A DNA stretch of 64,000 nt. It comes from Janthinobacterium agaricidamnosum NBRC 102515 = DSM 9628 (GTDB lineage Bacteria; Pseudomonadota; Gammaproteobacteria; Burkholderiales; Burkholderiaceae_D). The translations under genes and the position numbers were made by a program. Positions within the stretch are counted from its first letter, which is position 1; each line of letters starts with the position of its first letter. Positions 1 to 64,000 of this stretch are shown one piece after another. The stretch is from contig NZ_HG322949.1 in assembly GCF_000723165.1 (NCBI RefSeq), positions 2,834,455 through 2,898,454 of the forward strand, read 5' to 3'. A model generated the notes under the pieces. The model worked only from the letters and a program-made list of their open reading frames with translations, was not told the DNA's origin and did not search any database.

Positions 1-2
1 TG

Positions 3-1454
3 CACTGGAGCGCGGCGCAGACGCTGGCGTCGGTATCGGCCCAGGCCACCGGCCTGTTCACGCATGCCGGCGGGATCCAGGCCATCGCCGGCAATGGGCC
101 GCTATCGCTGCAGGCCCATACCGACCAGCTGGAAATCCTGGCCGACCAGGCCATCACCGTGATATCGGTCAACGACGTCATCGAGATCAAGGCCAATCAA
201 AAGATCACGCTGCAGGCTGGACAGTCGTCGATGACGCTGGAAGGCGGCAATATTACCTTCGCCTGTCCGGGCAATTTCACGGTCAAGGGAGCGCAGCATG
301 TGTTCGATGGCGGCGCCAGCGCCGTTCCGGCCACGATCCCCTTGCCGGACACCCGCCTGAAATTGTTTGATGAGGCTTTTGTACTGAAAGACCGAGATAC
401 CAGCGAACCGATGCCACGCCAGCCTTACCGCGTCAAGCGCGAAGATGGCAGTTATGAAGAAGGCATGACCGACGAAAAAGGATTGACCCATGTGATCGCG
501 GCAGCGACAGCCGAGGCTTTGGTAATCGAACTATTAAGCATGCCCGCTGCCTCCACTGCGCCGATCGAACCGTCGTCTAAGGCGCCGCCTCCCGCTGGTC
601 CGAAATTCAAGCAGGCTGGCAACTCAAGCACCACTCCTCGCGAGATCAAGGGCCGCAAGGAAGTGCTGGTCAAGCTCCCTGCCTGCTGGGTGGCAGACTA
701 TGAGAAGGAAATTATTGTTCCTTCGACCGGCCACTATGCGCAAGCATATCAAAAGGATGGTTCGCCACACGAGTATGAGGATACGGTCTGGTATAAGATC
801 TATGCGCCGGTCAAGTCGAACCAGGCTATCGTGGTCGAGGTGCGCTTCAAGATTATCGCCGTACTCGATGCCGCGGGCGAGGCGCTCGAAGCTTCGGACA
901 AGGGGACGCCGGCTGCGGCCCTGCGGGCAAAACAACGCGCAGCCGCGCTTGACTATGTGAAACCACGGGCCGTTAGTGGTATCGAAGGCAATTGGAACAA
1001 TAAATTCAAACTTGAAATCGACGATACGCAGTGTGGCAAAAGGGTCTTGCCGATTGTATACAAGGTAATGTGGGTCGATTCCGGCCAACACTACACGATG
1101 CAGGTGCACAAGCGCTACGATCGCGAAGATGTCACCGGCAATGTAATGAATGTTTCGACTTCGACTGCATTAACGACTTTCGCGCACGAATTCGCGCATT
1201 GTGTCGGCTTGCCGGACGAGTATTCTTATACCGAAAATGACGAAACGGTCAAATATTTCAAACCTGACGGCTCGCTGGACGAGGCAATCGATTGCCCGGT
1301 TGACGGTAAATTTCCTGACGACCCGACGGCAACCATCATGTCCAATGCGGAAGGTGCACGAATCATCAAGCGGCATGGCTGGAATATTGCAATCGAAGTG
1401 CAGGAATTATTGACCAAAAAAATTGGCCGGAAAATAAAATGCGATATCGTCTAG
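3..1454 (+). CDS. VgrG (TssI) C-terminal part fused to a zinc metalloprotease domain, 5'-partial
   Basis: The reading frame is open from the first bases of the window, so the N-terminal gp27/gp5-like part lies upstream. The first ~95 residues visible are the repetitive DUF2345 beta-helix of a T6SS spike (LSLQAHTDQLEILAD and similar). Next comes a short transthyretin/Ig-like segment at about residues 115-165 (DGSYEEGMTDEKGLTHVI), of the kind that carries cargo on VgrG proteins. An unrelated ~260-residue C-terminal domain follows, with a zincin motif HEFAHCVGLPDEY near residue 395: two zinc His, the catalytic Glu, then Gly and Asp/Glu. This makes it an evolved VgrG with a probable secreted metallopeptidase toxin. 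The stop codon overlaps the next gene by 16 bases. The VgrG assignment is strong; the target of the protease cannot be read from sequence. Confidence 0.85.
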   Translation, partial: HWSAAQTLASVSAQATGLFTHAGGIQAIAGNGPLSLQAHTDQLEILADQAITVISVNDVIEIKANQKITLQAGQSSMTLEGGNITFACPGNFTVKGAQHVFDGGASAVPATIPLPDTRLKLFDEAFVLKDRDTSEPMPRQPYRVKREDGSYEEGMTDEKGLTHVIAAATAEALVIELLSMPAASTAPIEPSSKAPPPAGPKFKQAGNSSTTPREIKGRKEVLVKLPACWVADYEKEIIVPSTGHYAQAYQKDGSPHEYEDTVWYKIYAPVKSNQAIVVEVRFKIIAVLDAAGEALEASDKGTPAAALRAKQRAAALDYVKPRAVSGIEGNWNNKFKLEIDDTQCGKRVLPIVYKVMWVDSGQHYTMQVHKRYDREDVTGNVMNVSTSTALTTFAHEFAHCVGLPDEYSYTENDETVKYFKPDGSLDEAIDCPVDGKFPDDPTATIMSNAEGARIIKRHGWNIAIEVQELLTKKIGRKIKCDIV

Positions 1455-1939
1455 GACTCATCATAGCCGTGTTTCACCTTCTACCATCTCACGCAGAAAA
1501 TATCATGAACGATACGCCACCTATTTCGATCGATTTACAGTGCGTCCATCACACCGGCTGCATCTATGATGGGAAAGATATTTTAGTCAACATTTTAATT
1601 AAAAACGACAGCACGAAAAGTGTTGGTTTTCCATTGGAATTTTTACGAAAATCGGGGCCGATCATCAAATTCATCGACACCGACACCGGCAAAAATACCT
1701 ATGGCCGCAGGGGATTGGCCAATCCCCTGCTGAAAACGAAATTCACCCAAATTCCGCCAGGCGCGACCATCTCCATGGAAACCGCACTACACAAGGAGCA
1801 GCTCGAATCCTTCAAGATCAAGAAAGTCGACATCACGGCAGAAGTCATTATCAAGACCAGACTGCAGATTGAAGGGGCTACGGAACTGAGTGAATATCAG
1901 GGGTCATCGACCATTCGTATCGTTGAAAAAAGTGACTAA
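1439..1939 (+). CDS. Secreted protein of unknown function, candidate immunity protein
   Basis: Encodes 166 residues. The N-terminus has a short charged start, a hydrophobic stretch (LGLIIAVFHLLP) and a SHA-E cleavage-like site, which is a signal peptide suggesting periplasmic location. The mature part contains two cysteines close together (QCVHHTGC) and alternating hydrophobic residues typical of a beta-sandwich. The family is not recognised. It starts inside the last codons of the VgrG-metalloprotease gene (16-base overlap), so the two are translationally linked. In T6SS cargo loci the gene right after an effector is usually its immunity protein, and a periplasmic location would fit a peptidase delivered to the periplasm. 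That role is inferred from position only. Confidence 0.6.
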   Translation: MRYRLGLIIAVFHLLPSHAENIMNDTPPISIDLQCVHHTGCIYDGKDILVNILIKNDSTKSVGFPLEFLRKSGPIIKFIDTDTGKNTYGRRGLANPLLKTKFTQIPPGATISMETALHKEQLESFKIKKVDITAEVIIKTRLQIEGATELSEYQGSSTIRIVEKSD

Positions 1940-2031
1940 GGGCACCTGCCAAAAAATCCATGGCAGCATTACATTGCCTTGATTTTTTTGTTAGACGTTC
2001 TAAATTCCATTGGCAAGTTTATTGGGAAGCG

Positions 2032-2651
2032 ATGAAAAAACTGACGCTGTTCAAATTATTATTGTTATCCCATATTGTCTCACTGGCACCGCTGACATCA
2101 AGAGCAAAGTTGCCGATACCACTTATGCTGAATAACAACAGCTGCCTTATAAAGGCAAGCTAGAAAATTCATGGGATCTGGACGACCAGAAAGGCCGTCA
2201 TCCTTTACTGCTATCGTCATTAAAACGACCATCGCAAGAGCAAAGAAATCCCAATCATGACGAACGCACCGAGCTCTATGCGGTGTATTACAGCATGGTC
2301 AATCGCGCCAGGAATGGGCCATCAACGACTTTATCGATTGCCCCGGACTCGATTTGAGCGCATCGTTCTTTGGCGATGCGGTCACATTCACCGACTTGAA
2401 CGGCTATAGCGTGGTGGAAGTTACCGTACCGTACAAGATGTTTTGCGGCGGCGGCATCGACACTGATGCCAAGGGACAGACAAGTTTACGATACGTGGCG
2501 AATCACTGGTCAAGATACCCAGCCAGGAGGAGTTTGGCGGTACCAGCAAAAGCGACCGGAGTTTGTCACTGCCTGACACTGCCTGAATATGCGGCATTCA
2601 AGAAGCATCTGCAAACGGTCTGGAAAAAAAGTCTATGTCAAGCAATACTGA
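2032..2651 (+). pseudogene. Decayed exported protein gene (candidate orphan immunity gene), copy 1
   Basis: An ATG at 2032 opens a good signal peptide (MKKLTLFKLLLLSHIVSLAP), but the frame is lost at once. Coding-like sequence continues in pieces: KLENSWDLDDQKGRHPLLL after an in-frame TAA near 2133, then EWAINDFIDCPGLDLSASFF and VTVPYKMFCGGGIDTD in another frame from ~2310, then GESLVKIPSQEEFGGTSKSD in a third. A last piece, VYVKQY, is followed by TGA at 2649-2651. At least four frame changes or stops separate the pieces, so the gene is dead. From memory the reconstructed protein resembles small exported proteins annotated as 'M949_RS01915 family', which are found beside T6SS genes in Burkholderiales; this is unverified. 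A 3' fragment of a second copy lies at 3424-3643. Confidence 0.7.
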
Positions 2652-2871
2652 TACGCACCTCGAATAATCGACTTGCGAAAGATGAGGTGTCCGGAAAAAT
2701 TAGACCACAGCAAACTACCGCTCAAAAGATAACAATATTTTTTGGCGAAAACGGCACCTCTTACGAAGAAGTCACAAGGAAGTTTAAATGGCTAGCGCTA
2801 AATTTCTTGCAATAAATACTTTTTAAAAGAAACAATCACTTATAGATGATAAGTTAAAATCAACAGCATAA

Positions 2872-3426
2872 ATGCATATCCTTGTAGAGACCCATACAAA
2901 GATGATTCAGGAGAAGAGCTTCATTGTGGACATACCGCACTTCATATCAAAAATGAAAAATTTTATTATGAAAGAAGAGAATTGGAAGAATTTTATGGCT
3001 TTTTTATTGGGAGCACTGGCATCAACTTCTCTCTGCCTCTCTCTTTATTTTATATTGGATTGCAAAAAAATCACTAAAATTCATCAGTTAAAATTCCCTC
3101 TTTTGTTGACAAGTGATGCAGATCAAAATGGCATCAGCCTATTGCCAAAAGGAACGGTGCTGTATTTTGACAAGGCTTTTCCTGAAGGATTTACACGTTA
3201 CAAGGTTTACATTAACATAGATCGTATGCCATTAAATCTGAAAGATCTCGATGATCCGACGCTCATTAGCCCACTAGAGGCTTCTCCTCTTGATAAACCC
3301 TCGTTGCAAAAATTACTGCAAAGTTACCCTCTAAGCAAGGATGACTTAACAAGCATATTGAAGTCAAATAAAATTTCCAAGGATGAAATAAAGGAAATTT
3401 TTGAAAATTATTTGTCTAAAGATTAG
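2872..3426 (+). CDS. AT-rich membrane-anchored protein of unknown function
   Basis: Encodes up to 184 residues. Internal Met codons (for example KMKNFIMKEENWKNF, about residue 27) are alternative starts, and none has a strong ribosome site. One transmembrane segment (FMAFLLGALASTSLCLSLYFIL, about residues 42-63) is followed by a ~120-residue soluble part rich in Lys, Asp and Leu. Its C-terminal third has repeated short helices of the SKDDLTSILKSNKISKDEIK type. Base composition is far more AT-rich than the rest of the window, and codon use is unlike its neighbours, a sign of recent transfer. It lies between two decayed copies of an immunity-like gene and ends exactly where the second fragment begins. 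No family recognised; an acquired immunity or effector-associated protein is one possibility. Confidence 0.55.
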   Translation: MHILVETHTKMIQEKSFIVDIPHFISKMKNFIMKEENWKNFMAFLLGALASTSLCLSLYFILDCKKITKIHQLKFPLLLTSDADQNGISLLPKGTVLYFDKAFPEGFTRYKVYINIDRMPLNLKDLDDPTLISPLEASPLDKPSLQKLLQSYPLSKDDLTSILKSNKISKDEIKEIFENYLSKD

Positions 3427-3643
3427 CGGCGGCGGTATCAATACCGATACCGTCAAAGTCATCATGCGCCAAGGTCAAAACAAGTTTGCGATACATGGCG
3501 AATCCCTGGTCAGATACCCGGCCAGGCAGAATTTGGCGGTACCAGCAAAAGCGACCGGAGTCTGTCGCTGCCTGAATATGCGGCATTCAGGAAACATCTG
3601 GAAAAAAATCTATATCAAGGCCGCCCGAATTGATCAGGCGTGA
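3424..3643 (+). pseudogene. 3' fragment of the same immunity-like gene, copy 2
   Basis: The sequence from the GCGGCGGCGG at 3424 onward matches 2448-2651 of the neighbouring pseudogene. It carries GGGINTDTVKVIMRQGQNKF, then a one-base frameshift near 3512, then EFGGTSKSDRSLSLPEYAAF in the shifted frame, ending near KKIYIKAARIDQA and TGA at 3641-3643. Only the last ~70 codons remain; the 5' part is replaced by the AT-rich gene upstream. It shows what copy 1 looked like before some of its own damage (copy 1 has lost the VKVIMRQG part). Pseudogene status is clear; the function of the parent is not. Confidence 0.7.
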
Positions 3644-3649
3644 ACAGTT

Positions 3650-4390
3650 TCAGCGCCCGCCGGACACCTCGATAAAGCTGCCGGTGGTATAGCTCGCTTG
3701 CTCGGACAACAGCCACATCACGGCTTGCGCAACTTCCTCCGGCTGGCCGCCGCGCCGCATCGGCACGACGTTTTTCAGACGCTCGACGCGTTCCGCTTCG
3801 CCGCCGCTGGCGTGCATCTCCGTATAAATCAGGCCCGGCCGCACGCCGTTGACGCGGATGCCCTCGCCGGCCACTTCCTTGGACAGGCCGATGGTCAGCG
3901 CATCGAGCGCCGCTTTGGACGCCGCGTAATCGACATATTCGCCCGGAGAACCGAGCACCGCCGCACGCGACGACAGGTTGACGATGGCGCCGCCATGCCG
4001 GGTCGACATGCGGCGCACCGCTTCGCGCGCGCATAAAAAGCTGCCGGTGATATTGGTGGCGAAAATACGGTTCAGGCGTTCCGCGTCCATCTGGTCGACG
4101 CGCATCTGGCGCGCCAGGATGGCGGCATTGTTGACCAGCGCATCAAGGCGGCCGAAACGCCGGTCGATGGTCTCGAACATGGCGAGCACCGCGGCTTCGC
4201 TGGCGATGTCGGCCTGTAATGCCAACGCCGTGCCGCCAGCCGCCGTTATTTGTGTGACGACCAGTTCGGCGGCGGCGCGGTTGGCCAGGTAATTGACGCA
4301 TACCGCATACCCCTGGCGGGCCGCCAGCGCGGCGGTAGCGGCGCCGATGCCGCGGCCGGCGCCGGTGATCAACATGGTTTTATGGCTCAT
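3650..4390 (-). CDS. SDR-family NAD(P)-dependent oxidoreductase
   Basis: The 246-residue product has the classical short-chain dehydrogenase length. The Rossmann signature TGAGRGIG is at about residues 9-16, NNAAIL near 88-93, and the catalytic Ser (NLSSRAA) and YxxxK (YVDYAASKAAL) are in place near 140-158. The C-terminal GGQPEEVAQAVMWLLSEQ and TGSFIEVSGGR are typical of the FabG/glucose-dehydrogenase-like group. Substrate and physiological role cannot be assigned. It stands alone on the minus strand and converges on the decayed T6SS immunity region. Its ATG at 4388-4390 begins MSHKTMLITG, the usual start for the fold. Confidence 0.85.
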   Translation of the reverse strand: MSHKTMLITGAGRGIGAATAALAARQGYAVCVNYLANRAAAELVVTQITAAGGTALALQADIASEAAVLAMFETIDRRFGRLDALVNNAAILARQMRVDQMDAERLNRIFATNITGSFLCAREAVRRMSTRHGGAIVNLSSRAAVLGSPGEYVDYAASKAALDALTIGLSKEVAGEGIRVNGVRPGLIYTEMHASGGEAERVERLKNVVPMRRGGQPEEVAQAVMWLLSEQASYTTGSFIEVSGGR

Positions 4391-4644
4391 ATCGCTGCTG
4401 CTTCCCTTTACTTTTCATGTCTGCGGGGGATAACCATAACACGCCTTTTTCGATTGTCCCGAGGTTGCCCTATTCATATAGTGCCATGCGCATCCAGAAC
4501 ACGATCGCGCGCGTATATGCTAAAAAAGCGACAGCGCACGCCCCGATATCTTCGGATCGCTTAAAAAAAGTGGCTGGCGCCACCCGCAAACATTATAGTA
4601 ATAAGTGCCTCAATGTTTTTTTAATACTACTTCGAGTTGAAATA

Positions 4645-5595
4645 ATGAATAAAATAATAACTATTCTGGCCGCTGCCAGTCTTGCAATGAGCACTGTTGC
4701 GGCGCATGCCAGCCCTCAACCCTCCAATCTGTCACAGGGACCGCACGATGTCGATGTAGGCGAAGTCAGCCTGCATTATGTGGTCAAGGGCCAAGGGCCG
4801 CTGCTCTTTATGGCCTCTCCCGGCTGGGGTGCGGGTTCAAACTATATGCAGAACAGCATGACGCCGCTGGAACAGAACATGACGCTGATCTACATCGATA
4901 TGCGCGGCAACGGCAAGTCCACCCGTCCGGTCGACCGTGCGCGCATGTCGCAATCGGCGATGGCCGATGACATCGACCGCTTGCGCGTGCTGCTGGGACA
5001 GCAGAGCATCAATCTGCTGGGGCATTCCGACGGCGGGACGATTGCGATTGAATACGCGCTGCGTCATCCGGAACATCTGGATAAGGTTGTGCTGGTCGCC
5101 CCCTATGTATTGGGCGATACCGTACACGGCGCGGCCACCAAGGCGATCCTCGATTTGTGGACCGACGATCCCCACTATCGCGACGCGATACGCGAAAAGA
5201 GGAAGCCCGATGACGGCAAGGAATTGACGGATCAGGGTTTTCAGAAATACATCGAAACCATACTGCCGCTGTATATGTCGGATCCGGTCCGGTTTGCCCC
5301 GCAACTGGCGTCGACCTTTGGCGACACCCGCGTTGCGGCCTATGCGCGGTACGCTGAAAATTATTCGAACAAGCTTGCGCCGCGCAACCAGGCCAAGGAA
5401 CTCGGCAAGATCAAGGCCAAGACCTTGATCATCAACGGCACGGTCGATTGGGTATGCCCTTACCAGATGGCGCAGCAGACGCAGGCCGCTATTCCAGGTT
5501 CGCGCTTGAGTCTATATGCCAACAAGGCGCACTTTCCATGGCTGGAAGACCCTCAGCGATTCTTCAAAGAAACGTCTGAATTTCTGTTGAATTAA
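4645..5595 (+). CDS. Exported alpha/beta hydrolase, copy A
   Basis: The frame is open further upstream, but the ATG at 4645 is chosen. It gives a 316-residue protein with a clean signal peptide (MNKIITILAAASLAMS...AHA), the same length as copy B. Fold signatures: HGxG-like region replaced by ASPGWGAGSNYM, DMRGNGKS after strand 4, nucleophile elbow GHSDGG, acid in NGTVDWVCPY, and catalytic His in NKAHFPWLEDP. It therefore has a full Ser-Asp-His triad. Proline iminopeptidase-like and lactonase-like exported hydrolases share this layout; substrate unknown. It differs from copy B mainly in the signal peptide and in a block around residues 150-175 (VHGAATKAILDLWTDD against RRAALKGILDLWADD). Confidence 0.85.
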   Translation: MNKIITILAAASLAMSTVAAHASPQPSNLSQGPHDVDVGEVSLHYVVKGQGPLLFMASPGWGAGSNYMQNSMTPLEQNMTLIYIDMRGNGKSTRPVDRARMSQSAMADDIDRLRVLLGQQSINLLGHSDGGTIAIEYALRHPEHLDKVVLVAPYVLGDTVHGAATKAILDLWTDDPHYRDAIREKRKPDDGKELTDQGFQKYIETILPLYMSDPVRFAPQLASTFGDTRVAAYARYAENYSNKLAPRNQAKELGKIKAKTLIINGTVDWVCPYQMAQQTQAAIPGSRLSLYANKAHFPWLEDPQRFFKETSEFLLN

Positions 5596-5642
5596 GGCAC
5601 ACCAAGCTGTCCGCGGCGAATACCAGCGGCGCCGGATGTGTA

Positions 5643-5702
5643 TCAGCCTTGCAAGCCGGTGCAGGCCAGGTCGGCAATCTGTCCCGGCAAGGCCATGCAA
5701 AG
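5643..5702 (-). pseudogene. C-terminal fragment of the DUF535 gene left in the duplication spacer
   Basis: Read on the minus strand this piece encodes LPGQIADLACTGLQG followed by TGA at 5645-5643. It matches the true C-terminus of the DUF535 gene at 6764 (LLGQIADLTWAGLQG). It is a by-product of the tandem duplication that created the two hydrolase genes, showing that the duplicated unit once included the end of the convergent neighbour. No intact start is present. Confidence 0.7.
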
Positions 5703-5726
5703 TTACCCTATGGTGACAAACTGTTT

Positions 5727-6825
5727 TAATATTTACAACACCACTTCGAGATAAAACAATGAAGAGAGTAATAACCATGCTGGCTGCCGCCAGTTTCATG
5801 ATGAGTACTGTTGCAGCGCATGCCAGCCCTCAACCCTCCAATCTGTCACAGGGACCGCACGATGTCGATGTAGGCGAAGTCAGCCTGCATTATGTGGTCA
5901 AGGGCCAAGGGCCGCTGCTCTTTATGGCCTCGCCCGGCTGGGGTCCCGGTTCAAACTATATGCAGAACAGCATGACGCCGCTGGAACAGAACATGACGCT
6001 GGTCTACATCGATATGCGCGGTAACGGCAAGTCCACCCGTCCGGTCGACCGTGCGCACATGTCGCAATCGGCGATGGCCGATGACATCGACCGCTTGCGC
6101 GTGCTGCTGGGACAGCAGAGCATCAATCTGCTGGGGCATTCCGACGGCGGGACGATTGCGATTGAATACGCGCTGCGTCATCCGGAACATCTGGATAAGG
6201 TTGTGCTGGTCGCGCCAAATGTACTGGGCGACACGGCGCGCCGCGCTGCCCTCAAGGGTATCCTTGATTTGTGGGCCGACGATCCCCACTATCGCGATGC
6301 GATACGCGAAGTGAGGAAGCCGGATGATGGAACGGAATCAACGGATCAAGGTTTTCAGAAATACATCGAAACCATACTGCCGCTGTATGTGTCGGATCCG
6401 GTCCGGTTTGGCGCGCAACTGGCGTCGACCTTCGGCGACACCCGCGTTGCGGCCTATGCGATGAGCGCTGAAAATTATTCGAACGAGCTTGCGCCGCGCA
6501 ACCAGGCCAAGGAACTCGGCAAGATCAAGGCCAAGACCTTGATCATCAACGGCACGGTCGATTGGGTATGCCCTTACCAGATGGCGCAGCAGACGCAGGC
6601 CGCTATTCCAGGTTCGCGCTTGAGTCTATATGCCAACAAGGCGCACTTCCCATGGCTGGAAGACCCTCAGCGATTCTTCAAAGAGACGTCCGAATTTCTG
6701 TTGAATTAAGGCGCGACAAGCTGTCCGGCGCCGGCTGCGGATACCAGCGGCGCCGGGTTCTTATCAGCCTTGCAGGCCGGCCCAGGTCAAGTCGGCTATC
6801 TGCCCCAGCAACGCCTGGCGCTTGC
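5727..6825 (+). repeat. Tandem duplication, unit 2
   Basis: This is the downstream copy of the ~1.1-kb direct duplication, offset about 1114 bases from unit 1. It carries the second hydrolase and runs into the intact 3' end of the convergent DUF535 gene, so this side is probably the ancestral junction. Confidence 0.8.
5759..6709 (+). CDS. Exported alpha/beta hydrolase, copy B
   Basis: The 316-residue product is nearly identical to copy A. It has a signal peptide (MKRVITMLAAASFMMS...AHA), the nucleophile elbow GHSDGG, the acid in NGTVDWVCPY and the His in NKAHFPWLEDP. The differences from copy A cluster in the signal peptide, in the cap region after the nucleophile (NVLGDTARRAALKG) and around residues 185-240. 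The catalytic core is unchanged, which suggests that only the lid, and hence substrate choice, has begun to drift. It is preceded by the same TTCGAGAT-like leader as copy A, so the duplication carried the ribosome-binding region. Confidence 0.85.
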   Translation: MKRVITMLAAASFMMSTVAAHASPQPSNLSQGPHDVDVGEVSLHYVVKGQGPLLFMASPGWGPGSNYMQNSMTPLEQNMTLVYIDMRGNGKSTRPVDRAHMSQSAMADDIDRLRVLLGQQSINLLGHSDGGTIAIEYALRHPEHLDKVVLVAPNVLGDTARRAALKGILDLWADDPHYRDAIREVRKPDDGTESTDQGFQKYIETILPLYVSDPVRFGAQLASTFGDTRVAAYAMSAENYSNELAPRNQAKELGKIKAKTLIINGTVDWVCPYQMAQQTQAAIPGSRLSLYANKAHFPWLEDPQRFFKETSEFLLN

Positions 6826-7687
6826 GGGCTTCGGAACGCTTGTTCGACGCAATCGCCTGATAATCGATGGCGGGCCAGCGGCAAGGCATGTCGAAATCGC
6901 CGTCGGCACGGGGGCGGGCGCCCATTTCCAGCCAGGTTGCATCGTAGTCCGCGTGCACCAGGCCCTTGCGTAACTGGCGCCCCAGCACCCGATTGACATT
7001 GCCTGCCAACACCATATCGCGGCATTCGAGATTCAGGCCGATATGCTGCACCAGCCGCACCATCAGCGCCTTGGGCCGCAAACCGAACAAGTCGCGGGTG
7101 GCCTGGCGGATCCGTTCGACGCGCTCCTCGCCCCGTCCGCCCTGCAGGCAGCCGACCGCGATGCCGGCGGCACCGGACTGGCACGACAAGGTGAAGGCAA
7201 TCGAAAACACCACCTCATGCCGCTGGAACAATTGCAAGACCATTTCCCCTTCGCGTTCCATATTCACCAGCGCGACCAGGCGGATTTGATAGGTGGCGCC
7301 CGATTTGCCGTCGAAGCTGGCCAGCAATACCGGCGCCGCGGCGGCGCGCTGCACCAGGCCGGCCAGGCCATGCCGCAACACCAGCCGGTAATGCGATTGC
7401 AGCAAGGCCAGCCGTTGCTGTCGGTCCAGGCGCCGGCTCAAATACGGCCGGTAGATTTTTTTCAGCAAGCCCGGCGATTCGTGGGCGATGCAAGTCAGCA
7501 CCGGCGTCGAATTCCAGAAACCGATCCAGTCTTGCGTCAAGCGATAGTGCAGCCAAAAACGCGGCAACAGTTTCAGCGATTCACGCAGGTAGGGAAAACC
7601 GGCGCTGGCCGCGTTCAGCACGGTACGCAAGCGCACCGGCTCGGGCGCGCGGGTCAGCCGCGCTGCTTGAGGGACGGCATTACCCAT
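6764..7687 (-). CDS. VirK/YbjX family (DUF535) protein
   Basis: The 307-residue product uses the ATG at 7685-7687 (MGNAVPQAARLT); a TTG four codons earlier is possible but less likely. It shows the DUF535 pattern: RYRLTQDWIGFWN-type opening, a central LASFDGKSGATYQIRLVAL, EGEMVLQLFQRHEVVFSIAFTL, CLQGGRGEERVERIRQATRDLFGLRPKAL in the middle, and a C-terminal LGRQLRKGLVHADYDATWLEMG. Relatives (VirK, YbjX) are linked to envelope stress or antimicrobial-peptide resistance, but the biochemical role is unknown. It lies 64 bases downstream of the RND permease stop on the same strand, so it may be the last gene of the efflux transcript. Its end was copied into the upstream duplication. Confidence 0.75.
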   Translation of the reverse strand: MGNAVPQAARLTRAPEPVRLRTVLNAASAGFPYLRESLKLLPRFWLHYRLTQDWIGFWNSTPVLTCIAHESPGLLKKIYRPYLSRRLDRQQRLALLQSHYRLVLRHGLAGLVQRAAAAPVLLASFDGKSGATYQIRLVALVNMEREGEMVLQLFQRHEVVFSIAFTLSCQSGAAGIAVGCLQGGRGEERVERIRQATRDLFGLRPKALMVRLVQHIGLNLECRDMVLAGNVNRVLGRQLRKGLVHADYDATWLEMGARPRADGDFDMPCRWPAIDYQAIASNKRSEARKRQALLGQIADLTWAGLQG

Positions 7688-7751
7688 GCGGAAAACCAAT
7701 CATCCCGACGCTGCGGGAAATACGTATCATCCAATCATTCATCACGCCGGC

Positions 7752-10700
7752 TTATACACTTTCTTTTTTCTCAGCAAAGAATGGAAATACCAGCGGCAAC
7801 AGCAGCAAGGTAAAGAAGGTGGCCGATACGATGCCGCCGACGATCACCACCGCGAAGGGACGCTGGGTTTCCGAACCGATGCCATGCGATAAGGCGGCCG
7901 GCAGCAAGCCCAGTCCGGCCATCAGCGCGGTCATCAGGATAGGCCGCAGGCGCAGCACGGCGCCAGCCACGGCTCTGTCGGCCAGCGATGGGGTGCCGCG
8001 GGCGAGGTCGATGATTTGCTCGACCATGATGACGCCGTTTTGCACCGAAATACCGGCCACGGCAATGAAGCCGACCGCCGCCGACACCGAAAAGTGCAAG
8101 CCCGCCACCGCCAGCCCGGCGATGCCGCCGATCAGCGTGAATGGCACGATGGACAGGATCAGCAGCGCCTTGCGCACCGAGCGGAAGGCCCAGAACAGCA
8201 GCGAGAAAATCATCAGCACGGTAATCGGCACGATCACTTCCAGCCGTTTGACGGCGCGCTGCTGGTTCTCGAACTGACCGCCCCAGGTGATTTGGTAACC
8301 TGGCGGCAAATGTACCTGGGCCGCCACTTTTTGCTGCGCCTCGGCGACAAAACTGCCCTGGTCGCGGCCCAGCAAATTGGCCTTGACCGACGCATTGCGC
8401 AGGCCGGCTTCGCGGCTGATGCGCGCCGCACCTTGCCGCACGTTAATATGCGCCAATTCCGACAAGGCGATCGTGCCTGCGCCGCCCGGCAAGGAAATTT
8501 GTAAATTGGCGACATCGGCTATGGCCGAACGGGCCTCCCGTTTCAGCCGCACGGTCAGGTCGAATTGCCGGTCGCCTTCATAAAAAGTATTCACGGCGGT
8601 GCCGGCCAGCGCGGTCTGGATCGCTGTATTGACGTCGGCTACGTTGATGCCGAGGCGGGCGATGCGGTCGCGGTCGATCACGATGTCGAGTTCGCTCTGG
8701 CCGCCGATCTTGATCGCGGCCACGTCGGCGGCGCCGGGAATGGCGCTCAGGATGGCGGCGATTTGCTCGCTTTTCCGGGTCAGCACATCCAGCTCGGGGC
8801 CGGAAATCTTGACCGCGATCTCCCCCTTGACGCCGGACAGCGCTTCTTCAACGTTGTCTTCAATTACTTGCGAGAAATTGGTCGGCACGCCCGGCAGACG
8901 GCGGATCTTGGCGGAAATGTCGGCGATCAGCGTTTCCTTGTCGGCGAAACGCCAGCCGCCGCGCGGCGTCAGGTCGGCCAGGATTTCCATATTGTTCGGC
9001 CCTTTCGGGTCGGTGCCGTCGTCCGGACGGCCGACCGCCGAAATCACATTGCCCACTTCCGGATAACTTTTCAGGATCGCGCGCACCTGGTGCTCGGTCT
9101 GCTCCGTCTTTTCCAGCGCGCTCGAGGTCGGCAAGGTGACGGTCAGCCAGATATTGCCCTCGTCCAGTTTCGGCAGGAATTCGCTGCCCAGCAGCGGCGC
9201 CAGGGCCAGCGTCAACAGCAGCAAGCCGCCGGATGCGCCCAGCACGATAAACCGCTGCCGTTGCGCCGCCAGCAGCATGTTGCGGTAGCGCTGCTGGAGC
9301 TTGGCCATCCATGCGCTATGTTTTTCCTGCAAGGGATGGCGCTTCAAGACCCAGCCCAGCAGCGATGGCACCAGCGTCATCGTCAGCAAGATGGCGCCCA
9401 GCATCGCAAAACTGAGCGTCAACGCGACCGGCGAAAAGATTTTTCCTTCGACCCGCTGGAAGGTATAGATCGGGATGAAGGCGACGATGATGATGGCTTT
9501 CGCGAACAGGATAGGATGGCCCAGTTCCAGCACGGTTTCCTTCAGCGTGCGCTGCCGGCCGGCATAGGGCCAAGCGCCGTCGTTTGCCGCATGCTGTTGC
9601 AAGGTCAGGCGCACCATCAGCGCCTCGACCAGCACCACGGCGCTGTCGATGATGATGCCGAAGTCGACCGCGCCGAGCGAAATCAGGTTGGCCGGGATGC
9701 CGCGCGCGTCCAGCATGATGAAGGCGAACAGCAGCGACAGCGGAATCACGGTGGCGACGATCAGCGCGGCGCGCCAGTTGCCGAGGAAAATGATCAGGAT
9801 GGCGATCACCAGCAATGCGCCGACCAGCAGGTTTTCGCCGACGGTGCGCACGGTGTGGTTGATCAGGTCGGTACGGTCGTAAATCGTCTTCAGCTTGACG
9901 CCGGCCGGCAGGCGCGCATTGATGCCGTCGATGGCGACCTTGATATCGGCCACGACCTTGGCGGCATTGCTGCCCTTGCTCATTTGCACAATGCCTTCGA
10001 CCACGCTGTTTTCATTATTGAACGCCACCACGCCGGAACGCGGGCGGTGGCCGATGGTCACCTGGGCCAGGTCCGACACCAGCACTGTCTTGCCATTCCT
10101 GGCGCTAACGATGACACGGCCGATATCGTCCAGGCTGTTAAAGATGCCGATGCCGCGCACCAGCAGCGATTCGTCGCCGCGCCGCACCAGGCCGCCGCCG
10201 ACGTTGGCGCTGTTATTGGTCAGCGCGCCGCTCAGCTGGTCGATGGTGACGCCGTAACGTTTTAACGCATCCGGATCGGCTTGCACCTGGTATTGCTTGA
10301 CGGTGCCGCCGAAACTGACGACATCGGCCACACCCGGCACCATGCGCAGGCCGGGCCGTATCACCCAGTCTTGCAGCGCGCGCACTTCATTGGCGTCCAT
10401 GCCGGGCGGCGCTTCGACGATATAACGGTAGATTTCACCGACCGCCGTACTCAGCGGCGCCAGGCCCGGCTGTATGCCGGTCGGCAAGGTGACGTTTTGC
10501 AGCTTTTCCAGTACTTGCTGACGCGCAAAATAATCGTCGGTGCCATCGGCAAAGGTCAGCGTGACGATCGACAAGCCGCTGATGGTCACCGAACGCAACT
10601 GAGTTTGATGCGGCACGCCGCTCATTTCGCGTTCGATCGGCAGCGTCACCGAACGTTCGACCTCTTCCGGCGCCTGGCCCAGGTATTGGGTGACGATCTG

Positions 10701-10841
10701 CACCTGCACGTCTTGCACGTCGGGAAACGCTTCGATCGGCAAATTACTGAAGGCGCGATAACCGAACACGGCCAGCGCAAAGGTCAGGATCAGCACGAAA
10801 ACGCGCTGGGCCAGCACAAAATCGATCAGTTTACTGAGCAT
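7752..10841 (-). CDS. czcA: CzcA-type RND heavy-metal efflux permease
   Basis: The product is 1029 residues from the ATG at 10841 (MLSKLIDFVLAQRVFVL), which overlaps the end of the adaptor gene by 11 bases; the frame extends six codons further to 10859. It is an inner-membrane proton/metal antiporter of the heavy-metal RND group. It has two sets of six transmembrane helices with two large periplasmic loops, SNLPIEAFPDVQDVQVQI near the N-terminus, and DFGIIIDSAVVLVE in TM4 carrying the proton-relay Asp and Glu. The motif reads DSA where CzcA proper has DGA. It is the pump component of a CzcCBA tripartite system with the two genes upstream. Zn/Co/Cd or Ni are plausible substrates; the exact metal cannot be told. 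Confidence 0.88.
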   Translation of the reverse strand: MLSKLIDFVLAQRVFVLILTFALAVFGYRAFSNLPIEAFPDVQDVQVQIVTQYLGQAPEEVERSVTLPIEREMSGVPHQTQLRSVTISGLSIVTLTFADGTDDYFARQQVLEKLQNVTLPTGIQPGLAPLSTAVGEIYRYIVEAPPGMDANEVRALQDWVIRPGLRMVPGVADVVSFGGTVKQYQVQADPDALKRYGVTIDQLSGALTNNSANVGGGLVRRGDESLLVRGIGIFNSLDDIGRVIVSARNGKTVLVSDLAQVTIGHRPRSGVVAFNNENSVVEGIVQMSKGSNAAKVVADIKVAIDGINARLPAGVKLKTIYDRTDLINHTVRTVGENLLVGALLVIAILIIFLGNWRAALIVATVIPLSLLFAFIMLDARGIPANLISLGAVDFGIIIDSAVVLVEALMVRLTLQQHAANDGAWPYAGRQRTLKETVLELGHPILFAKAIIIVAFIPIYTFQRVEGKIFSPVALTLSFAMLGAILLTMTLVPSLLGWVLKRHPLQEKHSAWMAKLQQRYRNMLLAAQRQRFIVLGASGGLLLLTLALAPLLGSEFLPKLDEGNIWLTVTLPTSSALEKTEQTEHQVRAILKSYPEVGNVISAVGRPDDGTDPKGPNNMEILADLTPRGGWRFADKETLIADISAKIRRLPGVPTNFSQVIEDNVEEALSGVKGEIAVKISGPELDVLTRKSEQIAAILSAIPGAADVAAIKIGGQSELDIVIDRDRIARLGINVADVNTAIQTALAGTAVNTFYEGDRQFDLTVRLKREARSAIADVANLQISLPGGAGTIALSELAHINVRQGAARISREAGLRNASVKANLLGRDQGSFVAEAQQKVAAQVHLPPGYQITWGGQFENQQRAVKRLEVIVPITVLMIFSLLFWAFRSVRKALLILSIVPFTLIGGIAGLAVAGLHFSVSAAVGFIAVAGISVQNGVIMVEQIIDLARGTPSLADRAVAGAVLRLRPILMTALMAGLGLLPAALSHGIGSETQRPFAVVIVGGIVSATFFTLLLLPLVFPFFAEKKESV

Positions 10842-11991
10842 TGGAAGCGGCCTCGGCATTTAACAGGAGTGCGCCTTCGGTGACCACGCGCTCACCGCCG
10901 CGCAGTCCGGCGGTGATAAAACTGGTGTCGCGGCCGCGCAGGCCGACGCTGACGCGGCGCTTTTCAAACTGTCCCGGCTGTAATTCGACAAACACATAAT
11001 CGTAAATACCTTCGACAAACAGGCTGGTATTCGGCAACGCCACCGCCTGTGGGCTGCCGGCGCCGGCCAGGAAGGACACCCGGGCATACATTTCCGGTTT
11101 CAATGTCAAGTCCGGATTGGCGATCGCGCAGCGCACCTGCACCCGGCGCGTGGCCGGATCGAGCGCCAAGCCGACCCGTTCCACGGTGGCGTCGAAATGC
11201 CGGCCGGGATACGCATCGGTTTCGACGCTGACCGCCTGGCCGGCGCGGATCGCGCCGGCATACCGCTCCGGCACGTCGACCATCACCCATAAATGGCCCA
11301 GGTCGCTGATGACAAACAACGGCGCCGGCAAGTCCGGCCGCACTTCCAGGCCCGGATTGATTTGTTTGTCGGCAATGGTGCCGCCCAGCGGCGCGCGCAA
11401 GCCGAAACGGCCCTGTTCCTGGCCGCCGGCGTTCAGGTTTTTCATGCGCAGCGACGCGCGCCGGGTTTCCGCCTGCGCTTGCTGGAAGCCGGCCTGCGCC
11501 GCTTCCAGGTCCTTGCGCGGCAATACTTCGCCGTCGAACAGGGTTTGCGCGCGCTGGTAGGCCAGCCGCTTATAGGTTTCATCGGCTTGCGCCTTGCGCC
11601 AGTCGGCGTCGGCGGTGGCCAGCTCGGGGGCGTCGATCACCGCCAGCAGCGCACCGCGCTTGACGATATCGCCCGGTTCGCCATGCATGGCGGTCACCCG
11701 GCCGGCGATGGGCGAGCTGACCCGCGCGGTCAGGTTTTCATCGTAGGCGATGCGGCCATTCAGCGGTTCCGACACCGGCAGCGCCACGCTGTGCAGCGCC
11801 GCCACTTTCAGCGACGACAATTGCGGCGCATCCGGTGCAAAACGCACTTGCCCGGCCGGCACGGTGGCCGCGGCCTTGGCTAGCGCAGCCTTGTTGTCTG
11901 GCGACACGTGTACAAAATGCACGCCGGCGCCGATCAGGCCGGCGGCCACCAGCACGGCAGCCAATTTATTCAGGTTCACTTGCACGATCAT
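10831..11991 (-). CDS. czcB: CzcB-type RND periplasmic adaptor (membrane fusion protein)
   Basis: The product is 386 residues from the ATG at 11989-11991 (MIVQVNLNKLAAVLVAAGLIG), one base into the stop of the upstream gene (TAATG). The longer open frame upstream of this ATG has no merit. An N-terminal membrane anchor is followed by a lipoyl half (SSPIAGRVTAMHGEPGDIVKRGALLAVIDAPEL), an alpha hairpin rich in Ala, Gln and Glu (about residues 115-180), the second lipoyl half (FGLRAPLGGTIADKQINPG) and the beta-barrel. It links the RND pump to the outer-membrane channel. No His-rich metal-binding N-terminal extension, as in some CzcB proteins, is seen. Confidence 0.87.
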   Translation of the reverse strand: MIVQVNLNKLAAVLVAAGLIGAGVHFVHVSPDNKAALAKAAATVPAGQVRFAPDAPQLSSLKVAALHSVALPVSEPLNGRIAYDENLTARVSSPIAGRVTAMHGEPGDIVKRGALLAVIDAPELATADADWRKAQADETYKRLAYQRAQTLFDGEVLPRKDLEAAQAGFQQAQAETRRASLRMKNLNAGGQEQGRFGLRAPLGGTIADKQINPGLEVRPDLPAPLFVISDLGHLWVMVDVPERYAGAIRAGQAVSVETDAYPGRHFDATVERVGLALDPATRRVQVRCAIANPDLTLKPEMYARVSFLAGAGSPQAVALPNTSLFVEGIYDYVFVELQPGQFEKRRVSVGLRGRDTSFITAGLRGGERVVTEGALLLNAEAASNAQ

Positions 11992-13280
11992 TATGGTTTG
12001 CCTTCGGAGATGGCCGCCGTCCAGGCAGCCAGTGATTTTGCGTAATCGGCGTGCGCCGCCACCGCTTCCAATTGGGTGCTGCGCCAAGTGCGGCGCACAT
12101 CGAGCAAGTCCATGATGCCCAGCGCCCCATGCTGGAATGCAAATTCGGCGGCGTCGGCCGATTTTTTCGCCGCGGCCAGCAAGCCGTCGTCATAGCGCCG
12201 CGCCCGTTCATACGCGCTGCGGGCCTGTTCGGCGCCGAGCAGCACATCGCTGCGCGCCTGCTTGCGGGCCCGTTCCAGGTTTTCCTCGGCGACATCGACC
12301 GCAACTTCGGCGGCACGGATTTCGCCTTGGTAGCCGTAACGCAGCATCAGCGGGATTTGCAGCGCCACGCCGTAGCTATTGCCGCTGCCCTGGGTATTGC
12401 TGATGCTGGTCGGGTAATGCTCAGCCTGGATACCGACCGTGATGTCGGCGCTGCGCGAGGCCAGCGCAAGCTTGCGCGAGGCGATCGCCGCATCCAGCCG
12501 CGACTGCGCCGCCAATACGTCGGGACGGCGGGCCAGCATGCTGTCGGCCTCGGCCGGATTCGGCGGCGGGGCCGCCGGCCAGTCGGTCCCGGCATCGGCC
12601 AGCGGCATGGCGGGGCGCTGGCCGATCAGCAGCGACAAGCTCATCCGCAAGGTGTACAGATCGGATTCGGCTTGCGCCGCGTCATTGTGGGCGCGCAAGG
12701 TATCGACTTGCACGCGCGCCACATCGGCGACCGCCAGGTCGCCCGCTTTCTGGCGTTTGACGGCGGCCGCCAGGCTGCTGTCGAACAGCGCCGCGCTTTG
12801 CCGCGCCACGTCGAGCCGGGCGCGCCCGGCCATCACATCGTAATACGCCTGGCTGACCAGCAAGCGCAGTTGACGCCGTGCATCGTGCAAATCGTCACGC
12901 GACGCCTGTTCCAGATGTTCGGCGGCGGCCACGCGGAAAGCACGCTTGCCGCCCCGCTCGAACAATTGGTCGATGCGCACCGAACTGTCGACGGTCTTGC
13001 TGCGCAAGCCGCCGGCCCCGATACCCGCATACGGATTGATATTTGCGGTTTGCAAGCTCAATACCGGATTCGGCGGCGCATTGGCCGCGACCACGGCGGC
13101 GCTGGCGCTATCGACGCCCAGCGCCGACACGCGCAGATCGGAATTATGTTGCTGGGCGTAGCTGATCGCTTGTTCCAGGCTCATGGCGTGCAATTCGGCG
13201 CTGCGGGTATTGGGCGAGACGGCGACGGCGGCCGCCAGCGACAAGGCGCCCAGCGCACGGCTGATCGGGGTGGTTTTCAT
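11991..13280 (-). CDS. czcC: CzcC-type outer-membrane efflux channel (TolC family)
   Basis: The product is 429 residues from the ATG at 13278-13280 (MKTTPISRALGALSLAAAVA), a signal peptide ending around NTRSAE. Two outer-membrane-efflux-protein repeats follow, with the usual long coiled-coil helices (LEQAISYAQQHNSDLRVSALG in the first; ARRPDVLAAQSRLDAAIASRKLALASRSADI in the second). It forms the outer-membrane duct of the tripartite pump. The start overlaps the stop of the preceding lipoprotein gene as ATGA, and the stop overlaps the adaptor start as TAATG. The four genes are therefore one tightly coupled operon. Confidence 0.86.
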   Translation of the reverse strand: MKTTPISRALGALSLAAAVAVSPNTRSAELHAMSLEQAISYAQQHNSDLRVSALGVDSASAAVVAANAPPNPVLSLQTANINPYAGIGAGGLRSKTVDSSVRIDQLFERGGKRAFRVAAAEHLEQASRDDLHDARRQLRLLVSQAYYDVMAGRARLDVARQSAALFDSSLAAAVKRQKAGDLAVADVARVQVDTLRAHNDAAQAESDLYTLRMSLSLLIGQRPAMPLADAGTDWPAAPPPNPAEADSMLARRPDVLAAQSRLDAAIASRKLALASRSADITVGIQAEHYPTSISNTQGSGNSYGVALQIPLMLRYGYQGEIRAAEVAVDVAEENLERARKQARSDVLLGAEQARSAYERARRYDDGLLAAAKKSADAAEFAFQHGALGIMDLLDVRRTWRSTQLEAVAAHADYAKSLAAWTAAISEGKP

Positions 13281-13687
13281 GGGGACAGGAACTGTGTGAT
13301 GCGCGACAATTTGCCGAGCGAGCAATCTTCGGGCCACAGCTCGACCTTGTCGCCGAGGGCAACTTGCTGGCCGTCAGGCAATAGCGCCACTTCGACCAGC
13401 ATGCGCCGCACATGGTGGTAATGAATCTTGACGTAGCGCTGCTGCGCCAATTGTTCGGCCGGCAACTGGGCCAGGCAAGCGGGCAAGCTGTCGCGCGGCG
13501 TATCGGCGTCATAAAAGCCGGCGATGTCGCCATGCTTCGCGCCGTGCCGCCAATCGACGCTTGCTGGTTTATCCGATGCGCAACTGCTGAGCAACGATGC
13601 CGACAATAACGCCGACAAGAATGTGGGCAATGATGTGGACAATAAGGCCGGCGTCGGCAATGCGGCGCCGGTGAATGAAAAGGCCAT
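13277..13687 (-). CDS. Small lipoprotein encoded first in the efflux operon
   Basis: The product is 136 residues from the ATG at 13685-13687 (MAFSFTGAALPTPALLS). A hydrophobic leader ends in a lipobox (LLSSC, Cys about residue 36), so a lipid-anchored periplasmic protein is expected. The mature part has PACLAQLPAEQLAQQRYVKIHYHHVRRMLVEVALLPDGQQVALGDKVELWPEDC, with a His pair, acidic residues and two Cys that could bind metal. It overlaps czcC by four bases (ATGA) and is the first gene after the presumed regulator site at 13805-13824. The family is not recognised. A periplasmic metal chaperone or sensor for the pump is an inference from position. Confidence 0.6.
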   Translation of the reverse strand: MAFSFTGAALPTPALLSTSLPTFLSALLSASLLSSCASDKPASVDWRHGAKHGDIAGFYDADTPRDSLPACLAQLPAEQLAQQRYVKIHYHHVRRMLVEVALLPDGQQVALGDKVELWPEDCSLGKLSRITQFLSP

Positions 13688-13804
13688 GGTGCTCCCGCTC
13701 GATCGCGGCGGCCAGGGAGTGGCCACCGTCAGGCGCGCAGTGTCGATAGCACACGCTGCGCCAGCGCATGATAGGTGGAGTGACCTTTCGGCAACATGTC
13801 TTAG

Positions 13805-13824
13805 ACATTACCAAATGGTAATGT
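13805..13824. promoter_or_regulatory. Palindromic operator of the efflux operon, likely bound by the adjacent response regulator
   Basis: A perfect inverted repeat ACATTACC-AAAT-GGTAATGT stands in the 164-base gap between the sensor kinase gene and the lipoprotein-czcCBA genes. The CATTAC...GTAATG shape is like the boxes bound by metal-responsive OmpR-family regulators (CopR/CzcR type). It lies about 120 bases upstream of the lipoprotein start. The match is by eye and the regulator is inferred. Confidence 0.6.
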
Positions 13825-13851
13825 TGGCTGATGCAGCTATGGATTACTGCC

Positions 13852-15225
13852 TTACTGATGGTCCAGCGGCAGGAAGATACTGGCGATCAAGCCGGGCGCC
13901 GCATCGCTCAATACAAACCGGCCGCCATGCAGGCTGGCCGTCGCATGCACAATCGACAAGCCCAATCCATTACCGGGCAAGCTGCGGCTTTTATCGAGGC
14001 GGTAAAAGCGCTGGGTGACCTTGTCGAATTCGTCGCCGGGAATGCCGGGGCCGTTATCGCAGACGGCAATCGCCACCTGCCCCGCTTCCCGGCTGGTGCG
14101 TACTTCGACGCTGGCGCCCGGCCCGGCGTATTTGATGGCGTTGTCGATCAGGCTGGCAATCGCGCTGGCCAGCAAGTTGCGGTCGCCATACGCCATCGCT
14201 TGCGGCAATAGCGCAGTACCCAGCCTGATATCGCGCTCCTCGGCGCTGGCTTCGTACATTTCCACGATATCAAGCGCGATCCTGTTCAAGTCGAGCGCCT
14301 CGAACAAATGGCCGCGCATGCCCGATTCCGCCTCGGCGATTTGCAGCAGCCGTTCAAACAGGCGTATCAGGTCATCGATATCGTCGATGGCGTTTTGCGC
14401 CGTGCCGGCCCACGCATGAACCGTCATGTCATGCCGCAATGCTTCGTCGAGCTTGCTGCGCACCCGGCCCAGCGGCGTGCGCAAGTCGTGGGCAATGGCG
14501 TTCGACACGTGGCGTATGCCTTCCATCAACTGCTCGATGCGGTCCAGCATGCGGTTGATATCGCGGTTCAACAAATTGAATTCATCTTTTTCCGACACCG
14601 TATCCGATACCGGGATGCGCCGGCTCAAGTCGCCGGCGCCGATTTCCAGCGCGGTGCGGCGGATCTGGCCGATGCGGCCCTCGATCTGGGCGCGGAACAG
14701 CCAGGCGCCGATCACCGTCAGCAGCAGCGACAGCGCCGCGCCGGAGACCAGCGCGCGCCAGACCAGTGCGCGCACCGCTTCCTGTTCGCTCAAATCGCTG
14801 CCGACCACCAGCAAGCCACCGCTGCCAAGGCGGCGTATCAGCAGCCGCGCCGGCGTCAAACTACCGTCGCGCGCCACTTCGCGGCTATACAGCACGCCGA
14901 TTTCGGTGTCCGACATCGGCCACGGCGTCAGGTTGCCGGCCAGCTTGGTGTCCTCGGCGTCCAGCACCAGGAAGATTTCGCGGTCATTGTCTATGCCGTC
15001 GGTCAACTGGTGGCGCACTTCGCTGATCAGCTCGGCATCCGGCCGGCCCTGGTATTGCAGGATCAGCCGGTCGGACAAGACGCTGACCTTGCTGTCGATA
15101 TTGCGGTCCAGCACGCCGATGGTGCCGACATAAAATACCGCCGACACCACCATGATCGAGGCCGTGGCGAGCAAGCCGTAACCGATCACCAGCTTGGCGG
15201 CGATCGACGCCCTGAGTCTAAACAT
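13852..15225 (-). CDS. Sensor histidine kinase, metal-responsive CzcS/CusS-like
   Basis: The product is 457 residues from the ATG at 15223-15225 (MFRLRASIAAKLVIGYGLLATASIMVVSAVFYVG). TM1 comes first, then a ~130-residue periplasmic sensor, then TM2 (LVSGAALSLLLTVIGAWLF) and HAMP. HisKA carries the phospho-acceptor in VSNAIAHDLRTPLGRVRSKL, and HATPase has the N box ASAIASLIDNAIKYA, DNGPGIP, and GNGLGLSIV. It starts two bases after the response regulator stop, so the pair is co-transcribed. The periplasmic sensor and neighbouring pump genes suggest it detects excess metal in the periplasm. Confidence 0.85.
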   Translation of the reverse strand: MFRLRASIAAKLVIGYGLLATASIMVVSAVFYVGTIGVLDRNIDSKVSVLSDRLILQYQGRPDAELISEVRHQLTDGIDNDREIFLVLDAEDTKLAGNLTPWPMSDTEIGVLYSREVARDGSLTPARLLIRRLGSGGLLVVGSDLSEQEAVRALVWRALVSGAALSLLLTVIGAWLFRAQIEGRIGQIRRTALEIGAGDLSRRIPVSDTVSEKDEFNLLNRDINRMLDRIEQLMEGIRHVSNAIAHDLRTPLGRVRSKLDEALRHDMTVHAWAGTAQNAIDDIDDLIRLFERLLQIAEAESGMRGHLFEALDLNRIALDIVEMYEASAEERDIRLGTALLPQAMAYGDRNLLASAIASLIDNAIKYAGPGASVEVRTSREAGQVAIAVCDNGPGIPGDEFDKVTQRFYRLDKSRSLPGNGLGLSIVHATASLHGGRFVLSDAAPGLIASIFLPLDHQ

Positions 15226-15227
15226 CG

Positions 15228-15923
15228 CTAAACATCGGCCTGGGCCGGCTGGATCGACAGCCGGTAACCGGCGCCGCGGATGGTGTGGATCAGCACCGGC
15301 GTGAAATCCTTGTCGATTTTGTTGCGCAAGCGGCTGATCTGGACGTCGATGACATTGGTTTGCGGGTCGAAATGATAATCCCACACGCCTTCCAGCAACA
15401 TGGTGCGCGTCACCACCTGCCCTTCGTGGCGCATCAGGTATTCCAGCAAGCGGTACTCGCGCGGCTGCAGGGAAATCATCTGGCCGCCGCGCGTGACGCG
15501 CATCGCGCGCATGTCCAGCGTCAGGTCGGCCACTTGCAGCACGCTGCTTTCCTGGCCCGGCGCGCTGCGGCGCAGCAGCGCTTCTATGCGCGCCAGCAAT
15601 TCGGCGAATGAAAACGGCTTGCTCAGGTAATCGTCGGCGCCGCCGCGCAAGCCCAGTACGCGCTCATCGATATTGCCCAGCGCACTGACCACGACGACCG
15701 GGGTTTTCTTGCCCAGGCTGCGCAAACGGTCGATGATGGCCAGGCCATCCATCTGTCCCGGCAACATGCGGTCGAGGATGATCACATCCCAGCCTTCGCC
15801 GACCGCATAGTCGAGCCCGTCGCTGCCATTGTCACAGGCGGTGACGGAATAGCCGGCTTCCCGCAAACCCTTGCAGATATAACGGGAAGTATCGGCTTCA
15901 TCTTCGATAACCAGGCAACGCAA
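15228..15923 (-). CDS. OmpR-family response regulator, CzcR/CopR-like
   Basis: The product is 231 residues. The receiver domain is at residues 1-117, with the acidic pair in IEDEADTS, the phospho-Asp in VIILDRMLPG and the Lys in YLSKPFS. A winged-helix effector domain follows (SLQPREYRLLEYLMRHEGQVVTRTMLLEGVWDYHFDP...IRGAGYRL). No ATG fits the receiver start well. A TTG at 15921-15923 (coding LRCLVIEDE) has a strong ribosome site GAGGAG seven bases upstream, and it is chosen here. An ATG at 15965 would add 14 residues. It probably controls the downstream pump through the palindrome at 13805. Confidence 0.8.
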   Translation of the reverse strand: MRCLVIEDEADTSRYICKGLREAGYSVTACDNGSDGLDYAVGEGWDVIILDRMLPGQMDGLAIIDRLRSLGKKTPVVVVSALGNIDERVLGLRGGADDYLSKPFSFAELLARIEALLRRSAPGQESSVLQVADLTLDMRAMRVTRGGQMISLQPREYRLLEYLMRHEGQVVTRTMLLEGVWDYHFDPQTNVIDVQISRLRNKIDKDFTPVLIHTIRGAGYRLSIQPAQADV

Positions 15924-16058
15924 TCTGATGCTCCTCTTGATGGTGTCCTGTAAAAACGCCAGCATAAGCGCTGGCCTTGCGCTCACGCAAGAGGTGTTTT
16001 ATTTCAGATTGTATAAGCGCACCGCCAGACCTGATTGCGGCGCGGGCGGTGCCGCAGC

Positions 16059-17639
16059 TTATTGCACCGGCTGGTAGCGGGTATCGATCACCTTGCCATG
16101 CGCATCAAACAGGATGGCCCAGTCCAGCACGCCATGTTCATGCTGGGCACGGTAGACATCCCAGCCGTTGGTATTGATGCCTTGAAATTGGGTCGACAAT
16201 ACCGGGCCGTATGGCGCCATCGATTTGCGCAGCTCCGGCAGATGCCGTTCCAGCAATTCGGCAAATTGCGGCGTCATGTCGTCTGGATAGAAACGTCCCT
16301 GGAACGCCACCTCTATGCTGCGCCGCAAGACCGGCTCGCCGCCCTCGGTGGCTTTTTTCCCGGTCACCCGCTCGGCGACGCGCTGGTAGACTTGCTGCAT
16401 CGCCTCACCGCTGATACGCGTGGCGACCCGGTCGTCATCGCCCAGGCGTATCGTCAACGACGTGGTTTGCCCATTGGCGTCCTTTTTAAAGCGCACTTGC
16501 AGCGGCGCCTGGTAGCTGATGAAGGCATTGTCCCCCATCGGCTGCAGCAGCACCGGCTTTTGCCCGCTCACCAGCAGCGACAACTGTTCATCCTTGCGGG
16601 TGACGATGGCGGCTTGCATGTCGTTCAACTGATAATCGCCGGCAAAAGTATCGAGCATGCCTTCAGGAAGCAATACCGCCATGCGCGGGATCATCTTGGG
16701 CACGAACTCCTCCTGCGCAAAAGCTGGCGGACTGATTTGCGCCACCATCGCGCACATGCCGACCGCCAGCAGCGCGCACAGCGGCGTGCTGAAACCGCGG
16801 CGCTTGCGCCGTCCCATCAGGCGGATCCGCTGTTCCAGCGCAGAACCGGATTCGGCCATGCCGGTAGCACCGGCCAGCATGCCGGAGCGGCGCTGCGCCA
16901 CATCGAGCAAGGCCAGGCCATATTGCTGCAGATCGTGGCCTGCCTTCAGCACACGGGCGTCGCAATCGACTTCGATCGCCAGCCGCAGGCGCCGCAGCAA
17001 CCACCACAACGGCAGATTCCACGGCATCAGCACCACGGCCAGCAAGGCCAGCATCAGCAATTGCGGATCGCGCGCATCGAGGTGGGATTGCTCATGGGCC
17101 AGCACCAGCCGCTGCTGTTCAGGCGGCGCCGACATCAGCCATACCGGCAGCACGATACGCGGCTGGAAAAAGCCGATCGCCGCCGGTCCGGCCGCGGGGC
17201 TGAGCAACACATCGGTGCCTTGCACGGTGTTGCGCTGCCAGCCGCGACGCTGCCACGCCAGCAGCAGCGCGGCGCCGCCGAACACCAGCAAGGTCGCCGT
17301 CGACAGCCCGATCCAGACGGTTTTAAGCGCCTGGTCGCTGACATAAGCGCCATCAGCGCCTTGCCGCAACGACAGCCAGCCATCCTGCGCCGGTAGCGCG
17401 CCAATGTACGGGGCTGCGTGTGCGGCGTCCACGTTGCTAACAGGCAGAGTCGCACCATAATCGCGCGGCGCATGGAACAACACCGGACCGGCGGCCGGTA
17501 CAATCAGCGCGGCGGCGATCGCCAGCGCCCAGGCCCAGCGTCCGGGGATGCGCCAGGCGCGGGCCGCGGATTCAAACGCCAGTGCGGCGCCGCAAAACAG
17601 CAGCGTCACGCTGAGTGTATAAGTCATCCAGGCCATCAT
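16059..17639 (-). CDS. BlaR1/MecR1-like M56 membrane metallopeptidase
   Basis: The product is 526 residues with four N-terminal transmembrane helices. The zinc motif LAHEQSHLDARDP is near residue 182 (HExxH) on the cytosolic side, in front of another helix (LLMLALLAVVLMPWNLPLWW). The C-terminal ~270 residues, periplasmic after a helix at about 275-295, are not the penicillin-binding domain of BlaR1. The segment LDTFAGDYQLNDMQAAIVTR...SLLVSGQKPVLLQPMGDNAFISY looks like a small beta-barrel of the DUF3471/lipocalin kind. It probably senses a signal and triggers cleavage of the repressor encoded just before it. The gene pair overlaps by four bases. Confidence 0.8.
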   Translation of the reverse strand: MMAWMTYTLSVTLLFCGAALAFESAARAWRIPGRWAWALAIAAALIVPAAGPVLFHAPRDYGATLPVSNVDAAHAAPYIGALPAQDGWLSLRQGADGAYVSDQALKTVWIGLSTATLLVFGGAALLLAWQRRGWQRNTVQGTDVLLSPAAGPAAIGFFQPRIVLPVWLMSAPPEQQRLVLAHEQSHLDARDPQLLMLALLAVVLMPWNLPLWWLLRRLRLAIEVDCDARVLKAGHDLQQYGLALLDVAQRRSGMLAGATGMAESGSALEQRIRLMGRRKRRGFSTPLCALLAVGMCAMVAQISPPAFAQEEFVPKMIPRMAVLLPEGMLDTFAGDYQLNDMQAAIVTRKDEQLSLLVSGQKPVLLQPMGDNAFISYQAPLQVRFKKDANGQTTSLTIRLGDDDRVATRISGEAMQQVYQRVAERVTGKKATEGGEPVLRRSIEVAFQGRFYPDDMTPQFAELLERHLPELRKSMAPYGPVLSTQFQGINTNGWDVYRAQHEHGVLDWAILFDAHGKVIDTRYQPVQ

Positions 17640-18013
17640 GATTTTTGCTCCTTGCCACTTTGTTCGGCGAGCAAGGCGCGCATGCGCTCCAATTGCTCGG
17701 CACTCAGGTTCTGGTCCGACACCAGATGGGTGAACAGCAATTCCGCCGAGCCCTTGAACAGCTTGCCGGTCAGGTGGCGCAAAGCGCTCTTGCGCGCGGT
17801 CACCGGTTCGATGGCCGCGTGGTAACGGTGGCCGCGTCCCTCTTCGACATGCGCCACATGGCCCTTGGTTTCCAGCGTGCGCAATACCGTCAGCACCGTC
17901 GTATAGGCCAGCGGCACATCCAGCCTGGCTTGCACTTCGGCGACTACCGACGGACCGTTATCCCACAAGATTTGCATGACATCCGACTCGCGGTCGGTAA
18001 ATGAAATATCCAT
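17636..18013 (-). CDS. BlaI/MecI/CopY-family transcriptional repressor
   Basis: The product is 125 residues. It has the penicillinase-repressor winged helix: TDRESDVMQILWDNGPSVVAEVQARL, then PLAYTTVLTVLRTLETKGHVAHVEEGRGHRYHA, the recognition helix and wing. A dimerisation tail follows (LTGKLFKGSAELLFTHLVSDQNLSAEQLERMRALL). In this family the repressor is inactivated by the partner M56 protease. Two palindromic operators stand directly upstream (18020-18045 and 18067-18086), as expected for autoregulation. No beta-lactamase gene is adjacent, so the regulon lies elsewhere or is the pair itself. Confidence 0.85.
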   Translation of the reverse strand: MDISFTDRESDVMQILWDNGPSVVAEVQARLDVPLAYTTVLTVLRTLETKGHVAHVEEGRGHRYHAAIEPVTARKSALRHLTGKLFKGSAELLFTHLVSDQNLSAEQLERMRALLAEQSGKEQKS

Positions 18014-18019
18014 GATTCC

Positions 18020-18045
18020 CTATCTACTAAAAGTTTAGTAGATAG
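18020..18045. promoter_or_regulatory. BlaI-type operator 1
   Basis: A perfect inverted repeat with arms CTATCTACTAA and TTAGTAGATAG around AAGT, seven bases upstream of the repressor ATG. The inner core ACTAA-N4-TTAGT is shared with operator 2. Confidence 0.75.
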
Positions 18046-18066
18046 TATCCGCAGAAAATACCGTCG

Positions 18067-18086
18067 TCAACTAATACTTTAGTTGA
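18067..18086. promoter_or_regulatory. BlaI-type operator 2
   Basis: A perfect inverted repeat TCAACTAA-TACT-TTAGTTGA, centred about 44 bases from operator 1 (four helical turns) and with the same ACTAA-N4-TTAGT core. Paired sites at such a distance fit cooperative repression of the blaI-M56 promoter. Confidence 0.7.
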
Positions 18087-18156
18087 TTATTTTTTGCCGA
18101 TTGCGGCAGCTTGATAGTGTTGCGCTATCTCAATCGTTAGAAAAAACAACTACCAA

Positions 18157-18181
18157 TTGAGAATGAGAATGGTTATTATTT
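18157..18181 (+). promoter_or_regulatory. Possible Fur box upstream of the DUF2061 gene
   Basis: TTGAGAATGAGAATGG followed by TTATTATTT resembles the repeated NATAAT/GAGAAT hexamers recognised by Fur. About two thirds of the 19-base consensus positions match. It lies ~40 bases before the DUF2061 ATG. The match is weaker than the site at 38834. Confidence 0.35.
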
Positions 18182-18220
18182 ACAGAAATGAGGCTTCACC
18201 ACAGTTCAAAGGACATCATC

Positions 18221-18637
18221 ATGGTCAAGGCAGCAAAAGCACTCAGCCAGGTCATCACCCATACTGCGATCGCATTCGGCCTCACCTATTCGCTGACCGG
18301 CTCGGTGGCGCTGGGCGGGCTGGCCGCGATCATCGAGCCGGTGCTGAATGTGGCCTTGCTGCCGTGGCACGAAAAAGCGTGGCACGCGTTGCGCCACCGC
18401 TGGCATGAGCGCAAGATCGGCCTGGCGCTGGTGGCGGCCGAGAAAGTCAGCCAGACCGGCATGCATATGAGCGTGGCCTTCGTGGTGATGTACTGGGCTA
18501 CCGGTTCGATGGCATTCGGCGGCTTGATCGCGGTGCTGGAACCGGTGTGCAATGTGATCTTGCTGCCCGTGCATGACCGCTGGTGGGACCAGATGATAGC
18601 CCGGCGGGCGGCGCGCAATAACGCCCTGCCCATCTAA
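18221..18637 (+). CDS. DUF2061 membrane protein (duplicated domain)
   Basis: The product is 138 residues from the ATG at 18221 (MVKAAKALSQVITH). Two tandem repeats of one ~60-residue unit can be seen: THTAIAFGLTYSLTGSVALGG..EPVLNVALLPWHEKAWH and GMHMSVAFVVMYWATGSMAFGG..EPVCNVILLPVHDRWWD. Each has two transmembrane helices, a conserved EPxxN and a His near the end. DUF2061 proteins are small inner-membrane proteins of unknown function. A Fur-like site upstream would tie it to iron, but this is tentative. Confidence 0.75.
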   Translation: MVKAAKALSQVITHTAIAFGLTYSLTGSVALGGLAAIIEPVLNVALLPWHEKAWHALRHRWHERKIGLALVAAEKVSQTGMHMSVAFVVMYWATGSMAFGGLIAVLEPVCNVILLPVHDRWWDQMIARRAARNNALPI

Positions 18638-18710
18638 GTTACTGATTTAGAACACCTAACAAAACCTGCTGCGCGTCGGTATAGGCGGCCTGCGATGCTC
18701 ACCGTACTAA

Positions 18711-18869
18711 GAGCCTATCCCAGTAGATGAATACGCCCTCTTCTGGCGCTCCTCAGGAACGGGGACTGCGTTGATCGTCGTCGCGTGGCCCGCCACGCTT
18801 CCTCCTCACGCCTGGTCCGCGCTCCTGATGCGCGGCCAGAACAAGACGCTCACTACTGGGATAGCCTCT
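18711..18869 (+). repeat. ~160-bp inverted-repeat element, copy 1 (MITE-like)
   Basis: The element begins GAGCCTATCCCAGTAG and ends CTACTGGGATAGCCTC, nearly exact inverted ends. Inside is a strong hairpin GCGTGGC-CC-GCCACGC. A copy about 94% identical by eye lies inverted at 49674-49832. It carries no gene. Its right end abuts or overlaps the TAG stop codon of the N-acetyltransferase gene. Confidence 0.75.
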
Positions 18870-19698
18870 AAAACGACAGCGTAATCACCCGCTCCAGGAT
18901 ATTGCGCAACTGCGGATGCTGCGGCATGCGGATGCCGAATTCGTTTTGCAGCAAATCGATGACGACATCGACTTCGGTAAATTGCCAGCGCTCGCTTTTG
19001 GCGCCGATGCGGTGGATCGCATAACTGCCGTTGTTCAAGGTGCGGCGCAGGCCGGCGCCGGTGCGCGCCACCACCAGCTGGCCGAGGAATGGCGAGTTCT
19101 GGTGGGTCGACACATACCAGTTGCCCACTTCATAATCGATCGGGCCCTGGGTTTGCAAGTCGAACACATACAGCGCCCGCCAATCGCCGGCCACCTGGGC
19201 GCGCAAGGTATAACTGCCGTCATGCAAGGTCAAGCGGTAGGGCTCATGGCCGGTCGGCTGTTCATCCTCGGTATCGAGCAGCAGCGGGCTGGTCGGCACC
19301 ATACCGCCGAAACCGACGTCGACGATGTAGCGCACGCCGTTCAGCGTGACCAGGATCAGCATATGGGTACGCGCCTTGTGCTCGTCTTCCGAACCGCCCA
19401 TCACAACACTGCCGGTGATGCCGCGCGCGTCAAATCCCAATTGCAGCAGCAAGGCCAGGAACAGATTATTCAATTCGTAGCAATAACCGCCGCGCCCCGC
19501 GTGCAAGATCTTGTGTTCCAGCGACGGCAGATCGATCGGCACTTCATCGTGCAACATCGTCGACAGCGTCTCGAACGGAAAAGCGACGGTATGCCGCGGC
19601 TGCAAGTGGCGCAGCGTTTCCAGCGTCGGCGCTGGCGGCCTGTCGTAGCCGAGCCGCTGGAGATAAAGGGAAAAGTTACTTGCTTGCAGCTTGGTCAT
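18868..19698 (-). CDS. nat: Arylamine N-acetyltransferase
   Basis: The 276-residue product is the normal length for the family. It transfers acetyl from acetyl-CoA to arylamines and hydrazines through a Cys-His-Asp triad: Cys in GRGGYCYELNNLF (about residue 70), His in KARTHMLILV (about 109), Asp in YIVDVGFGGM (about 126). The N-terminal TVAFPFETLSTML is also diagnostic. The stop codon lies within the end of a ~160-base inverted-repeat element, so the last residue or stop may come from the insertion. It is a lone gene on its strand. Confidence 0.88.
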   Translation of the reverse strand: MTKLQASNFSLYLQRLGYDRPPAPTLETLRHLQPRHTVAFPFETLSTMLHDEVPIDLPSLEHKILHAGRGGYCYELNNLFLALLLQLGFDARGITGSVVMGGSEDEHKARTHMLILVTLNGVRYIVDVGFGGMVPTSPLLLDTEDEQPTGHEPYRLTLHDGSYTLRAQVAGDWRALYVFDLQTQGPIDYEVGNWYVSTHQNSPFLGQLVVARTGAGLRRTLNNGSYAIHRIGAKSERWQFTEVDVVIDLLQNEFGIRMPQHPQLRNILERVITLSF

Positions 19699-19736
19699 TA
19701 TTGCTTATTGATTAATTTAATCGAAAATGATGCTGA

Positions 19737-20174
19737 TTATAATATTGCAGCCTCGGTATGACAGGCGCAATCGTGATTGCCGGCCGCTTCCGACAGGTTT
19801 TGCAGGATCGCGCACTCTTGCGACGGCTTCGGCTGGTCGCACTGGTGGCGCAAGGTGGTCAATTGCAACTGCAGCGTTTGCAAGGTTTCCATCTGCGCCT
19901 GGATGCGTTCAATATGGTGGTCGAGCAATTCATTGACGCTTTGGCAGCCATCGGCCGGATTATTCTTAAACTCCAGCAAGGCGCGGATATCGCTCAAGCC
20001 GATCTGCAGCGAGCGGCAATGGCGGATGAATTGCAGCCGCTCCTGGTGTTCTTCGCGGTACTCGCGGTAACCGGCGCTGCTGCGCGCCGGCTCTTGCAGC
20101 AAGCCGGCTTTTTCGTAATAACGTACAGTTTCGACATCGCAAGCCGTTCTTTTGGCCAATTCGCCGATACGCAT
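19737..20174 (-). CDS. cadR: CadR/PbrR-type MerR regulator (Cd/Pb/Zn responsive)
   Basis: The product is 145 residues from the second ATG (MRIGELAKRTACDVETVRYYEKAGLL); the frame has one more Met before it. It has the MerR winged helix-turn-helix, then a dimerisation coil. Cys77 (PADGCQSV), Cys112 (RHQCDQP) and Cys121 (QECAI) match the metal ligands of CadR/PbrR, and a CACHTE tail resembles the second CadR site. It is divergent from the cadA-like ATPase and shares the overlong-spacer promoter at 20194-20224. Confidence 0.87.
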   Translation of the reverse strand: MRIGELAKRTACDVETVRYYEKAGLLQEPARSSAGYREYREEHQERLQFIRHCRSLQIGLSDIRALLEFKNNPADGCQSVNELLDHHIERIQAQMETLQTLQLQLTTLRHQCDQPKPSQECAILQNLSEAAGNHDCACHTEAAIL

Positions 20175-20193
20175 CATTTCCTCCAGATATCAC

Positions 20194-20224
20194 TTGACCC
20201 TGTAGCGGCTACAGGGTTTCTAAT
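20194..20224 (+). promoter_or_regulatory. MerR-type cadA promoter with CadR operator
   Basis: A -35 element TTGACC (20194-20199) and a -10 element TCTAAT (20219-20224) are separated by 19 bases, the overlong spacing typical of MerR-controlled promoters. Between them is a perfect palindrome with arms ACCCTGTAGC and GCTACAGGGT around one G (20197-20217), the CadR/PbrR operator form. It drives the ATPase start at 20258. Confidence 0.85.
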
Positions 20225-20257
20225 GGAAGCATACACCATCCAGTAAAGGTCGTTGCG

Positions 20258-22501
20258 ATGCCACATGACTCCCACCCCTCCCACGGCTCTGGCCACTCTC
20301 ACGATAGCTGCTGCTCCCACTCGCATGCGAAGCTCGACATCCAGCCGGCGCCGCTGAAAACCAGCGGCCCGGTGGCGGGCGCGCGGACCACCAAATACCG
20401 CATCCCGAACATGGATTGCCCGACCGAGGAACGCCTGATACGTAACAAGCTCGACGGCATGGCCGGCGTGGTCGGCCTCGATTTCAACCTGATGAACCGG
20501 GTACTGGACGTGCATCACCACCTGGACGACACCTCCGCCCTGATCGCCGCGTTGAAAGCCATCGGCATGCAAGCCGTGCCGGTCGATAGGTCGGCGCCGG
20601 TCTCGGCCGCAACGGAACAGCACGGCTTGAGCGGCGCGCAAAAGTCGCTGCTGGCCGTGTCCGGCCTGACGGCCGCCGCCGCCGAAGTGCTGGCATGGAC
20701 CAGCCACACCGATCACTCGCCGCTGGTCATCGTGCTGGCCTTGATCTCGATCGCCAGCGGCGGCTTGCCGACCCTCAAAAAAGGCTGGATCGCGCTTAAA
20801 AGTTTTACGCTGAATATCAATTTCCTGATGTGCCTGGCGGTATTCGGCGCGCTCGCCATCGGCCAGTGGCCGGAAGCGGCGATGGTGATTTTCCTGTTCG
20901 CCATCGCCGAATTGATCGAGGGACTGTCGCTGGACCGCGCCCGCAACGCCGTGCACGGCTTGATGCAACTGGCGCCGGACGTCGCCACCGTATCCGGCAG
21001 CGCAGGCGCATGGTCCGAAGTGCCGGTGGCATCGGTCAAGATCGGCGACTTGATGCGCATCAAGCCGGGCGAACGCATCGCCCTCGACGGTGTGGTCGCA
21101 TCGGGCGTATCGTCGGTCAACCAGGCCCCGATCACCGGCGAAAGCATGCCGGTCGATAAGCGCAGCGGCGACACGGTGTATGCCGGCACCATCAACCAGC
21201 GCGGCTTGCTGGAAGTCACCGTCTCGGCCAACAGCGGCGACAGCACGCTGGCGAAAATCGTCCGCGTGATCGAGGAAACCCAGGGCAAACAAGCGCCGAC
21301 GCAGCGTTTTGTCGACAGTTTCGCCCGTTATTACACACCGGCCGTGGTGCTGTGCGCGGTGCTGGTGGCCATCTTGCCGCCGCTGCTGTCCGGCGCGCCG
21401 CTGATGGCCTGGGTCTACAAGGCGCTGGTGATGCTGGTGATCGCCTGTCCTTGCGCGCTGGTCATTTCGACGCCGGTCACGGTGGTCAGCGGCCTGACCG
21501 CCGCCGCGCGGCGCGGCATTCTCGTGAAAGGCGGGCAATTCCTGGAAACCGGCCACCGCCTGAAAGCGATCGCGCTCGACAAGACCGGCACGCTGACGCT
21601 GGGCCGGCCCAGCGTCACCGACGTGTTGCCGTTCAACCATGGCAGCCGCGACGCCTTGCTGTTGCTGGCGGCCAGCCTGGATAGCCATTCCGACCATCCG
21701 CTGGCGCACGCCATCGTCAAGGCCGGTCCGGCAAGCGGCCTGCTCAAAACTGTCATGCAATTCCAGGCATTGCCGGGACGCGGCGTGCAAGGCGATATCG
21801 ACGGCGTCACGCATTATTTGGGCAACCAGCGCCTGATGAGCGAACTGGGCCTGGTGACGCCGCAACTGGAAGCGATGGTCAACGACTTGCAAGCCAAGGC
21901 GTACACGGCGATGGTACTGGCCACCAAGGAAGCGGCGCTGGGCCTGATCGCGGTGGCCGACGTGGTGCGCCCCAAGGCGGCCGACGCGATCCGGCGCTTG
22001 AACGCCTTGGGCGTGACCACCGTGATGCTGACCGGCGATAATCACTTGACGGCGCAGCGCATCGGCGGCGAAGTCGGTATCAGCCTGGTCAAGTCGGAGT
22101 TATTGCCAGAACAAAAACTGTCGGAAATCCAGGAATTACAAGCGCAATTCGGCGCGGTCGGCATGCTGGGCGACGGTATCAACGACGCGCCTGCGCTGGC
22201 CCAGTCGGACATCGGTTTTGCGATGGGCGCGGCCGGCAGCGACACGGCGATTGAAACGGCCGACGTGGCGCTGATGGATGACGAACTCGGCAAGCTGCCC
22301 GAATTCATCATGCTGAGCCGGCGCACGCGCAGCATCCTGCTGCAAAACATCAGCTTTGCGATCGGCATCAAGGCGGTCTTCTTTGCGCTGGCGCTGGCCG
22401 GCCTGGCGACGCTGTGGATGGCGGTGTTCGCCGACGTCGGCGCCAGCCTGATCGTGGTGGCGAACGGCTTGCGCCTGCTGCGCGGCAATCGTTACGCTTA
22501 A
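20258..22501 (+). CDS. cadA: Cd/Zn/Pb-exporting P1B-type ATPase
   Basis: The 747-residue product is an inner-membrane soft-metal efflux ATPase. A His/Cys-rich N-terminus (HDSCCSHSHAK) is followed by a heavy-metal-associated domain whose metal loop is NMDCPTEE, with Cys and Glu instead of CxxC, as in many Cd/Zn/Pb pumps. The TGES actuator motif (PITGESMPVDK), the CPC transport site (VIACPCALVIS), the phosphorylation site DKTGTLT, the HP motif (SDHPLAHAIV) and the hinge GDGINDAPALAQ are all present. It is transcribed from the CadR-controlled promoter divergent from cadR, so it should be induced by Cd, Pb or Zn. Confidence 0.92.
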   Translation: MPHDSHPSHGSGHSHDSCCSHSHAKLDIQPAPLKTSGPVAGARTTKYRIPNMDCPTEERLIRNKLDGMAGVVGLDFNLMNRVLDVHHHLDDTSALIAALKAIGMQAVPVDRSAPVSAATEQHGLSGAQKSLLAVSGLTAAAAEVLAWTSHTDHSPLVIVLALISIASGGLPTLKKGWIALKSFTLNINFLMCLAVFGALAIGQWPEAAMVIFLFAIAELIEGLSLDRARNAVHGLMQLAPDVATVSGSAGAWSEVPVASVKIGDLMRIKPGERIALDGVVASGVSSVNQAPITGESMPVDKRSGDTVYAGTINQRGLLEVTVSANSGDSTLAKIVRVIEETQGKQAPTQRFVDSFARYYTPAVVLCAVLVAILPPLLSGAPLMAWVYKALVMLVIACPCALVISTPVTVVSGLTAAARRGILVKGGQFLETGHRLKAIALDKTGTLTLGRPSVTDVLPFNHGSRDALLLLAASLDSHSDHPLAHAIVKAGPASGLLKTVMQFQALPGRGVQGDIDGVTHYLGNQRLMSELGLVTPQLEAMVNDLQAKAYTAMVLATKEAALGLIAVADVVRPKAADAIRRLNALGVTTVMLTGDNHLTAQRIGGEVGISLVKSELLPEQKLSEIQELQAQFGAVGMLGDGINDAPALAQSDIGFAMGAAGSDTAIETADVALMDDELGKLPEFIMLSRRTRSILLQNISFAIGIKAVFFALALAGLATLWMAVFADVGASLIVVANGLRLLRGNRYA

Positions 22502-22517
22502 GCGGCAGCAAGCAAGC

Positions 22518-23057
22518 TTATGCGGGATCGCTTAATTCGCGCAGCATCACCACCGACACCGGCTGAAAACCCTTGCTTTTAAAGAAGCCCTGGGCCGGCA
22601 GGTTGTTGATGCCGCATTCCAGGAACAACCGGGCGATGCCGCGTTCGCGTAATTGCCCGGCGATCCATTCGACCAGCTGGCCGCCGGTGCCGCCGCCGCG
22701 CAATTGCGGCAGCAACACGATATCGTCCAGCGCGGCAAACGCCCGCGACGCCTTGCGGCGCGTATCGAGCGACACCATCGCCAGGCCGACTATATTGTTA
22801 TCGACCGTGGCGGTGGCCAGCAAGGCGTGCGGCTCGTCCGGCGACAAGGCGGCGCGCACTTCGGCGCGGATCGTGTCGGCCAGGTCGCTACGCCAGCGGC
22901 CCGGCGCATCAGCGCGCGGGCCTTGCAATTCGGAATGGGAAATATAGTCAGCGCTGACGTTGTCGAGATACATCTGGCTGAGTAGCTCTTCTAAGGCGGC
23001 ATCGTTGCACCACGCAAAAGTGGCGACCGGGGACTTCATGTGTTGCTGGCTCGTCAT
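22518..23057 (-). CDS. GNAT-family N-acetyltransferase
   Basis: The product is 179 residues. The acetyl-CoA binding region reads DIVLLPQLRGGGTGGQLVEWIAGQL (motif A, Q/RxxGxG/A variant). It is followed by RLFLECGINNLPAQGFFKSKGFQPVSVVM, the usual GNAT C-terminal strand-helix-strand. The N-terminal half (YLDNVSADYISHSELQGPRADAPGRW) is acceptor-side and does not identify a substrate. It converges on cadA with 16 bases between the ends. A downstream start at MKSP (residue 7) is also possible. Confidence 0.75.
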   Translation of the reverse strand: MTSQQHMKSPVATFAWCNDAALEELLSQMYLDNVSADYISHSELQGPRADAPGRWRSDLADTIRAEVRAALSPDEPHALLATATVDNNIVGLAMVSLDTRRKASRAFAALDDIVLLPQLRGGGTGGQLVEWIAGQLRERGIARLFLECGINNLPAQGFFKSKGFQPVSVVMLRELSDPA

Positions 23058-23137
23058 AATGAAACGTTAACAGTGGGTCGAAAACAGTGGGTCGAAGACG
23101 CAGTGTAGGTGCTTCAGGCAATCTCGTCAAAAAACGC

Positions 23138-24235
23138 TCATCCGGGCCGCTTGGGCCGCAGCAGGCTGCCGGCCGCATTGTCGTCGAAACGTCCCGCTTC
23201 CTCGATATAGCCATGCACCGTGCCGTCATGGCGCCAGCCGCCCTGGCGCTTGATGGACAGGAAATCGGCGCCGGCGCGGTGCGCGCTGGTGGCCATGCCG
23301 CGCCGCAAGCTGTGGCTGGATAAGTCCGGCACATAATCGAGCCCGGCCTGCTTGGCGCTATCCTCCAGCACTGTGTTGATGCTGCCCGCATGTAGCGCCC
23401 TGGCGCCGACCGCGCCCCATTTGCTGATGGTACGGAACAGCGGCCCGGATTGAATCCCGGCCGCCTCCAGCCAGGTGCGCAAGGCGGTCGCCGGGCAGCA
23501 CGCGCCGTCGCCATAGGGTATTGCCTTGACCACGCCCTCGCCCAGCTGATCGGTTTTCGAGCGTGGCAGCGTAATGACGATGCCTTCCGCTTGCCACGCG
23601 ATATGGGCCACTTCCAGCGTGGACAGCTCGCTGCGCCGGTACGCGCCGAAAAATCCCAGTTGCAGCAGCGCATTGTCGCGCCGCGCTTTCAGCGTATCCA
23701 GGCTGGCCAGATGGGCGGCGATGCGCTGCATATCTTCCAACGGCAAGGCCTTGGCCTTCTTTTTCGGCTTGCCGTGCAGGCGCTGAATGCCGGACATCGT
23801 TTTGCGCACCGTCGGCGTGGACGCCGGATCGCGAAATCCCTGATAGCTATGCCATTGCGACAAGGCGGTCAGGCGCAAGGCCAGCGTGCGCGGATTCAGC
23901 TCCTGCGCATAGGCCAGCAAATACCGGATTACCGTCGCCTCGGTGGCCGGCAACACGCCGCCCCACTGCTGGAAATGGTGGATCGCCGAGCGGTAGGCGC
24001 GGCGCGTGTTGTCCGACGTGGCGGCGGCCAGAAAAGCGCGCTGGCGTTGCGCCAATTCCGGGCTGAGTGTACTGGAAACGGCAGGTCCCAGCTGCCGCTG
24101 GGTGCCGGGGATGGGCTGGATCGGCTTATCTGGCATGGCGAAATCGCCCAAAACGGGCTGCTGTACTGGAAAACCGCCACGATACCACGGAAAAGCGGCG
24201 CATGGCTCACGATAATCAATCTTATCATGAGTCAT
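23138..24235 (-). CDS. Tyrosine recombinase/integrase
   Basis: The product is 365 residues from the ATG at 24233-24235 (MTHDKIDYREP); a Met at residue 34 (MPDKPIQPIPGT) is an alternative. It has an N-terminal SAM-like core-binding domain (LAAATSDNTRRAYRSAIHHFQQWGG) and a catalytic domain. The latter shows Arg in LGFFGAYRRSELSTLEVAHI, the box HSLRRGMATSAHRAG, a Trp/His-position residue (GGWRHDGTVHGYIEE) and the nucleophilic Tyr in HGYIEE. It resembles plasmid- or island-type integrases, not XerC/D. It is divergent from the KfrA-like gene, with AT-rich repeats between them. No phage genes or attC sites are nearby. Confidence 0.82.
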   Translation of the reverse strand: MTHDKIDYREPCAAFPWYRGGFPVQQPVLGDFAMPDKPIQPIPGTQRQLGPAVSSTLSPELAQRQRAFLAAATSDNTRRAYRSAIHHFQQWGGVLPATEATVIRYLLAYAQELNPRTLALRLTALSQWHSYQGFRDPASTPTVRKTMSGIQRLHGKPKKKAKALPLEDMQRIAAHLASLDTLKARRDNALLQLGFFGAYRRSELSTLEVAHIAWQAEGIVITLPRSKTDQLGEGVVKAIPYGDGACCPATALRTWLEAAGIQSGPLFRTISKWGAVGARALHAGSINTVLEDSAKQAGLDYVPDLSSHSLRRGMATSAHRAGADFLSIKRQGGWRHDGTVHGYIEEAGRFDDNAAGSLLRPKRPG

Positions 24236-24276
24236 TATTTTCAAAATAAATCAAAATTTATATCGTAATATTATCG

Positions 24277-24300
24277 TGTATTACGTATCATGTATTACGT
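24277..24300 (+). repeat. Short direct repeats in the recombinase/KfrA divergent promoter
   Basis: TGTATTACGT occurs at 24277-24286 and again at 24291-24300, a 14-base period, with partial copies around (CGTAATATTATCG before, TACGAAATTACAC after). The stretch 24236-24326 is much more AT-rich than its surroundings. It probably holds both promoters and a binding site for the KfrA-like protein. Confidence 0.5.
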
Positions 24301-24326
24301 TACGAAATTACACTGAAGGATAAATC

Positions 24327-25370
24327 ATGGCCCGCTCCGGCATCCTGTACTCGCATGTCATCAAAGCCGCCGCGCTGGTGCTGGCCGATGGCAGGAATCC
24401 CACCGTCGACAATGTGCGCGCGGCGCTGGGCGGCACCGGCAGCAAAAGCACCATCGCTCCGCTGCTCAAGCGCTGGAAGGAAGAACACCAGGAAACCCCG
24501 CCGGAAACGGAACATGGCTTGCCGGCGGCACTGGTCGAGGCGCTCACCAGCCTGTACCAGAAAATGCAGCAAGACGTTGCCAGGCAGTTGGAAACAGCCC
24601 GCGAAGAACAGCGCGTAACGCTGCTGGCGGCAAGTGAACAAGTCAAAAAAGCGGAAACCGAGCTGAAACAGCTGACGGGCGTCAAGGCAGCGCTGTCGGC
24701 CGAACTGGGCGCGACCCAGGCCGCGCTGGAACAACTGAAGGAAGAGCACCATCACCGCGCCGTCACGCTGGCGACCTTGCATAGCGATAACGTCGGCTTG
24801 CACCAGCGGCTGGCCGACCGCGCAGACGAGATTGGCGCGCTGAACCGGCAACTGGCCCAGGTACGGGTGCAATTCGAGCACTACCAGGAAGCGGCAGCGA
24901 CACAACGAATCGAAGAACGCCAGGCGGCGGAACAGCGGCAAGACCGGCTGGAGCAAGACAATAACGTCTTGCAGCAGCGCCTGGCCGGCCAGCAAGCGGC
25001 ATTGGCACAGCAAAGCGTGCAAATCGGCCAGTTACAGGAGGAACAGGCGCGCTTGCTCGCGGCGGCCGCGCTGGTCCACGATGAATTGGCGGCGTTGCGG
25101 CCGGAGCGGGATCGCTTGGCCTTCCAGCTCCGGCAGGCGCTGGATAACGGTCAAGTACTGGCCGGCAAGCTCGATACCGCCCAGGAAGCGCTGACGGTAT
25201 CGCGCATGGCGTGCGCCGCGCAAGAAAAACAGCTGGAGATGCTGGCCGCCAGCCTGGCGGCGGCAAGCCGGCGCGAACAGCAACTGCTGCAAGAACAATC
25301 AGGGCTGATACGGCACAACGCGGCGCTGCTGGTCCAGGTCGGGCAAGCGCCGCCGCCGGAAGCTACTTGA
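24327..25370 (+). CDS. KfrA-like DNA-binding coiled-coil protein
   Basis: The product is 347 residues. The N-terminal ~65 residues (GILYSHVIKAAALVLADGRNPTVDNVRAALGGTGSKSTIAPLLKRWKEE) match the KfrA N-terminal DNA-binding domain pattern. The rest is one long, almost uninterrupted coiled coil rich in Ala, Gln, Glu and Leu (about residues 75-325). Plasmid KfrA proteins bind their own promoter and act in segregation or nucleoid-like structures. This chromosomal relative is paired divergently with an integrase. Its stop codon overlaps the convergent PAAR gene by eight bases. Confidence 0.72.
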   Translation: MARSGILYSHVIKAAALVLADGRNPTVDNVRAALGGTGSKSTIAPLLKRWKEEHQETPPETEHGLPAALVEALTSLYQKMQQDVARQLETAREEQRVTLLAASEQVKKAETELKQLTGVKAALSAELGATQAALEQLKEEHHHRAVTLATLHSDNVGLHQRLADRADEIGALNRQLAQVRVQFEHYQEAAATQRIEERQAAEQRQDRLEQDNNVLQQRLAGQQAALAQQSVQIGQLQEEQARLLAAAALVHDELAALRPERDRLAFQLRQALDNGQVLAGKLDTAQEALTVSRMACAAQEKQLEMLAASLAAASRREQQLLQEQSGLIRHNAALLVQVGQAPPPEAT

Positions 25371-25626
25371 TCAGGTAGACCGACTGGCTGCCGATCAGCG
25401 TGGCGCCGCAGGCGGTGCTGTCGCCATGGCGCGCGGTCGGCTGACCATCGGTCAGATAGGCGGAACTGCCGCTATTGATGACGGTTTCGGTCGGGTGCAG
25501 CGGACAGCTGACCTTGTCGCCGACACGCGCTACCGGCTTGCCGTCGATCAAGAATGCTGCGCTGCCGGACAACACTTCGCCGCCATGCGAAGTTTTGTCG
25601 CCGACACGGATTACAGGCTGGCTCAT
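25363..25626 (-). CDS. PAAR-domain T6SS spike-tip protein
   Basis: The product is 87 residues from the ATG at 25624-25626 (MSQPVIRVGDKTSHGG). The open frame further upstream is in another gene and is ignored. The repeats VIRVGDKTSHGGEV, ARVGDKVSCPLH and ARHGDSTACGATL form the PAAR beta-cone, with His and Cys ligands for the tip metal. It sharpens the VgrG trimer. It is the last gene of the vgrG-effector island read on the minus strand, 26 bases after the 163-residue exported protein. Confidence 0.88.
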   Translation of the reverse strand: MSQPVIRVGDKTSHGGEVLSGSAAFLIDGKPVARVGDKVSCPLHPTETVINSGSSAYLTDGQPTARHGDSTACGATLIGSQSVYLIK

Positions 25627-25652
25627 GCTGGATTTCCTTTCGCTGTCGCTGC

Positions 25653-26144
25653 TTATTTCTGCGCCACCAGCTTGATGCACTGCAGCGCCGCCGCCTTTTG
25701 ATGCGGGTCGGGCAAGGCGCTGATCGCCGCGTCGTATTGCACGCGCAGCGGCGCGGTCTTTTTCATTTCCATCAGAAAAAACAGCGGACCGCCGATTTCC
25801 GGAGAAAAATATTGCGAACATGAAGACGTGATATCGATCAAGGCCGCGCAACCGGATAAGGACGCCACCCGCGTCATCGCTTCCGGCGCGATGCGCGTCT
25901 TGCCGATCCGCGCGATCACCTTGGCATCGTCCAGGCGTTCGTAATCGGCGCCGAAAATGGCGCCGAACTCCTGGTTGATCGCATCGAACACCAGCATCGT
26001 CTTTTCATACGCCACATCGTCCGGCACCGGATAGGCGACCGGGCATTGCAACAGCGGCGCCGGCTTGCCGGCGGCATGGGCCGGCACCACGCCGATCAGC
26101 GACAGCGCGCAAGCAATGCCGATTACTGCTAATTTATTCATCAT
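25653..26144 (-). CDS. Exported protein of the T6SS island, candidate immunity protein
   Basis: The product is 163 residues with a signal peptide (MNKLAVIGIACALSLIGVVPAHA). The mature protein is mostly helical in pattern, with four Cys (QCPVAY, SGCAALIDITSSC, QCIKLV) that could form disulfides in the periplasm. It overlaps the end of the peptidoglycan-hydrolase effector gene by four bases. Immediate 3' position, export and disulfides fit an immunity protein against a periplasm-acting cell-wall hydrolase. The family is not recognised, and the role is inferred from context. Confidence 0.6.
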   Translation of the reverse strand: MMNKLAVIGIACALSLIGVVPAHAAGKPAPLLQCPVAYPVPDDVAYEKTMLVFDAINQEFGAIFGADYERLDDAKVIARIGKTRIAPEAMTRVASLSGCAALIDITSSCSQYFSPEIGGPLFFLMEMKKTAPLRVQYDAAISALPDPHQKAAALQCIKLVAQK

Positions 26145-27853
26145 TCATCCTTGTACCAAATGCCGGTGACCTTGAATGTCACGCCATATTTGGATGATTT
26201 TGGCGACACCAGCGTTTTAGGGTTCATCGAGTATGTCGGCCGCTTGGCCAGAAAATCGCTGACATAACCCTCTGTGCATTTTATTTCGATATGCCCGGCG
26301 ATCACCTCGGTTTTCTTGCTTTTGGCATTCGTATACGTCTGCGATTCGACAGGCCAATAAATAACGATCGCCCCCAGCGGAGCGCTATTCAAATCGGTGC
26401 CCGGCCTGGTTTCCAGCAAGTTGGCAAATCCGGCTTTCTTCAAGAACGGACCAAAGTCTTTCGCATATTGGCAGCCAGGATAATCCTTGTAAAAACCGCT
26501 CTTCCACAGCGCGTTTTTTACATGCCGCAAACAATATCCGATGGAACTCGCTTTTTTATGCTTCAAGGCATAGGCGATCGCCGCCTCGTTTTTATGCGAC
26601 AGCGCCACCTTTGTCACTTGCGCTTCCGGATGGCTGGTTTGGGCACTGCGCTTTTCGGTCACGACCGGCGCGCTGGCGGCCAGCGCCGGCTTGGCAGGCT
26701 CTTTCTTCGGCTCCGGTGCACTGGCTGCGGGCTTGGTCGCGGCAGGCGCAGCCGTTCTGGACGCCGGCGCGGGCGGCTGCGCTGGCGCCGAAGCAGGCTT
26801 GGCCGGTGCCGCAGCAGGCTTGGCCGCCGGCGGCTTCTTCTTCGCATCCGGCATTTTCAAGATTTGGCCGGGATGCAGCAAATACGGCGCCGCAATATTG
26901 TTCAGCTTGGCGATCTGCAGATAAGTGCAACCGGCTCCGCGCGCGATGCCGGACAGCGTTTCGCCCTTCTTGACCTTGTGGCTCTGGCCATCGCCCGGCG
27001 CGGCGCCCGCGTGCGCTTCATGCACATGGGTCTTGACGGTGCTTCTTTGCTTAGGCGCGACGATGGTCCATGCCGACTCGAACTTGGACAATGCGATTTC
27101 GCCGATCTGCTTGAATTCTTCCGACGCCTTCTGAATATAGACATTCAGCTTGCCCAGTTCCGGATTGGCGCAAAACTTGGGCAAAAAACCGTTTTCATCG
27201 GTTTTCAGCATCGCCGTCTTGCCATTTTGCGTCAGCTTGATGTGCGCATCCTTGATCGGCGCGCCGCTGGGATCGACGATGCTCAGCGCATGGCCGACGC
27301 TCAGCGCTTCCTGATAACGGTTGGCCAGCGGCGCGAATTTATTCACCGCCAGCTTTTCGCCGCCGTAATCGGAAGTCGGTCCGTCATGGTGGTATTTATA
27401 GACCCAGATATCGGACTTGCCGCGATCCTTGACGATATCCTCGTTATAGATATAGTACTCGACCAGCGCCGATACATTCGCCGCCAGGTCAAAGCGGTTG
27501 TCGTCGTTCAAGCCGAACGCCGCGCCGGTCCTCTTGATGAATTGCCCGAGACTGCTGGCCGAGGTAGTGCCGGCCGCCGCATCCAGGTTGAAGCCCGACT
27601 CGATCTTGACCATCGCCAGCAGCAAGGCCAGGCGCCGGGTATTAAAGCCGGCGCCGCGCGCGGCGACCACCACCGCATCGATGATCTTGCGCTGCCGTTC
27701 GATGGCGATGTCGCCCCAGATCCGGGAATTGCCCGCCAGCCGGCCGGGACTGTGATCGATCGGCTTGCGGTAATTGGAATACGTTTCAATTTGCTCGTCC
27801 TTGTACGCCTTCCCTTTTTCACGCGTATAAAAGACGTTGTAGTCGATTGCCAT
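26141..27853 (-). CDS. Multidomain T6SS peptidoglycan-hydrolase effector (transglycosylase + LysM + NlpC/P60-like)
   Basis: The product is 570 residues without a signal peptide, as expected for a T6SS cargo. Residues ~50-135 look like a lytic transglycosylase/lysozyme fold with a probable catalytic Glu85 (AMVKIESGFN). Residues ~185-225 form a short beta domain (IVDPSGAPIKDAHIKLTQNG). A LysM repeat is at 293-335 (KVKKGETLSGIARGAG...HPGQILKMP). A Pro/Ala/Lys linker fills 336-400. The C-terminal domain (420-570) has SSIGYCLRHVKNALW (Cys441) and GHIEIK (His521), the layout of NlpC/P60- or CHAP-type amidases. It could therefore cut both glycan and peptide. It lies between vgrG and PAAR with exported small proteins on each side. 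Domain calls are by motif only. Confidence 0.72.
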   Translation of the reverse strand: MAIDYNVFYTREKGKAYKDEQIETYSNYRKPIDHSPGRLAGNSRIWGDIAIERQRKIIDAVVVAARGAGFNTRRLALLLAMVKIESGFNLDAAAGTTSASSLGQFIKRTGAAFGLNDDNRFDLAANVSALVEYYIYNEDIVKDRGKSDIWVYKYHHDGPTSDYGGEKLAVNKFAPLANRYQEALSVGHALSIVDPSGAPIKDAHIKLTQNGKTAMLKTDENGFLPKFCANPELGKLNVYIQKASEEFKQIGEIALSKFESAWTIVAPKQRSTVKTHVHEAHAGAAPGDGQSHKVKKGETLSGIARGAGCTYLQIAKLNNIAAPYLLHPGQILKMPDAKKKPPAAKPAAAPAKPASAPAQPPAPASRTAAPAATKPAASAPEPKKEPAKPALAASAPVVTEKRSAQTSHPEAQVTKVALSHKNEAAIAYALKHKKASSIGYCLRHVKNALWKSGFYKDYPGCQYAKDFGPFLKKAGFANLLETRPGTDLNSAPLGAIVIYWPVESQTYTNAKSKKTEVIAGHIEIKCTEGYVSDFLAKRPTYSMNPKTLVSPKSSKYGVTFKVTGIWYKDE

Positions 27854-28392
27854 TATTTCGTGCTTCCTTGATAGAATCTACCCAGGTCCTTTTTCTGGAT
27901 CACTTTCTTGGTGGCGTCATTAAAAGCGGCGTTCGAGGCTTCCGCCACCGCCTTGTTCCTGTTCTTTTTATCGCGGTCGCTGCCGACCGGCGCGCCATCC
28001 CAGCCAAACACTTCGAGCCATTCGCAGTTGTCGCAATTGCCGCCGTTATCCATGCGGGCGACGATGTATTTATCGCCGCGCGGCGTTTCCGCGCACACCA
28101 GTTCGCTGACTTTTTCCTCGATCGCCGGCGTGGCCTGTTGAGGCGCCGGCCTGAAGATACGCTCGCCCAGCTGGCGGTCGGCGCCATCCTTGAAGGTCAG
28201 GCTTTGGCGGGTACAGGTGCTGGCCAGCGGATTCTTGCTCGGCAGGCAATCGGCCTGCAATTCGATCTTGCGGTCCAGGCATTGCAGCACGGCGCTCTTG
28301 CTTTGCAGCGCAGGCGCCGGCTTTTCGGCGCAAGCCTGGGTGGACAGCAGGGCCGACAGGACGGCGGCGGCAGCGAGGTAATTTTTTTTCAT
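27853..28392 (-). CDS. Exported Cys-rich protein between vgrG and the effector
   Basis: The product is 179 residues from the ATG at 28390-28392 (MKKNYLAAAAVLSALLSTQACAEKP). The leader could end at a lipobox (STQAC) or be cut after ACA. Six or more Cys follow (VLQCLDRK, ADCLPS, STCTRQS, LVCAETP, NCDNCEW), so disulfides are likely. The C-terminal half (YIVARMDNGGNCDNCEWLEVFGWDGAPVGSD) has a beta-rich look. Its stop overlaps the effector start as TAATG. A second immunity protein or an effector-loading partner is possible. No family recognised. Confidence 0.6.
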   Translation of the reverse strand: MKKNYLAAAAVLSALLSTQACAEKPAPALQSKSAVLQCLDRKIELQADCLPSKNPLASTCTRQSLTFKDGADRQLGERIFRPAPQQATPAIEEKVSELVCAETPRGDKYIVARMDNGGNCDNCEWLEVFGWDGAPVGSDRDKKNRNKAVAEASNAAFNDATKKVIQKKDLGRFYQGSTK

Positions 28393-28444
28393 GACAGGGA
28401 ATTTTCTAAACAGGGAATTTTCTAAAAAAATACGTAATCTGACA

Positions 28445-31400
28445 CTACGCCAGTTCGCTGCGGTGATCGGATGGCAGCACATCAAAATCGACCGGGTGCG
28501 TGTCCATCTCGGACAAGACCGCAAACTCCTGGCCAAAATCGAGATCGGTCATGTGCTCGGTCGGTTCGCGGCGGTTCATCGCCTGGCGCCGCAGCGTATT
28601 GGCTTTTTCAAACAGTTTTTCGACGCCGCCCGGGATATCGCCGCCATTCCATACGCCATCCAGCAACGCCACCAGCTTGGCGCTGGTGTCGTTGATGCGC
28701 TCCTCGACCATCTGGGTGGCGGTGCGCTCGGCCATGTCGCCCAGTATTTCCAGCGGCTTGATACGGCCTGGTTTCTTGAGGATGCCGATGATGGTATCGA
28801 GCGGCAGTTTCAGCTTCGCTTGCAACAGCAGCATCGCGGTCGACGTCGGGTCGACCTTGCCATCGTCCATGAACAAGCCCTTGACCACGTCGGGCGGCAA
28901 CTTGGCCTGCTCGGCCAGCACATCCACGCCGACCGCCGAGAAGGTATCGACGGTGTCATCGGTCAGTTCATCGATTTCGTGGCGGATATCTTCCAGGATT
29001 TGCCACTTGCCCTGGTTCACATCGATTTCGACATGCAATTCTTCCATGTCCTCGGTGAATACCCGCTCGGTCTTGCCCTCCTCGTCCAGCGTGCCGGTCT
29101 TGAGCACCGCGCCATCCTTGGTCAAGATCTTGTATGCATAACCGGCGGCCTTGCCGGCGACCTGGTGCAGCACATCGGCAAACACCATTTGCTGGCTGAA
29201 CTTGCCGATATTCATCTGGCCCCAGAAACTGCTTTCCGGCGGCGCGCCGACCGAACCGGCGTTGACCACCTGGGCCGCGCCCAGTTCGATCTTGCCGGCG
29301 ATATCATGGGCTTCCTTGGCGCCCTTGATCAGGATCTCGCCGCTTTCGGTCAGCACGATGCTGCCGCCCCTGGTCTTGAGCACGATATCGCCGCTTTTCG
29401 CTTCCAGCATGATGCCTTTTTTCGACACGACTTCAGTCTTGCCGTCCTGCACATGGAGAAAATAATCGCCATGGCTCAGCGCGGTCGACATGCCGCCGCG
29501 CTCGACGTGCTGCTGCAAGCCCTTGGCCGCGCTGAACGACATCACCTCGCCGGCCGTCATGTCCAGGTTGCCGGCGGCATAGCTGCCGAGGTCCTGGCCG
29601 GCCGCCTGCACGATGCTTTTCGGCGTGCTGGTGGCCACGCCGTCGGGCGCGGTAATAAACACGATAGGCTGCGCCAGCGACCAGCCGGCGTCGTTCAGCG
29701 GTTTCTGGGTGTCCAGGCCGCGGTGGCCATGTTTTTTATCGCCGCGCTGCTCGCTGGCCATCGCCGCCGCCTTGCTGCGGTTTTCGGCGCTGTCGAGCAC
29801 CGCGCGCAAGGTGTCGGCGCCTTCGGTATTGTCTTGCTGGGTGGTGCCGCTGTCCTGCACCGCCTGGCCCCACGCGGTCAGCAAGATGCCCTTGGCGGCG
29901 CGCAAGGCGCCCCAGCCATCGGTGCGCAATTCATAGCCTTCACCGCGATGGTCGTCGCGGCCGGCGGTGCCGCGCACGCGGGTCAGGTAGCCCAGGCTCA
30001 ACTGGCTACGGTAATGGTCGGACGACAGCACGGCCTGGATTTGCCCGGCCGTATCGTCCATCAATAAATGGTTGTTGCGCCCGCCATTATGGCCACCGCC
30101 GCGTAATTCACTGCTGCGGATGCCCGACAGCGCTTGCTGGGTCGGCAATTCCCACGGCGCCATATTGTCGCTATTAAACACACGGCCGGTGATGATGGGC
30201 CGGTCGGGATTCGAATCGAGCCATTGCACCAGCACTTCCTGGCCGACGCGCGGCAGCGACACGGCGCCGAAATTGCCGCCGGCCCAGCTCGACGCGACCC
30301 GCACCCACGCCGACCCTTGGTCGCCATGGCCTTCGTTGCGGTCCCAGTGGAAACGCACGCGCACCCTGCCGTATTCGTCGGTATGGATTTCCTGGTCGGC
30401 CGGGCCGGTGACGATCGCCGTTTGCGGGCCGTGGATCTTGCTGTCGATGCTGTTAAAACCGCGCCCCGGACGCCACGCCACGCTCTTGCGCACGCACGTC
30501 AGGCGGTTGCTGTAGTCGGACGGTTCCAGCGCGTTTTGCAAATAATTATTACTGGCCCGGTGGCGTACCGATACCACCAGGAATTCATTCTTGCCGTCGT
30601 CGCTGCCAAAGCTGAAATGGCCGGTCAGCGCGAACCAGCGGCCCGGCATCACAAAACGGTTGTTGCCGCCGGCATCGAATTGCTTGCCGCGGGTTTCGAT
30701 TTCTTCCATCCGCAAGCGGGCCAGCGCTTCGCCGCCCTTCAGCGTGCCGTAGCCGTAGGCGCCGGCATATTCATACGACTCGATATCGAGCACCTCGCCC
30801 TGCCGGTTCAGCGTCGGCACATGGACATGGCCCGGCACCGGCTGCTTGAAATTAAAACTCGACAAGGCGGCCTGCCCCGCGACGATGCCGCGCGTCGCGG
30901 CCCAGTCGCCGATGCCGTCCTCGCTTTTGGAGCCGGCGTGACGCTGGTAAGCGATGCCGGGAGCGGCGCCATCGACCGGCGCGGCGTGCACCGAATCGTC
31001 GGAAATGATCAATTGATGGCCGTCGGCGCGGTGTTCATACCAATAAAACCAGCCGGCCGCTTCCCAGCGCCGGTGCAGATAATTGTGGTCGTCTTCATCG
31101 AACTGGCACGCCATCGTCATCGCCGGATCGGGGCCGCCGACCCGGCTATCCCAGTCGGCATGCGTGCCATAGTCGGCAAAGATCTTTTCGGCTTGCTGGA
31201 ACAGCGTACGGCCGTGGAACAGATAATTATTCTTGCGTAATGTCAGGTATGCCAGCCACGGCTTCAGGGTCATCGTATAAAACACCAGCGCGCCATCGGT
31301 TTTATCGAGGCGGAATGCAAACACATAGCCATTAAAATAGCGCAATCTGCCATCGCCGCGCACCAATTCGATGGTGACCATCTTGCCCTGCACATCTTTT

Positions 31401-31591
31401 AAGGCGATTTCGGCGTTATCGCTCAACACTTCCACCGTGAACTCGAAATCGCGCGACAAACTTTCGTCTGCTTCAAGCCGGTTGGCCAGCAACAGCGCCG
31501 AAGGTCCGTCATTGTGGGGAAACGACAAACGCAAGATGCGCTTGTGTTGGCGATCCTGGGCCAGGGTCGATAATGTCGGGAACGAACTCAT
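28445..31591 (-). CDS. vgrG: VgrG (TssI) T6SS spike protein with long C-terminal extension
   Basis: The product is 1048 residues. The gp27-like N-terminus (QHKRILRLSFPHNDGPSALLLANRLEADESLSRDFEFTVEVLSDN) and the gp5/OB region (HTDEYGRVRVRFHWDRNEGHGDQGSAWVRVASSWAGG) are typical, as is the DUF2345 helix (LEAKSGDIVLKTRGGSIVLTESGEILIKG). The last ~270 residues are extra. They begin with a transthyretin-like segment (YAYKILTKDGAVLKTGTLDEEGKTERVFTEDMEELHVEI) and continue as an Asp/Leu-rich helical region of unknown fold. It heads the island vgrG-exported protein-effector-exported protein-PAAR. The structural T6SS genes are not in this window. Confidence 0.92.
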   Translation of the reverse strand: MSSFPTLSTLAQDRQHKRILRLSFPHNDGPSALLLANRLEADESLSRDFEFTVEVLSDNAEIALKDVQGKMVTIELVRGDGRLRYFNGYVFAFRLDKTDGALVFYTMTLKPWLAYLTLRKNNYLFHGRTLFQQAEKIFADYGTHADWDSRVGGPDPAMTMACQFDEDDHNYLHRRWEAAGWFYWYEHRADGHQLIISDDSVHAAPVDGAAPGIAYQRHAGSKSEDGIGDWAATRGIVAGQAALSSFNFKQPVPGHVHVPTLNRQGEVLDIESYEYAGAYGYGTLKGGEALARLRMEEIETRGKQFDAGGNNRFVMPGRWFALTGHFSFGSDDGKNEFLVVSVRHRASNNYLQNALEPSDYSNRLTCVRKSVAWRPGRGFNSIDSKIHGPQTAIVTGPADQEIHTDEYGRVRVRFHWDRNEGHGDQGSAWVRVASSWAGGNFGAVSLPRVGQEVLVQWLDSNPDRPIITGRVFNSDNMAPWELPTQQALSGIRSSELRGGGHNGGRNNHLLMDDTAGQIQAVLSSDHYRSQLSLGYLTRVRGTAGRDDHRGEGYELRTDGWGALRAAKGILLTAWGQAVQDSGTTQQDNTEGADTLRAVLDSAENRSKAAAMASEQRGDKKHGHRGLDTQKPLNDAGWSLAQPIVFITAPDGVATSTPKSIVQAAGQDLGSYAAGNLDMTAGEVMSFSAAKGLQQHVERGGMSTALSHGDYFLHVQDGKTEVVSKKGIMLEAKSGDIVLKTRGGSIVLTESGEILIKGAKEAHDIAGKIELGAAQVVNAGSVGAPPESSFWGQMNIGKFSQQMVFADVLHQVAGKAAGYAYKILTKDGAVLKTGTLDEEGKTERVFTEDMEELHVEIDVNQGKWQILEDIRHEIDELTDDTVDTFSAVGVDVLAEQAKLPPDVVKGLFMDDGKVDPTSTAMLLLQAKLKLPLDTIIGILKKPGRIKPLEILGDMAERTATQMVEERINDTSAKLVALLDGVWNGGDIPGGVEKLFEKANTLRRQAMNRREPTEHMTDLDFGQEFAVLSEMDTHPVDFDVLPSDHRSELA

Positions 31592-31718
31592 GATGATTTA
31601 ATTTAAACAATTGCCAAATGTAAAGATATCATTTTCCCAAGAACTTGTCTGAAATGTCTTCAATCGTGCGCGGCTATCGACATGATTCCCTTGGCCGCAT
31701 CGGCGCGCTGAAGAGGGA

Positions 31719-33260
31719 TTACGATTGACTGTTGTTTTGATAAAACAACAGGAATTGGTCCGCCGGCAGCGCCTTGGCGTATAACCAGCCCTGGCCGAAT
31801 TCGACGCCGCGCGCCAGCAGGTAATCGGCCTGGGCCTGGGTTTCTATCCCTTCGGCGACAATTTGCAAGCCCAGCGTCTTGGCGATATCGATGATATGCG
31901 GCGTCACGCTGCTGGTGGCCGCGTCGGTGCCGACGGTGTCGACAAACGATTTGTCGATTTTGAGCGCATCGAGCGGCAGGCTTTGCAAATTCGACAGGCT
32001 GGAATAACCGGTGCCGAAATCGTCGATCGCGACCGCATGGCCCAGATCCCGCGCGCGCTGCAGCGTGGCCCGCGCCGCATCGGCCCGCAAAAAGCCCCGT
32101 TCGGTCGCTTCCAGCCAGATTTGCTGCGTCTCGATGCCGGTGCCGGCCAGCTCCCGTTGCAGCACCGGCAAGATGCGCCCGCTTTCGATATCGCTGGCGC
32201 ACAGGTTGACGGCGATGTGCACATTCCGGTCGGCCAGCAGCATGTCCTTCAATTCATGTATCACGGCGGCGACCACCTGGTCGGTGATCGGCAAGATCAG
32301 GCCGCTATCTTCTGCCAGCGGAATGAACAGGTCCGGCCGCACCATGGCGCCATCCGGCCGCCGCCAGCGCACCAGCGCCTCGGCGCCGATGCACACGCCG
32401 GTTTTCAAGGCGACGATGGGCTGGTAATGCACGACGAATTCGCGCTGCTCGACAGCAATTTGCAATTCCGCCAGCGGCGACAGGCGCCGCCGCGACAGCC
32501 ACACCACCACGCCGACCAGGAAGGCCGCCATCAGCGCGCCCAGCGGCAGCAGCATGATGTGCTCGCTGCGCAGGCGCGCCGCGATCTTGCTGCGCGGTTC
32601 GATCGCCAGCGCGCTCAGGCCGGCGTCGCGCCGCAGCGCATGCAGGCTGTCGGGACTGTCGCCGCCAGCCAACAGGCGTTTGACCAGCGCCGGATCGGGA
32701 TCGTGCATGGTGCCCAGCACCCGGCCATCGTCCAGCGCGACCGCCAGCTCGATATCCTGGTCCAGGATCACGTCGGCAAACCGCACCGGATCGATCAGCG
32801 CCTTGTGCGATCGATAAAACAGGCCGACCATGGTTTTACCGTCGCTGACATGGGGCGCCATATGCAGGCTGACGCCGATGCCGTTGGCCAGCATGAAGTC
32901 CGCCGGCGTCAGGCTGATGCGCTCCGCTTCGATACCGCTTGAAGTACATTTCAGCAAGCCATTTTCAAAATAGCCGATGTCTTCGACACTGCGCGTGGTG
33001 ACCGTCGTCACGCGCATTTTCCGGATATGCGCGTCGGAACACGGCGCGCTGTCGAGCTGCTCGAATTAGCGCAAGGCGTCGCCGGCGATCTGGAACGACT
33101 GCCTGGCGCGGCCCAATGCCTGTTCCGCATACAAGGCCAGGCGTTTTTCCTCGGCATGCCCGGCGCGCAGCGACGACAGGTAAAACGCCGCCGACAACGG
33201 CGCGGCCACGCCGACCGCCGCCAACAACGTCGCAATGACAATAATTCGTGTCCGCCGCAC
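31719..33260 (-). pseudogene. CSS-motif EAL-domain c-di-GMP phosphodiesterase, interrupted by an in-frame stop
   Basis: Read from a GTG at 33260 (with AAGGGG six bases upstream), the frame encodes TM1 (IIVIATLLAAVGVAAPLSAAFYL). It then meets TAA at codon 65 (33068-33066) and continues in the same frame with the periplasmic CSS domain (Cys74, Cys105 in LKCTSSG). Next come TM2 (HIMLLPLGALMAAFLVGVVVWL) and a complete EAL domain (GAEALVRWRR, NLCASDIESG, DDFGTGYSSL, IVAEGIE). The full length would be 513 residues. Restarting at the ATG at 33017 would give 432 residues lacking TM1 and the first CSS Cys. The catalytic domain is undamaged, so loss is recent or the stop is a sequence error. Confidence 0.75.
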
Positions 33261-33342
33261 CGTCCGCCCCTTTTGATACCGTTGATGTATTGACTCGTTA
33301 TTTCCTCGCAGAATTTATCATATTACAACGCGGGATCGTCGC

Positions 33343-34875
33343 TTATTTCGCCACAGCGGCGCCAGGATTGCCATGCGCCGTTTTTTGGCCGGCCAGTGCA
33401 AACACCAGCACGGCGGCGCACAGCGCCAATACGCCGGCCAGGTACAGCACGCTGGCGAAGCCGTCGATGAATGCGCTTTTCGCCGCCGCGCGCGCCACCG
33501 GCTGCAATGCGACCGGTAAATAGTCGAAAGCCTGGGCCGCATTGCCGGCCACGATGCGGCCGATCAGTTCGGACGACGATACGATGCCCTGCCCTGCGAC
33601 CAGCCGCTCGAACGCTTGCGACGTATGCGTCGCCAGCACGCCGCCCAGGCCGCCGACCGCCAGCACGATGCCGACAAAACGGGTGGTGGTGCTGATGCCG
33701 GAACCCATGCCGCTGCGTTCCGGCGGAATGCAGCCGAGGATCGCCTTTTGGGTAGTGCCGTTCAATAATCCGGCGCCGGCGCCGGTCACCGTCATGCCCA
33801 CCGCCACCATCCAGTACGACAGCAGCGTGGCCGCCAGCCCGGTGGCGACATTGCCGGCCGCCACGATCAGCAAGCCCAGCGTCAGCATGCCGCGGTCGCC
33901 CAGCCAGCGTCCGGCGAACGGGCTGAGCCGCGAAAACACCACCATCGCCAGCGCGAACGGCAACATGGCGCAGCCGGCCGCGACGGCGGAATACAGAAAC
34001 GCATTCTGCAAATACAGCGGCAAGAAGGTCATCAGCACTTGCGCCGAGATGGCGTAACCGAACATGCCGATCACGGCGCCGACAAAGCGTGGATGGCGGA
34101 ACAGGTGTAAATCGATCATGGCCGCGCGCTGCATCAGCTCGGCCACGATGAATATGCACAGCAACAGCGCGCCGGCACCGAAGCGCAGCATGGTGGTGGC
34201 GCTGTGCCAGCCGGCCACGCTGCCGTCGATCAAGCCCCAGATGATGCAAAACAGTCCGCCGCTGAACAGGCCGGCGCCCAGCGGATCGAAGCTGGCGCCG
34301 TTGTCATCCTTCGATTCCGTCACATGCCGCCGAACCAGGTGGATCAGCACGGCGACCACCGGCAAGTTCAGGTAGAAAATCCAGCGCCAGTTGATGGCGC
34401 TGGTGATCAAGCCGCCCAGCAAGGGCGCGACCGTCATCGCCGCGCCCATGCAGGCGCCCCACACCGACCACGCGTGCAAACGTTCTTTTTCATCGTGAAA
34501 GGTGTTGCCGATCACCGCCAGCGCCGACGTCAGCAGCAAGGCGGCGCCGATGCCTTTGACGGCGCGCGCCAGGTTCAGCACCAACGTGGTCCACGCCAGG
34601 CCGCAAAACAGCGACGCCAGCGCGAATACGCCGAGTCCGGCCAGCATCACCCGCTTGCGGCCCAATTGGTCGGCGATGCTGCCGGCCGGTAGTAAAAATG
34701 ACGCGAACGCCAGCATATAGGCACTGACCACCCATTCCACATCGACAAAACTGGCGTTCAGCGAGCGCGCGATCGACGGCAGCGAGACCGCCACCACATT
34801 GGTGTCCAGCATGATCAACGCGCACACGCCGGAACAGGTGTACAAGGTCCATCGTTGTTTGGAATTCATCATCAC
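33343..34875 (-). CDS. MFS multidrug exporter, DHA2 (14-TM) family
   Basis: The product is 510 residues. The N-terminus TCSGVCALIMLDTNVVAVSLPSIARSL is characteristic of EmrB/QacA-type drug:H+ antiporters (LDxTIVNVALP motif D1 variant). Motif A is GSIADQLGRKRVMLAG, and motif C-like glycines lie in TM5 (WSVWGACMGAAMTVAPLLGGLI). Fourteen hydrophobic segments can be counted. It is divergent from a LysR regulator, separated by ~110 bases with a TTATAA dyad, so it is probably controlled by that regulator. Substrate unknown. Confidence 0.85.
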   Translation of the reverse strand: MMMNSKQRWTLYTCSGVCALIMLDTNVVAVSLPSIARSLNASFVDVEWVVSAYMLAFASFLLPAGSIADQLGRKRVMLAGLGVFALASLFCGLAWTTLVLNLARAVKGIGAALLLTSALAVIGNTFHDEKERLHAWSVWGACMGAAMTVAPLLGGLITSAINWRWIFYLNLPVVAVLIHLVRRHVTESKDDNGASFDPLGAGLFSGGLFCIIWGLIDGSVAGWHSATTMLRFGAGALLLCIFIVAELMQRAAMIDLHLFRHPRFVGAVIGMFGYAISAQVLMTFLPLYLQNAFLYSAVAAGCAMLPFALAMVVFSRLSPFAGRWLGDRGMLTLGLLIVAAGNVATGLAATLLSYWMVAVGMTVTGAGAGLLNGTTQKAILGCIPPERSGMGSGISTTTRFVGIVLAVGGLGGVLATHTSQAFERLVAGQGIVSSSELIGRIVAGNAAQAFDYLPVALQPVARAAAKSAFIDGFASVLYLAGVLALCAAVLVFALAGQKTAHGNPGAAVAK

Positions 34876-34928
34876 ATCTCGATTAATCGTCGGAGTCTTT
34901 ATTCTAGGCGCCGTATTGTTATTTTCTG

Positions 34929-34950
34929 TTATAACTGAACAAGCTTATAA
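34929..34950. promoter_or_regulatory. Dyad between MFS exporter and LysR regulator
   Basis: TTATAA-N10-TTATAA in the divergent promoter region, with extended partial symmetry ATAA...TTAT. It resembles LysR-family binding sites in shape and location but does not fit T-N11-A exactly. Confidence 0.4.
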
Positions 34951-34985
34951 TTTCTCCTGGGTTAATACTGATGGGGGGGCGTGGA

Positions 34986-35861
34986 ATGGAATTGCGGCAT
35001 TTTCGATGCTTCCTGGCAGTGGCACGCTTGCTGCATTTCAGCCGTGCGGCGGCCGAACTGGGCATGTCGCCGCCGGCGTTGAGCAAGCAAATCCAGGAAG
35101 CCGAGAACCAACTGGGCACGCGGCTGTTCAACCGCAGCAAGCGTTCGGTGGCCCTGACGTCCGCCGGCCAGTTATTCGAGATCGAGGCGCAGCGCGCGCT
35201 GCAACAGTTTGAACTGGCGCAAGAAGTGGCGCGGCGCGCCGGACGCGGCGAACTGGGTCGGCTGGAACTCGGTTATGTGGCGTCGGCCGCCTATGCCGGC
35301 GTGCTGCAGCAACAATTCGCGCTGTTCCGGCGCAGCCATCCGGGCATCGAACTGCGTTCCAAGGAGTACCCGATGGAATTGTTGCCGGAGTTGCTGGACC
35401 AACACCGGCTCGACCTGGCCTTTGTGCGGCCGCCGATGGCCTATCCGGAAGGAATCGACAGCGTGGTGTTGCTGCGCGACCGTTTTGTCGTCGCCTTGCG
35501 CGACGACAGTCCGCTGGCCTTACTCGGCGACATTGCGCCGGCCCGGCTCAGCCAGGAAGCGTTCATCGTGCCGGAACAGGAACTGGGCACGGCGCAAGTG
35601 AGCCAGCGCGGCGGATTTACCGCGCGCATCAGCGACCGGCCCGGCAGCCTGCTGGCGGTGCTGACCGAAGTATCGCTGGGCGCCGGCTGCGCGGTGGTGC
35701 CGTTTTCCGTGGTCGATCATGTGCGCCTGCCGGGCGTGTGCTACCGCGAAATCGCCGGCCCGCCAATTGCTTCGGAAATCGCCGCCGCGTTCCGGCGCCA
35801 TGAAAAGGCGCCGGCGGCGCTGGCCTTCATCAACCAGATCAAGCGCATGCCGGCCGCGTGA
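34986..35861 (+). CDS. LysR-family transcriptional regulator
   Basis: The product is 291 residues from the ATG at 34986 (MELRHFRCFLAVARLLHFSRAAAELGMSPPALSKQIQEAENQLGTRLFNRSKRSVALTSAG in context), the classical LysR helix-turn-helix start. An effector-binding periplasmic-binding-protein-like domain follows (GRLELGYVASAAYAGVLQQQFALFRRSHPGIEL). The DLAFVRPPMAYPEGIDSVVLLRDRFVVAL region resembles BenM/CatR-like aromatic-responsive members. It is divergent from the DHA2 exporter, and autoregulation through the dyad between them is likely. Confidence 0.86.
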   Translation: MELRHFRCFLAVARLLHFSRAAAELGMSPPALSKQIQEAENQLGTRLFNRSKRSVALTSAGQLFEIEAQRALQQFELAQEVARRAGRGELGRLELGYVASAAYAGVLQQQFALFRRSHPGIELRSKEYPMELLPELLDQHRLDLAFVRPPMAYPEGIDSVVLLRDRFVVALRDDSPLALLGDIAPARLSQEAFIVPEQELGTAQVSQRGGFTARISDRPGSLLAVLTEVSLGAGCAVVPFSVVDHVRLPGVCYREIAGPPIASEIAAAFRRHEKAPAALAFINQIKRMPAA

Positions 35862-35872
35862 TAGCGCTTGTT

Positions 35873-36826
35873 TTATGATTTTACCGGCGTCAGCAGCGGC
35901 CGGCCGGCAAAATGCGCCGTCAGATTATCGACCACCAGTTGCCCCATCGCATGCCGGGTTTCCTCGGTCAGGCTGCCGACATGCGGCGTCAGCACCACGT
36001 TCGGCAAGGCGCGCAAGGCGGCCGGCACGCGTGGCTCGTCGGCGAACACATCGAGTCCGGCGGCGCCCAGCGCGCCAGTTTGCAAGGCGGCAATCAAGGC
36101 ATCTTCATCGACCAGCGAACCGCGCGCGATATTGACCAGCGTGCCCTTCGGTCCCAGCGCGGCCAGCACCCCGGCATTGATGGCGTGCCGGGTATCCGTG
36201 CCGCCCGGCGCACATACCACCAGGTAATCGCTGCGTTGCGCCAGTTCCAGCAGCGACGCGGCGCGCGGCACCTCGGCGCCGGCGATCGGGCGCGGCTGGT
36301 AATACGCTAATTCCAGGCCGAAGGCCGTCAAGCGGCGTGCGATGGCCTGGCCGATGCGGCCGAAACCGAAGATGCCGGCCTGCTTGCCGCGCAGGCTGGA
36401 GGCCGGCGCCAAGCTGGCGCGCCGTTCCCAGGAGCCGTCGCGCACATACTGGTCCAGCGCCGGCAGGCGGCGCGCGGCCGACAGCAGCAAGGTCAGCGCC
36501 AGGTCGGCCACGTCGTCGGTCAGCACGTCCGGCGTGGTGGTCACGGCGATGCCGCGCGCGCGGGTCACGTCCAGCGCCACGCCATCGATACCGATACCGT
36601 TGATAGCGATGATTTCCAGCGCCGGCAGCAGGCCGATATCGCGGGCATTCAAGCCGAGCGCGCCGGTCGTCACGACCCCGCGCACGCCGGCGCCAACCTG
36701 CCGGATGAAGGCGTCGCGCCCGCCCGCCGCGACTTGCCACAGATGATGGCAGTGGAATTGCTGTTCCAGCTGCGCCATGACGGACGATGACGGACTGGCC
36801 GCCACTACCAGGATTTCAGGCTTCAT
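35873..36826 (-). CDS. D-2-hydroxyacid dehydrogenase (GhrB/hydroxypyruvate reductase-like)
   Basis: The product is 317 residues from the ATG at 36824-36826 (MKPEILVVAASPSSSV). It has the NAD-binding signature GIFGFGRIGQAIARRL, Arg of the active site in NIARGSLVDEDALIAAL, Glu in DVFADEPRVPAALRAL, and the catalytic His in VVLTPHVGSLTEETRHAM. The enzyme reduces glyoxylate, hydroxypyruvate or similar 2-keto acids with NAD(P)H. It converges on the LysR gene (11 bases between stops), and its start overlaps the preceding small exported protein gene as ATGA. Confidence 0.86.
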   Translation of the reverse strand: MKPEILVVAASPSSSVMAQLEQQFHCHHLWQVAAGGRDAFIRQVGAGVRGVVTTGALGLNARDIGLLPALEIIAINGIGIDGVALDVTRARGIAVTTTPDVLTDDVADLALTLLLSAARRLPALDQYVRDGSWERRASLAPASSLRGKQAGIFGFGRIGQAIARRLTAFGLELAYYQPRPIAGAEVPRAASLLELAQRSDYLVVCAPGGTDTRHAINAGVLAALGPKGTLVNIARGSLVDEDALIAALQTGALGAAGLDVFADEPRVPAALRALPNVVLTPHVGSLTEETRHAMGQLVVDNLTAHFAGRPLLTPVKS

Positions 36827-37320
36827 GGGCAAGGCACGCGCTGGGTCTTGTTACCGTCGCCGGCCGCGCCATCCTTGAACGGATCGACGGCGACGCTGGA
36901 ATTGAGACGCTGCGCAACGCAATAGCTGCCGCCGGCGCCAGTCACCTTGGTGGCCGGGCGGCCATCGCTGAGCACATAGTTTTCGATCCGAGGCGCGCCG
37001 CGCTGGACGTGGGCGGCTTCGATGGCCTTGTCGAATTTGTCGTTGCCGTCGTTCTTGAAATCGGGGGCGACATCCGACAACGCCGGCTGGCCGGTTTCGC
37101 TGCGCATGCTCTTATCGATATTGCCGGCCGCTTCGCGGGCCAGTCCGAGAATATCGCGGAGTGGCGCGGAAGGTGCGGCCGCAGCCGCCGGCGCGGCGGC
37201 GGGCGGCGCTTGCCCGGCAGCCACGGCATGGGCCGAAGCGTGCAGCGCCAACGCCAGCGCAAGCTGGCTGCTGAGTGATTTAAAACGGCGCGCGGCACCG
37301 GCTCTCAACTCTGGATTCAT
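36823..37320 (-). CDS. Exported protein of unknown function
   Basis: The product is 165 residues from the ATG at 37318-37320 (MNPELRAGAARRFKSLSSQLALALALHASAHAVAAG), a signal peptide with a long basic n-region. An Ala/Pro-rich stretch follows (about residues 40-55), then a soluble domain with IENYVLSDGRPATKVTGAGGSYCVAQRLNSS and a C-terminal RVPCP. The two Cys may be joined. The family is not recognised; similar exported proteins with a 'GGSYCVA' segment are known in Oxalobacteraceae only as hypotheticals, as far as can be recalled. It is coupled by four bases to the dehydrogenase. Confidence 0.6.
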   Translation of the reverse strand: MNPELRAGAARRFKSLSSQLALALALHASAHAVAAGQAPPAAAPAAAAAPSAPLRDILGLAREAAGNIDKSMRSETGQPALSDVAPDFKNDGNDKFDKAIEAAHVQRGAPRIENYVLSDGRPATKVTGAGGSYCVAQRLNSSVAVDPFKDGAAGDGNKTQRVPCP

Positions 37321-37400
37321 TCCACTCCCTGCAATCACGGTTATCGTCAATAGCTCATTGTATCGCCACTTTCGGTGTTAGCAGGAACTATCGCGAAGTA

Positions 37401-37577
37401 TCAGCGGCTGCGACCTTTCAGGCTGTACCACGCGCCTATGGCTACCGGCACGCCCAGCGTCAGCGCCGACAGCGCATCCCACCAATCGTCGCCCAGCAGC
37501 GCGGAAATCAGGCCGATGCACGTCAACAAACCCAGCACGACAGGCCAGCCCCACAGGGACAGCAACGGGCTTTTCAT
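37401..37577 (-). CDS. Small two-helix membrane protein after the PepSY gene
   Basis: The product is 58 residues, starting MKSPLLSLWGWPVVLGLLTC. Two hydrophobic segments (VVLGLLTCIGLISALLG and ALSALTLGVPVAIGAWYSL) are joined by DDWWD, and the C-terminus is basic (KGRSR). Its ATG overlaps the stop of the PepSY gene as ATGA, so it belongs to that operon and should share iron regulation. Function unknown; a small partner of the PepSY protein is plausible. Confidence 0.7.
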   Translation of the reverse strand: MKSPLLSLWGWPVVLGLLTCIGLISALLGDDWWDALSALTLGVPVAIGAWYSLKGRSR

Positions 37578-38713
37578 GCGGCCTCCGCGGCTGGCTCAGC
37601 GACATCGCCCCTGGTTTCGTTGTTTGCCTTGACACCGCGCCGCAGCCACAGATACAGGCCGCTGCCGAGCACCACGATGGTCGCGATATCCAGCAAGGCC
37701 CACCAGATTTGCATCCAGAGACCGCCATAATCGCCAAAATGCAGCGGCTGCGAAATCAGCAAGCCCGTCAAATACCACGGCAAGGTGCGGCTGTCGGTCA
37801 CCAGCGACGTCCGGGCGTCGACCAGCACCGGTTTATACAGGCGCGAAGTCAATGCTTCGCGGCCGCGCATGAACACGCCGTAATGATGCGGGCTGGAAAA
37901 CGCCGTGCCCGGCCACGCGATAAAGGCGACATTCATGTCCGGTTCCAGCTTGTGGGCGGCGTCCAGCGCCGCTTGCATCGGTCCCAGCGTGGTTGGCGGC
38001 GGCAGGTTTTTATATGGGGCAACCATTTCCGCCAACTGGTCATGCTGCCAGTATTTCAAGACCAGGTCGGCCCAGGTATTGATCATGCCGGTCGCGCCGA
38101 CCACCAGCGCCCAGACCAGCGTGACGATGCCTAGCAGATTATGCAAGTCCAGCCATTTGACGCGGCTGGTGCGCTCGCGCCGCACGGTGCCGAAGTCGAG
38201 CTTGCGCATGAACGGCGCATACAGCACCACGCCGGAAATGATGGCAATAATCAGCAGCAGCCCCATCAAACCGAGAAACAGCATGCCCCATAACCCGGCG
38301 AACAGGTCGACATGCAGGCGCAACATGATGTACATGAACGTGCCTTCGAACTTGCGTTCATCAAGCAGCCTGGCGCTGCGCGCATCGACCGCGATCGACT
38401 TGAAATCCGGATCGAGCGGCGTCTTGCCCAGCGTCAGGTTCCAGATCTTGTCATTGCCGATTTCCTGCGACATGTATTGCATCACCAGCTTAGGATATAG
38501 CGCGCGGCCGGCCGCGATCACCTGGTCGACATCGGCCTTCGGCGTATCGCGCGCCATTTCCGGCGCCTCGATTTCATTGCCCAGCCATTCATCGATCTGG
38601 TGATGAAAAATCAGTGGCAAGCCGGTCAGGCACAGCAGCAGCATGAAGATGGTGCAAACCAGGCTGCTCCACTTGTGGACCCAGGCCCAGCGGCGAATGG
38701 TGATAGGTGTCAT
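37574..38713 (-). CDS. PepSY-associated TM-helix protein (siderophore/iron uptake-linked)
   Basis: The 379-residue product starts TPITIRRWAWVHKWSSLVCTIFMLLLCLTGLPLIFHH, the typical PepSY_TM opening with a His-containing helix. Three more helices follow (GMLFLGLMGLLLIIAIISGVVLY, LLGIVTLVWALVVGATGMI, and near the C-terminus WWALLDIATIVVLGSGLYLWLRRG). PepSY domains lie in the periplasmic loops. Relatives such as FoxB/FsrB-type proteins reduce or process ferric siderophores at the inner membrane. It is divergent from a TonB-dependent receptor, with Fur boxes between. Confidence 0.83.
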   Translation of the reverse strand: MTPITIRRWAWVHKWSSLVCTIFMLLLCLTGLPLIFHHQIDEWLGNEIEAPEMARDTPKADVDQVIAAGRALYPKLVMQYMSQEIGNDKIWNLTLGKTPLDPDFKSIAVDARSARLLDERKFEGTFMYIMLRLHVDLFAGLWGMLFLGLMGLLLIIAIISGVVLYAPFMRKLDFGTVRRERTSRVKWLDLHNLLGIVTLVWALVVGATGMINTWADLVLKYWQHDQLAEMVAPYKNLPPPTTLGPMQAALDAAHKLEPDMNVAFIAWPGTAFSSPHHYGVFMRGREALTSRLYKPVLVDARTSLVTDSRTLPWYLTGLLISQPLHFGDYGGLWMQIWWALLDIATIVVLGSGLYLWLRRGVKANNETRGDVAEPAAEAA

Positions 38714-38780
38714 GGCGAAATCCGGGCGGGGCTATCGGTGTGCGGGTGCATGTCGCAAGGCTGTGGCTGCGACGACGAAT

Positions 38781-38799
38781 AATAATGCAAATTATTCTC
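38781..38799 (-). promoter_or_regulatory. Fur box for the PepSY operon
   Basis: AATAATGCAAATTATTCTC matches about 14 of 19 positions of the Fur consensus. It lies ~70 bases upstream of the PepSY ATG. Confidence 0.6.
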
Positions 38800-38833
38800 A
38801 TTTACTAGACAAAGTGATTAACCGTGGGAATAT

Positions 38834-38852
38834 AATGAGAATCATTCTCATT
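38834..38852 (+). promoter_or_regulatory. Fur box for the TonB-dependent receptor
   Basis: AATGAGAATCATTCTCATT is a perfect 9-1-9 inverted repeat and a very good Fur consensus match, 22 bases before the receptor ATG. Confidence 0.85.
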
Positions 38853-38873
38853 TATATTATTACTTAAACACTT

Positions 38874-41072
38874 ATGTGCAAATTGCAACTCACCCCTACC
38901 CCATTGGCGCTTGCCGCCTTCCTCGCCATCAGCGCCAGCGCCCAGGCGCAAACAGCCGCGCCCGCCGCCACGGAGCCAACCATGTCGGTAGTGAATATCA
39001 CGGCGTCGGCCGACGCATCGGCCGAAGGCTTATCGAAAGCGTATGCCGGCGGCCAAGTGGCGCGCGGTGGCCGTATGGGTATCCTGGGTAAAGTGGACAT
39101 CATGGATTCGGCCTTCAGCAGCACCAGTTACACGCAGCAATTCATTGCCGATCAACAAGCGCGCAGCGTCGGCGACTTGCTGCAAAGCGATCCGGGGGTG
39201 CGGCTGTCGCGCGGCTTCGGCAACTTCCAGGAAGTCTATATGATACGCGGCTTCGAGCTGGACTCGGATGACGTCGCCTACAACGGCCTGTACGGCGTGT
39301 TGCCGCGTCAATATGTGTCGCCGGAATTGCTGGAGCGTGTGGAAGTGTTCCGTGGCGCAAGCGCCTTCCTGAATGGCGCCGCGCCTGGCGGCAGCGGCAT
39401 CGGCGGCGCGATCAACCTGGTGCCCAAGCGCGCCGGCAATGCCCCATTGACCGAGGTGACGGTCGGCGTCGAGTCCGGCGGCCATGCCTACTCCGCCATC
39501 GACGTGGGCCGCCGTTTTGGCGCGCACCAGGAATTCGGCGTGCGTGTCAACGCCGCCAAGCGCCAGGGCGAAACCAGCGTCGAGCACGAAGACCATGACG
39601 TCGGCATGCTGTCGGTCGGCCTGGACTACCGTGGCCGCGACTATCGCGTGTCGGCCGACGTCGGCTACCAGAATTTCGACCTGGATGCACCACGGCCCAG
39701 CGTCGGCACCTCCGGCGTCTCGGTGATTCCAGCCGCGCCGGACGCCAGCAGGAATTTCGCCCAGCCATGGAGCTATTCCAAGGAGCGCGATATATTCGGC
39801 ACCGTGCGCGGCGAATACGACCTGAGCAAGGATGTCACCGCCTGGGCCGCATACGGCCAGCGCGACACCCGGGAATCGAACAGCCTGGCCCAGCCATCGC
39901 TGACGTCGGCCAATGGCGACGCCCGCTTCTACCGTTTCGATAATCAGCGCAAGCAAAGCATCCGCACCGGCGAGCTGGGCATCCGTGGAAAATTGCAAAC
40001 CGGCACGGTCAAGCACACTTTGGTCGCCAGCTGGTCGGGTCACTGGAATGAAGCGAAAAACGCGTATGCGATCAGCAACTTCGCCGGCATTGCCACCAAT
40101 ATCTACGCGCCGGTCGATGCGGCGCCGCCGCTGCCGAACGCCGTGGTCGGCGGCGACATGGGCGACCCGCGCATTACCCAGAAAACCATCTTGTCGAGCT
40201 ACGCGCTGGCCGACACGCTGGCCTTCCTCGACGACAGCCTGCTGGTGACGGTCGGCGCGCGCCGCCAGCAAATCAAGGATGCCAGTTATGCGTACGGCAC
40301 GGCGATCCAGAACTCCAGCTACGACCAGAGCGCCACCACGCCGGTGGCCGGCGTGGTATTCAAGGTCGATAACAGCGTGTCGCTGTATGCCAATTACATT
40401 GAGGCGCTGGTCAAGGGCGGCGTCGCCGGCGGCAAAGGCCCGGACGGTAAACCCGTCAGCAATCTGGGTGAAGTCTTTTCCCCTTATAAATCGAAGCAAA
40501 AGGAAGTCGGCATCAAATACGATGCCGGCAAGATTGGCGTGACGGCAGCCTTGTTCTCGACGACAAAACCGTTGCTGGCGGTACAAGGAGGCGTGGCCGG
40601 TACGTTTGGCGAACAACGCAACCAGGGACTGGAATTGTCCGTCTTCGGCACCCCGGCGCGCGGCGTGCGCGTATTGGGCGGCCTGACCTTGCTCGATACC
40701 GAACAGCGCAACACCACCGGCGGCTTGACCAATGGCAAAGATGCGATCGGCGTAGCGAAGACCCAGTTCAACCTCGGCGGCGAATGGGACTTGCCTGGTC
40801 TACCAGGCTTGACGCTGAATGCGCGCACCGTCTACACCTCGTCGCAATATGCGGACCTGGCCAACACCAAGCAACTGCCGTCGTGGACCCGCCTGGACCT
40901 GGGCGCGCGCTACCTCACCAACATCGCCGACCACGCCGTGACATTCCGCGCGCGCGTCGACAACGTCGCCAACCGCAACTACTGGGCCTCGGCCGGCGCG
41001 GCGTTCGACGCAGGTTACCTGGTGCTGGCCACGCCGCGTACGTTTGTGGTGTCGGCTAGCGTCGCGTTCTAA
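38874..41072 (+). CDS. TonB-dependent siderophore receptor
   Basis: The 732-residue product has a signal peptide (PLALAAFLAISASAQAQ) and a plug domain. The plug shows QFIADQQARSVGDLLQSDPGVRLSRGFGNFQEVYMIRGFEL and LPRQYVSPELLERVEVFRGASAFLNGAAPGGSGIGGAINLVPKRA. A 22-strand outer-membrane barrel follows, ending RTFVVSASVAF with the terminal aromatic. A TonB-box-like segment (SVVNITASA) precedes the plug. It imports a ferric siderophore, probably a hydroxamate type, with the PepSY protein encoded divergently handling it further. Iron regulation is shown by the perfect Fur box just upstream. Confidence 0.9.
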   Translation: MCKLQLTPTPLALAAFLAISASAQAQTAAPAATEPTMSVVNITASADASAEGLSKAYAGGQVARGGRMGILGKVDIMDSAFSSTSYTQQFIADQQARSVGDLLQSDPGVRLSRGFGNFQEVYMIRGFELDSDDVAYNGLYGVLPRQYVSPELLERVEVFRGASAFLNGAAPGGSGIGGAINLVPKRAGNAPLTEVTVGVESGGHAYSAIDVGRRFGAHQEFGVRVNAAKRQGETSVEHEDHDVGMLSVGLDYRGRDYRVSADVGYQNFDLDAPRPSVGTSGVSVIPAAPDASRNFAQPWSYSKERDIFGTVRGEYDLSKDVTAWAAYGQRDTRESNSLAQPSLTSANGDARFYRFDNQRKQSIRTGELGIRGKLQTGTVKHTLVASWSGHWNEAKNAYAISNFAGIATNIYAPVDAAPPLPNAVVGGDMGDPRITQKTILSSYALADTLAFLDDSLLVTVGARRQQIKDASYAYGTAIQNSSYDQSATTPVAGVVFKVDNSVSLYANYIEALVKGGVAGGKGPDGKPVSNLGEVFSPYKSKQKEVGIKYDAGKIGVTAALFSTTKPLLAVQGGVAGTFGEQRNQGLELSVFGTPARGVRVLGGLTLLDTEQRNTTGGLTNGKDAIGVAKTQFNLGGEWDLPGLPGLTLNARTVYTSSQYADLANTKQLPSWTRLDLGARYLTNIADHAVTFRARVDNVANRNYWASAGAAFDAGYLVLATPRTFVVSASVAF

Positions 41073-41109
41073 TCAGTAAGCCGGCGGCCAACGCGGTCGC
41101 ATCATCAAA

Positions 41110-41143
41110 AAAACGGGCAAGTTCTACGGAGCTTGCCCGTTTT
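41110..41143 (+). terminator. Rho-independent terminator after the receptor gene
   Basis: A twelve-base perfect stem AAAACGGGCAAG / CTTGCCCGTTTT with a ten-base loop, ~38 bases after the receptor stop. The A-run and T-run flanks make it able to work in both directions. Confidence 0.85.
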
Positions 41144-41183
41144 ACGCTATAAAAGGCATCAAGTACTGGCGTAAATGGCGTAG

Positions 41184-41209
41184 GTCGGATTAGCGCAGCG
41201 TAATCCGAC
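41184..41209. repeat. REP-like palindrome
   Basis: GTCGGATTA-GCGCAGCG-TAATCCGAC, a nine-base perfect stem. Palindromes of this GTCGGATTA type are widely dispersed in proteobacterial intergenic regions. It sits at the 5' boundary of the truncated reading frame that follows. Confidence 0.55.
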
Positions 41210-41428
41210 ACCACCCGGCAACAGAACGCCATCCATCCCGCTCAGCAGAGTAATATTTCCCTTCGCGACCAAAGATCCGCCTGGTTCGGCACCGTACTGG
41301 CCGCCCTCGCCTTGCAGGAATTCGAGAAACTCAATCGCGCCGAGCAGGAGTTGATACATGATTTGCATGCATTGCGGCCGGAGGAAGCGGCGGTGATGGT
41401 TTTGCTGCAAAGCCGTTTACCAAAATAG
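41204..41428 (+). pseudogene. 5'-truncated gene remnant
   Basis: An open frame without a start codon encodes ~74 residues. It ends ...AWFGTVLAALALQEFEKLNRAEQELIHDLHALRPEEAAVMVLLQSRLPK in pieces and then TAG at 41426-41428. The amphipathic, Leu/Glu/Ala-rich pattern looks like a real protein tail. The frame begins inside the REP-like palindrome, so the front has probably been lost by rearrangement. Identity unknown; the minus-strand frame in the same place is not convincing. Confidence 0.4.
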
Positions 41429-41501
41429 ATTGCTGCTTAAATCGATCGCTACTGATGAATAGCCATTGTCTTCACCAAATCTGCCATCTACCGCGCCATC
41501 T

Positions 41502-41518
41502 CGCACCACTTCGGTGCA
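41502..41518. promoter_or_regulatory. NtrC-type binding site
   Basis: CGCACCACTTCGGTGCA contains GCACC-N5-GGTGC, which matches the NtrC consensus (TGCACC-N5-GGTGCA) at all but the first base. It lies ~60 bases upstream of the sigma-54 element. Confidence 0.65.
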
Positions 41519-41565
41519 AATCAGTCACATATATAAGCAATATAGGCTGTTTTTACACAATCCAC

Positions 41566-41581
41566 TGGCACGCTTCCTGCT
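41566..41581 (+). promoter_or_regulatory. Sigma-54 (-24/-12) promoter of the ATP-grasp/Anbu operon
   Basis: TGGCAC-GCTTC-CTGCT. The invariant GG (41567-41568) and GC (41579-41580) are 12 bases apart as required, with one mismatch to TGGCAC-N5-TTGCW. It is ~41 bases before the first ATG of the operon, with an NtrC site upstream. Confidence 0.7.
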
Positions 41582-41622
41582 GAGCTATCTTTACAACAGG
41601 CACAAGCGAGGGAAATCACAGC

Positions 41623-43077
41623 ATGGCGAAATTTTTTAATGAAATGACTGCGGATGGCATGGATGTGGCAACGAGCGCCAATGTTCGTGAGCACTATCGT
41701 GAATTTAATAGCTGGCTGAAACAGCAATCCCCCGAGACGATCGCCCGCAAACGGGCCGAGGCCGATCTCTTGTTCCGCCGCGTCGGCATCACGTTCGCCG
41801 TGTATGGCGATGTGGCCGGCACGGAACGTTTGATTCCGTTCGATACGATACCCCGCATCATCCCCGCGACCGAATGGGCGCAGTTGCAAACCGGGCTGGT
41901 GCAGCGGGTCAAGGCCTTGAATATGTTTATCCATGATATTTATCATGAGCAAAACATCATCAAGGCCGGCATCGTCCCCGCCGAGCAAATCTACAAGAAT
42001 GCACAATACCGGCCGGAAATGCAGGGCATTTCGGTGGCGTCCGATATTTACGCCCACATCGCCGGCGTCGATATCGTGCGCGCCGGCCAGGGCGAGTTTT
42101 ATGTGCTGGAAGATAATCTGCGGGTACCGTCCGGCGTGTCCTACATGCTGGAAGACCGCAAGATGATGATGCGGCTGTTCCCGGAATTGTTTACGCGCAA
42201 CAAGATTGCACCGGTCGATCATTACCCCGATTTGCTGCTCGATAACTTGCGCTCGGTCGCGCCGATGGGCGTCACCGATCCAACCGTCGTCGTAATGACG
42301 CCGGGCATGTATAACTCGGCCTATTTCGAACACGCCTTCCTGGCCCAGCAAATGGGCGTGGAATTGGTGGAAGGCAAGGATTTGTTTGTCAACGACAACG
42401 CCGTCTACATGCGCACCACCCGTGGACCAAAACGGGTCGATGTGATTTACCGCCGCGTCGATGACGATTTCCTCGATCCGCTGGCGTTCCGCCCCGATTC
42501 GTCGCTGGGCGTGCCGGGCTTGCTGTCGGTCTACCGCGCCGGCCGCGTCACCTTGGCCAATGCCATCGGCACCGGCGTCGCCGACGACAAGTCGATTTAT
42601 CCATTTGTGCCCGACATGATCAAGTTTTACCTGTCCGAACAGCCGATACTGAATAATGTGCCGACCTATCAATGCCGCAAGACGGCCGATCTGTCGTATG
42701 TGCTGGCCAATTTGCCGGACCTGGTGGTCAAGGAAGTGCATGGTGCCGGCGGCTACGGCATGCTGGTCGGTCCGGCGTCGAGCAAGGCGCAGATCGAGGA
42801 TTTTCGCCGGCGCCTGCTGGCCAATCCAGGCGGTTATATTGCCCAGCCTACGTTGGCGCTGTCGGCCTGCCCGACGTATGTCGACAGTGGCATTGCGCCG
42901 CGCCATATCGATTTGCGGCCGTTCGTGTTGTCCGGCAAGACCATTTCGATGGTGCCGGGCGGCCTGACCCGCGTCGCGCTGGAACAAGGATCGCTGGTGG
43001 TCAATTCCTCGCAAGGGGGCGGCACCAAGGATACCTGGATACTGGAAAAGACCAACACTAGCGCAGGAGAACTGTAA
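41623..43077 (+). CDS. Circularly permuted type 2 ATP-grasp protein (COG2308)
   Basis: The product is 484 residues. It belongs to the permuted ATP-grasp family (former DUF404/DUF407), related by fold to glutathione-type ligases. Recognisable blocks are KALNMFIHDIYHEQNIIKAGIVP, GEFYVLEDNLRVPSGVSYMLEDR, AYFEHAFLAQQMGVELVEG.DL, VDVIYRRVDDDFLDPLAFR, VVKEVHGAGGYGMLVGP and HIDLRPFVLSGKTI. It is the first gene of a four-gene operon and abuts the alpha-E gene with no spacer. Peptide-bond ligation of an unknown substrate is the expected activity. The sigma-54/NtrC region upstream suggests expression under nitrogen limitation. Confidence 0.88.
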   Translation: MAKFFNEMTADGMDVATSANVREHYREFNSWLKQQSPETIARKRAEADLLFRRVGITFAVYGDVAGTERLIPFDTIPRIIPATEWAQLQTGLVQRVKALNMFIHDIYHEQNIIKAGIVPAEQIYKNAQYRPEMQGISVASDIYAHIAGVDIVRAGQGEFYVLEDNLRVPSGVSYMLEDRKMMMRLFPELFTRNKIAPVDHYPDLLLDNLRSVAPMGVTDPTVVVMTPGMYNSAYFEHAFLAQQMGVELVEGKDLFVNDNAVYMRTTRGPKRVDVIYRRVDDDFLDPLAFRPDSSLGVPGLLSVYRAGRVTLANAIGTGVADDKSIYPFVPDMIKFYLSEQPILNNVPTYQCRKTADLSYVLANLPDLVVKEVHGAGGYGMLVGPASSKAQIEDFRRRLLANPGGYIAQPTLALSACPTYVDSGIAPRHIDLRPFVLSGKTISMVPGGLTRVALEQGSLVVNSSQGGGTKDTWILEKTNTSAGEL

Positions 43078-44025
43078 ATGCTGAGCCGAACCGCCGACCA
43101 CCTGTTCTGGATGGCCCGCTACACCGAGCGTGCTGAAAATACCGCGCGCATGCTGGATGTGAATATCCAAACGTCGATGTTGCCGCAATCGGCCGAAGAC
43201 GCCGAGCAAGTCTGGCGCGCGACGCTGGGTATTTCCGAGTTGCAGCAAGCCTACGACCAAAAAGGCGGCCTGATGCACGCCAGGGAGGTGCTCGACTTCA
43301 TGGTGCGCGATCCGAATAATCCATCGTCGATCCTGGCCTGCCTGACGCAAGCGCGTGAAAACGCCCGCGCCGTGCGCGGCACCCTGACGACGGAAGTGTG
43401 GGAAGTGCAAAACCAGACCTGGCTGGACTTGCAAAAGCGCTTGAGGACGGACTTGCTGGAAACCGCGCCGAGCCAGTTTTTTGAATGGGTCAAGTACCGT
43501 TCGCATCTGTCGCGCGGCGTGACGCTGGGCACCATGCTGAAGGATGAAGCGGTGCATTTCATTCGCTTGGGCACGTTTTTGGAGCGGGCCGACAATACCG
43601 CGCGCATCCTGGACGTGAAATTCCATGCGGCCAAGGAGGCGCCGGCCGACGACAGTAATCAGCGCGATTTTTATTACTGGGCGGCGCTGTTGCGCTCGGT
43701 ATCCGGCTTTGAAATCTACCGCAAGGTGTACCGCGACGTGATCACGCCGGAACGGGTCGCCGAATTGCTGATGTTGCGCGCAGATATGCCGCGCTCCCTG
43801 CTCGCGTGCATGGACGACGTGGTCGAAAACTTGCGCTGGGTACGCAACGATAGTTCGTCCGATACCGAGCGTTTCGCCGGCAAATTGCATGCGGAACTGA
43901 AATTCGGCCAGATCGACGACATCCTCGAAGCCGGCCTGCACGACACCCTGACCAGGTTCCTGGAAAACATTTACGAACTGGGCAACCGGGTCAGCCGCGA
44001 TTTCCTCGTTCCATTGGCGGCCTGA
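43078..44025 (+). CDS. Alpha-E domain protein (DUF403, COG2307)
   Basis: The 315-residue all-helical product opens MLSRTADHLFWMARYTERAENTARMLDV, the hallmark of the alpha-E family. FIRLGTFLERADNTARILDVKF is the internal second copy of the same motif. Proteins of this family always accompany the permuted ATP-grasp enzyme, sometimes as a fusion, and probably act with it. The ATG follows the ATP-grasp stop directly, and the stop overlaps the transglutaminase start as TGATG. Confidence 0.88.
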   Translation: MLSRTADHLFWMARYTERAENTARMLDVNIQTSMLPQSAEDAEQVWRATLGISELQQAYDQKGGLMHAREVLDFMVRDPNNPSSILACLTQARENARAVRGTLTTEVWEVQNQTWLDLQKRLRTDLLETAPSQFFEWVKYRSHLSRGVTLGTMLKDEAVHFIRLGTFLERADNTARILDVKFHAAKEAPADDSNQRDFYYWAALLRSVSGFEIYRKVYRDVITPERVAELLMLRADMPRSLLACMDDVVENLRWVRNDSSSDTERFAGKLHAELKFGQIDDILEAGLHDTLTRFLENIYELGNRVSRDFLVPLAA

Positions 44026-44834
44026 TGCAGTTATCCATACGCCACGAAACCACGTATGCGTACAGTGCGCCGCTGGCTTATACCATCCAGCAATTGCACT
44101 TGACGCCGCGTATCGAGCCGCAGCAGCGGGCCTTGTCCTGGCAGATGTCGATGCCGGGGCAATGCAACGCCTATACGGATGCTTATGGCAATTTGTCGCA
44201 CATGCTGACCATTAACGGCCGGCATGACTCGTTGCTGCTGCTGGTACAGGGCATCGTCGAAACTGTTTATCCGTATCAAGGCCGGCTGAATGCCGTCGAC
44301 CATTTGTCGCCGCTCTTGTTTACCGTGCCAACCCGCTTGACGGCGGCCGCGCCGGCCATCCTCGACCTGGCCGCGACCAGCTTGCCGGCCCGCCAGCAAG
44401 CGCCGCAAACCCGCCATGTATTACGGCTGGCCGAGGAAATCGTCGGCGCGGTGATCTATCAAAGCGGCGCGACGATGGTCACCAGCACCGCGCTCGACGC
44501 CTTGCAACTGGGGCGTGGCGTCTGCCAGGACCATGCGCATCTGTATTTGGCGTGCTGCCATGCCTGGGGCATACCGGCCCGTTATGTGTCCGGTTATATC
44601 GATCCGGAAACCACCGGCCACGCCGCCAGCCATGCGTGGGTCGATGTGTGGGTCGAGGACAGCGACTTTTCGGGCTGGGTCAGCATCGACGTGACGCATG
44701 CGCGGCTGATGACGGATGCGTATTGCCGGCTGGCCATCGGGCGCGACTACGATTCGGCGGCGCCGATACGCGGCGTGCGCAGCGGCGGCGGCAATGAAAC
44801 CATGACGGTCGATGTAAAAATTGTACCGTTATAG
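44025..44834 (+). CDS. Transglutaminase-like cysteine peptidase (COG1305)
   Basis: The product is 269 residues. The N-terminal bacterial transglutaminase-like domain (QLSIRHETTYAYSAPLAYTIQQLHLTPR) is followed by the catalytic core. That core has Cys in LQLGRGVCQDHAHLYLA, His in AASHAWVDVWVED and Asp in WVSIDVTHAR. The family includes papain-like peptidases and transglutaminases. In the conserved Anbu neighbourhood it is thought to process or cross-link the same substrate as the ATP-grasp/alpha-E pair. No signal peptide, so it is cytosolic. Confidence 0.88.
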   Translation: MQLSIRHETTYAYSAPLAYTIQQLHLTPRIEPQQRALSWQMSMPGQCNAYTDAYGNLSHMLTINGRHDSLLLLVQGIVETVYPYQGRLNAVDHLSPLLFTVPTRLTAAAPAILDLAATSLPARQQAPQTRHVLRLAEEIVGAVIYQSGATMVTSTALDALQLGRGVCQDHAHLYLACCHAWGIPARYVSGYIDPETTGHAASHAWVDVWVEDSDFSGWVSIDVTHARLMTDAYCRLAIGRDYDSAAPIRGVRSGGGNETMTVDVKIVPL

Positions 44835-44898
44835 TTTTGGATGCCCGGGGCTGGTGTAAAATTCAGCGGTTTTTAAATTTTATAAATTATTTGCAACG

Positions 44899-45774
44899 AT
44901 GACATATTGCATAGGCATGCGCCTCAACGAAGGCCTGGTTTTTCTGTCCGATTCCCGCACCAATGCCGGTGTCGATCAAGTCGGCACGTTCCGCAAGATG
45001 AGTGTGTTTGAAAACCCGGGCGATCGCATGATGGTCTTGATGACCGCCGGCAATCTGTCGATTTCGCAAGCGATCCGCCAGCTGGTATCGGCCCATGTCG
45101 ACGCCGATGGCCGCAGCATCTGGACCGCCTCGACGATGTACGAGGCGGCGCAAATCCTCGGCGACGCGGTGCGCACCGTGCACCAGCGCGAATCGAAGGC
45201 GCTGGCCGAATGCGGCATCGACTTTAACGTCAGCATCATTTTCGGCGGCCAAATCAAGGGCGAACGCTGCCGCTTGTTCCAGATTTATTCGGCAGGAAAT
45301 TTCATCGAATCGCACGATGAAAACACCTATTTCCAGATCGGCGAAGCCAAATACGGCAAACCGATCATCGACCGCGTTGTCAATCCGACCACCGCGCTCG
45401 ACGAAGCGGCCAAATGCGCGCTGATTTCGATGGATTCGACCTTGCGTTCGAATATTTCGGTCGGCTTGCCGCTCGATTTGCTGGTCTATGAAACCGAACG
45501 GCTGGCCGTGACGCGCTTCGTCACCATCGATGAAAAGAACCAGTATTTCCGCATGATCCGCGATACCTGGGGTGAACAATTGAAACGCGTATTCGAAGGC
45601 ATAGCCGATCCGGTGTGGGACGCGGCGCCTGACACCGCCTTGAATGTGCTGTCATCGCGCAATATGAGCAGCAAGCCGGTGCGCGTGGCCTTGCCCGAGC
45701 ATGTACATCCCGGCACTGCGCCTATCGGGCCGCTGCAATCGCTGGCGCAACAGTTTGGCGCCAAGCAGCAGTAA
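44899..45774 (+). CDS. anbu: Anbu, proteasome beta-subunit homologue
   Basis: The 291-residue product starts MTYCIGMRLNEGLVFLSDSRTNAGVDQVGTFRKM. Removal of Met exposes Thr2, the expected N-terminal nucleophile of Ntn hydrolases. The fold markers DSRTNAG and MVLMTAGNLSISQAI agree with the 'peptidase, proteasome-type' (Anbu) family, which is longer than HslV. It lies 64 bases after the transglutaminase gene in the classic order ATP-grasp, alpha-E, transglutaminase, Anbu. The short AT-rich gap may hold a secondary promoter. Anbu assembles into open-ring or helical particles; its natural substrate is not known. Confidence 0.88.
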   Translation: MTYCIGMRLNEGLVFLSDSRTNAGVDQVGTFRKMSVFENPGDRMMVLMTAGNLSISQAIRQLVSAHVDADGRSIWTASTMYEAAQILGDAVRTVHQRESKALAECGIDFNVSIIFGGQIKGERCRLFQIYSAGNFIESHDENTYFQIGEAKYGKPIIDRVVNPTTALDEAAKCALISMDSTLRSNISVGLPLDLLVYETERLAVTRFVTIDEKNQYFRMIRDTWGEQLKRVFEGIADPVWDAAPDTALNVLSSRNMSSKPVRVALPEHVHPGTAPIGPLQSLAQQFGAKQQ

Positions 45775-45940
45775 ACCCGGCCATCCGCACCTGTCTGCGG
45801 CTCGTTTTGAGACGTAATCAACATTTCGCTTAAGCAATTATTGATGTTCAGCAGAGTGCCATCGTGTGCCGCTGGACTTCGCAGGGTTTGCCATGGTTTG
45901 ATCGGTATTTATCGTTGCCTCTTTTAAAAGCGAGCGCATC

Positions 45941-47272
45941 ATGGATCTGATCACGTCCGCCATCGTGGCCGCCATTGAACACGGCGCGCCGGACATGGCC
46001 ACGCCCGATATCCGTTACCGTTACGAGCAACTGAAAGCCGCGATCCAGGACCGCGCCACCGATGCGCAGGCGATCCTGGCGGCAATCAAGGCATTGGAAG
46101 CCGATCCGGCGTCGGCGCCGCAACGCTTGTTGCTGCAACAACAGCTGTCCACCGCAAACGCTGCCGGCGATATGGCATTGCTGTTCGCCGCGCAGGAGCT
46201 GAGGCACCAGATTGACCTGGTAGTCCAGCCGGCGGCGCGCGGCGCGGCGCCCGTGCAGGCGCCGAGCCCGGCCATGACAAACGAAGCCGATTACGCGACC
46301 GTCAAGGTATTTTTCGCCACCGACCGCAAGCTCGACGCCAGCCAGCCGGTGGACCGGCGCTTTGGCGGGCTGCGCGGCGCGGCCGTCAGTTACGGCAGTT
46401 GCGACATCAGCATTCCGCGCGATCACCGCATGGGGCAATTGGAGTCGAAATCGCTGTGGCGGCTGGAATTTCGCAACGATCCGGCCAAACATGTGCTCTT
46501 GCTGGCCAGTACGGTGCAAGACCAGGATGACTTTTTCGCCACGCTGTCCGCGCAATTGCAGGCCGCCAGCCAGCAAAGCGCGCTGCTGTTCGTGCATGGC
46601 TATAACGTCAGCTTTGAAGACGCCGCGCGCCGCACCGGCCAGATCTCGTACGACCTCGGCTTTGGCGGCGTGCCGCTGTTTTACAGCTGGCCGTCGCAAG
46701 GCGACGTGGCCGCTTATATCGTCGATGAAGGCAATATCGAATGGAGCCAGCCGCACATGACGGCGTTTTTAAGCGATGTGCTGAGCAAGACCGACGCGCA
46801 AAACGTCTACCTGATCGCGCACAGCATGGGCAACCGCGGCATGACGCGCGCCATCGCCGCGCTGGTCGAGCAGCAGCCGGCGCTGGCCCAACGCCTGACG
46901 GAAATCATCCTGGCGGCGCCGGACATCGACGCCGAAGTCTTCAAGCGCGACATCGCGCCGGCGCTGACCAGGCACCAGAACCCGGTCACCCTGTATGCGT
47001 CGTCGGAAGACATGGCGCTGGCGGCGGCCAAGAAAGTTTATGGTTATCCACGCGCCGGCGATAGCGGCAGCGGCATGGTGATCATCGACGGCATCGAAAC
47101 CGTCGACGCGACCGGCGTCGACACCAGTTTCATGAAACACGCGTATTTCGCCGAAAAATATTCGGCGCTGTCCGATATCTTTTATTTAATCAAGGATAAT
47201 AAGCGCGCCGACCAGCGCCTGCTGCAACGTATCGATGTCGCGGCCGGCCATTATTGGACATTCAAAAAGTAG
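45941..47272 (+). CDS. Alpha/beta hydrolase, DUF900 family
   Basis: The product is 443 residues. About 110 N-terminal residues are helical and Ala/Gln-rich, possibly an interaction region. The DUF900 hydrolase part follows: TVKVFFATDRKLD, YGSCDISIPRDHRMGQLE, LLFVHGYNVSFEDAARRTGQISYDLGFGGVPLFYSWPSQG, the nucleophile elbow IAHSMGNRG and EIILAAPDIDAEVFKRD. There is no signal peptide. Relatives are poorly characterised esterases. It stands 166 bases after anbu on the same strand, and it is unclear whether it belongs to that transcript. Confidence 0.8.
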   Translation: MDLITSAIVAAIEHGAPDMATPDIRYRYEQLKAAIQDRATDAQAILAAIKALEADPASAPQRLLLQQQLSTANAAGDMALLFAAQELRHQIDLVVQPAARGAAPVQAPSPAMTNEADYATVKVFFATDRKLDASQPVDRRFGGLRGAAVSYGSCDISIPRDHRMGQLESKSLWRLEFRNDPAKHVLLLASTVQDQDDFFATLSAQLQAASQQSALLFVHGYNVSFEDAARRTGQISYDLGFGGVPLFYSWPSQGDVAAYIVDEGNIEWSQPHMTAFLSDVLSKTDAQNVYLIAHSMGNRGMTRAIAALVEQQPALAQRLTEIILAAPDIDAEVFKRDIAPALTRHQNPVTLYASSEDMALAAAKKVYGYPRAGDSGSGMVIIDGIETVDATGVDTSFMKHAYFAEKYSALSDIFYLIKDNKRADQRLLQRIDVAAGHYWTFKK

Positions 47273-47343
47273 CGCCGTTCGTCAGCCTGCCCCGGACATG
47301 ATAAGATAGGACAATTGAGTGCGTCTGCTCAGGCTGAATTAAT

Positions 47344-47778
47344 ATGTCCACTTTATCGAATTTACACACCGCTCCCCACGCCGAATCGCTGATCCGCAAT
47401 ACCCATGCGCGCGTGACCAAAACGCGCGTCAAGGTATTGGATTTCCTGTTGGCGCAAAAGCAGTCGCTGACCCACCACGAAATCCAGGAAGCGCTGTCGA
47501 AGGACAGCGATATCGATTCGGTGACCTTGTACCGCGTGCTGGAATGGCTGACGGACAATGAATTGGTGCACCGCATCGGCGGAACCGACCAGGTGTGGCG
47601 CTTCAGCGCCGGCGGCGGCCAGCAATCGCACGAACATGCGCATTTCCAATGCACCAAATGCGAAACGCTGACCTGTTTTAATGAGGTCAAGTTGCCGGCG
47701 CCGGTAGCGTTGCCGGACGGTTTCAGCGGCGACGAGATCGATTACCTGATCAAGGGCATTTGCCCGCGCTGCCGATAG
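47344..47778 (+). CDS. zur: Fur-family regulator, probably Zur
   Basis: The product is 144 residues. The winged helix shows NTHARVTKTRVKVLDFLLAQKQSLTHHEIQEALS and SVTLYRVLEWLTDNELVHRIGG. The dimerisation domain shows HEHAHFQCTKCETLTCF and GICPRCR, giving a CxxC...CxxC structural zinc site. Its surroundings (NiCoT, CobW, ZigA and a zinc-type ABC operon) make zinc the likely co-repressor. Fur or PerR would be alternatives on sequence alone. Confidence 0.72.
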   Translation: MSTLSNLHTAPHAESLIRNTHARVTKTRVKVLDFLLAQKQSLTHHEIQEALSKDSDIDSVTLYRVLEWLTDNELVHRIGGTDQVWRFSAGGGQQSHEHAHFQCTKCETLTCFNEVKLPAPVALPDGFSGDEIDYLIKGICPRCR

Positions 47779-47812
47779 ACCCTGCCGGCCGGATCAGGGC
47801 CGGGTCCGCGGG

Positions 47813-48610
47813 CTAGGCCAGCGCCCCTTGGCGCACGCCATACAGCGTGTAGCCATACAGCCATATCATCCCGGCCAGCATCAAGCCGCCCAGTCCGGTC
47901 AGCCAGGCTTCCGGCATCAGCGCCACCAGGTGCAGCCTGGTCGCCATCATATACAGCGCCACGCACAAACACATGCCGACGATGGGCCAGCCGAGCCGGC
48001 GCCGGAACGCGGTAATGACGTCCTGGCGCCCGGTGCGCATGACCCTGGCCGTGACCCAGCCATCGAGCAATTCGGTGCTTCCCATGCCCACCGTAAATGT
48101 CAGGCCGATCAGCAACGCCGGCCAGATGCCGCCCAGGGACACCGCCGCATAGCCCCAGGCCGCCGCCTGCACCGCGGTATCGACCACCAATGCAAACAGG
48201 ATACCGACGGCTATGCCCGCCAGCGGCCCGGCGCCGGCCCGCAGCCACGACGGCAGCATCGCGCTGCGCACGCCGGCCAGCGGATAGCCGGCCGGACGCA
48301 GCAAGGCGCGCGCATTCATCAGCCCGATCAGCAGCAGCAAGGCCACCGGCACCCATTCCAGCCATGTGAACATCAGCGGCGGCGGCTTGAATTCTTCCGA
48401 CACCAGCGCCGCGATGCTGATGATGGCGAGCACCACCATGCCATGGCCGAGTGCGAACAGGCCGCCCATCCATGGCGCCCACCGCGGCCGGGTTTGCATG
48501 GTGCGCAAGGTCAACCCATCGACGGCGGCCAGGTGGTCCGGCTCCAGCCCGTGGCGCATGCCGAGTACAAAAATCAGCGCCAGGCTGGGTATGCTGGTGC
48601 TAAGCGACAT
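47813..48610 (-). CDS. NiCoT/HupE-type metal transporter
   Basis: The product is 265 residues with 6-7 transmembrane helices. The signature RHGLEPDHLAAVDGLT in the first helix (HxxxxDH) is the metal-binding motif of the NiCoT family, and LFALGHGMVVLAIISIAAL in the next helix is the second signature. NiCoT proteins take up Ni2+ or Co2+. Placed after cobW and zigA on the same strand, this one may serve zinc instead. Its start overlaps the end of cobW by 11 bases. Confidence 0.8.
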   Translation of the reverse strand: MSLSTSIPSLALIFVLGMRHGLEPDHLAAVDGLTLRTMQTRPRWAPWMGGLFALGHGMVVLAIISIAALVSEEFKPPPLMFTWLEWVPVALLLLIGLMNARALLRPAGYPLAGVRSAMLPSWLRAGAGPLAGIAVGILFALVVDTAVQAAAWGYAAVSLGGIWPALLIGLTFTVGMGSTELLDGWVTARVMRTGRQDVITAFRRRLGWPIVGMCLCVALYMMATRLHLVALMPEAWLTGLGGLMLAGMIWLYGYTLYGVRQGALA

Positions 48611-49619
48611 GGCTTACCTCGGCGACATCGGCTGCCATAGTTTCCACGAAGACACATTTATCGAGACCCCGTACCAGCATGTCTTGCGGCAAATTCTTAC
48701 CGATAAACACCATCTTGCTTTCGCGGTATTCCTGCTCGCCCCACAGCGCGCCGAGTTCCGACCCCATCAGCTGGTGCACGCCCTGAAATACCGCGCGGCA
48801 TGGCGTGCCGGCAATGTTCAGGATGCCCTTGTAGCGCATCATCTGGGTGCCGAATACTTGCACCACCGCATCGAGAAAGTCTTCAATCTTCATCAAATCC
48901 ATCGGCCTCGGGTTGTGATAGACGAACGATTGCACACCGTCGCCATGGCGATGCGCATGGTCGGACAGGAAATCCGGTTCCAGCTCGACGATGGCGTTCA
49001 AATTGAAGCCCCGGATATTCAGGATGTCTTTCAACGGCACGTTGCCGAAGCTGACTTTCTGGATATTGGCGCGGCAATTGATGCCGACCAGGCGGCTGCG
49101 CAGCGCGGCCAGCTCGGCCTTGCCGACCAGATCGGTTTTCGACAGCAGGATGCGGTCGGCGAAACCGACTTGCTCCTGCGCTTCCGGATGGGCATTCAAT
49201 TGCTCTTGGGCATGGCGCGCATCGACCACCGTCAAGATTGCATCGAGCAAATAAAACTCGCTGACGCTGGGTTCGGCGAAAAAGGTTTGCGCCACCGGCC
49301 CCGGCGCGGCCATGCCGGTGGTTTCGATAATCAGGTGGTCGAACTGCAGCGCGCCGCTGGCCCGCTTGGTCTGCAATTCGCCGAGGATGCGTATCAGGTC
49401 GCCCCGCACGCTGCAGCAAATGCAGCCGTTATTCATTTCAACGATCTGTTCCTGGTCATGCTGGATCAGCAAGTCATTGTCGATGCTTTCCGCCGCAAAC
49501 TCATTTTCGATCACCGCGATGCGATAACCGTGCTTGCCTTGCAAGATGCGCTTTAACAAGGTGGTTTTTCCGCTGCCGAGAAAACCGGTAATAATCGTGA
49601 CAGGAATTAAATCCGTCAT
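48600..49619 (-). CDS. CobW/COG0523-family GTPase (metal chaperone)
   Basis: The product is 339 residues from the ATG at 49617-49619 (MTDLIPVTIITGFLGSGKTTLLKRIL). It has the Walker A GFLGSGKTT, the zinc-binding CxCC motif in NNGCICCSVRGDL, Walker B/ESTG-like IIETTGMAAPGPV and guanine-specificity LSKTDLV. A short His stretch (DHAHRHGDG) precedes the C-terminal CobW_C domain. These GTPases deliver zinc or cobalt to target enzymes under limitation. It lies between zigA and the NiCoT gene, with a ~160-base repeat element inserted upstream of it. Confidence 0.86.
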   Translation of the reverse strand: MTDLIPVTIITGFLGSGKTTLLKRILQGKHGYRIAVIENEFAAESIDNDLLIQHDQEQIVEMNNGCICCSVRGDLIRILGELQTKRASGALQFDHLIIETTGMAAPGPVAQTFFAEPSVSEFYLLDAILTVVDARHAQEQLNAHPEAQEQVGFADRILLSKTDLVGKAELAALRSRLVGINCRANIQKVSFGNVPLKDILNIRGFNLNAIVELEPDFLSDHAHRHGDGVQSFVYHNPRPMDLMKIEDFLDAVVQVFGTQMMRYKGILNIAGTPCRAVFQGVHQLMGSELGALWGEQEYRESKMVFIGKNLPQDMLVRGLDKCVFVETMAADVAEVSHVA

Positions 49620-49673
49620 ACACTCTCCTATCGTCCATAACCCGGCGCAAGGCCGGGCCATATGGTTAGTTAA

Positions 49674-49832
49674 AGCCTATCCCCGTAGTGAGCGTCGTCT
49701 GCTGGCCGCGCATCAGCAGCGCGGACCAGGCGTGAGGAGCAAGCGTGGCGGGCCACGCGACGACGATCAACGCAGTCCCCGCTACTGAGGAGCACCAGAA
49801 GAGGACGTATTCATCTACTGGGATAGGCTCTT
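49674..49832 (-). repeat. ~160-bp inverted-repeat element, copy 2 (MITE-like)
   Basis: Inverted copy of the element at 18711-18869, with ends AAGCCTATCCCCGTAG and CTACTGGGATAGGCTC and inner hairpin GCGTGGC-GG-GCCACGC. It fills most of the 220-base gap between zigA and cobW and ends eight bases from the zigA stop. Confidence 0.75.
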
Positions 49833-49839
49833 GGTCCAT

Positions 49840-51072
49840 TCAGCTTTCCAGCTCGCCCTCTTCCATCCGCTGCCATTGCGGGAAAGGATCGGGCAAGTCG
49901 CGCCAGGCTTTCATGCCTTTGCGGGTTTCTGTAAAGTTAAGCAGGCATTTTTTCAGGTCGGCTTCGATCGCTGCGCGATCCATGTCCTGGCCGATGAACA
50001 CGATTTCCTGGTAGCGGTCGCCATACGTCTCGCTCCAGCCCGCCTTGATTTCCGCCTGCGACGCGGCATCCGTCGGCCAGCGCTCTTTCGGCACCGCCGC
50101 CCACCACAGGCCGACCGGCTCGATATTCATCAATTGACCGGCGCCGGACAAACTGGCCACCCATTCCGGGCGGCTGGCCAGCCAGAAATATCCCTTGCTG
50201 CGCACCAGCCCCTTGATCGGCCTGGAAATAAAATCGTGCAAACGCTGCGCGTGGAACGGCTCCTTGGCCCGGTACACAAAGCTGCTGATGCCGTAGGCTT
50301 CGGTTTCCGGCGTGTGGACACCGGCCAATTCCTGCGCCCAGCCCGGCATATTCGACGCCTGCTCCAGGTCGAACAGGCCAGTGTCCAGGATCGCGTCCAG
50401 CGGCACCTTCGAATGGTTGGTTTCGACGATGCGCGCCAGCGGATTGAGCGCCTTGACGACGCCCAGCACGCGTTTTAATTCGGCGGCGTCGACCATGTCG
50501 ACTTTATTGACCACGATCACATTGGCGAATTCGATCTGGTCGGTCAGCAAATTGGCCAATTGCCGGTCGTCATCCTCACCGGCGACTTCCCCCCGCTCTG
50601 CCAGCGACGCTTCGCTGCCGAAGTCGGCCAGCAGGTTGGCGGCGTCGACCACCGTGACCATGGTATCGATGCGCGCGACATCGTTCAGACAGTTGCCATC
50701 CTCGTCTTCAAAGTCGAAGGTGGCGGCAACCGGCATCGGTTCGCCGACGCCGGTCGATTCGATCAGCAAATAATCGAAACGCTCTTCGGCGGCCAGGCGC
50801 CGCACTTCCAGCAACAAATCGTCGCGCAGCGTGCAGCAAATGCAGCCATTCGACATCTCAACCAGCTTTTCTTCGGTACGCGACAGCGCCGCCCCCGCCG
50901 ATTCGGCGCTGTCGCGCACCATCGCCGCATCGATATTAACTTCGCTCATGTCATTGACGATCACGGCGACGCGCTTGCCTTCGCGGTTGCGCAAGATATG
51001 GTTCAGCAAGGTGGTCTTGCCGGCACCCAGGAAGCCGGACAAGACAGTCACAGGCAGTTTTTTTTGTTGCAT
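49840..51072 (-). CDS. zigA: ZigA-type zinc chaperone GTPase (COG0523)
   Basis: The product is 410 residues. It has Walker [16 protein letters not shown], the metal motif [32 protein letters not shown] and the guanine motif VVNKVDMVD. The CobW_C domain carries [41 protein letters not shown], as in ZigA proteins. Expected role: a zinc-starvation GTPase that metallates essential enzymes. A palindrome-rich, AT-rich region (51136-51186) upstream looks like a Zur operator. The cobW and NiCoT genes downstream are probably in the same transcript. Confidence 0.86.
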
Positions 51073-51135
51073 GGTCGATTCCTATCAACGTGGGAAAGTG
51101 AAAGCGTTGCCGTCAGCCTTGGAAATGGCCCGGGC

Positions 51136-51186
51136 TATAATGCAAGTGTTTTGCGTTTGATCGCATTATAATGCAACTTACTTGCA
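51136..51186. promoter_or_regulatory. Probable Zur operator region upstream of zigA
   Basis: TATAATGCAAGT (51136-51147) and TATAATGCAACT (51167-51178) are near-identical repeats 31 bases apart. The second overlaps the perfect palindrome GCATTATAATGC (51163-51174) and the dyad TGCAA-N5-TTGCA (51172-51186). The AT-rich palindromic core resembles Zur boxes. The region lies between zigA and the divergent ABC operon and could control both. Confidence 0.6.
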
Positions 51187-51283
51187 TTTGTGTCTGACGT
51201 ATGAAAAAGCCTTGCTGACGAAATGGATAAATTAAGGCAAAATGGAGTTGGCTACTGCAAGTAGCCTGCATTAGAAACGCCTG

Positions 51284-51646
51284 ATGAGGCATGGGATCCT
51301 GCAATCGATGTTGTCGTCATTAATCCATTCTCGCGATCGCTATCACACCGCCCGCCACTGGCCTGGAGTGGCGCTGTGGCTGGTAATGCTCGTCTTCGCG
51401 CTGCAATTGGCAGGCGCTACGCAGCATCACCATGACCTGGCCAAGCACTCCTCCGAGTGTTCCAGTTGTTACATCGCCGCCCATCTGCCGTCCGAAATTC
51501 CTAGCGGAAACATTGACCTGGTCGGCAATTCGGTGGCTGCGGTGGTGTATTTCCTGCCGCCGGTGCTGGCCTACACTTCCACGGTAGCGCTCAGCTTCCT
51601 GATTCCGCACGCCCAGGCCCCTCCGGCCAGCCACGCTCCAGCCTGA
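51284..51646 (+). CDS. Small exported/membrane protein with His/Cys motif (DUF2946-like)
   Basis: The product is up to 120 residues. An ATG at 51308 would give 112, and neither start has a strong ribosome site. One N-terminal membrane segment (GVALWLVMLVFALQLAGA) is followed directly by TQHHHDLAKHSSECSSCYIAAHLPS. Here HHH, H and CxxC form a likely metal-binding cluster, reminiscent of DUF2946 proteins. The C-terminal half has a second hydrophobic segment. It leads the ABC operon and faces the putative Zur region, so a periplasmic zinc-handling role is plausible but unproven. Confidence 0.55.
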   Translation: MRHGILQSMLSSLIHSRDRYHTARHWPGVALWLVMLVFALQLAGATQHHHDLAKHSSECSSCYIAAHLPSEIPSGNIDLVGNSVAAVVYFLPPVLAYTSTVALSFLIPHAQAPPASHAPA

Positions 51647-51830
51647 CATCTCTCTTCCTTGGTTTTTCGCGCTGGCCGCTGGCGGCTTGCCGCGGCCTGG
51701 CGGTATTCGATCGCGTGTGATCGCATCCTGGCAGTCAGCCGGCCTGACGAAGTGAAGACGGGTGTATTCCGGCGCCCTGCCCGCGGGCAGGCGCGCCCGC
51801 AACCTGCTCGAGTTTAACGTGGAGTCAAGC

Positions 51831-52484
51831 GTGTTATCCATTTCACAATTCAGTTATGCCTATCAAGCCAGGTCCGTGCTGGCGATCGATGAATTTCATT
51901 TGCCGCGCGGCCAGCATGCCTTGCTGCTGGGGCCATCCGGTTCCGGCAAATCAACCTTGCTGCACCTGCTGGCGGCGGTATTGACGCCGCAACAGGGCCG
52001 CATCGAAGTCGGCGGCATCAACCTGTCCGCGCTGGCGCCGCGCGCCGCCGATGCCTGGCGCGGCCGCAATATCGGTTTCCTGCCGCAGCAACTGGCGCTG
52101 ATCAGCAGCTTGTCGGCGCGCGATAACGTCTTGCTGCCCGCCTATGCCAGCAACCAGGCGCCGGATTTCGCGCGCGCCGCCAGCTTATTGGCGTCACTCG
52201 ACCTGGCCGACAAAATCGATTCTTATCCCCATCAATTGAGCCAGGGCCAGCGGCAGCGCGTGGCGATTGCCCGCGCCATGTATTTGCAGCCATCGCTGAT
52301 ATTGGCCGATGAACCGACCGCCAACCTGGATGACCAGGCCTGCGCAACGGTAGTCCGGCTGCTGGTGCATCAGGCGCGGCAGGCCAACGCGTCGCTGGTC
52401 ATCGCCAGCCACGATGCGCGCCTGATCGCCGCCTTGCCGGAAGCTAAAATCTTGCGCTTGCCGGCGTCCGGGAGCCTGTCATGA
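51831..52484 (+). CDS. ABC transporter ATP-binding protein (LolD/MacB type)
   Basis: The product is 217 residues from a GTG at 51831 (coding LSISQFSYAYQ), chosen because GTGGAG stands seven bases upstream. The open frame extends back to 51762. It has Walker A GPSGSGKST, the signature LSQGQRQRVAIARAM, Walker B LILADEPTANLD and the H-loop VIASHDARL. It belongs to the 3.A.1.122/125 group that energises FtsX-like permeases. Its stop overlaps the permease start as ATGA. Confidence 0.85.
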   Translation: MLSISQFSYAYQARSVLAIDEFHLPRGQHALLLGPSGSGKSTLLHLLAAVLTPQQGRIEVGGINLSALAPRAADAWRGRNIGFLPQQLALISSLSARDNVLLPAYASNQAPDFARAASLLASLDLADKIDSYPHQLSQGQRQRVAIARAMYLQPSLILADEPTANLDDQACATVVRLLVHQARQANASLVIASHDARLIAALPEAKILRLPASGSLS

Positions 52485-53689
52485 GCCGGCTGAATGCATT
52501 GAGCCTGGCCATCAAGGCGCTGCGCCACAAACCGCTGTCGACCGCGCTGAACCTGTTGCTGATGGCGATCGGCGTCGGCATGATGACCTTTGTGCTGTCC
52601 ACCGCCACGCAACTGGAAGATGGCGCGCTGCGCGATGGACAGGGCATCGACCTGGTGGTCGGCGCCAAGGGTTCGCCGCTGCAATTGATTTTGTCGTCGA
52701 TTTACCATATCGACATCCCGACCGGCAATATTCCATTCAGCGCGCAACAGCAGCTGGAAGCCAATCCGATGGTCAGGCACGTCATCCCGCTGGCGCTGGG
52801 CGACAACTTCTATGGTTTTCGCATCGTCGGCACCAGCCACGACTATTTCCGGCATTACGGCGCGGAACTGCAAAAAGGCCGCTGGTTCGATGAACCGATG
52901 CAAGCCGTGTTCGGCGCCTTGGCCGCCAGGGACACCGGCGCCACCATCGGCGCCAAGTTTGCCGGTTCGCACGGGCTGATGCAGGGCGGCGAATTGCACG
53001 ATCACGCGCCGTACAGCGTGGTCGGCATTTTAAAACCGACTGGCACCGTACTCGACCGGCTGGTGCTGACCACCGTCAGTTCGGTATGGCGAGTACATGA
53101 AACCGATCCCGATGAAGTGCACGCGACGGCCATCGATGCGCCGCAACGCGAGTTGACCGCCTTGCTGGTCGAATATGCATCGCCGCTGGCCGCCGTCACG
53201 CTGCCGCGCTGGATCAATAGCCAGTCGCGGCTGCAAGCGGCGCAACCGGCGTTCGAGGCGGCCAGGTTGTTCCGCATGCTGGGCGTCGGCGCCGATGTGT
53301 TGCGGGCGATTGCGATCGGCGTGTTGCTGGTGGCCGGGCTGTCGATGTTCGTCGCGCTGTATAACGCGCTGGAAGAACGCAAGACCGACATGGCGATCAT
53401 GCGCGCGCTGGGTACCAGTCCGGCCAGACTGCTGGTCTTGCTGTTGACGCAAGGTTTGCTGCTGGCCTTGGGCGGCGCCGTGCTGGGCTGGCTGCTGGGC
53501 CACGCCGGGGTCGCAATCCTGGGCCGCATGCTGGGCGGCAGCGAGCAGAACCTGACGCTGAGCGGCTGGCTGGTGTTGCCGCAAGAAGCCTGGCTGATGC
53601 TGGCGGCGCTGCTGGTCGGCCTGGCCGCCGCGCTGCTCCCGGCGATCCGCGCTTACCGCACCGATATCGCCGCCACGCTGGCGCGCTAA
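52481..53689 (+). CDS. FtsX/MacB-type ABC permease
   Basis: The product is 402 residues. It has the N-terminal helix (PLSTALNLLLMAIGVGMMTFVLSTATQL), a large periplasmic MacB-like domain (about residues 45-255), and three C-terminal helices (VLRAIAIGVLLVAGLSMFVALYNAL, LLVLLLTQGLLLALGGAVLGWLL, EAWLMLAALLVGLAAALLPAIRAYRTD). Permeases of this kind perform mechanotransmission or extraction, not channel-like import. With the DUF3299 protein downstream it resembles zinc-linked ABC loci. The cargo is unknown. Confidence 0.82.
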   Translation: MSRLNALSLAIKALRHKPLSTALNLLLMAIGVGMMTFVLSTATQLEDGALRDGQGIDLVVGAKGSPLQLILSSIYHIDIPTGNIPFSAQQQLEANPMVRHVIPLALGDNFYGFRIVGTSHDYFRHYGAELQKGRWFDEPMQAVFGALAARDTGATIGAKFAGSHGLMQGGELHDHAPYSVVGILKPTGTVLDRLVLTTVSSVWRVHETDPDEVHATAIDAPQRELTALLVEYASPLAAVTLPRWINSQSRLQAAQPAFEAARLFRMLGVGADVLRAIAIGVLLVAGLSMFVALYNALEERKTDMAIMRALGTSPARLLVLLLTQGLLLALGGAVLGWLLGHAGVAILGRMLGGSEQNLTLSGWLVLPQEAWLMLAALLVGLAAALLPAIRAYRTDIAATLAR

Positions 53690-53724
53690 CGCACTCCCTC
53701 TTTCACTGTCAAACCGGAGCACCT

Positions 53725-54189
53725 ATGCGACTCTTCACCACCCTCACCCTGCTGGCCGGCCTGGCCGCCGGGCCTGCGCTGGCCATCGTCATCGATGGGC
53801 CGCCATCATTCTTTGCACCGCTGACCGATATACCGGGGGTGGTGTCCTGGAGCGTCTTGTCGAAAGCCACCACCGTCAAGGCCAAGGGCCGCATGGTGCC
53901 GAAATATACCGATGAAATCAATGCATTGAACAATACCGCCGTCAAGGTGCAAGGTTTCATGATGCCGCTGGAGGCGGGCCAAAAGCAAAAACACTTCTTG
54001 CTGACGGTCACCTCGGCGAGTTGCCCGTATTGCCTGCCCGCCGGCCCGGAAGGCGTGGTCGAAATCAAGAGCAGGACGCCGGTCAAGTTCACCTACGGGC
54101 CGATCATACTGTCCGGCAAGATGAGCGTCTTGCCCAACGATAGCATGGGCTTGTATTACCGCCTGACCGACGCCACGCCGGCCGAATAG
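53725..54189 (+). CDS. Periplasmic DUF3299 protein
   Basis: The 154-residue product has a clear signal peptide (MRLFTTLTLLAGLAAGPALA). The DUF3299 pattern is present: VVSWSVLSKATTVK at the front, VKVQGFMMPLEAGQKQKHFLLTVTSASCPYCLPAGPEGVVEI in the middle, with CPYC, and a final YYRLTDA. Such proteins are found with metal-type ABC transporters. It follows the permease gene by 35 bases, with a GGAG ribosome site. Its precise role is not established. Confidence 0.78.
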   Translation: MRLFTTLTLLAGLAAGPALAIVIDGPPSFFAPLTDIPGVVSWSVLSKATTVKAKGRMVPKYTDEINALNNTAVKVQGFMMPLEAGQKQKHFLLTVTSASCPYCLPAGPEGVVEIKSRTPVKFTYGPIILSGKMSVLPNDSMGLYYRLTDATPAE

Positions 54190-54265
54190 CGTTTTTCCCC
54201 TTTCTGGCGCTGGATGCGGTCGCACGCGGCCGGCAGCGCCACCTTATCTCTTTGTCAGGATGCCA

Positions 54266-54751
54266 ATGATGGCCATGTCACGCACTGCCGGCACCTTATG
54301 GTTCGCCCTCGCCTTATGTCCCGTGCATGCGGCCGAGCCGGCAATGGATTTCAGGCTGCCGGCGCTGGATGGCGAAAAGACAGCAGGCCTGGCCAGTATC
54401 GGCCAGCGCGCCGTGCTGCTCAACTTCTGGAGCAGCGAATGCATTCCCTGCATCCAGGAAATGCCATTGCTGAACGCCCAGTCCAAGCTGTTACGCAACG
54501 TGGCATTTGTCGGCATCGCCGTCGACCAGCGGCAAAAAGCGTTGCGTTTTCTACAGCAGCGACCGATGGACTACATACAATTGCTGGCGCCGCCGCATGC
54601 TGGACCGTTGCTGAGAAGTTTCGGCAACAAAATCAACGGCTTGCCCTACACCGTGATACTCAATCCTGCACATCGGATATGCACCACGCGCATGGGCCAG
54701 GTCGATGCGGCATGGATTGCGAAGGCGCTGGATGCGTGCGGCGGCGCATGA
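54266..54751 (+). CDS. TlpA/ResA-like thioredoxin-fold protein
   Basis: The product is 161 residues from the ATG at 54266 (AGGA five bases upstream); ATGs at 54260 and 54269 are alternatives. A signal peptide (GTLWFALALCPVHA) precedes the thioredoxin fold DFRLPALDGEKTAGLASIGQRAVLLNFWSSECIPCIQEMPLL. The active site CIPC and cis-Pro (GLPYTVIL) are present. It is a periplasmic disulfide reductant or redox partner. Coupled to the DUF3299 gene 70 bases upstream and overlapping the next small gene (ATGA), it may keep the CPYC site of its neighbour reduced. Confidence 0.8.
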   Translation: MMAMSRTAGTLWFALALCPVHAAEPAMDFRLPALDGEKTAGLASIGQRAVLLNFWSSECIPCIQEMPLLNAQSKLLRNVAFVGIAVDQRQKALRFLQQRPMDYIQLLAPPHAGPLLRSFGNKINGLPYTVILNPAHRICTTRMGQVDAAWIAKALDACGGA

Positions 54752-54999
54752 GGTGGCTGGCGACAAGCGCTGATCCGGCCAGCGAGCGGCTGCGCGAGTT
54801 ATTGCAAAATCATGCCCAAGGTGGCCGCCACAGCCATTTACCGCCCCCCGAGTTACTGGCCTTTTACGGCGTGTCGTGCGCCGTGGCGGTGATCGCCTTG
54901 CTGGCCTTCGTGCTGTATACCAAGTGGCAACGGCGGTCTTTGAAACAGCAGCGGCAACGGCTGAAAGCAGCTGAAAAACGCAAACGCAAGCGTGGCTGA
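54748..54999 (+). CDS. Small single-pass membrane protein
   Basis: The 83-residue product starts MRWLATSADPASERLRELL. A His-containing stretch (GGRHSHLPPPE) is followed by one transmembrane helix (YGVSCAVAVIALLAFVLYTKW) and a very basic, Gln/Lys/Arg-rich cytosolic tail. The start overlaps the TlpA-like stop as ATGA, marking it as the last gene of the ABC operon. No family recognised. Confidence 0.6.
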   Translation: MRWLATSADPASERLRELLQNHAQGGRHSHLPPPELLAFYGVSCAVAVIALLAFVLYTKWQRRSLKQQRQRLKAAEKRKRKRG

Positions 55000-55263
55000 C
55001 ACACTTCCATCAAGATATCGCCCCCGGCCCTTTTTTCAATCGCGTTGAGGGGCCGTGCCGCAAGCGGCTATGATGAGCCCGCCAACTCTGCTTGGGGCTG
55101 GATTTTTTCCAGATGCCATACAGATCAAAAAAGGCTACACTAAATTTGCTTTTTGGAATTCGCCATTCGGGGCCAGCCTCGGTGAGCACCTGCTCAACCA
55201 AGCCAGCGTTCCGGCCGTTGTCCGGCCGGTTCGACTTTTGCGTAACTATCAGAAAGAGACCAA

Positions 55264-56700
55264 ATGAAAAAGCTCACAACCGCCTTCGGCGCGCCAGTTG
55301 TCGACAACCAGAATACCCTGACCGCCGGCCCGCGCGGCCCGGTCCTGCTGCAAGACGTCTGGTTCCTGGAAAAGCTGGCCCATTTCGACCGTGAAGTGAT
55401 ACCCGAACGGCGCATGCACGCCAAGGGCTCCGGCGCCTACGGCACGTTTACCGTCACCCATGACATCACCCGCTTCACCAAGGCGAAACTATTCGCCGAG
55501 GTCGGCAAGAAAACCGATATGTTCGTGCGCTTTTCGACCGTGGCGGGCGAGCGCGGCGCGGCCGACGCCGAGCGCGATATCCGCGGTTTCGCGATGAAGT
55601 TTTATACCGAAGAAGGCAACTGGGATTTGGTCGGCAACAACACGCCGGTGTTCTTCTTGCGCGATCCGCTCAAATTCCCGGACTTGAACCACGCCATCAA
55701 GCGCGATCCGCGCAGCGGCTTGCGCAGCGCCAATAGTAACTGGGATTTCTGGAGCTCGCTGCCGGAAGCCTTGCACCAGGTCACCGTCGTCATGAGCGAC
55801 CGCGGCTTGCCGCGCAGTTTCCGCCACATGCATGGTTTCGGCAGCCATACGTTCAGCTTCCTGAATGCGCAAAACGAACGTTTCTGGGTCAAATTCACGT
55901 TGAAGACGCAACAAGGCATCCAGAATTTGAGCGATGCCGAAGCGGAAACGCTGGTCGGCGGCGACCGCGAAAGTTCGCACCGCGACTTGTATGACAGCAT
56001 AGAAAACAAGGATTTCCCGCGCTGGACGCTGTTTGTCCAGATCATGCCGGAAAAAGAAGCGGGCAGCTATCACATCAACCCGTTCGACTTGACCAAGGTG
56101 TGGCCGCATGGCGATTACCCGCTGATCGAAGTCGGCGTGATGGAATTGAACCGCAACGCGGAAAACTTCTTTGCCGAAGTCGAGCAGGCGGCGTTCAATC
56201 CCGCCAATGTGGTGCCGGGCATCAGCTTTTCGCCAGACAAGATGCTGCAGGGCCGTCTGTTTTCCTACGGCGATGCGCAGCGCTACCGGCTCGGCGTCAA
56301 TCACCATCAAATCCCGGTGAATGCACCGAAATGCCCGTTCCACAATTATCACCGCGATGGCCAGATGCGTGTCGACGGCAACCAGGGCGGCACCATAGGC
56401 TACGAGCCGAACAGCAAGCAGGAATGGGCGGAACAGCCGGATTTCCGCGAGCCGCCGCTGGACCTGGAAGGTGCGGCCGACCACTGGAACCACCGCGTCG
56501 ACGAGGATTATTACTCGCAGCCACGGGCCTTGTTCAAGCTGATGACGCCGGCACAGCAAACTGTGCTGTTTGAAAACACCGCGCGCGCGATCTCCGGCGC
56601 CTCGGCCGAAGTCAAGGCGCGCCATATCGATAACTGCACCAGGTGCGATCCCGCCTATGGCGCGGGAGTGGCGCAAGCGATCGCCCGCCTGAGCAAATAA
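55264..56700 (+). CDS. katA: Monofunctional haem catalase
   Basis: The 478-residue product is a small-subunit (clade 3) catalase that disproportionates H2O2. Active-site His is in [15 protein letters not shown], Asn in [14 protein letters not shown], and the haem-ligand Tyr is in [15 protein letters not shown] (RxFxYxDxxxxR). NADPH-pocket residues are in the [17 protein letters not shown] region. No signal peptide, so it is cytosolic. It is preceded by 264 bases without a gene and followed by the stress operon. No clear OxyR site could be picked out by eye. Confidence 0.93.
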
Positions 56701-57109
56701 GCCAGTAGCCAAACCCGGCGTACGTGCCCATACTGGCCGGTACGTATATACCGGTAACGGCGCCAGGATTCATGCTCGATCCTGGCGCCTGCAGGCTTCA
56801 ATCAGCGCCCTGGCGCGGGGTCCGCATCAGGTCTCCTTCGATCCGGGCAGGCAGCTCGCTGACGCCATCCTTCCGTTTCTGCCCGCGTGCCGTATCGCCA
56901 CCGCGCGCTGTCCTCCGTACTGTGCGGCTTTGGCCGCACCTTGACATATGTTTAAGTCCGGCCGCAGGCCGGCATAGCCGATTTTATCAAGAGGTATAAC
57001 GCTGAATTTGGTTCCGTTCGCCCGATTGAGCAGAATCACGCCGCCAGCCAGGTGCCTCGCCGTATACTTTGAATGTACCAATACGCCATGTCATCCGGGG
57101 AGCCATAAA
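56701..57109. other. Intergenic region between catalase and prkA
   Basis: 409 bases with no convincing gene. An eleven-base perfect stem GGCGCCAGGAT / ATCCTGGCGCC (56759-56789) lacks a T-tract but may end the catalase transcript. CCGGCC-GCA-GGCCGG near 56960 is a second hairpin. TTGACA at 56941 and TATACT near 57063 are promoter-like hexamers but are not spaced to each other. No sigma-54 element as good as that at 41566 was found. Confidence 0.5.
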
Positions 57110-59068
57110 GTGACGATGAATCGTGATGATGTGCAGGAAAATGAGCAGCGTGCCGTCTTTTTCGAGCGCATGGTGGCCTTTACCCAGGAACACCGGGTCG
57201 GCAACTGGTTTGGCTCGTTCTCGCAATTCATCGAGCAAATCCTGCCGCGCTCCCCGTATCAACTGGCGCGCAGCTCGCACCAATACATCTGGGACATGAT
57301 GCGCTGGAGCGGCTATGACGATGAATCCGGGCATTTCCGCTGCAAGCTGTTCGCCGACGAATTGTTCGGCATCGACGATGCGATCGACCGGGTCGCCGCC
57401 TATTTCAAGGCGGCCGCGGCCGGATCGGAAGTCGGGCGCCGCCTGCTGCTATTGCTCGGCCCGCCATCCGGCGGCAAATCGACGCTGGTGATCCTGCTCA
57501 AGCGTGGCCTCGAAGAGTACAGCTATACCGAGGATGGCGCGCTGTACGGCATCGCCGGTTGCCCGGTGCATGAATCGCCGCTGCACCTGGTGCCGCACAC
57601 CATGCGCGCCGCGTTCCGCGACACCTACGACGTCGATATCAGCGGCGAAGTGTGTCCGCATTGCCGTGCCCGCCTGGAACAGCAGTACGCCGGCGACTTC
57701 CTGCAAATGCCGGTCGAGCGCATTTATATTTCCGAAGCGGGCCGCAGCGGCATCGGCACCTATGCCCCGCACGACCCGACCACCGCCGACCTGGCCGACC
57801 TGGTCGGTTCGGTCGACTTGTCGAAAGTGGCGGAATTCGGCGACGAAGGCGATCCGCGCGCGTGGTCGTGGTCCGGCGCGGTGTATGCGGCCAGCCGCGG
57901 CATGCTGGAAATGATAGAAATCCTCAAGGTCAAGCGCGAATTCCTGTATTTGCTGCTGACGCTGACGCAAGAAAAAAACGTCAAGGTATCGCGTTTCCCG
58001 CTGATTTTCCTGGATGAAACGATCCTGGCGCACACCAACCTGGCCGAGTTCAGGAAGTTCTTGCAAGAAAGCGAGAATGAAGCCTTGCTCGACCGTATGG
58101 TCATCGTGCAAGTACCGTACACGCTCCATTACAAGGAAGAAGCGCGGATTTATCACAAGCTGATCCTGTCGGCGGCGCCGGCATTCCGCGAAGTGCACCT
58201 TGACCCGCATGTGCTGCATGCCGCCGCCGTGTTCGCCATCCTGAGCCGGATGCAGGAAGGCGACGAAAAAGAGGCGGAACTGGTGAAAAAAGTCAGGATC
58301 TATGCTGAAGAAGAAGTCGATGGCGTGAACCGCGCCGATGCGCGGCGCATCAGGGACAAGGAAAAGGCGCCCGATGAAGGCTTGGCTGGCGTGTCGCCGC
58401 GTTTTGTCATCAATGCCTTGTCCAACGCCATCATTGCGTCCAATCAAAAAAGCTTGAGCACCATGGATGTGTTGCTGGCTTTAAAGGATGGCATCGAAAA
58501 CGATGCGCGCATCGATGCAAAGCGCAAGCGCAAATGGGTCGATTACCTGGTGTTGACGCGCAAGGACTTCTACAACCGCTGGGTCAAGGAAGACGTGCAC
58601 AAGGCGCTGTTTGTCTCGTTTGAACAGGAAGCCCAGGATTTGCTGAATAAATACCTGGATGAAGTCGAAGCGATGCTGGACAACCGCCAGATCAAGGATC
58701 CGATCACCAACGAGGAACGGCGCCCGGACGAGCGTTTCTTGCGGGCGGTGGAAGAGAAAATCCACATCACCGATTCGGGCAAGCAATCGTTCCGGCAAGA
58801 AGTGGTGCGCAAGGCGATGGGCGCCTATAAACGGGGCGAAACCTTTGGCCTCGGCAGCCATATCCAGTTGCACGATGCGGTGCAACAGTATTTATTCGAG
58901 CAGCGGCGCGATGTGTTGCGGCTGGTCAGTTCCGCCAAACGCCCCGACGATGAAGTCCGGGCCAAGATTTCGGCGGTCGAACAACGGCTGGTCGACGAAT
59001 ACGGCTACGACCGGCACAGCGCGCGCGAAGCGTTGAATTACGTAACCACGCTATTGGCCCAGGAATGA
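57110..59068 (+). CDS. prkA: PrkA (YeaG) family serine protein kinase
   Basis: The product is 652 residues from a GTG at 57110, which has GGGGAG seven bases upstream. The ATG at 57116 (MNRDDVQENEQRAV) is the alternative and too far from that site. The AAA-like PrkA domain has the P-loop LLLLGPPSGGKSTLVILLKRGLE and CPVHESPLHLVP. The C-terminal PrkA kinase-like domain includes FLQMPVERIYISEAGRSGIGTYAPHDP. In enterobacteria the YeaG/YeaH pair responds to nitrogen starvation and stress. It heads prkA-yeaH-spoVR. Confidence 0.9.
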   Translation: MTMNRDDVQENEQRAVFFERMVAFTQEHRVGNWFGSFSQFIEQILPRSPYQLARSSHQYIWDMMRWSGYDDESGHFRCKLFADELFGIDDAIDRVAAYFKAAAAGSEVGRRLLLLLGPPSGGKSTLVILLKRGLEEYSYTEDGALYGIAGCPVHESPLHLVPHTMRAAFRDTYDVDISGEVCPHCRARLEQQYAGDFLQMPVERIYISEAGRSGIGTYAPHDPTTADLADLVGSVDLSKVAEFGDEGDPRAWSWSGAVYAASRGMLEMIEILKVKREFLYLLLTLTQEKNVKVSRFPLIFLDETILAHTNLAEFRKFLQESENEALLDRMVIVQVPYTLHYKEEARIYHKLILSAAPAFREVHLDPHVLHAAAVFAILSRMQEGDEKEAELVKKVRIYAEEEVDGVNRADARRIRDKEKAPDEGLAGVSPRFVINALSNAIIASNQKSLSTMDVLLALKDGIENDARIDAKRKRKWVDYLVLTRKDFYNRWVKEDVHKALFVSFEQEAQDLLNKYLDEVEAMLDNRQIKDPITNEERRPDERFLRAVEEKIHITDSGKQSFRQEVVRKAMGAYKRGETFGLGSHIQLHDAVQQYLFEQRRDVLRLVSSAKRPDDEVRAKISAVEQRLVDEYGYDRHSAREALNYVTTLLAQE

Positions 59069-59185
59069 CCGGAATGGCGGCGTGCATCGAGACAAGGATA
59101 GCGCTATGGCAAACATTGTGGCAAACGGCGTGGCGGGCATTGTGGCAAGGGTTGTATTAACCATCACATCCGCAGGTGGCCAACA

Positions 59186-60349
59186 GTGAGTCAGCTCGGC
59201 AATAGTAAGCAGCAGGCCTGGTATGACTTGTTTTCGCGCGGCGCCCGCGACTGGCTGCGGCATAACGAAAAAGTGCGGGAGGCCGTGCGCCGGCATTTGC
59301 CAGACTTGATCGCCGGGCCGGACCTGATTACCGGTCCGCAAGAACGTACCGTGCATGTGCCGGTGCGTTTGCTGGAACATGCGCGTTTCCGGCTGGCCGA
59401 TACGCGCCACAGCACCGGTGCCGGCCAGGGTGAAGGCCAGCCCGGCGACATCTTGCGCTCCGGCGCGCTGAATCCTGCCCAGGATGGCGAACGCGACGGC
59501 GGCGCTACCCAAGAAGGCGAAGTACGGCTGATGCTGGAATTTTCGGTGGACGACATCATGGATTGGCTGTGGGAGGAATTGAAATTGCCCTTGCTGCAGC
59601 CGAAACGCCAGACCGTGTTCGAGGAACGGGAATTGGTGCGCGAAGGCTGGGACAAGCACGGCGCCCGCTCGCGCCTGGACCGCCGGCGCACCGTCAAGGA
59701 AGCCATCAAGCGCCGCGCGATCCAGCATAATCCGGTGCCGTTCACGAATGAGGATTTACGCTTCCGGCAATTGGTATTGCGGCGTACGCCCAGTTCGAAT
59801 GCGGTGGTGTTTTTTGTCGTCGATGTGTCGGCCAGCATGTCGCAAGCCGAGCGCAAGCTGGCCAAGGCTTTCTTTTTCTTTGCGCTGCAAGGTATACGGC
59901 GCAGTTATACCAAGGTGGAAACCCGCTTTGTCGCCCATACGACGCGGGCCTGGGAGTTCTCCGAGGAGCAATTCTTCCAGGTTACCGGCATGGGCGGCAC
60001 CATCGCGTCCAGCGCCTTCCGGCTGACGCGCGACTTGATACGCGAAAAATACGATGGCGGATCGCATAATGTGTATATGTTTTACGCATCCGATGGCGAA
60101 AATTTCACCGAAGACCGCATCGCCGCCGGGCAAACGCTGGGCGAATTGGGCGGCTTGCTCAATTACATAGGCTATGTCGAGACCGTACCCGGCATGCCGC
60201 GTTCGCTCGATACTGAAATGCACCGGCTATGCGGCGAGCTGGAACGGCGCGGCTTGCCGGTCTATAGCAGCATCCTGGCCAATCCTGACGACGTATGGCG
60301 CGCGCTGCGCAAATTTTTCGTGCAACAAGCCGCCCCGGAGCCAGCATGA
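59186..60349 (+). CDS. yeaH: YeaH/YhbH family protein (DUF444)
   Basis: The product is 387 residues from a GTG at 59186. It shows the DUF444 pattern: an N-terminal segment, LRSGALNPAQDGERDGGATQEGEVRLMLEFSVDDIMDWLWEELKLPLLQPK in context, and a C-terminal von Willebrand A-like part. The latter carries a MIDAS-type motif FFVVDVSASMSQAERKLAKAFF and VYMFYASDGENFTEDR. It acts with PrkA. The ~117-base gap after prkA holds only low-complexity GGCAAAC repeats. Its stop overlaps the spoVR start as ATGA. Confidence 0.88.
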   Translation: MSQLGNSKQQAWYDLFSRGARDWLRHNEKVREAVRRHLPDLIAGPDLITGPQERTVHVPVRLLEHARFRLADTRHSTGAGQGEGQPGDILRSGALNPAQDGERDGGATQEGEVRLMLEFSVDDIMDWLWEELKLPLLQPKRQTVFEERELVREGWDKHGARSRLDRRRTVKEAIKRRAIQHNPVPFTNEDLRFRQLVLRRTPSSNAVVFFVVDVSASMSQAERKLAKAFFFFALQGIRRSYTKVETRFVAHTTRAWEFSEEQFFQVTGMGGTIASSAFRLTRDLIREKYDGGSHNVYMFYASDGENFTEDRIAAGQTLGELGGLLNYIGYVETVPGMPRSLDTEMHRLCGELERRGLPVYSSILANPDDVWRALRKFFVQQAAPEPA

Positions 60350-61743
60350 CAGCCGACACCATCGCCGCCGGACAGTTGCAAGACCATGCGGCGCGCATCG
60401 AAGCGCTGGCGCTGGAACTGGGGCTGGATTTTTATCCGGTCGACTTTGAACTGGTGCCGAACAGTTTCATGATGGAAATCGCGGTCTACGGCTTGCCGGT
60501 GCGCATGCGCCACTGGTCGTTTGGCGTGCGTTACATTCACCAGCTGGTGCGCCAGAAGATGGGAAATTCACGGATTTTCGAAGTCATGTTTCCGGGCGAT
60601 CCTTGCCACGCCTATATGGCCGACAGCAACTCGCTGGCTGAAAACACGCTGGTGACGGCACATGTGCTGGGACACGCCGATTTTGCCAAGAATAACGCCT
60701 TGTTTACCCGTTTCAGTGCGATGGCTGGCAATCATGTACTGGAGCAAAGTGCGGCGCGCGCACAACGCATCGAAGCGGCGCTGTCGCGTCACGGCCAGCA
60801 CAGTGTCGAAGCGGTGCTCGATGCGGCACTGGCGCTGGAACCGCATATCGATGTCAACGCCGAATTGCACCGCGCGCCCTACCCCGCCACCCGGCCGGAG
60901 CGGCCGGAACAGCTTACCGGCCCATTCGACAGCCGCTATCGCGAGCTGCCGGGTGAAAAAATGCCATTGCCAGCGCCGTCGGGGCCGCAGCGCCTGCTGA
61001 TTCCGCCGCAGCCGGAATACGATTTATTATGGTTTATCGCCCGCTATGCACCGGAAATGGCCGACTGGGAACGCGACATCTTTCTGGCGGTACGCGAAGA
61101 AGCATTTTATTTCTATCCAGTATTTGCGTGCCAGATCATGAATGAGGGCTGGGCGTCTTACTGGCATGCACGCCTATTGCGGGAAGCCAACTTCTTGTCC
61201 GGCGATGTCTATGTGTCGGCCATTAAATCGCATTCCGACGTGGTGCGGCCGTTCGCCGGCGAAAACCAGTTATCGCTGTCGCTGAATCCCTATCATTTGG
61301 GATTTTCCATGTGGGAACGCATCATTGAACGCCATGGCCTGGAACAGGCGCGGCGGATTTGCCGTGAAGAAGATGATTTCAGCTTCATCCGTAACTATCT
61401 GGATCAGGAACTGGCCGAGGAACTCGATTTATTCGTCTTTGAAAGCCGCAAGGATGGCGAGACGCGCATCGTCAACCGCGACATCCACACGATACGCGAA
61501 GCGATCCTGTCGCCGAAATACAATTATGGCGCGCCCTGCATCGCCGTCAGCCAATTGCATGAAGATGGCAGTCTGGTCCTGAAACACGATAATTTACGGG
61601 ACGGCCGCGGTCTCGACCTGAGCCAGGCCGAGCGCGTGATGGAGTATGTCGGCAAGGTATGGCGCCGGCCGGTGACCTTGCATACCGTCGATTTCCGGGG
61701 ACTGGCGCGTACCCTCAGCCATAAAGGCAAACCTGACGCCTGA
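60346..61743 (+). CDS. SpoVR family protein
   Basis: The product is 465 residues from the ATG at 60346, which overlaps the yeaH stop. SpoVR hallmarks: LGLDFYPVDFELVPNSFMMEIAVYGLPVRMRHWSFG at the front, MADSNSLAENTLVTAHVLGHADFAKNN, QIMNEGWASYWHARLL, SLNPYHLGFSMWERI and FEVMFPGDPCHAYM. Named for a sporulation role in Bacillus, it is widespread in non-sporulating proteobacteria next to prkA and yeaH. Its biochemical function is unknown. Confidence 0.9.
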   Translation: MTADTIAAGQLQDHAARIEALALELGLDFYPVDFELVPNSFMMEIAVYGLPVRMRHWSFGVRYIHQLVRQKMGNSRIFEVMFPGDPCHAYMADSNSLAENTLVTAHVLGHADFAKNNALFTRFSAMAGNHVLEQSAARAQRIEAALSRHGQHSVEAVLDAALALEPHIDVNAELHRAPYPATRPERPEQLTGPFDSRYRELPGEKMPLPAPSGPQRLLIPPQPEYDLLWFIARYAPEMADWERDIFLAVREEAFYFYPVFACQIMNEGWASYWHARLLREANFLSGDVYVSAIKSHSDVVRPFAGENQLSLSLNPYHLGFSMWERIIERHGLEQARRICREEDDFSFIRNYLDQELAEELDLFVFESRKDGETRIVNRDIHTIREAILSPKYNYGAPCIAVSQLHEDGSLVLKHDNLRDGRGLDLSQAERVMEYVGKVWRRPVTLHTVDFRGLARTLSHKGKPDA

Positions 61744-61758
61744 TGGCACGATGCTCCT

Positions 61759-61776
61759 GTTGCCGGATCAGGCAAC
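61759..61776. terminator. Hairpin between convergent spoVR and epimerase genes
   Basis: GTTGCC-GGATCA-GGCAAC, a six-base stem extended imperfectly by CCT/CTG. There is no T-run, so it is a weak bidirectional terminator candidate only. Confidence 0.3.
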
Positions 61777-61779
61777 CTG

Positions 61780-62883
61780 TCAGGCGCCGGAATCCGGGCT
61801 GGCATACCAGGCCAGCGTTTCGCGCAAGCCGCGCTCCAGGCCGTGTGTCGGTGCATAGCCCAGCAATTGAGCGGCTTTGGAAATGTCCGCCTGCGAATGG
61901 CGCACATCGCCGGCACGGAATTCCACGTAGTCCGGCCGATATCCCCGTACATGGGGAAAGCGGCAAGCCAGCAAGGTACGCATCGCGTGGAACAGGCGGT
62001 TCAAGCTGGTGCGCCCATTGACGGCGACGTTATAGACCTGGTTGACGGCGCCAGGATGATTGCTGAGCGCGGCCAGCACATTGGCTTGCACGGCATTGGC
62101 GACATGGCAAAAATCGCGGCTGGTTTCACCATCGCCATGGATGTACACGGGCCGCTTGCCTATCATCGCGCTGGCCCAGCATGGAATCACCGCGGCATAG
62201 GCGCCGGCCGGGTCCTGGCGCGGACCGAACACATTAAAATAACGCAAGCCTATCGTGTCCAGGCCGTAGCAGCGCTGGAAGACCCCGGCATACAATTCGT
62301 TGACGTATTTGCCCAGCGCATACGGCGACAACGGTTTGCCGATCGCGCTTTCCACTTTCGGCAAGCCCGGATGGTCGCCATATACCGCACTCGATGTCGC
62401 ATACACCAGCCGTTTGATACCAGCGTCGCGGGCCGCCGTCAAGATATGCAGGAAACCGCTGATATTGATATCGTTGCTCAGCAAGGGATCGTCGATCGAG
62501 CGCGACACCGAGCCCAGCGCCGCCTGATGCAGCACGAAGTCGACGGCGCGGCACGCCTCGGCACAGTTGGCCGCAGAACGGATATCGCCCTCGATAAAGG
62601 TGAAGTTGCTCCACAGCTTATTGCCGACGATATCCCTGACTTGCTCCAGGTTATGGCGGTGGCCGGTGATGAAGTTGTCGATGCCGGTGACGCGCTGGCC
62701 CAGTCCCAGCAATGTTTCCAGCAAATTCGAGCCGATAAAACCGGCCACGCCAGTGATCAGCCAGTGATATGGTTGCTCTCGCAAATGGACACAGGCGATA
62801 CCGTAAGCGGCATCGCGCGGGACCAGGAGCGGCTCGGCCGGAATCGGCCCGGCCAGGACCGGCTCGGCATCGGGCGCCGGCAT
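61780..62883 (-). CDS. UDP-N-acetylglucosamine 4-epimerase-like SDR (TviC/WbpP type)
   Basis: The product is 367 residues from the ATG at 62881-62883 ([30 protein letters not shown] in context), one base into the stop of the upstream gene. After an unusual ~35-residue Pro/Ala-rich front comes the extended-SDR fold: [26 protein letters not shown], the Ser/Tyr/Lys site [11 protein letters not shown]...[13 protein letters not shown], and [23 protein letters not shown]. It interconverts UDP-GlcNAc(A) and UDP-GalNAc(A) for surface polysaccharide. It is coupled to the dehydrogenase upstream, as in tviB-tviC. Confidence 0.84.
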
Positions 62884-64000
62884 TACAACCGCCACACGTT
62901 CAAGCCGCTGTCGCGCAATACCTGGGCGTCGAAATGCGATTTAATATCGATGAAGCAACCGCCTTCGACTACTTTTTGCTGGTAGTCGAGCAAGGACCGC
63001 GCCATCAATTCGCGGTGCGACACGGCGCTGATGATGGCTTCGGCGCGCGGCAAGTCGTGCCAGTCTTCCAGCATCAAGCCATATTCTTCCAGCGCTTCCT
63101 GGCGGTCCGCCACCGGGTCGTGCACATGCACTTGCAAACCATACGATACCAGTTCCTGTATCATGTCGAACACCTTGGAATTGCGCAAGTCCGGGCAATT
63201 TTCCTTGAAAGCCAGACCCAGTACATTGACCCGCGATCCCTTCAACTTGAAGCCGGCGCGCACCATTTCCTTGACGGTTTTTTCGGCGACGAATTTCGCC
63301 ACGCCGTCGTTGATGCGCCGCCCGGCCAGGATCACGTGCGGGTGATAGCCCAGCATTTCCGCCTTGTGCGTCAGGTAGTACGGATCGACGCCGATGCAAT
63401 GGCCGCCGACCAGTCCCGGCCGGAATGGCAGGAAATTCCATTTGGTGCCGGCCGCCTGCAACACTTCCAGCGTATCGATGCCGATGCGGTCGAAAATGAT
63501 GGCCAGCTCATTCATCAAGGCGATATTCAAGTCGCGCTGGGTATTTTCGATGACCTTGGCGGCTTCCGCCACCTTGATGCTGGAGGCCCGGTGTACGCCG
63601 GCCTCGACCACGCCTTCATACAGCACGGCAACTTGCTCCAGCGTATGCGCATCGTCGCCGGATACCACCTTGCGTATCGTGCTCAAGGTATGCGCCTTGT
63701 CGCCAGGATTGATGCGTTCGGGCGAAAAACCGACATGGAAATCCTGTTTCCATACCAGGCCGGAATGTTTTTCCAGCAACGGGATGCAGATTTCCTCGGT
63801 GGCGCCGGGATAGACGGTCGATTCGAAGATCACGATGGCGCCGCGCTTCATGTGTTTGCCGACCGCCGTACTGGCGCCGGCCAGCGCTGAAAAGTCGGGA
63901 TTGTGCGCGCTGTCAACCGGCGTCGGCACCGCCACCACGATGAAATCGGCCTGGACCAGCACCGCCGGGTCGCAACCGACGCTGAGCCATTTGGCGGCCG
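62883..64000 (-). CDS. UDP-N-acetyl-hexosamine 6-dehydrogenase (TviB/WbpO type), partial
   Basis: The frame is open to the end of the window, so the N-terminal ~50-60 residues with the GxGxxG motif are missing. Visible signatures: [73 protein letters not shown] and the substrate loop [29 protein letters not shown]. The latter contains the catalytic Cys (GGHCIG). [20 protein letters not shown] marks the C-terminal domain. It oxidises C6 of UDP-GlcNAc or UDP-GalNAc to the uronate, feeding the adjacent epimerase in capsule or exopolysaccharide synthesis. Confidence 0.88.

Follow-up and report, generated by a model that had tools for sequence, protein, structure and literature searches.

Anbu, a homologue of the proteasome beta subunit, is encoded in a four-gene set together with a circularly permuted ATP-grasp protein, an Alpha-E protein and a transglutaminase-like protein. 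Structures have been solved for this set, but its function is poorly understood. In Pseudomonas putida, the promoter of the ATP-grasp gene PP_2688 was induced 3.7-fold on nitrogen depletion, whereas that of the Anbu gene PP_2685 was reported to be nitrogen-agnostic (PMC8050072). In the wild type, transcripts of PP_2686–2688 increased 11- to 15-fold and that of PP_2685 just 1.12-fold (PMC7801951). In the rpoN mutant, PP_2686–2688 were still induced 14- to 20-fold (Table 2 of PMC7801951); urtA and nasA were likewise induced, and this strain had thus kept all of these responses. Furthermore, two P. putida data sets report higher Anbu mRNA on nitrogen limitation or nitrate (PMC3325844; PMC8050072), so that read-through or some other control has to be allowed for. 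Anbu has also been described as constitutively expressed in moderate amounts (PMC5666114), and the available text on YbAnbu reports neither detected peptidase activity nor a detected complex with its operon partners (PMC6376114). In Burkholderia cenocepacia H111, the genes I35_5080–5083 were 6.0- to 9.4-fold down in an ntrC mutant and were named as common targets of NtrC and sigma-54 (PMC5491218). The published data on the P. putida rpoN mutant speak against sigma-54 dependence, and those on the related B. cenocepacia cluster speak for it.

In this study, the Anbu set of Janthinobacterium agaricidamnosum and its upstream elements were analyzed within a window of 64,000 nucleotides, which is the whole stretch of DNA considered, and were compared with related loci and with the rest of the genome.

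Gene content and upstream elements

The four genes match, in order, the Pfam families CP_ATPgrasp_2, Alpha-E, Transglut_core and Proteasome (Table 1), and these and the PDB matches agree with the gene content that had originally been proposed. The Proteasome match of the last gene is barely above the cut-off (22.8 versus 22.4 bits); the same gene matched five PDB sequences with E values from 4.2e-89 to 1.1e-62, three of which are labelled Anbu and two Peptidase. The cysteine, histidine and aspartate of the transglutaminase-like protein are kept in 131, 131 and 133 of 133 aligned homologues, and Thr1, Asp17 and Lys32 of Anbu in 122, 123 and 123 of 123.

Table 1. Features of the Anbu set and its upstream region (positions in the window).
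Feature	Position	Strand	Basis or remark
NtrC-like palindrome CGCACCACTTCGGTGCA	41502..41518	+	Centre about -82 from predicted start
Sigma-54-type -24/-12 promoter TGGCACGCTTCCTGCT	41566..41581	+	Predicted start near 41592
Circularly permuted ATP-grasp protein, head gene	41623..43077	+	Pfam PF14403 E 4.7e-169; PDB 3n6x E 1.1e-230
Alpha-E protein	43078..44025	+	Pfam PF04168 E 2.1e-98; all-helical in model, pLDDT 91
Transglutaminase-like protein, C167/H203/D222	44025..44834	+	Pfam PF01841/PF08379
TAAAAT, -10-like element of a putative separate Anbu promoter	44857..44862	+	TANAAT conservation
Anbu, proteasome beta-subunit homologue, Thr1/Asp17/Lys32	44899..45774	+	PDB 5loy, 5nyw, 5nyj, 5nyf, 5lox

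The original prediction had placed a TGGCAC-N5-CTGCT motif, with GG and GC 12 bases apart, about 41 bases before the ATP-grasp gene, and the coordinates agree: in TGGCACGCTTCCTGCT the GG (41567–8) and GC (41579–80) start 12 bases apart, and the motif ends 41 nt ahead of the ATG at 41623. It differs from TGGCACNNNNNTTGCW by one mismatch, and the GG-N10-GC core in a TGGCACG-N4-TTGCW context is present. The GCACC-N5-GGTGC palindrome, at 41503–41517, is likewise present; however, 48 nt rather than about 60 separate the box from the promoter, and its centre lies 56 nt from the -24 motif. The box agrees with the 17-bp NtrC consensus TGCACCAnnnTGGTGCA (PMC8743547) at 12 of 14 fixed positions.

Each element alone is weak evidence. 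Sigma-54-like sites with at most two mismatches are not enriched (42 in the window versus 46.4 expected), and NtrC-like sites with at most one mismatch number nine versus 5.5 expected, a count reached by seven of 100 shuffles. Perfect copies of GCACC-N5-GGTGC occur 49 times in 5.95 Mb, compared with ten for the reversed-pattern control, so that a single box is common. The weight-matrix scan proposed with the original prediction favored the box, which is the best NtrC match of the window by 3.8 bits, but not the promoter, since the top-scoring sigma-54 site (35020) lies within a LysR-type gene; with a site count no higher than expected and the best site inside a coding region, the sigma-54 site alone was rejected as evidence. 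An equally good pair of box and promoter, 40–130 bp apart, appeared in none of 200 first-order Markov randomizations of the window.

Conservation of the promoter and the box

Scored with a matrix that is an approximate version of a published consensus, the promoter was found at all six loci of the genus and, with a score of at least 11 within 400 bp upstream, at 50 of 70 loci of the family, where about 3.6 are expected from Markov controls (coding control 0/70, reverse strand 1/70). In the phylum set, scores of at least 11.5 within 250 bp were obtained for 4/7 other beta, 11/14 gamma and 8/19 alpha loci (controls: coding 0/40, reverse 0/40), and 62 of 80 named proteobacterial loci reached at least 11 (controls: 0/80 for coding and 4/80). 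Twelve of 15 Pseudomonas loci, a sample outside which KT2440 itself lies, scored at least 14. Outside the genus, 42 of the 70 family loci have an unusual -12 (TTGAT, TTGTT or TTGAA), and because its C is replaced by A or T these are termed sigma-54-like only.

The promoter is kept ahead of the ATP-grasp gene though the upstream neighbors change, and a score of at least 11 was reached by just one of 20 Anbu genes lacking a same-strand cluster upstream. Among 11 genomes whose Anbu gene stands apart, six have an ATP-grasp promoter that scores just 8.7–10.1, a range overlapping that of unrelated paralogues (up to 9.6). Judged by these loci, the promoter travels with the ATP-grasp gene. Two other placements were ruled out: a sigma-54 site directly before Anbu (0/87 Anbu genes behind the transglutaminase-like gene at 11 or above) and the presence of this promoter before fused ATP-grasp paralogues (0/12 at 11 or above; highest score 9.6).

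The box lies 30–130 bp upstream of the -24 motif at all six loci of the genus (0.01–0.07 expected). Comparison of orthologous upstream regions in Oxalobacteraceae upheld the promoter-like element but not the box: a clear one was found at only two of 64 loci outside the genus, which rules out its conservation across the family, although in Pseudomonas a box scoring at least 10 lies exactly 60 bp above the -24 motif at nine of 15 loci. Elsewhere, at 30–130 bp, it was found at 2/7 other beta, 3–4/14 gamma and 0/19 alpha loci. Degenerate boxes nearer the promoter, scoring at least 7.5, were seen at six of 23 TTGWT loci (0.6 expected) and at none of 19 loci with a permease gene upstream.

The genome encodes rpoN (TIGR02395, 465.9 bits; cut-off 277.35) and ntrC (TIGR01818, 629.5 bits; cut-off 558.6), the latter among nine model matches to NtrC-family proteins, one of which exceeds the cut-off. 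Box and promoter occur together at 20 places genome-wide, six of which score at least 12.8; four of these six precede the Anbu-set operon, an NMT1_2 (nitrate-type) transporter gene, ureD and a NirD-like gene, and two have no evident nitrogen gene nearby.

The gap before Anbu

Median intergenic gaps are 3 nt (n = 157) and 7 nt (n = 113) within the set, and 56 nt before Anbu (n = 86). A TANAAT element, examined mainly in Oxalobacteraceae, lies 31–42 nt before Anbu in 24 of the 25 Oxalobacteraceae rows in which it follows the transglutaminase-like gene, the window included (1.5 expected), in 28 of 33 Oxalobacteraceae loci overall and in 12 of 45 other beta/gamma rows (1.5 expected). It is absent before the other genes of the Oxalobacteraceae sets (ATP-grasp 0/48, Alpha-E 0/46, transglutaminase 0/34). 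Anbu therefore seems to have its own start signal and, being spaced off with a conserved -10-like element, is probably not simply the fourth gene of one NtrC unit.

Discussion

The original prediction of an NtrC/sigma-54-controlled operon is supported for the head of the set, in view of conservation, the nitrogen genes similarly preceded in the same genome, the presence of ntrC and rpoN, and the induction in P. putida; it is not supported for Anbu as the fourth gene of one unit, given the gap and the -10-like element. The explanation that we consider likely is that the ATP-grasp, Alpha-E and transglutaminase-like genes are headed by a sigma-54/NtrC promoter with read-through to Anbu, that Anbu has in addition its own, probably constitutive promoter, and that the product is one that is built and recycled. 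Under nitrogen limitation, phosphorylated NtrC would bind the box near -82 and drive sigma-54 RNA polymerase at -24/-12, whereupon the three tightly spaced genes would be transcribed, with read-through into Anbu; the separate Anbu promoter would lie in the gap ahead of that gene. The ATP-grasp enzyme would make an amide bond, the transglutaminase-like enzyme may form or cleave one, and Anbu, as an N-terminal-Thr hydrolase, may open the product or its conjugates. Together, the set would serve under nitrogen shortage to build and recycle a mark that contains nitrogen and consists of a peptide or is placed on a protein. This poorly understood peptide-bond-making set is probably switched on by the standard nitrogen-starvation switch, as has been reported for P. 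putida.

It is unlikely that NtrC controls all four genes as one transcription unit that serves, through Anbu, to tag peptides or degrade proteins during nitrogen starvation. The gene order would fit, as would the higher Anbu transcript levels in two data sets from P. putida and the literature hypotheses quoted in PMC6376114, but the gap and -10-like element, the nitrogen-agnostic PP_2685 promoter, the 1.12-fold change of PP_2685 beside 11- to 15-fold for its neighbors, and the general lack of the promoter at Anbu genes without a same-strand upstream cluster all argue against it. The tagging or degradation role advanced in the original prediction has the standing of a hypothesis in the literature, and the YbAnbu results, with neither peptidase activity nor a partner complex detected in the available text (PMC6376114), speak against it.

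A sigma-54 promoter that NtrC serves only in some lineages, while most use a different enhancer-binding protein as activator, appears quite improbable. Several NtrC-family proteins are encoded in the genome, and the box is absent from most Oxalobacteraceae and all 19 alpha loci while a -24/-12-like element is often kept; however, boxes at a suitable distance recur in the genus and in Pseudomonas, and elsewhere in this genome box and promoter jointly precede further nitrogen genes. Chance matching of two degenerate consensus patterns is highly improbable, even though neither motif alone is clearly above expectation in the window and the best sigma-54-like site is in a coding region: the pair's absence from the randomized windows, together with conservation upstream of the ATP-grasp gene even where the neighboring genes differ, led us to reject a chance origin.

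More tentatively, the core of ATP-grasp, Alpha-E and transglutaminase-like proteins, rather than Anbu, may be the nitrogen-starvation machine, with Anbu loosely joined to it as a constitutive hydrolase, reached by read-through or its own promoter. The core promoter of Oxalobacteraceae would then have changed into a sigma-54-like variant whose non-canonical -12 (TTGAT/TTGTT) is found almost nowhere but at this operon, with the NtrC box mostly lost, and Janthinobacterium would have regained the canonical form and a clear box.

If nitrogen acts on the set through a promoter at its ATP-grasp end and Anbu is self-started, this shows what to delete in experiments and under which conditions to seek the product: nitrogen-starved cells would be the place for that of the ATP-grasp, Alpha-E and transglutaminase-like proteins, and any condition would serve for Anbu. 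Induction of an Anbu operon should not be taken as induction of Anbu.

Comparison with known systems

The Anbu proteins of P. aeruginosa, Y. bercovieri and Hyphomicrobium share Thr1, Asp17 and Lys32 with the present one and are sequence-related proteins of solved structure (PMC6376114; PMC5666114); as far as the available text of these papers extends, they cover structure and activity tests, cite nitrogen induction for P. putida and do not describe the promoter. NtrC/sigma-54 nitrogen regulons, such as those for urease and nitrate/nitrite uptake, resemble this locus in that the same type of box and promoter precedes such genes in the same genome, and differ in that the Anbu-set target is no assimilation gene of known function. 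The B. cenocepacia H111 cluster I35_5080–5083 likewise has DUF404/407 (ATP-grasp), DUF403 (Alpha-E) and transglutaminase-domain genes (PMC5491218), but as reported its four genes include one for a large transglutaminase-domain protein and none for Anbu, so that control by nitrogen does not depend on the presence of Anbu. PP_2685–PP_2688 of P. putida KT2440 has the same four gene types and is induced on nitrogen limitation (PMC8050072; PMC7801951; PMC3325844), and control of the Anbu set by nitrogen is therefore not new; in Pseudomonas, a different genus, the spacing between box and promoter is 60, compared with 56 in the window.

Regulatory elements before the operon

The original prediction had placed a sigma-54 promoter and an NtrC box before the ATP-grasp/Alpha-E/transglutaminase/Anbu set, and both elements and the gene set were confirmed; the gap between palindrome and promoter, however, is 48 nt, not the roughly 60 first described.

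Features of the ATP-grasp/Anbu operon in the window
Feature	Position	Strand	Remark
NtrC-like palindrome	41502-41518	+	Sequence match
Sigma-54-like site	41566-41581	+	Sequence match
Circularly permuted ATP-grasp gene	41623-43077	+	Downstream of both elements
Alpha-E gene	43078-44025	+	
Transglutaminase-like gene	44025-44834	+	Catalytic residues C167/H203/D222
TAAAAT, candidate -10-like element before Anbu	44857-44862	+	
Anbu gene	44899-45774	+	Catalytic residues T1/D17/K32

Taken singly, either motif is hardly above chance: sigma-54-like sites with at most two mismatches number 42 in the window against 46.4 expected, i.e. no excess, and NtrC-like sites with at most one mismatch number 9 against 5.5. 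The highest sigma-54-like score in the window belongs to a site that is probably a chance match, at 35020-35035 (+) in the opening part of a gene read as LysR-type (ORF 34971-35861), which cautions against calls from one motif. The box and promoter as a pair exceed chance. In the weight-matrix scoring that had been proposed as a check the pair stood out, no pair of equal quality arising in 200 Markov-randomised versions of the window.

The genome is Janthinobacterium-like, its best-matching named protein relatives belonging to that genus. Genome-wide, perfect GCACC-N5-GGTGC boxes occur 49 times, compared with 10 for the reversed-pattern control, and both ntrC and rpoN are encoded. A search of the same genome for a relaxed box followed by TGG-N9-TGC 25-55 or 56-86 nt on returned seven and 13 places, respectively (reversed-pattern controls, 2 and 5), and the sigma-54 matrix score was at least 12.8 in six of these 20. 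Four of the six lie before the ATP-grasp/Anbu operon (17.2), the gene for an NMT1_2 protein of the nitrate/sulfonate transporter type (18.9), ureD (15.8) and a NirD-like gene (12.8; NCBIfam score 53.2, under the cut-off of 74.65), and the other two (17.0 and 13.8) have no evident nitrogen gene. At locus L212 (G000:C1:977768-977860), a strong NtrC-like and sigma-54-like pair (17.0) has no clear gene directly downstream; it may mark a small gene or RNA missing from the annotation, or be a chance match.

Two further observations concern the surroundings and the Alpha-E protein. A hairpin, CGGGCAAG...CTTGCCCG followed by TTTT, was noted by eye at 41114-41139 (+) after a TonB-receptor-like gene, and is probably the terminator of that gene, dividing it from the operon. 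The near-identical stretches ERAENTARMLDV and ERADNTARILDV at Alpha-E residues 17-28 and 169-180, one per half, suggest from their sequence an internal duplication of the helical bundle.

Conservation in relatives

The ATP-grasp gene was found in 83 of 116 genomes of the family Oxalobacteraceae (84 places), and 70 of these places were studied. In 50 of the 70 loci the 400 bp upstream include a site scoring at least 11, with a Markov expectation of about 3.6 and controls of 0/70 (coding) and 1/70 (reverse strand). Promoter and NtrC box occur together in all six loci of the genus; of the 64 family loci outside it, only two have a box at 30-130 bp upstream of the best-scoring site. Conservation in orthologues, on which the original prediction depended, held for the sigma-54-like site in most family loci and failed for the box in the family outside the genus.

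Outside the family, 60 of 144 Anbu genomes were fetched, and in 40 of them Anbu follows the ATP-grasp gene in the same orientation. Promoters scoring at least 11.5 within 250 bp occur in 4/7 other beta, 11/14 gamma and 8/19 alpha loci, and boxes in 2/7, 3-4/14 (depending on the threshold) and 0/19, respectively. A scan of named genomes covered the best 80 of 594 relatives, KT2440 not being included, and leans toward Pseudomonas because the query alignment opens with a Pseudomonas-like sequence. Among these best 80, 62 have a score of at least 11 (coding control, 0/80; reverse, 4/80) and 23 have the promoter plus a box scoring at least 10 at 40-130 bp; of their 15 Pseudomonas loci, 12 have a promoter of at least 14 and nine a box exactly 60 bp above it. 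The site before the ATP-grasp gene is a real, conserved regulatory site.

The sigma-54 promoter goes with the ATP-grasp gene. Eleven genomes of a second family, Comamonadaceae-like by inference, carry Anbu apart from the ATP-grasp gene; when 540 bp was scanned at each ATP-grasp start, the best site scored at least 11 in five and 8.7-10.1 in the other six, lay 35-48 bp before the expected start in 9/11 and ended in TTGCT in 10/11. Fused ATP-grasp paralogues, used for comparison (n = 12), reach 9.6 at most, overlapping the weaker six sites. Anbu genes lacking a same-strand cluster upstream have a site scoring at least 11 in just 1/20. In Oxalobacteraceae the promoter is retained while the upstream neighbour changes, and in four of five loci with the Glaciimonas genus code (L030, L031, L032 and L035) a cupin-like gene (by reading) stands between promoter and ATP-grasp gene, with a canonical site of 15.6-18.9 located 877-908 bp upstream of the latter, before the cupin-like gene, as if the operon had acquired a new first gene. 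In the remaining locus of the five, a site scoring 14.5 lies at -215.

The -12 element is non-canonical in 42 of the 70 family loci (within L023-L086): TTGAT in 30, TTGTT in 10 and TTGAA in two. An acetate-permease-like gene (by reading) is the upstream neighbour in 19 of these 42 TTGWT loci. In 60 family genomes TGGCAYGNTTCTTGWT matches 15 times, 14 of them at the ATP-grasp/Anbu operon, and canonical TGGCACGNNNNTTGCW sites are present in 53 of the 60; the non-canonical form is nearly unique to the operon in those genomes. The sole TGGCACGTTTCTTGAT match outside the operon in the 60 genomes is L198 (G013:C45:60015-60030). Some loci pair a non-canonical -12 with a good box: the Burkholderiales MAG locus L276 (TTGTT) has one of 16.5 at 69 bp, and the Pseudoduganella locus L275 (TTGTG) one of 16.1 at 68 bp. 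Since Escherichia coli pspA has a TTGT-type -12, the TTGWT-type sites may, by analogy, still be sigma-54 promoters. The ATP-grasp tree places the canonical form of Janthinobacterium inside a set of TTGWT rows, with unsettled support.

The Anbu gene

Anbu is joined to the gene set loosely. Median intergenic gaps are 3 nt for ATP-grasp/Alpha-E (n = 157), 7 nt for Alpha-E/transglutaminase (n = 113) and 56 nt for transglutaminase/Anbu (n = 86), the last being 10 nt or less in just 5/86. In the gap ahead of Anbu, 24 of the 25 Oxalobacteraceae rows carry TANAAT at a distance of 31-42 nt from the gene, the window included and two rows (L082 and L269) being from one species, against 1.5 expected and two on the reverse strand; L017-L046 were excluded because their sequence ends 1.5 kb past the ATP-grasp gene. 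Over all tested Oxalobacteraceae Anbu loci the count is 28/33, and before ATP-grasp, Alpha-E and transglutaminase genes of the family it is 0/48, 0/46 and 0/34. Other beta and gamma rows have it before Anbu in 12/45 (1.5 expected), alpha rows in 0/18 and the lone Anbu genes of the second family in 0/11. Inspection by eye showed no conserved -35 before Anbu, and no sigma-54 site scoring 11 was found within 150 bp upstream of it (0/87). At 44850-44867 (+) the transglutaminase-Anbu gap contains a weak hairpin and T run resembling a terminator, which overlaps the -10-like element; such matches are not above expectation.

The Anbu-specific TANAAT and the absent sigma-54 site agree with the available parts of two reports, a Pseudomonas putida reporter experiment that found a nitrogen response at the PP_2688 (ATP-grasp) promoter and none at the PP_2685 (Anbu) promoter (PMC8050072), and a description of Anbu expression as constitutive, in moderate amounts (PMC5666114).

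Discussion

We consider it quite probable that sigma-54 and NtrC control the core of ATP-grasp, Alpha-E and transglutaminase genes and that Anbu has a promoter of its own. Under nitrogen starvation the core would form an amide-bonded product, and Anbu might hydrolyse this product or conjugates of it. As far as the accessible text of PMC6376114 goes, phosphate release from ATP is reported for the ATP-grasp protein of Yersinia bercovieri; YbAnbu did not cleave any peptide tried, and its specific binding to operon partners was not detected.

In the portions available of the following sources, nitrogen limitation induces the orthologous P. putida operon (PMC7801951, PMC3325844, PMC8050072), a sigma-54 regulon survey includes COG3484 (PMC12316311), and I35_5080-5083 of B. 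cenocepacia are targets of NtrC and sigma-54 (PMC5491218). The induction of PP_2686-2688 persisted in a P. putida rpoN mutant (14-20-fold), which counts against the sigma-54 reading; that of urtA and nasA persisted in the same mutant (PMC7801951, in part). For PP_2685 the same excerpted source gives changes of 1.12-fold in the wild type, 4.81-fold in relA/spoT and 1.45-fold in rpoN, and P. putida Anbu is strongly up in extracts from two other reports (11.1-fold, PMC3325844; log2 4.44, nitrate versus ammonium, PMC8050072). Nitrogen induction of the orthologous operon is already known; the refinements added here, a promoter of Anbu's own and a family-specific -12, are worth testing.
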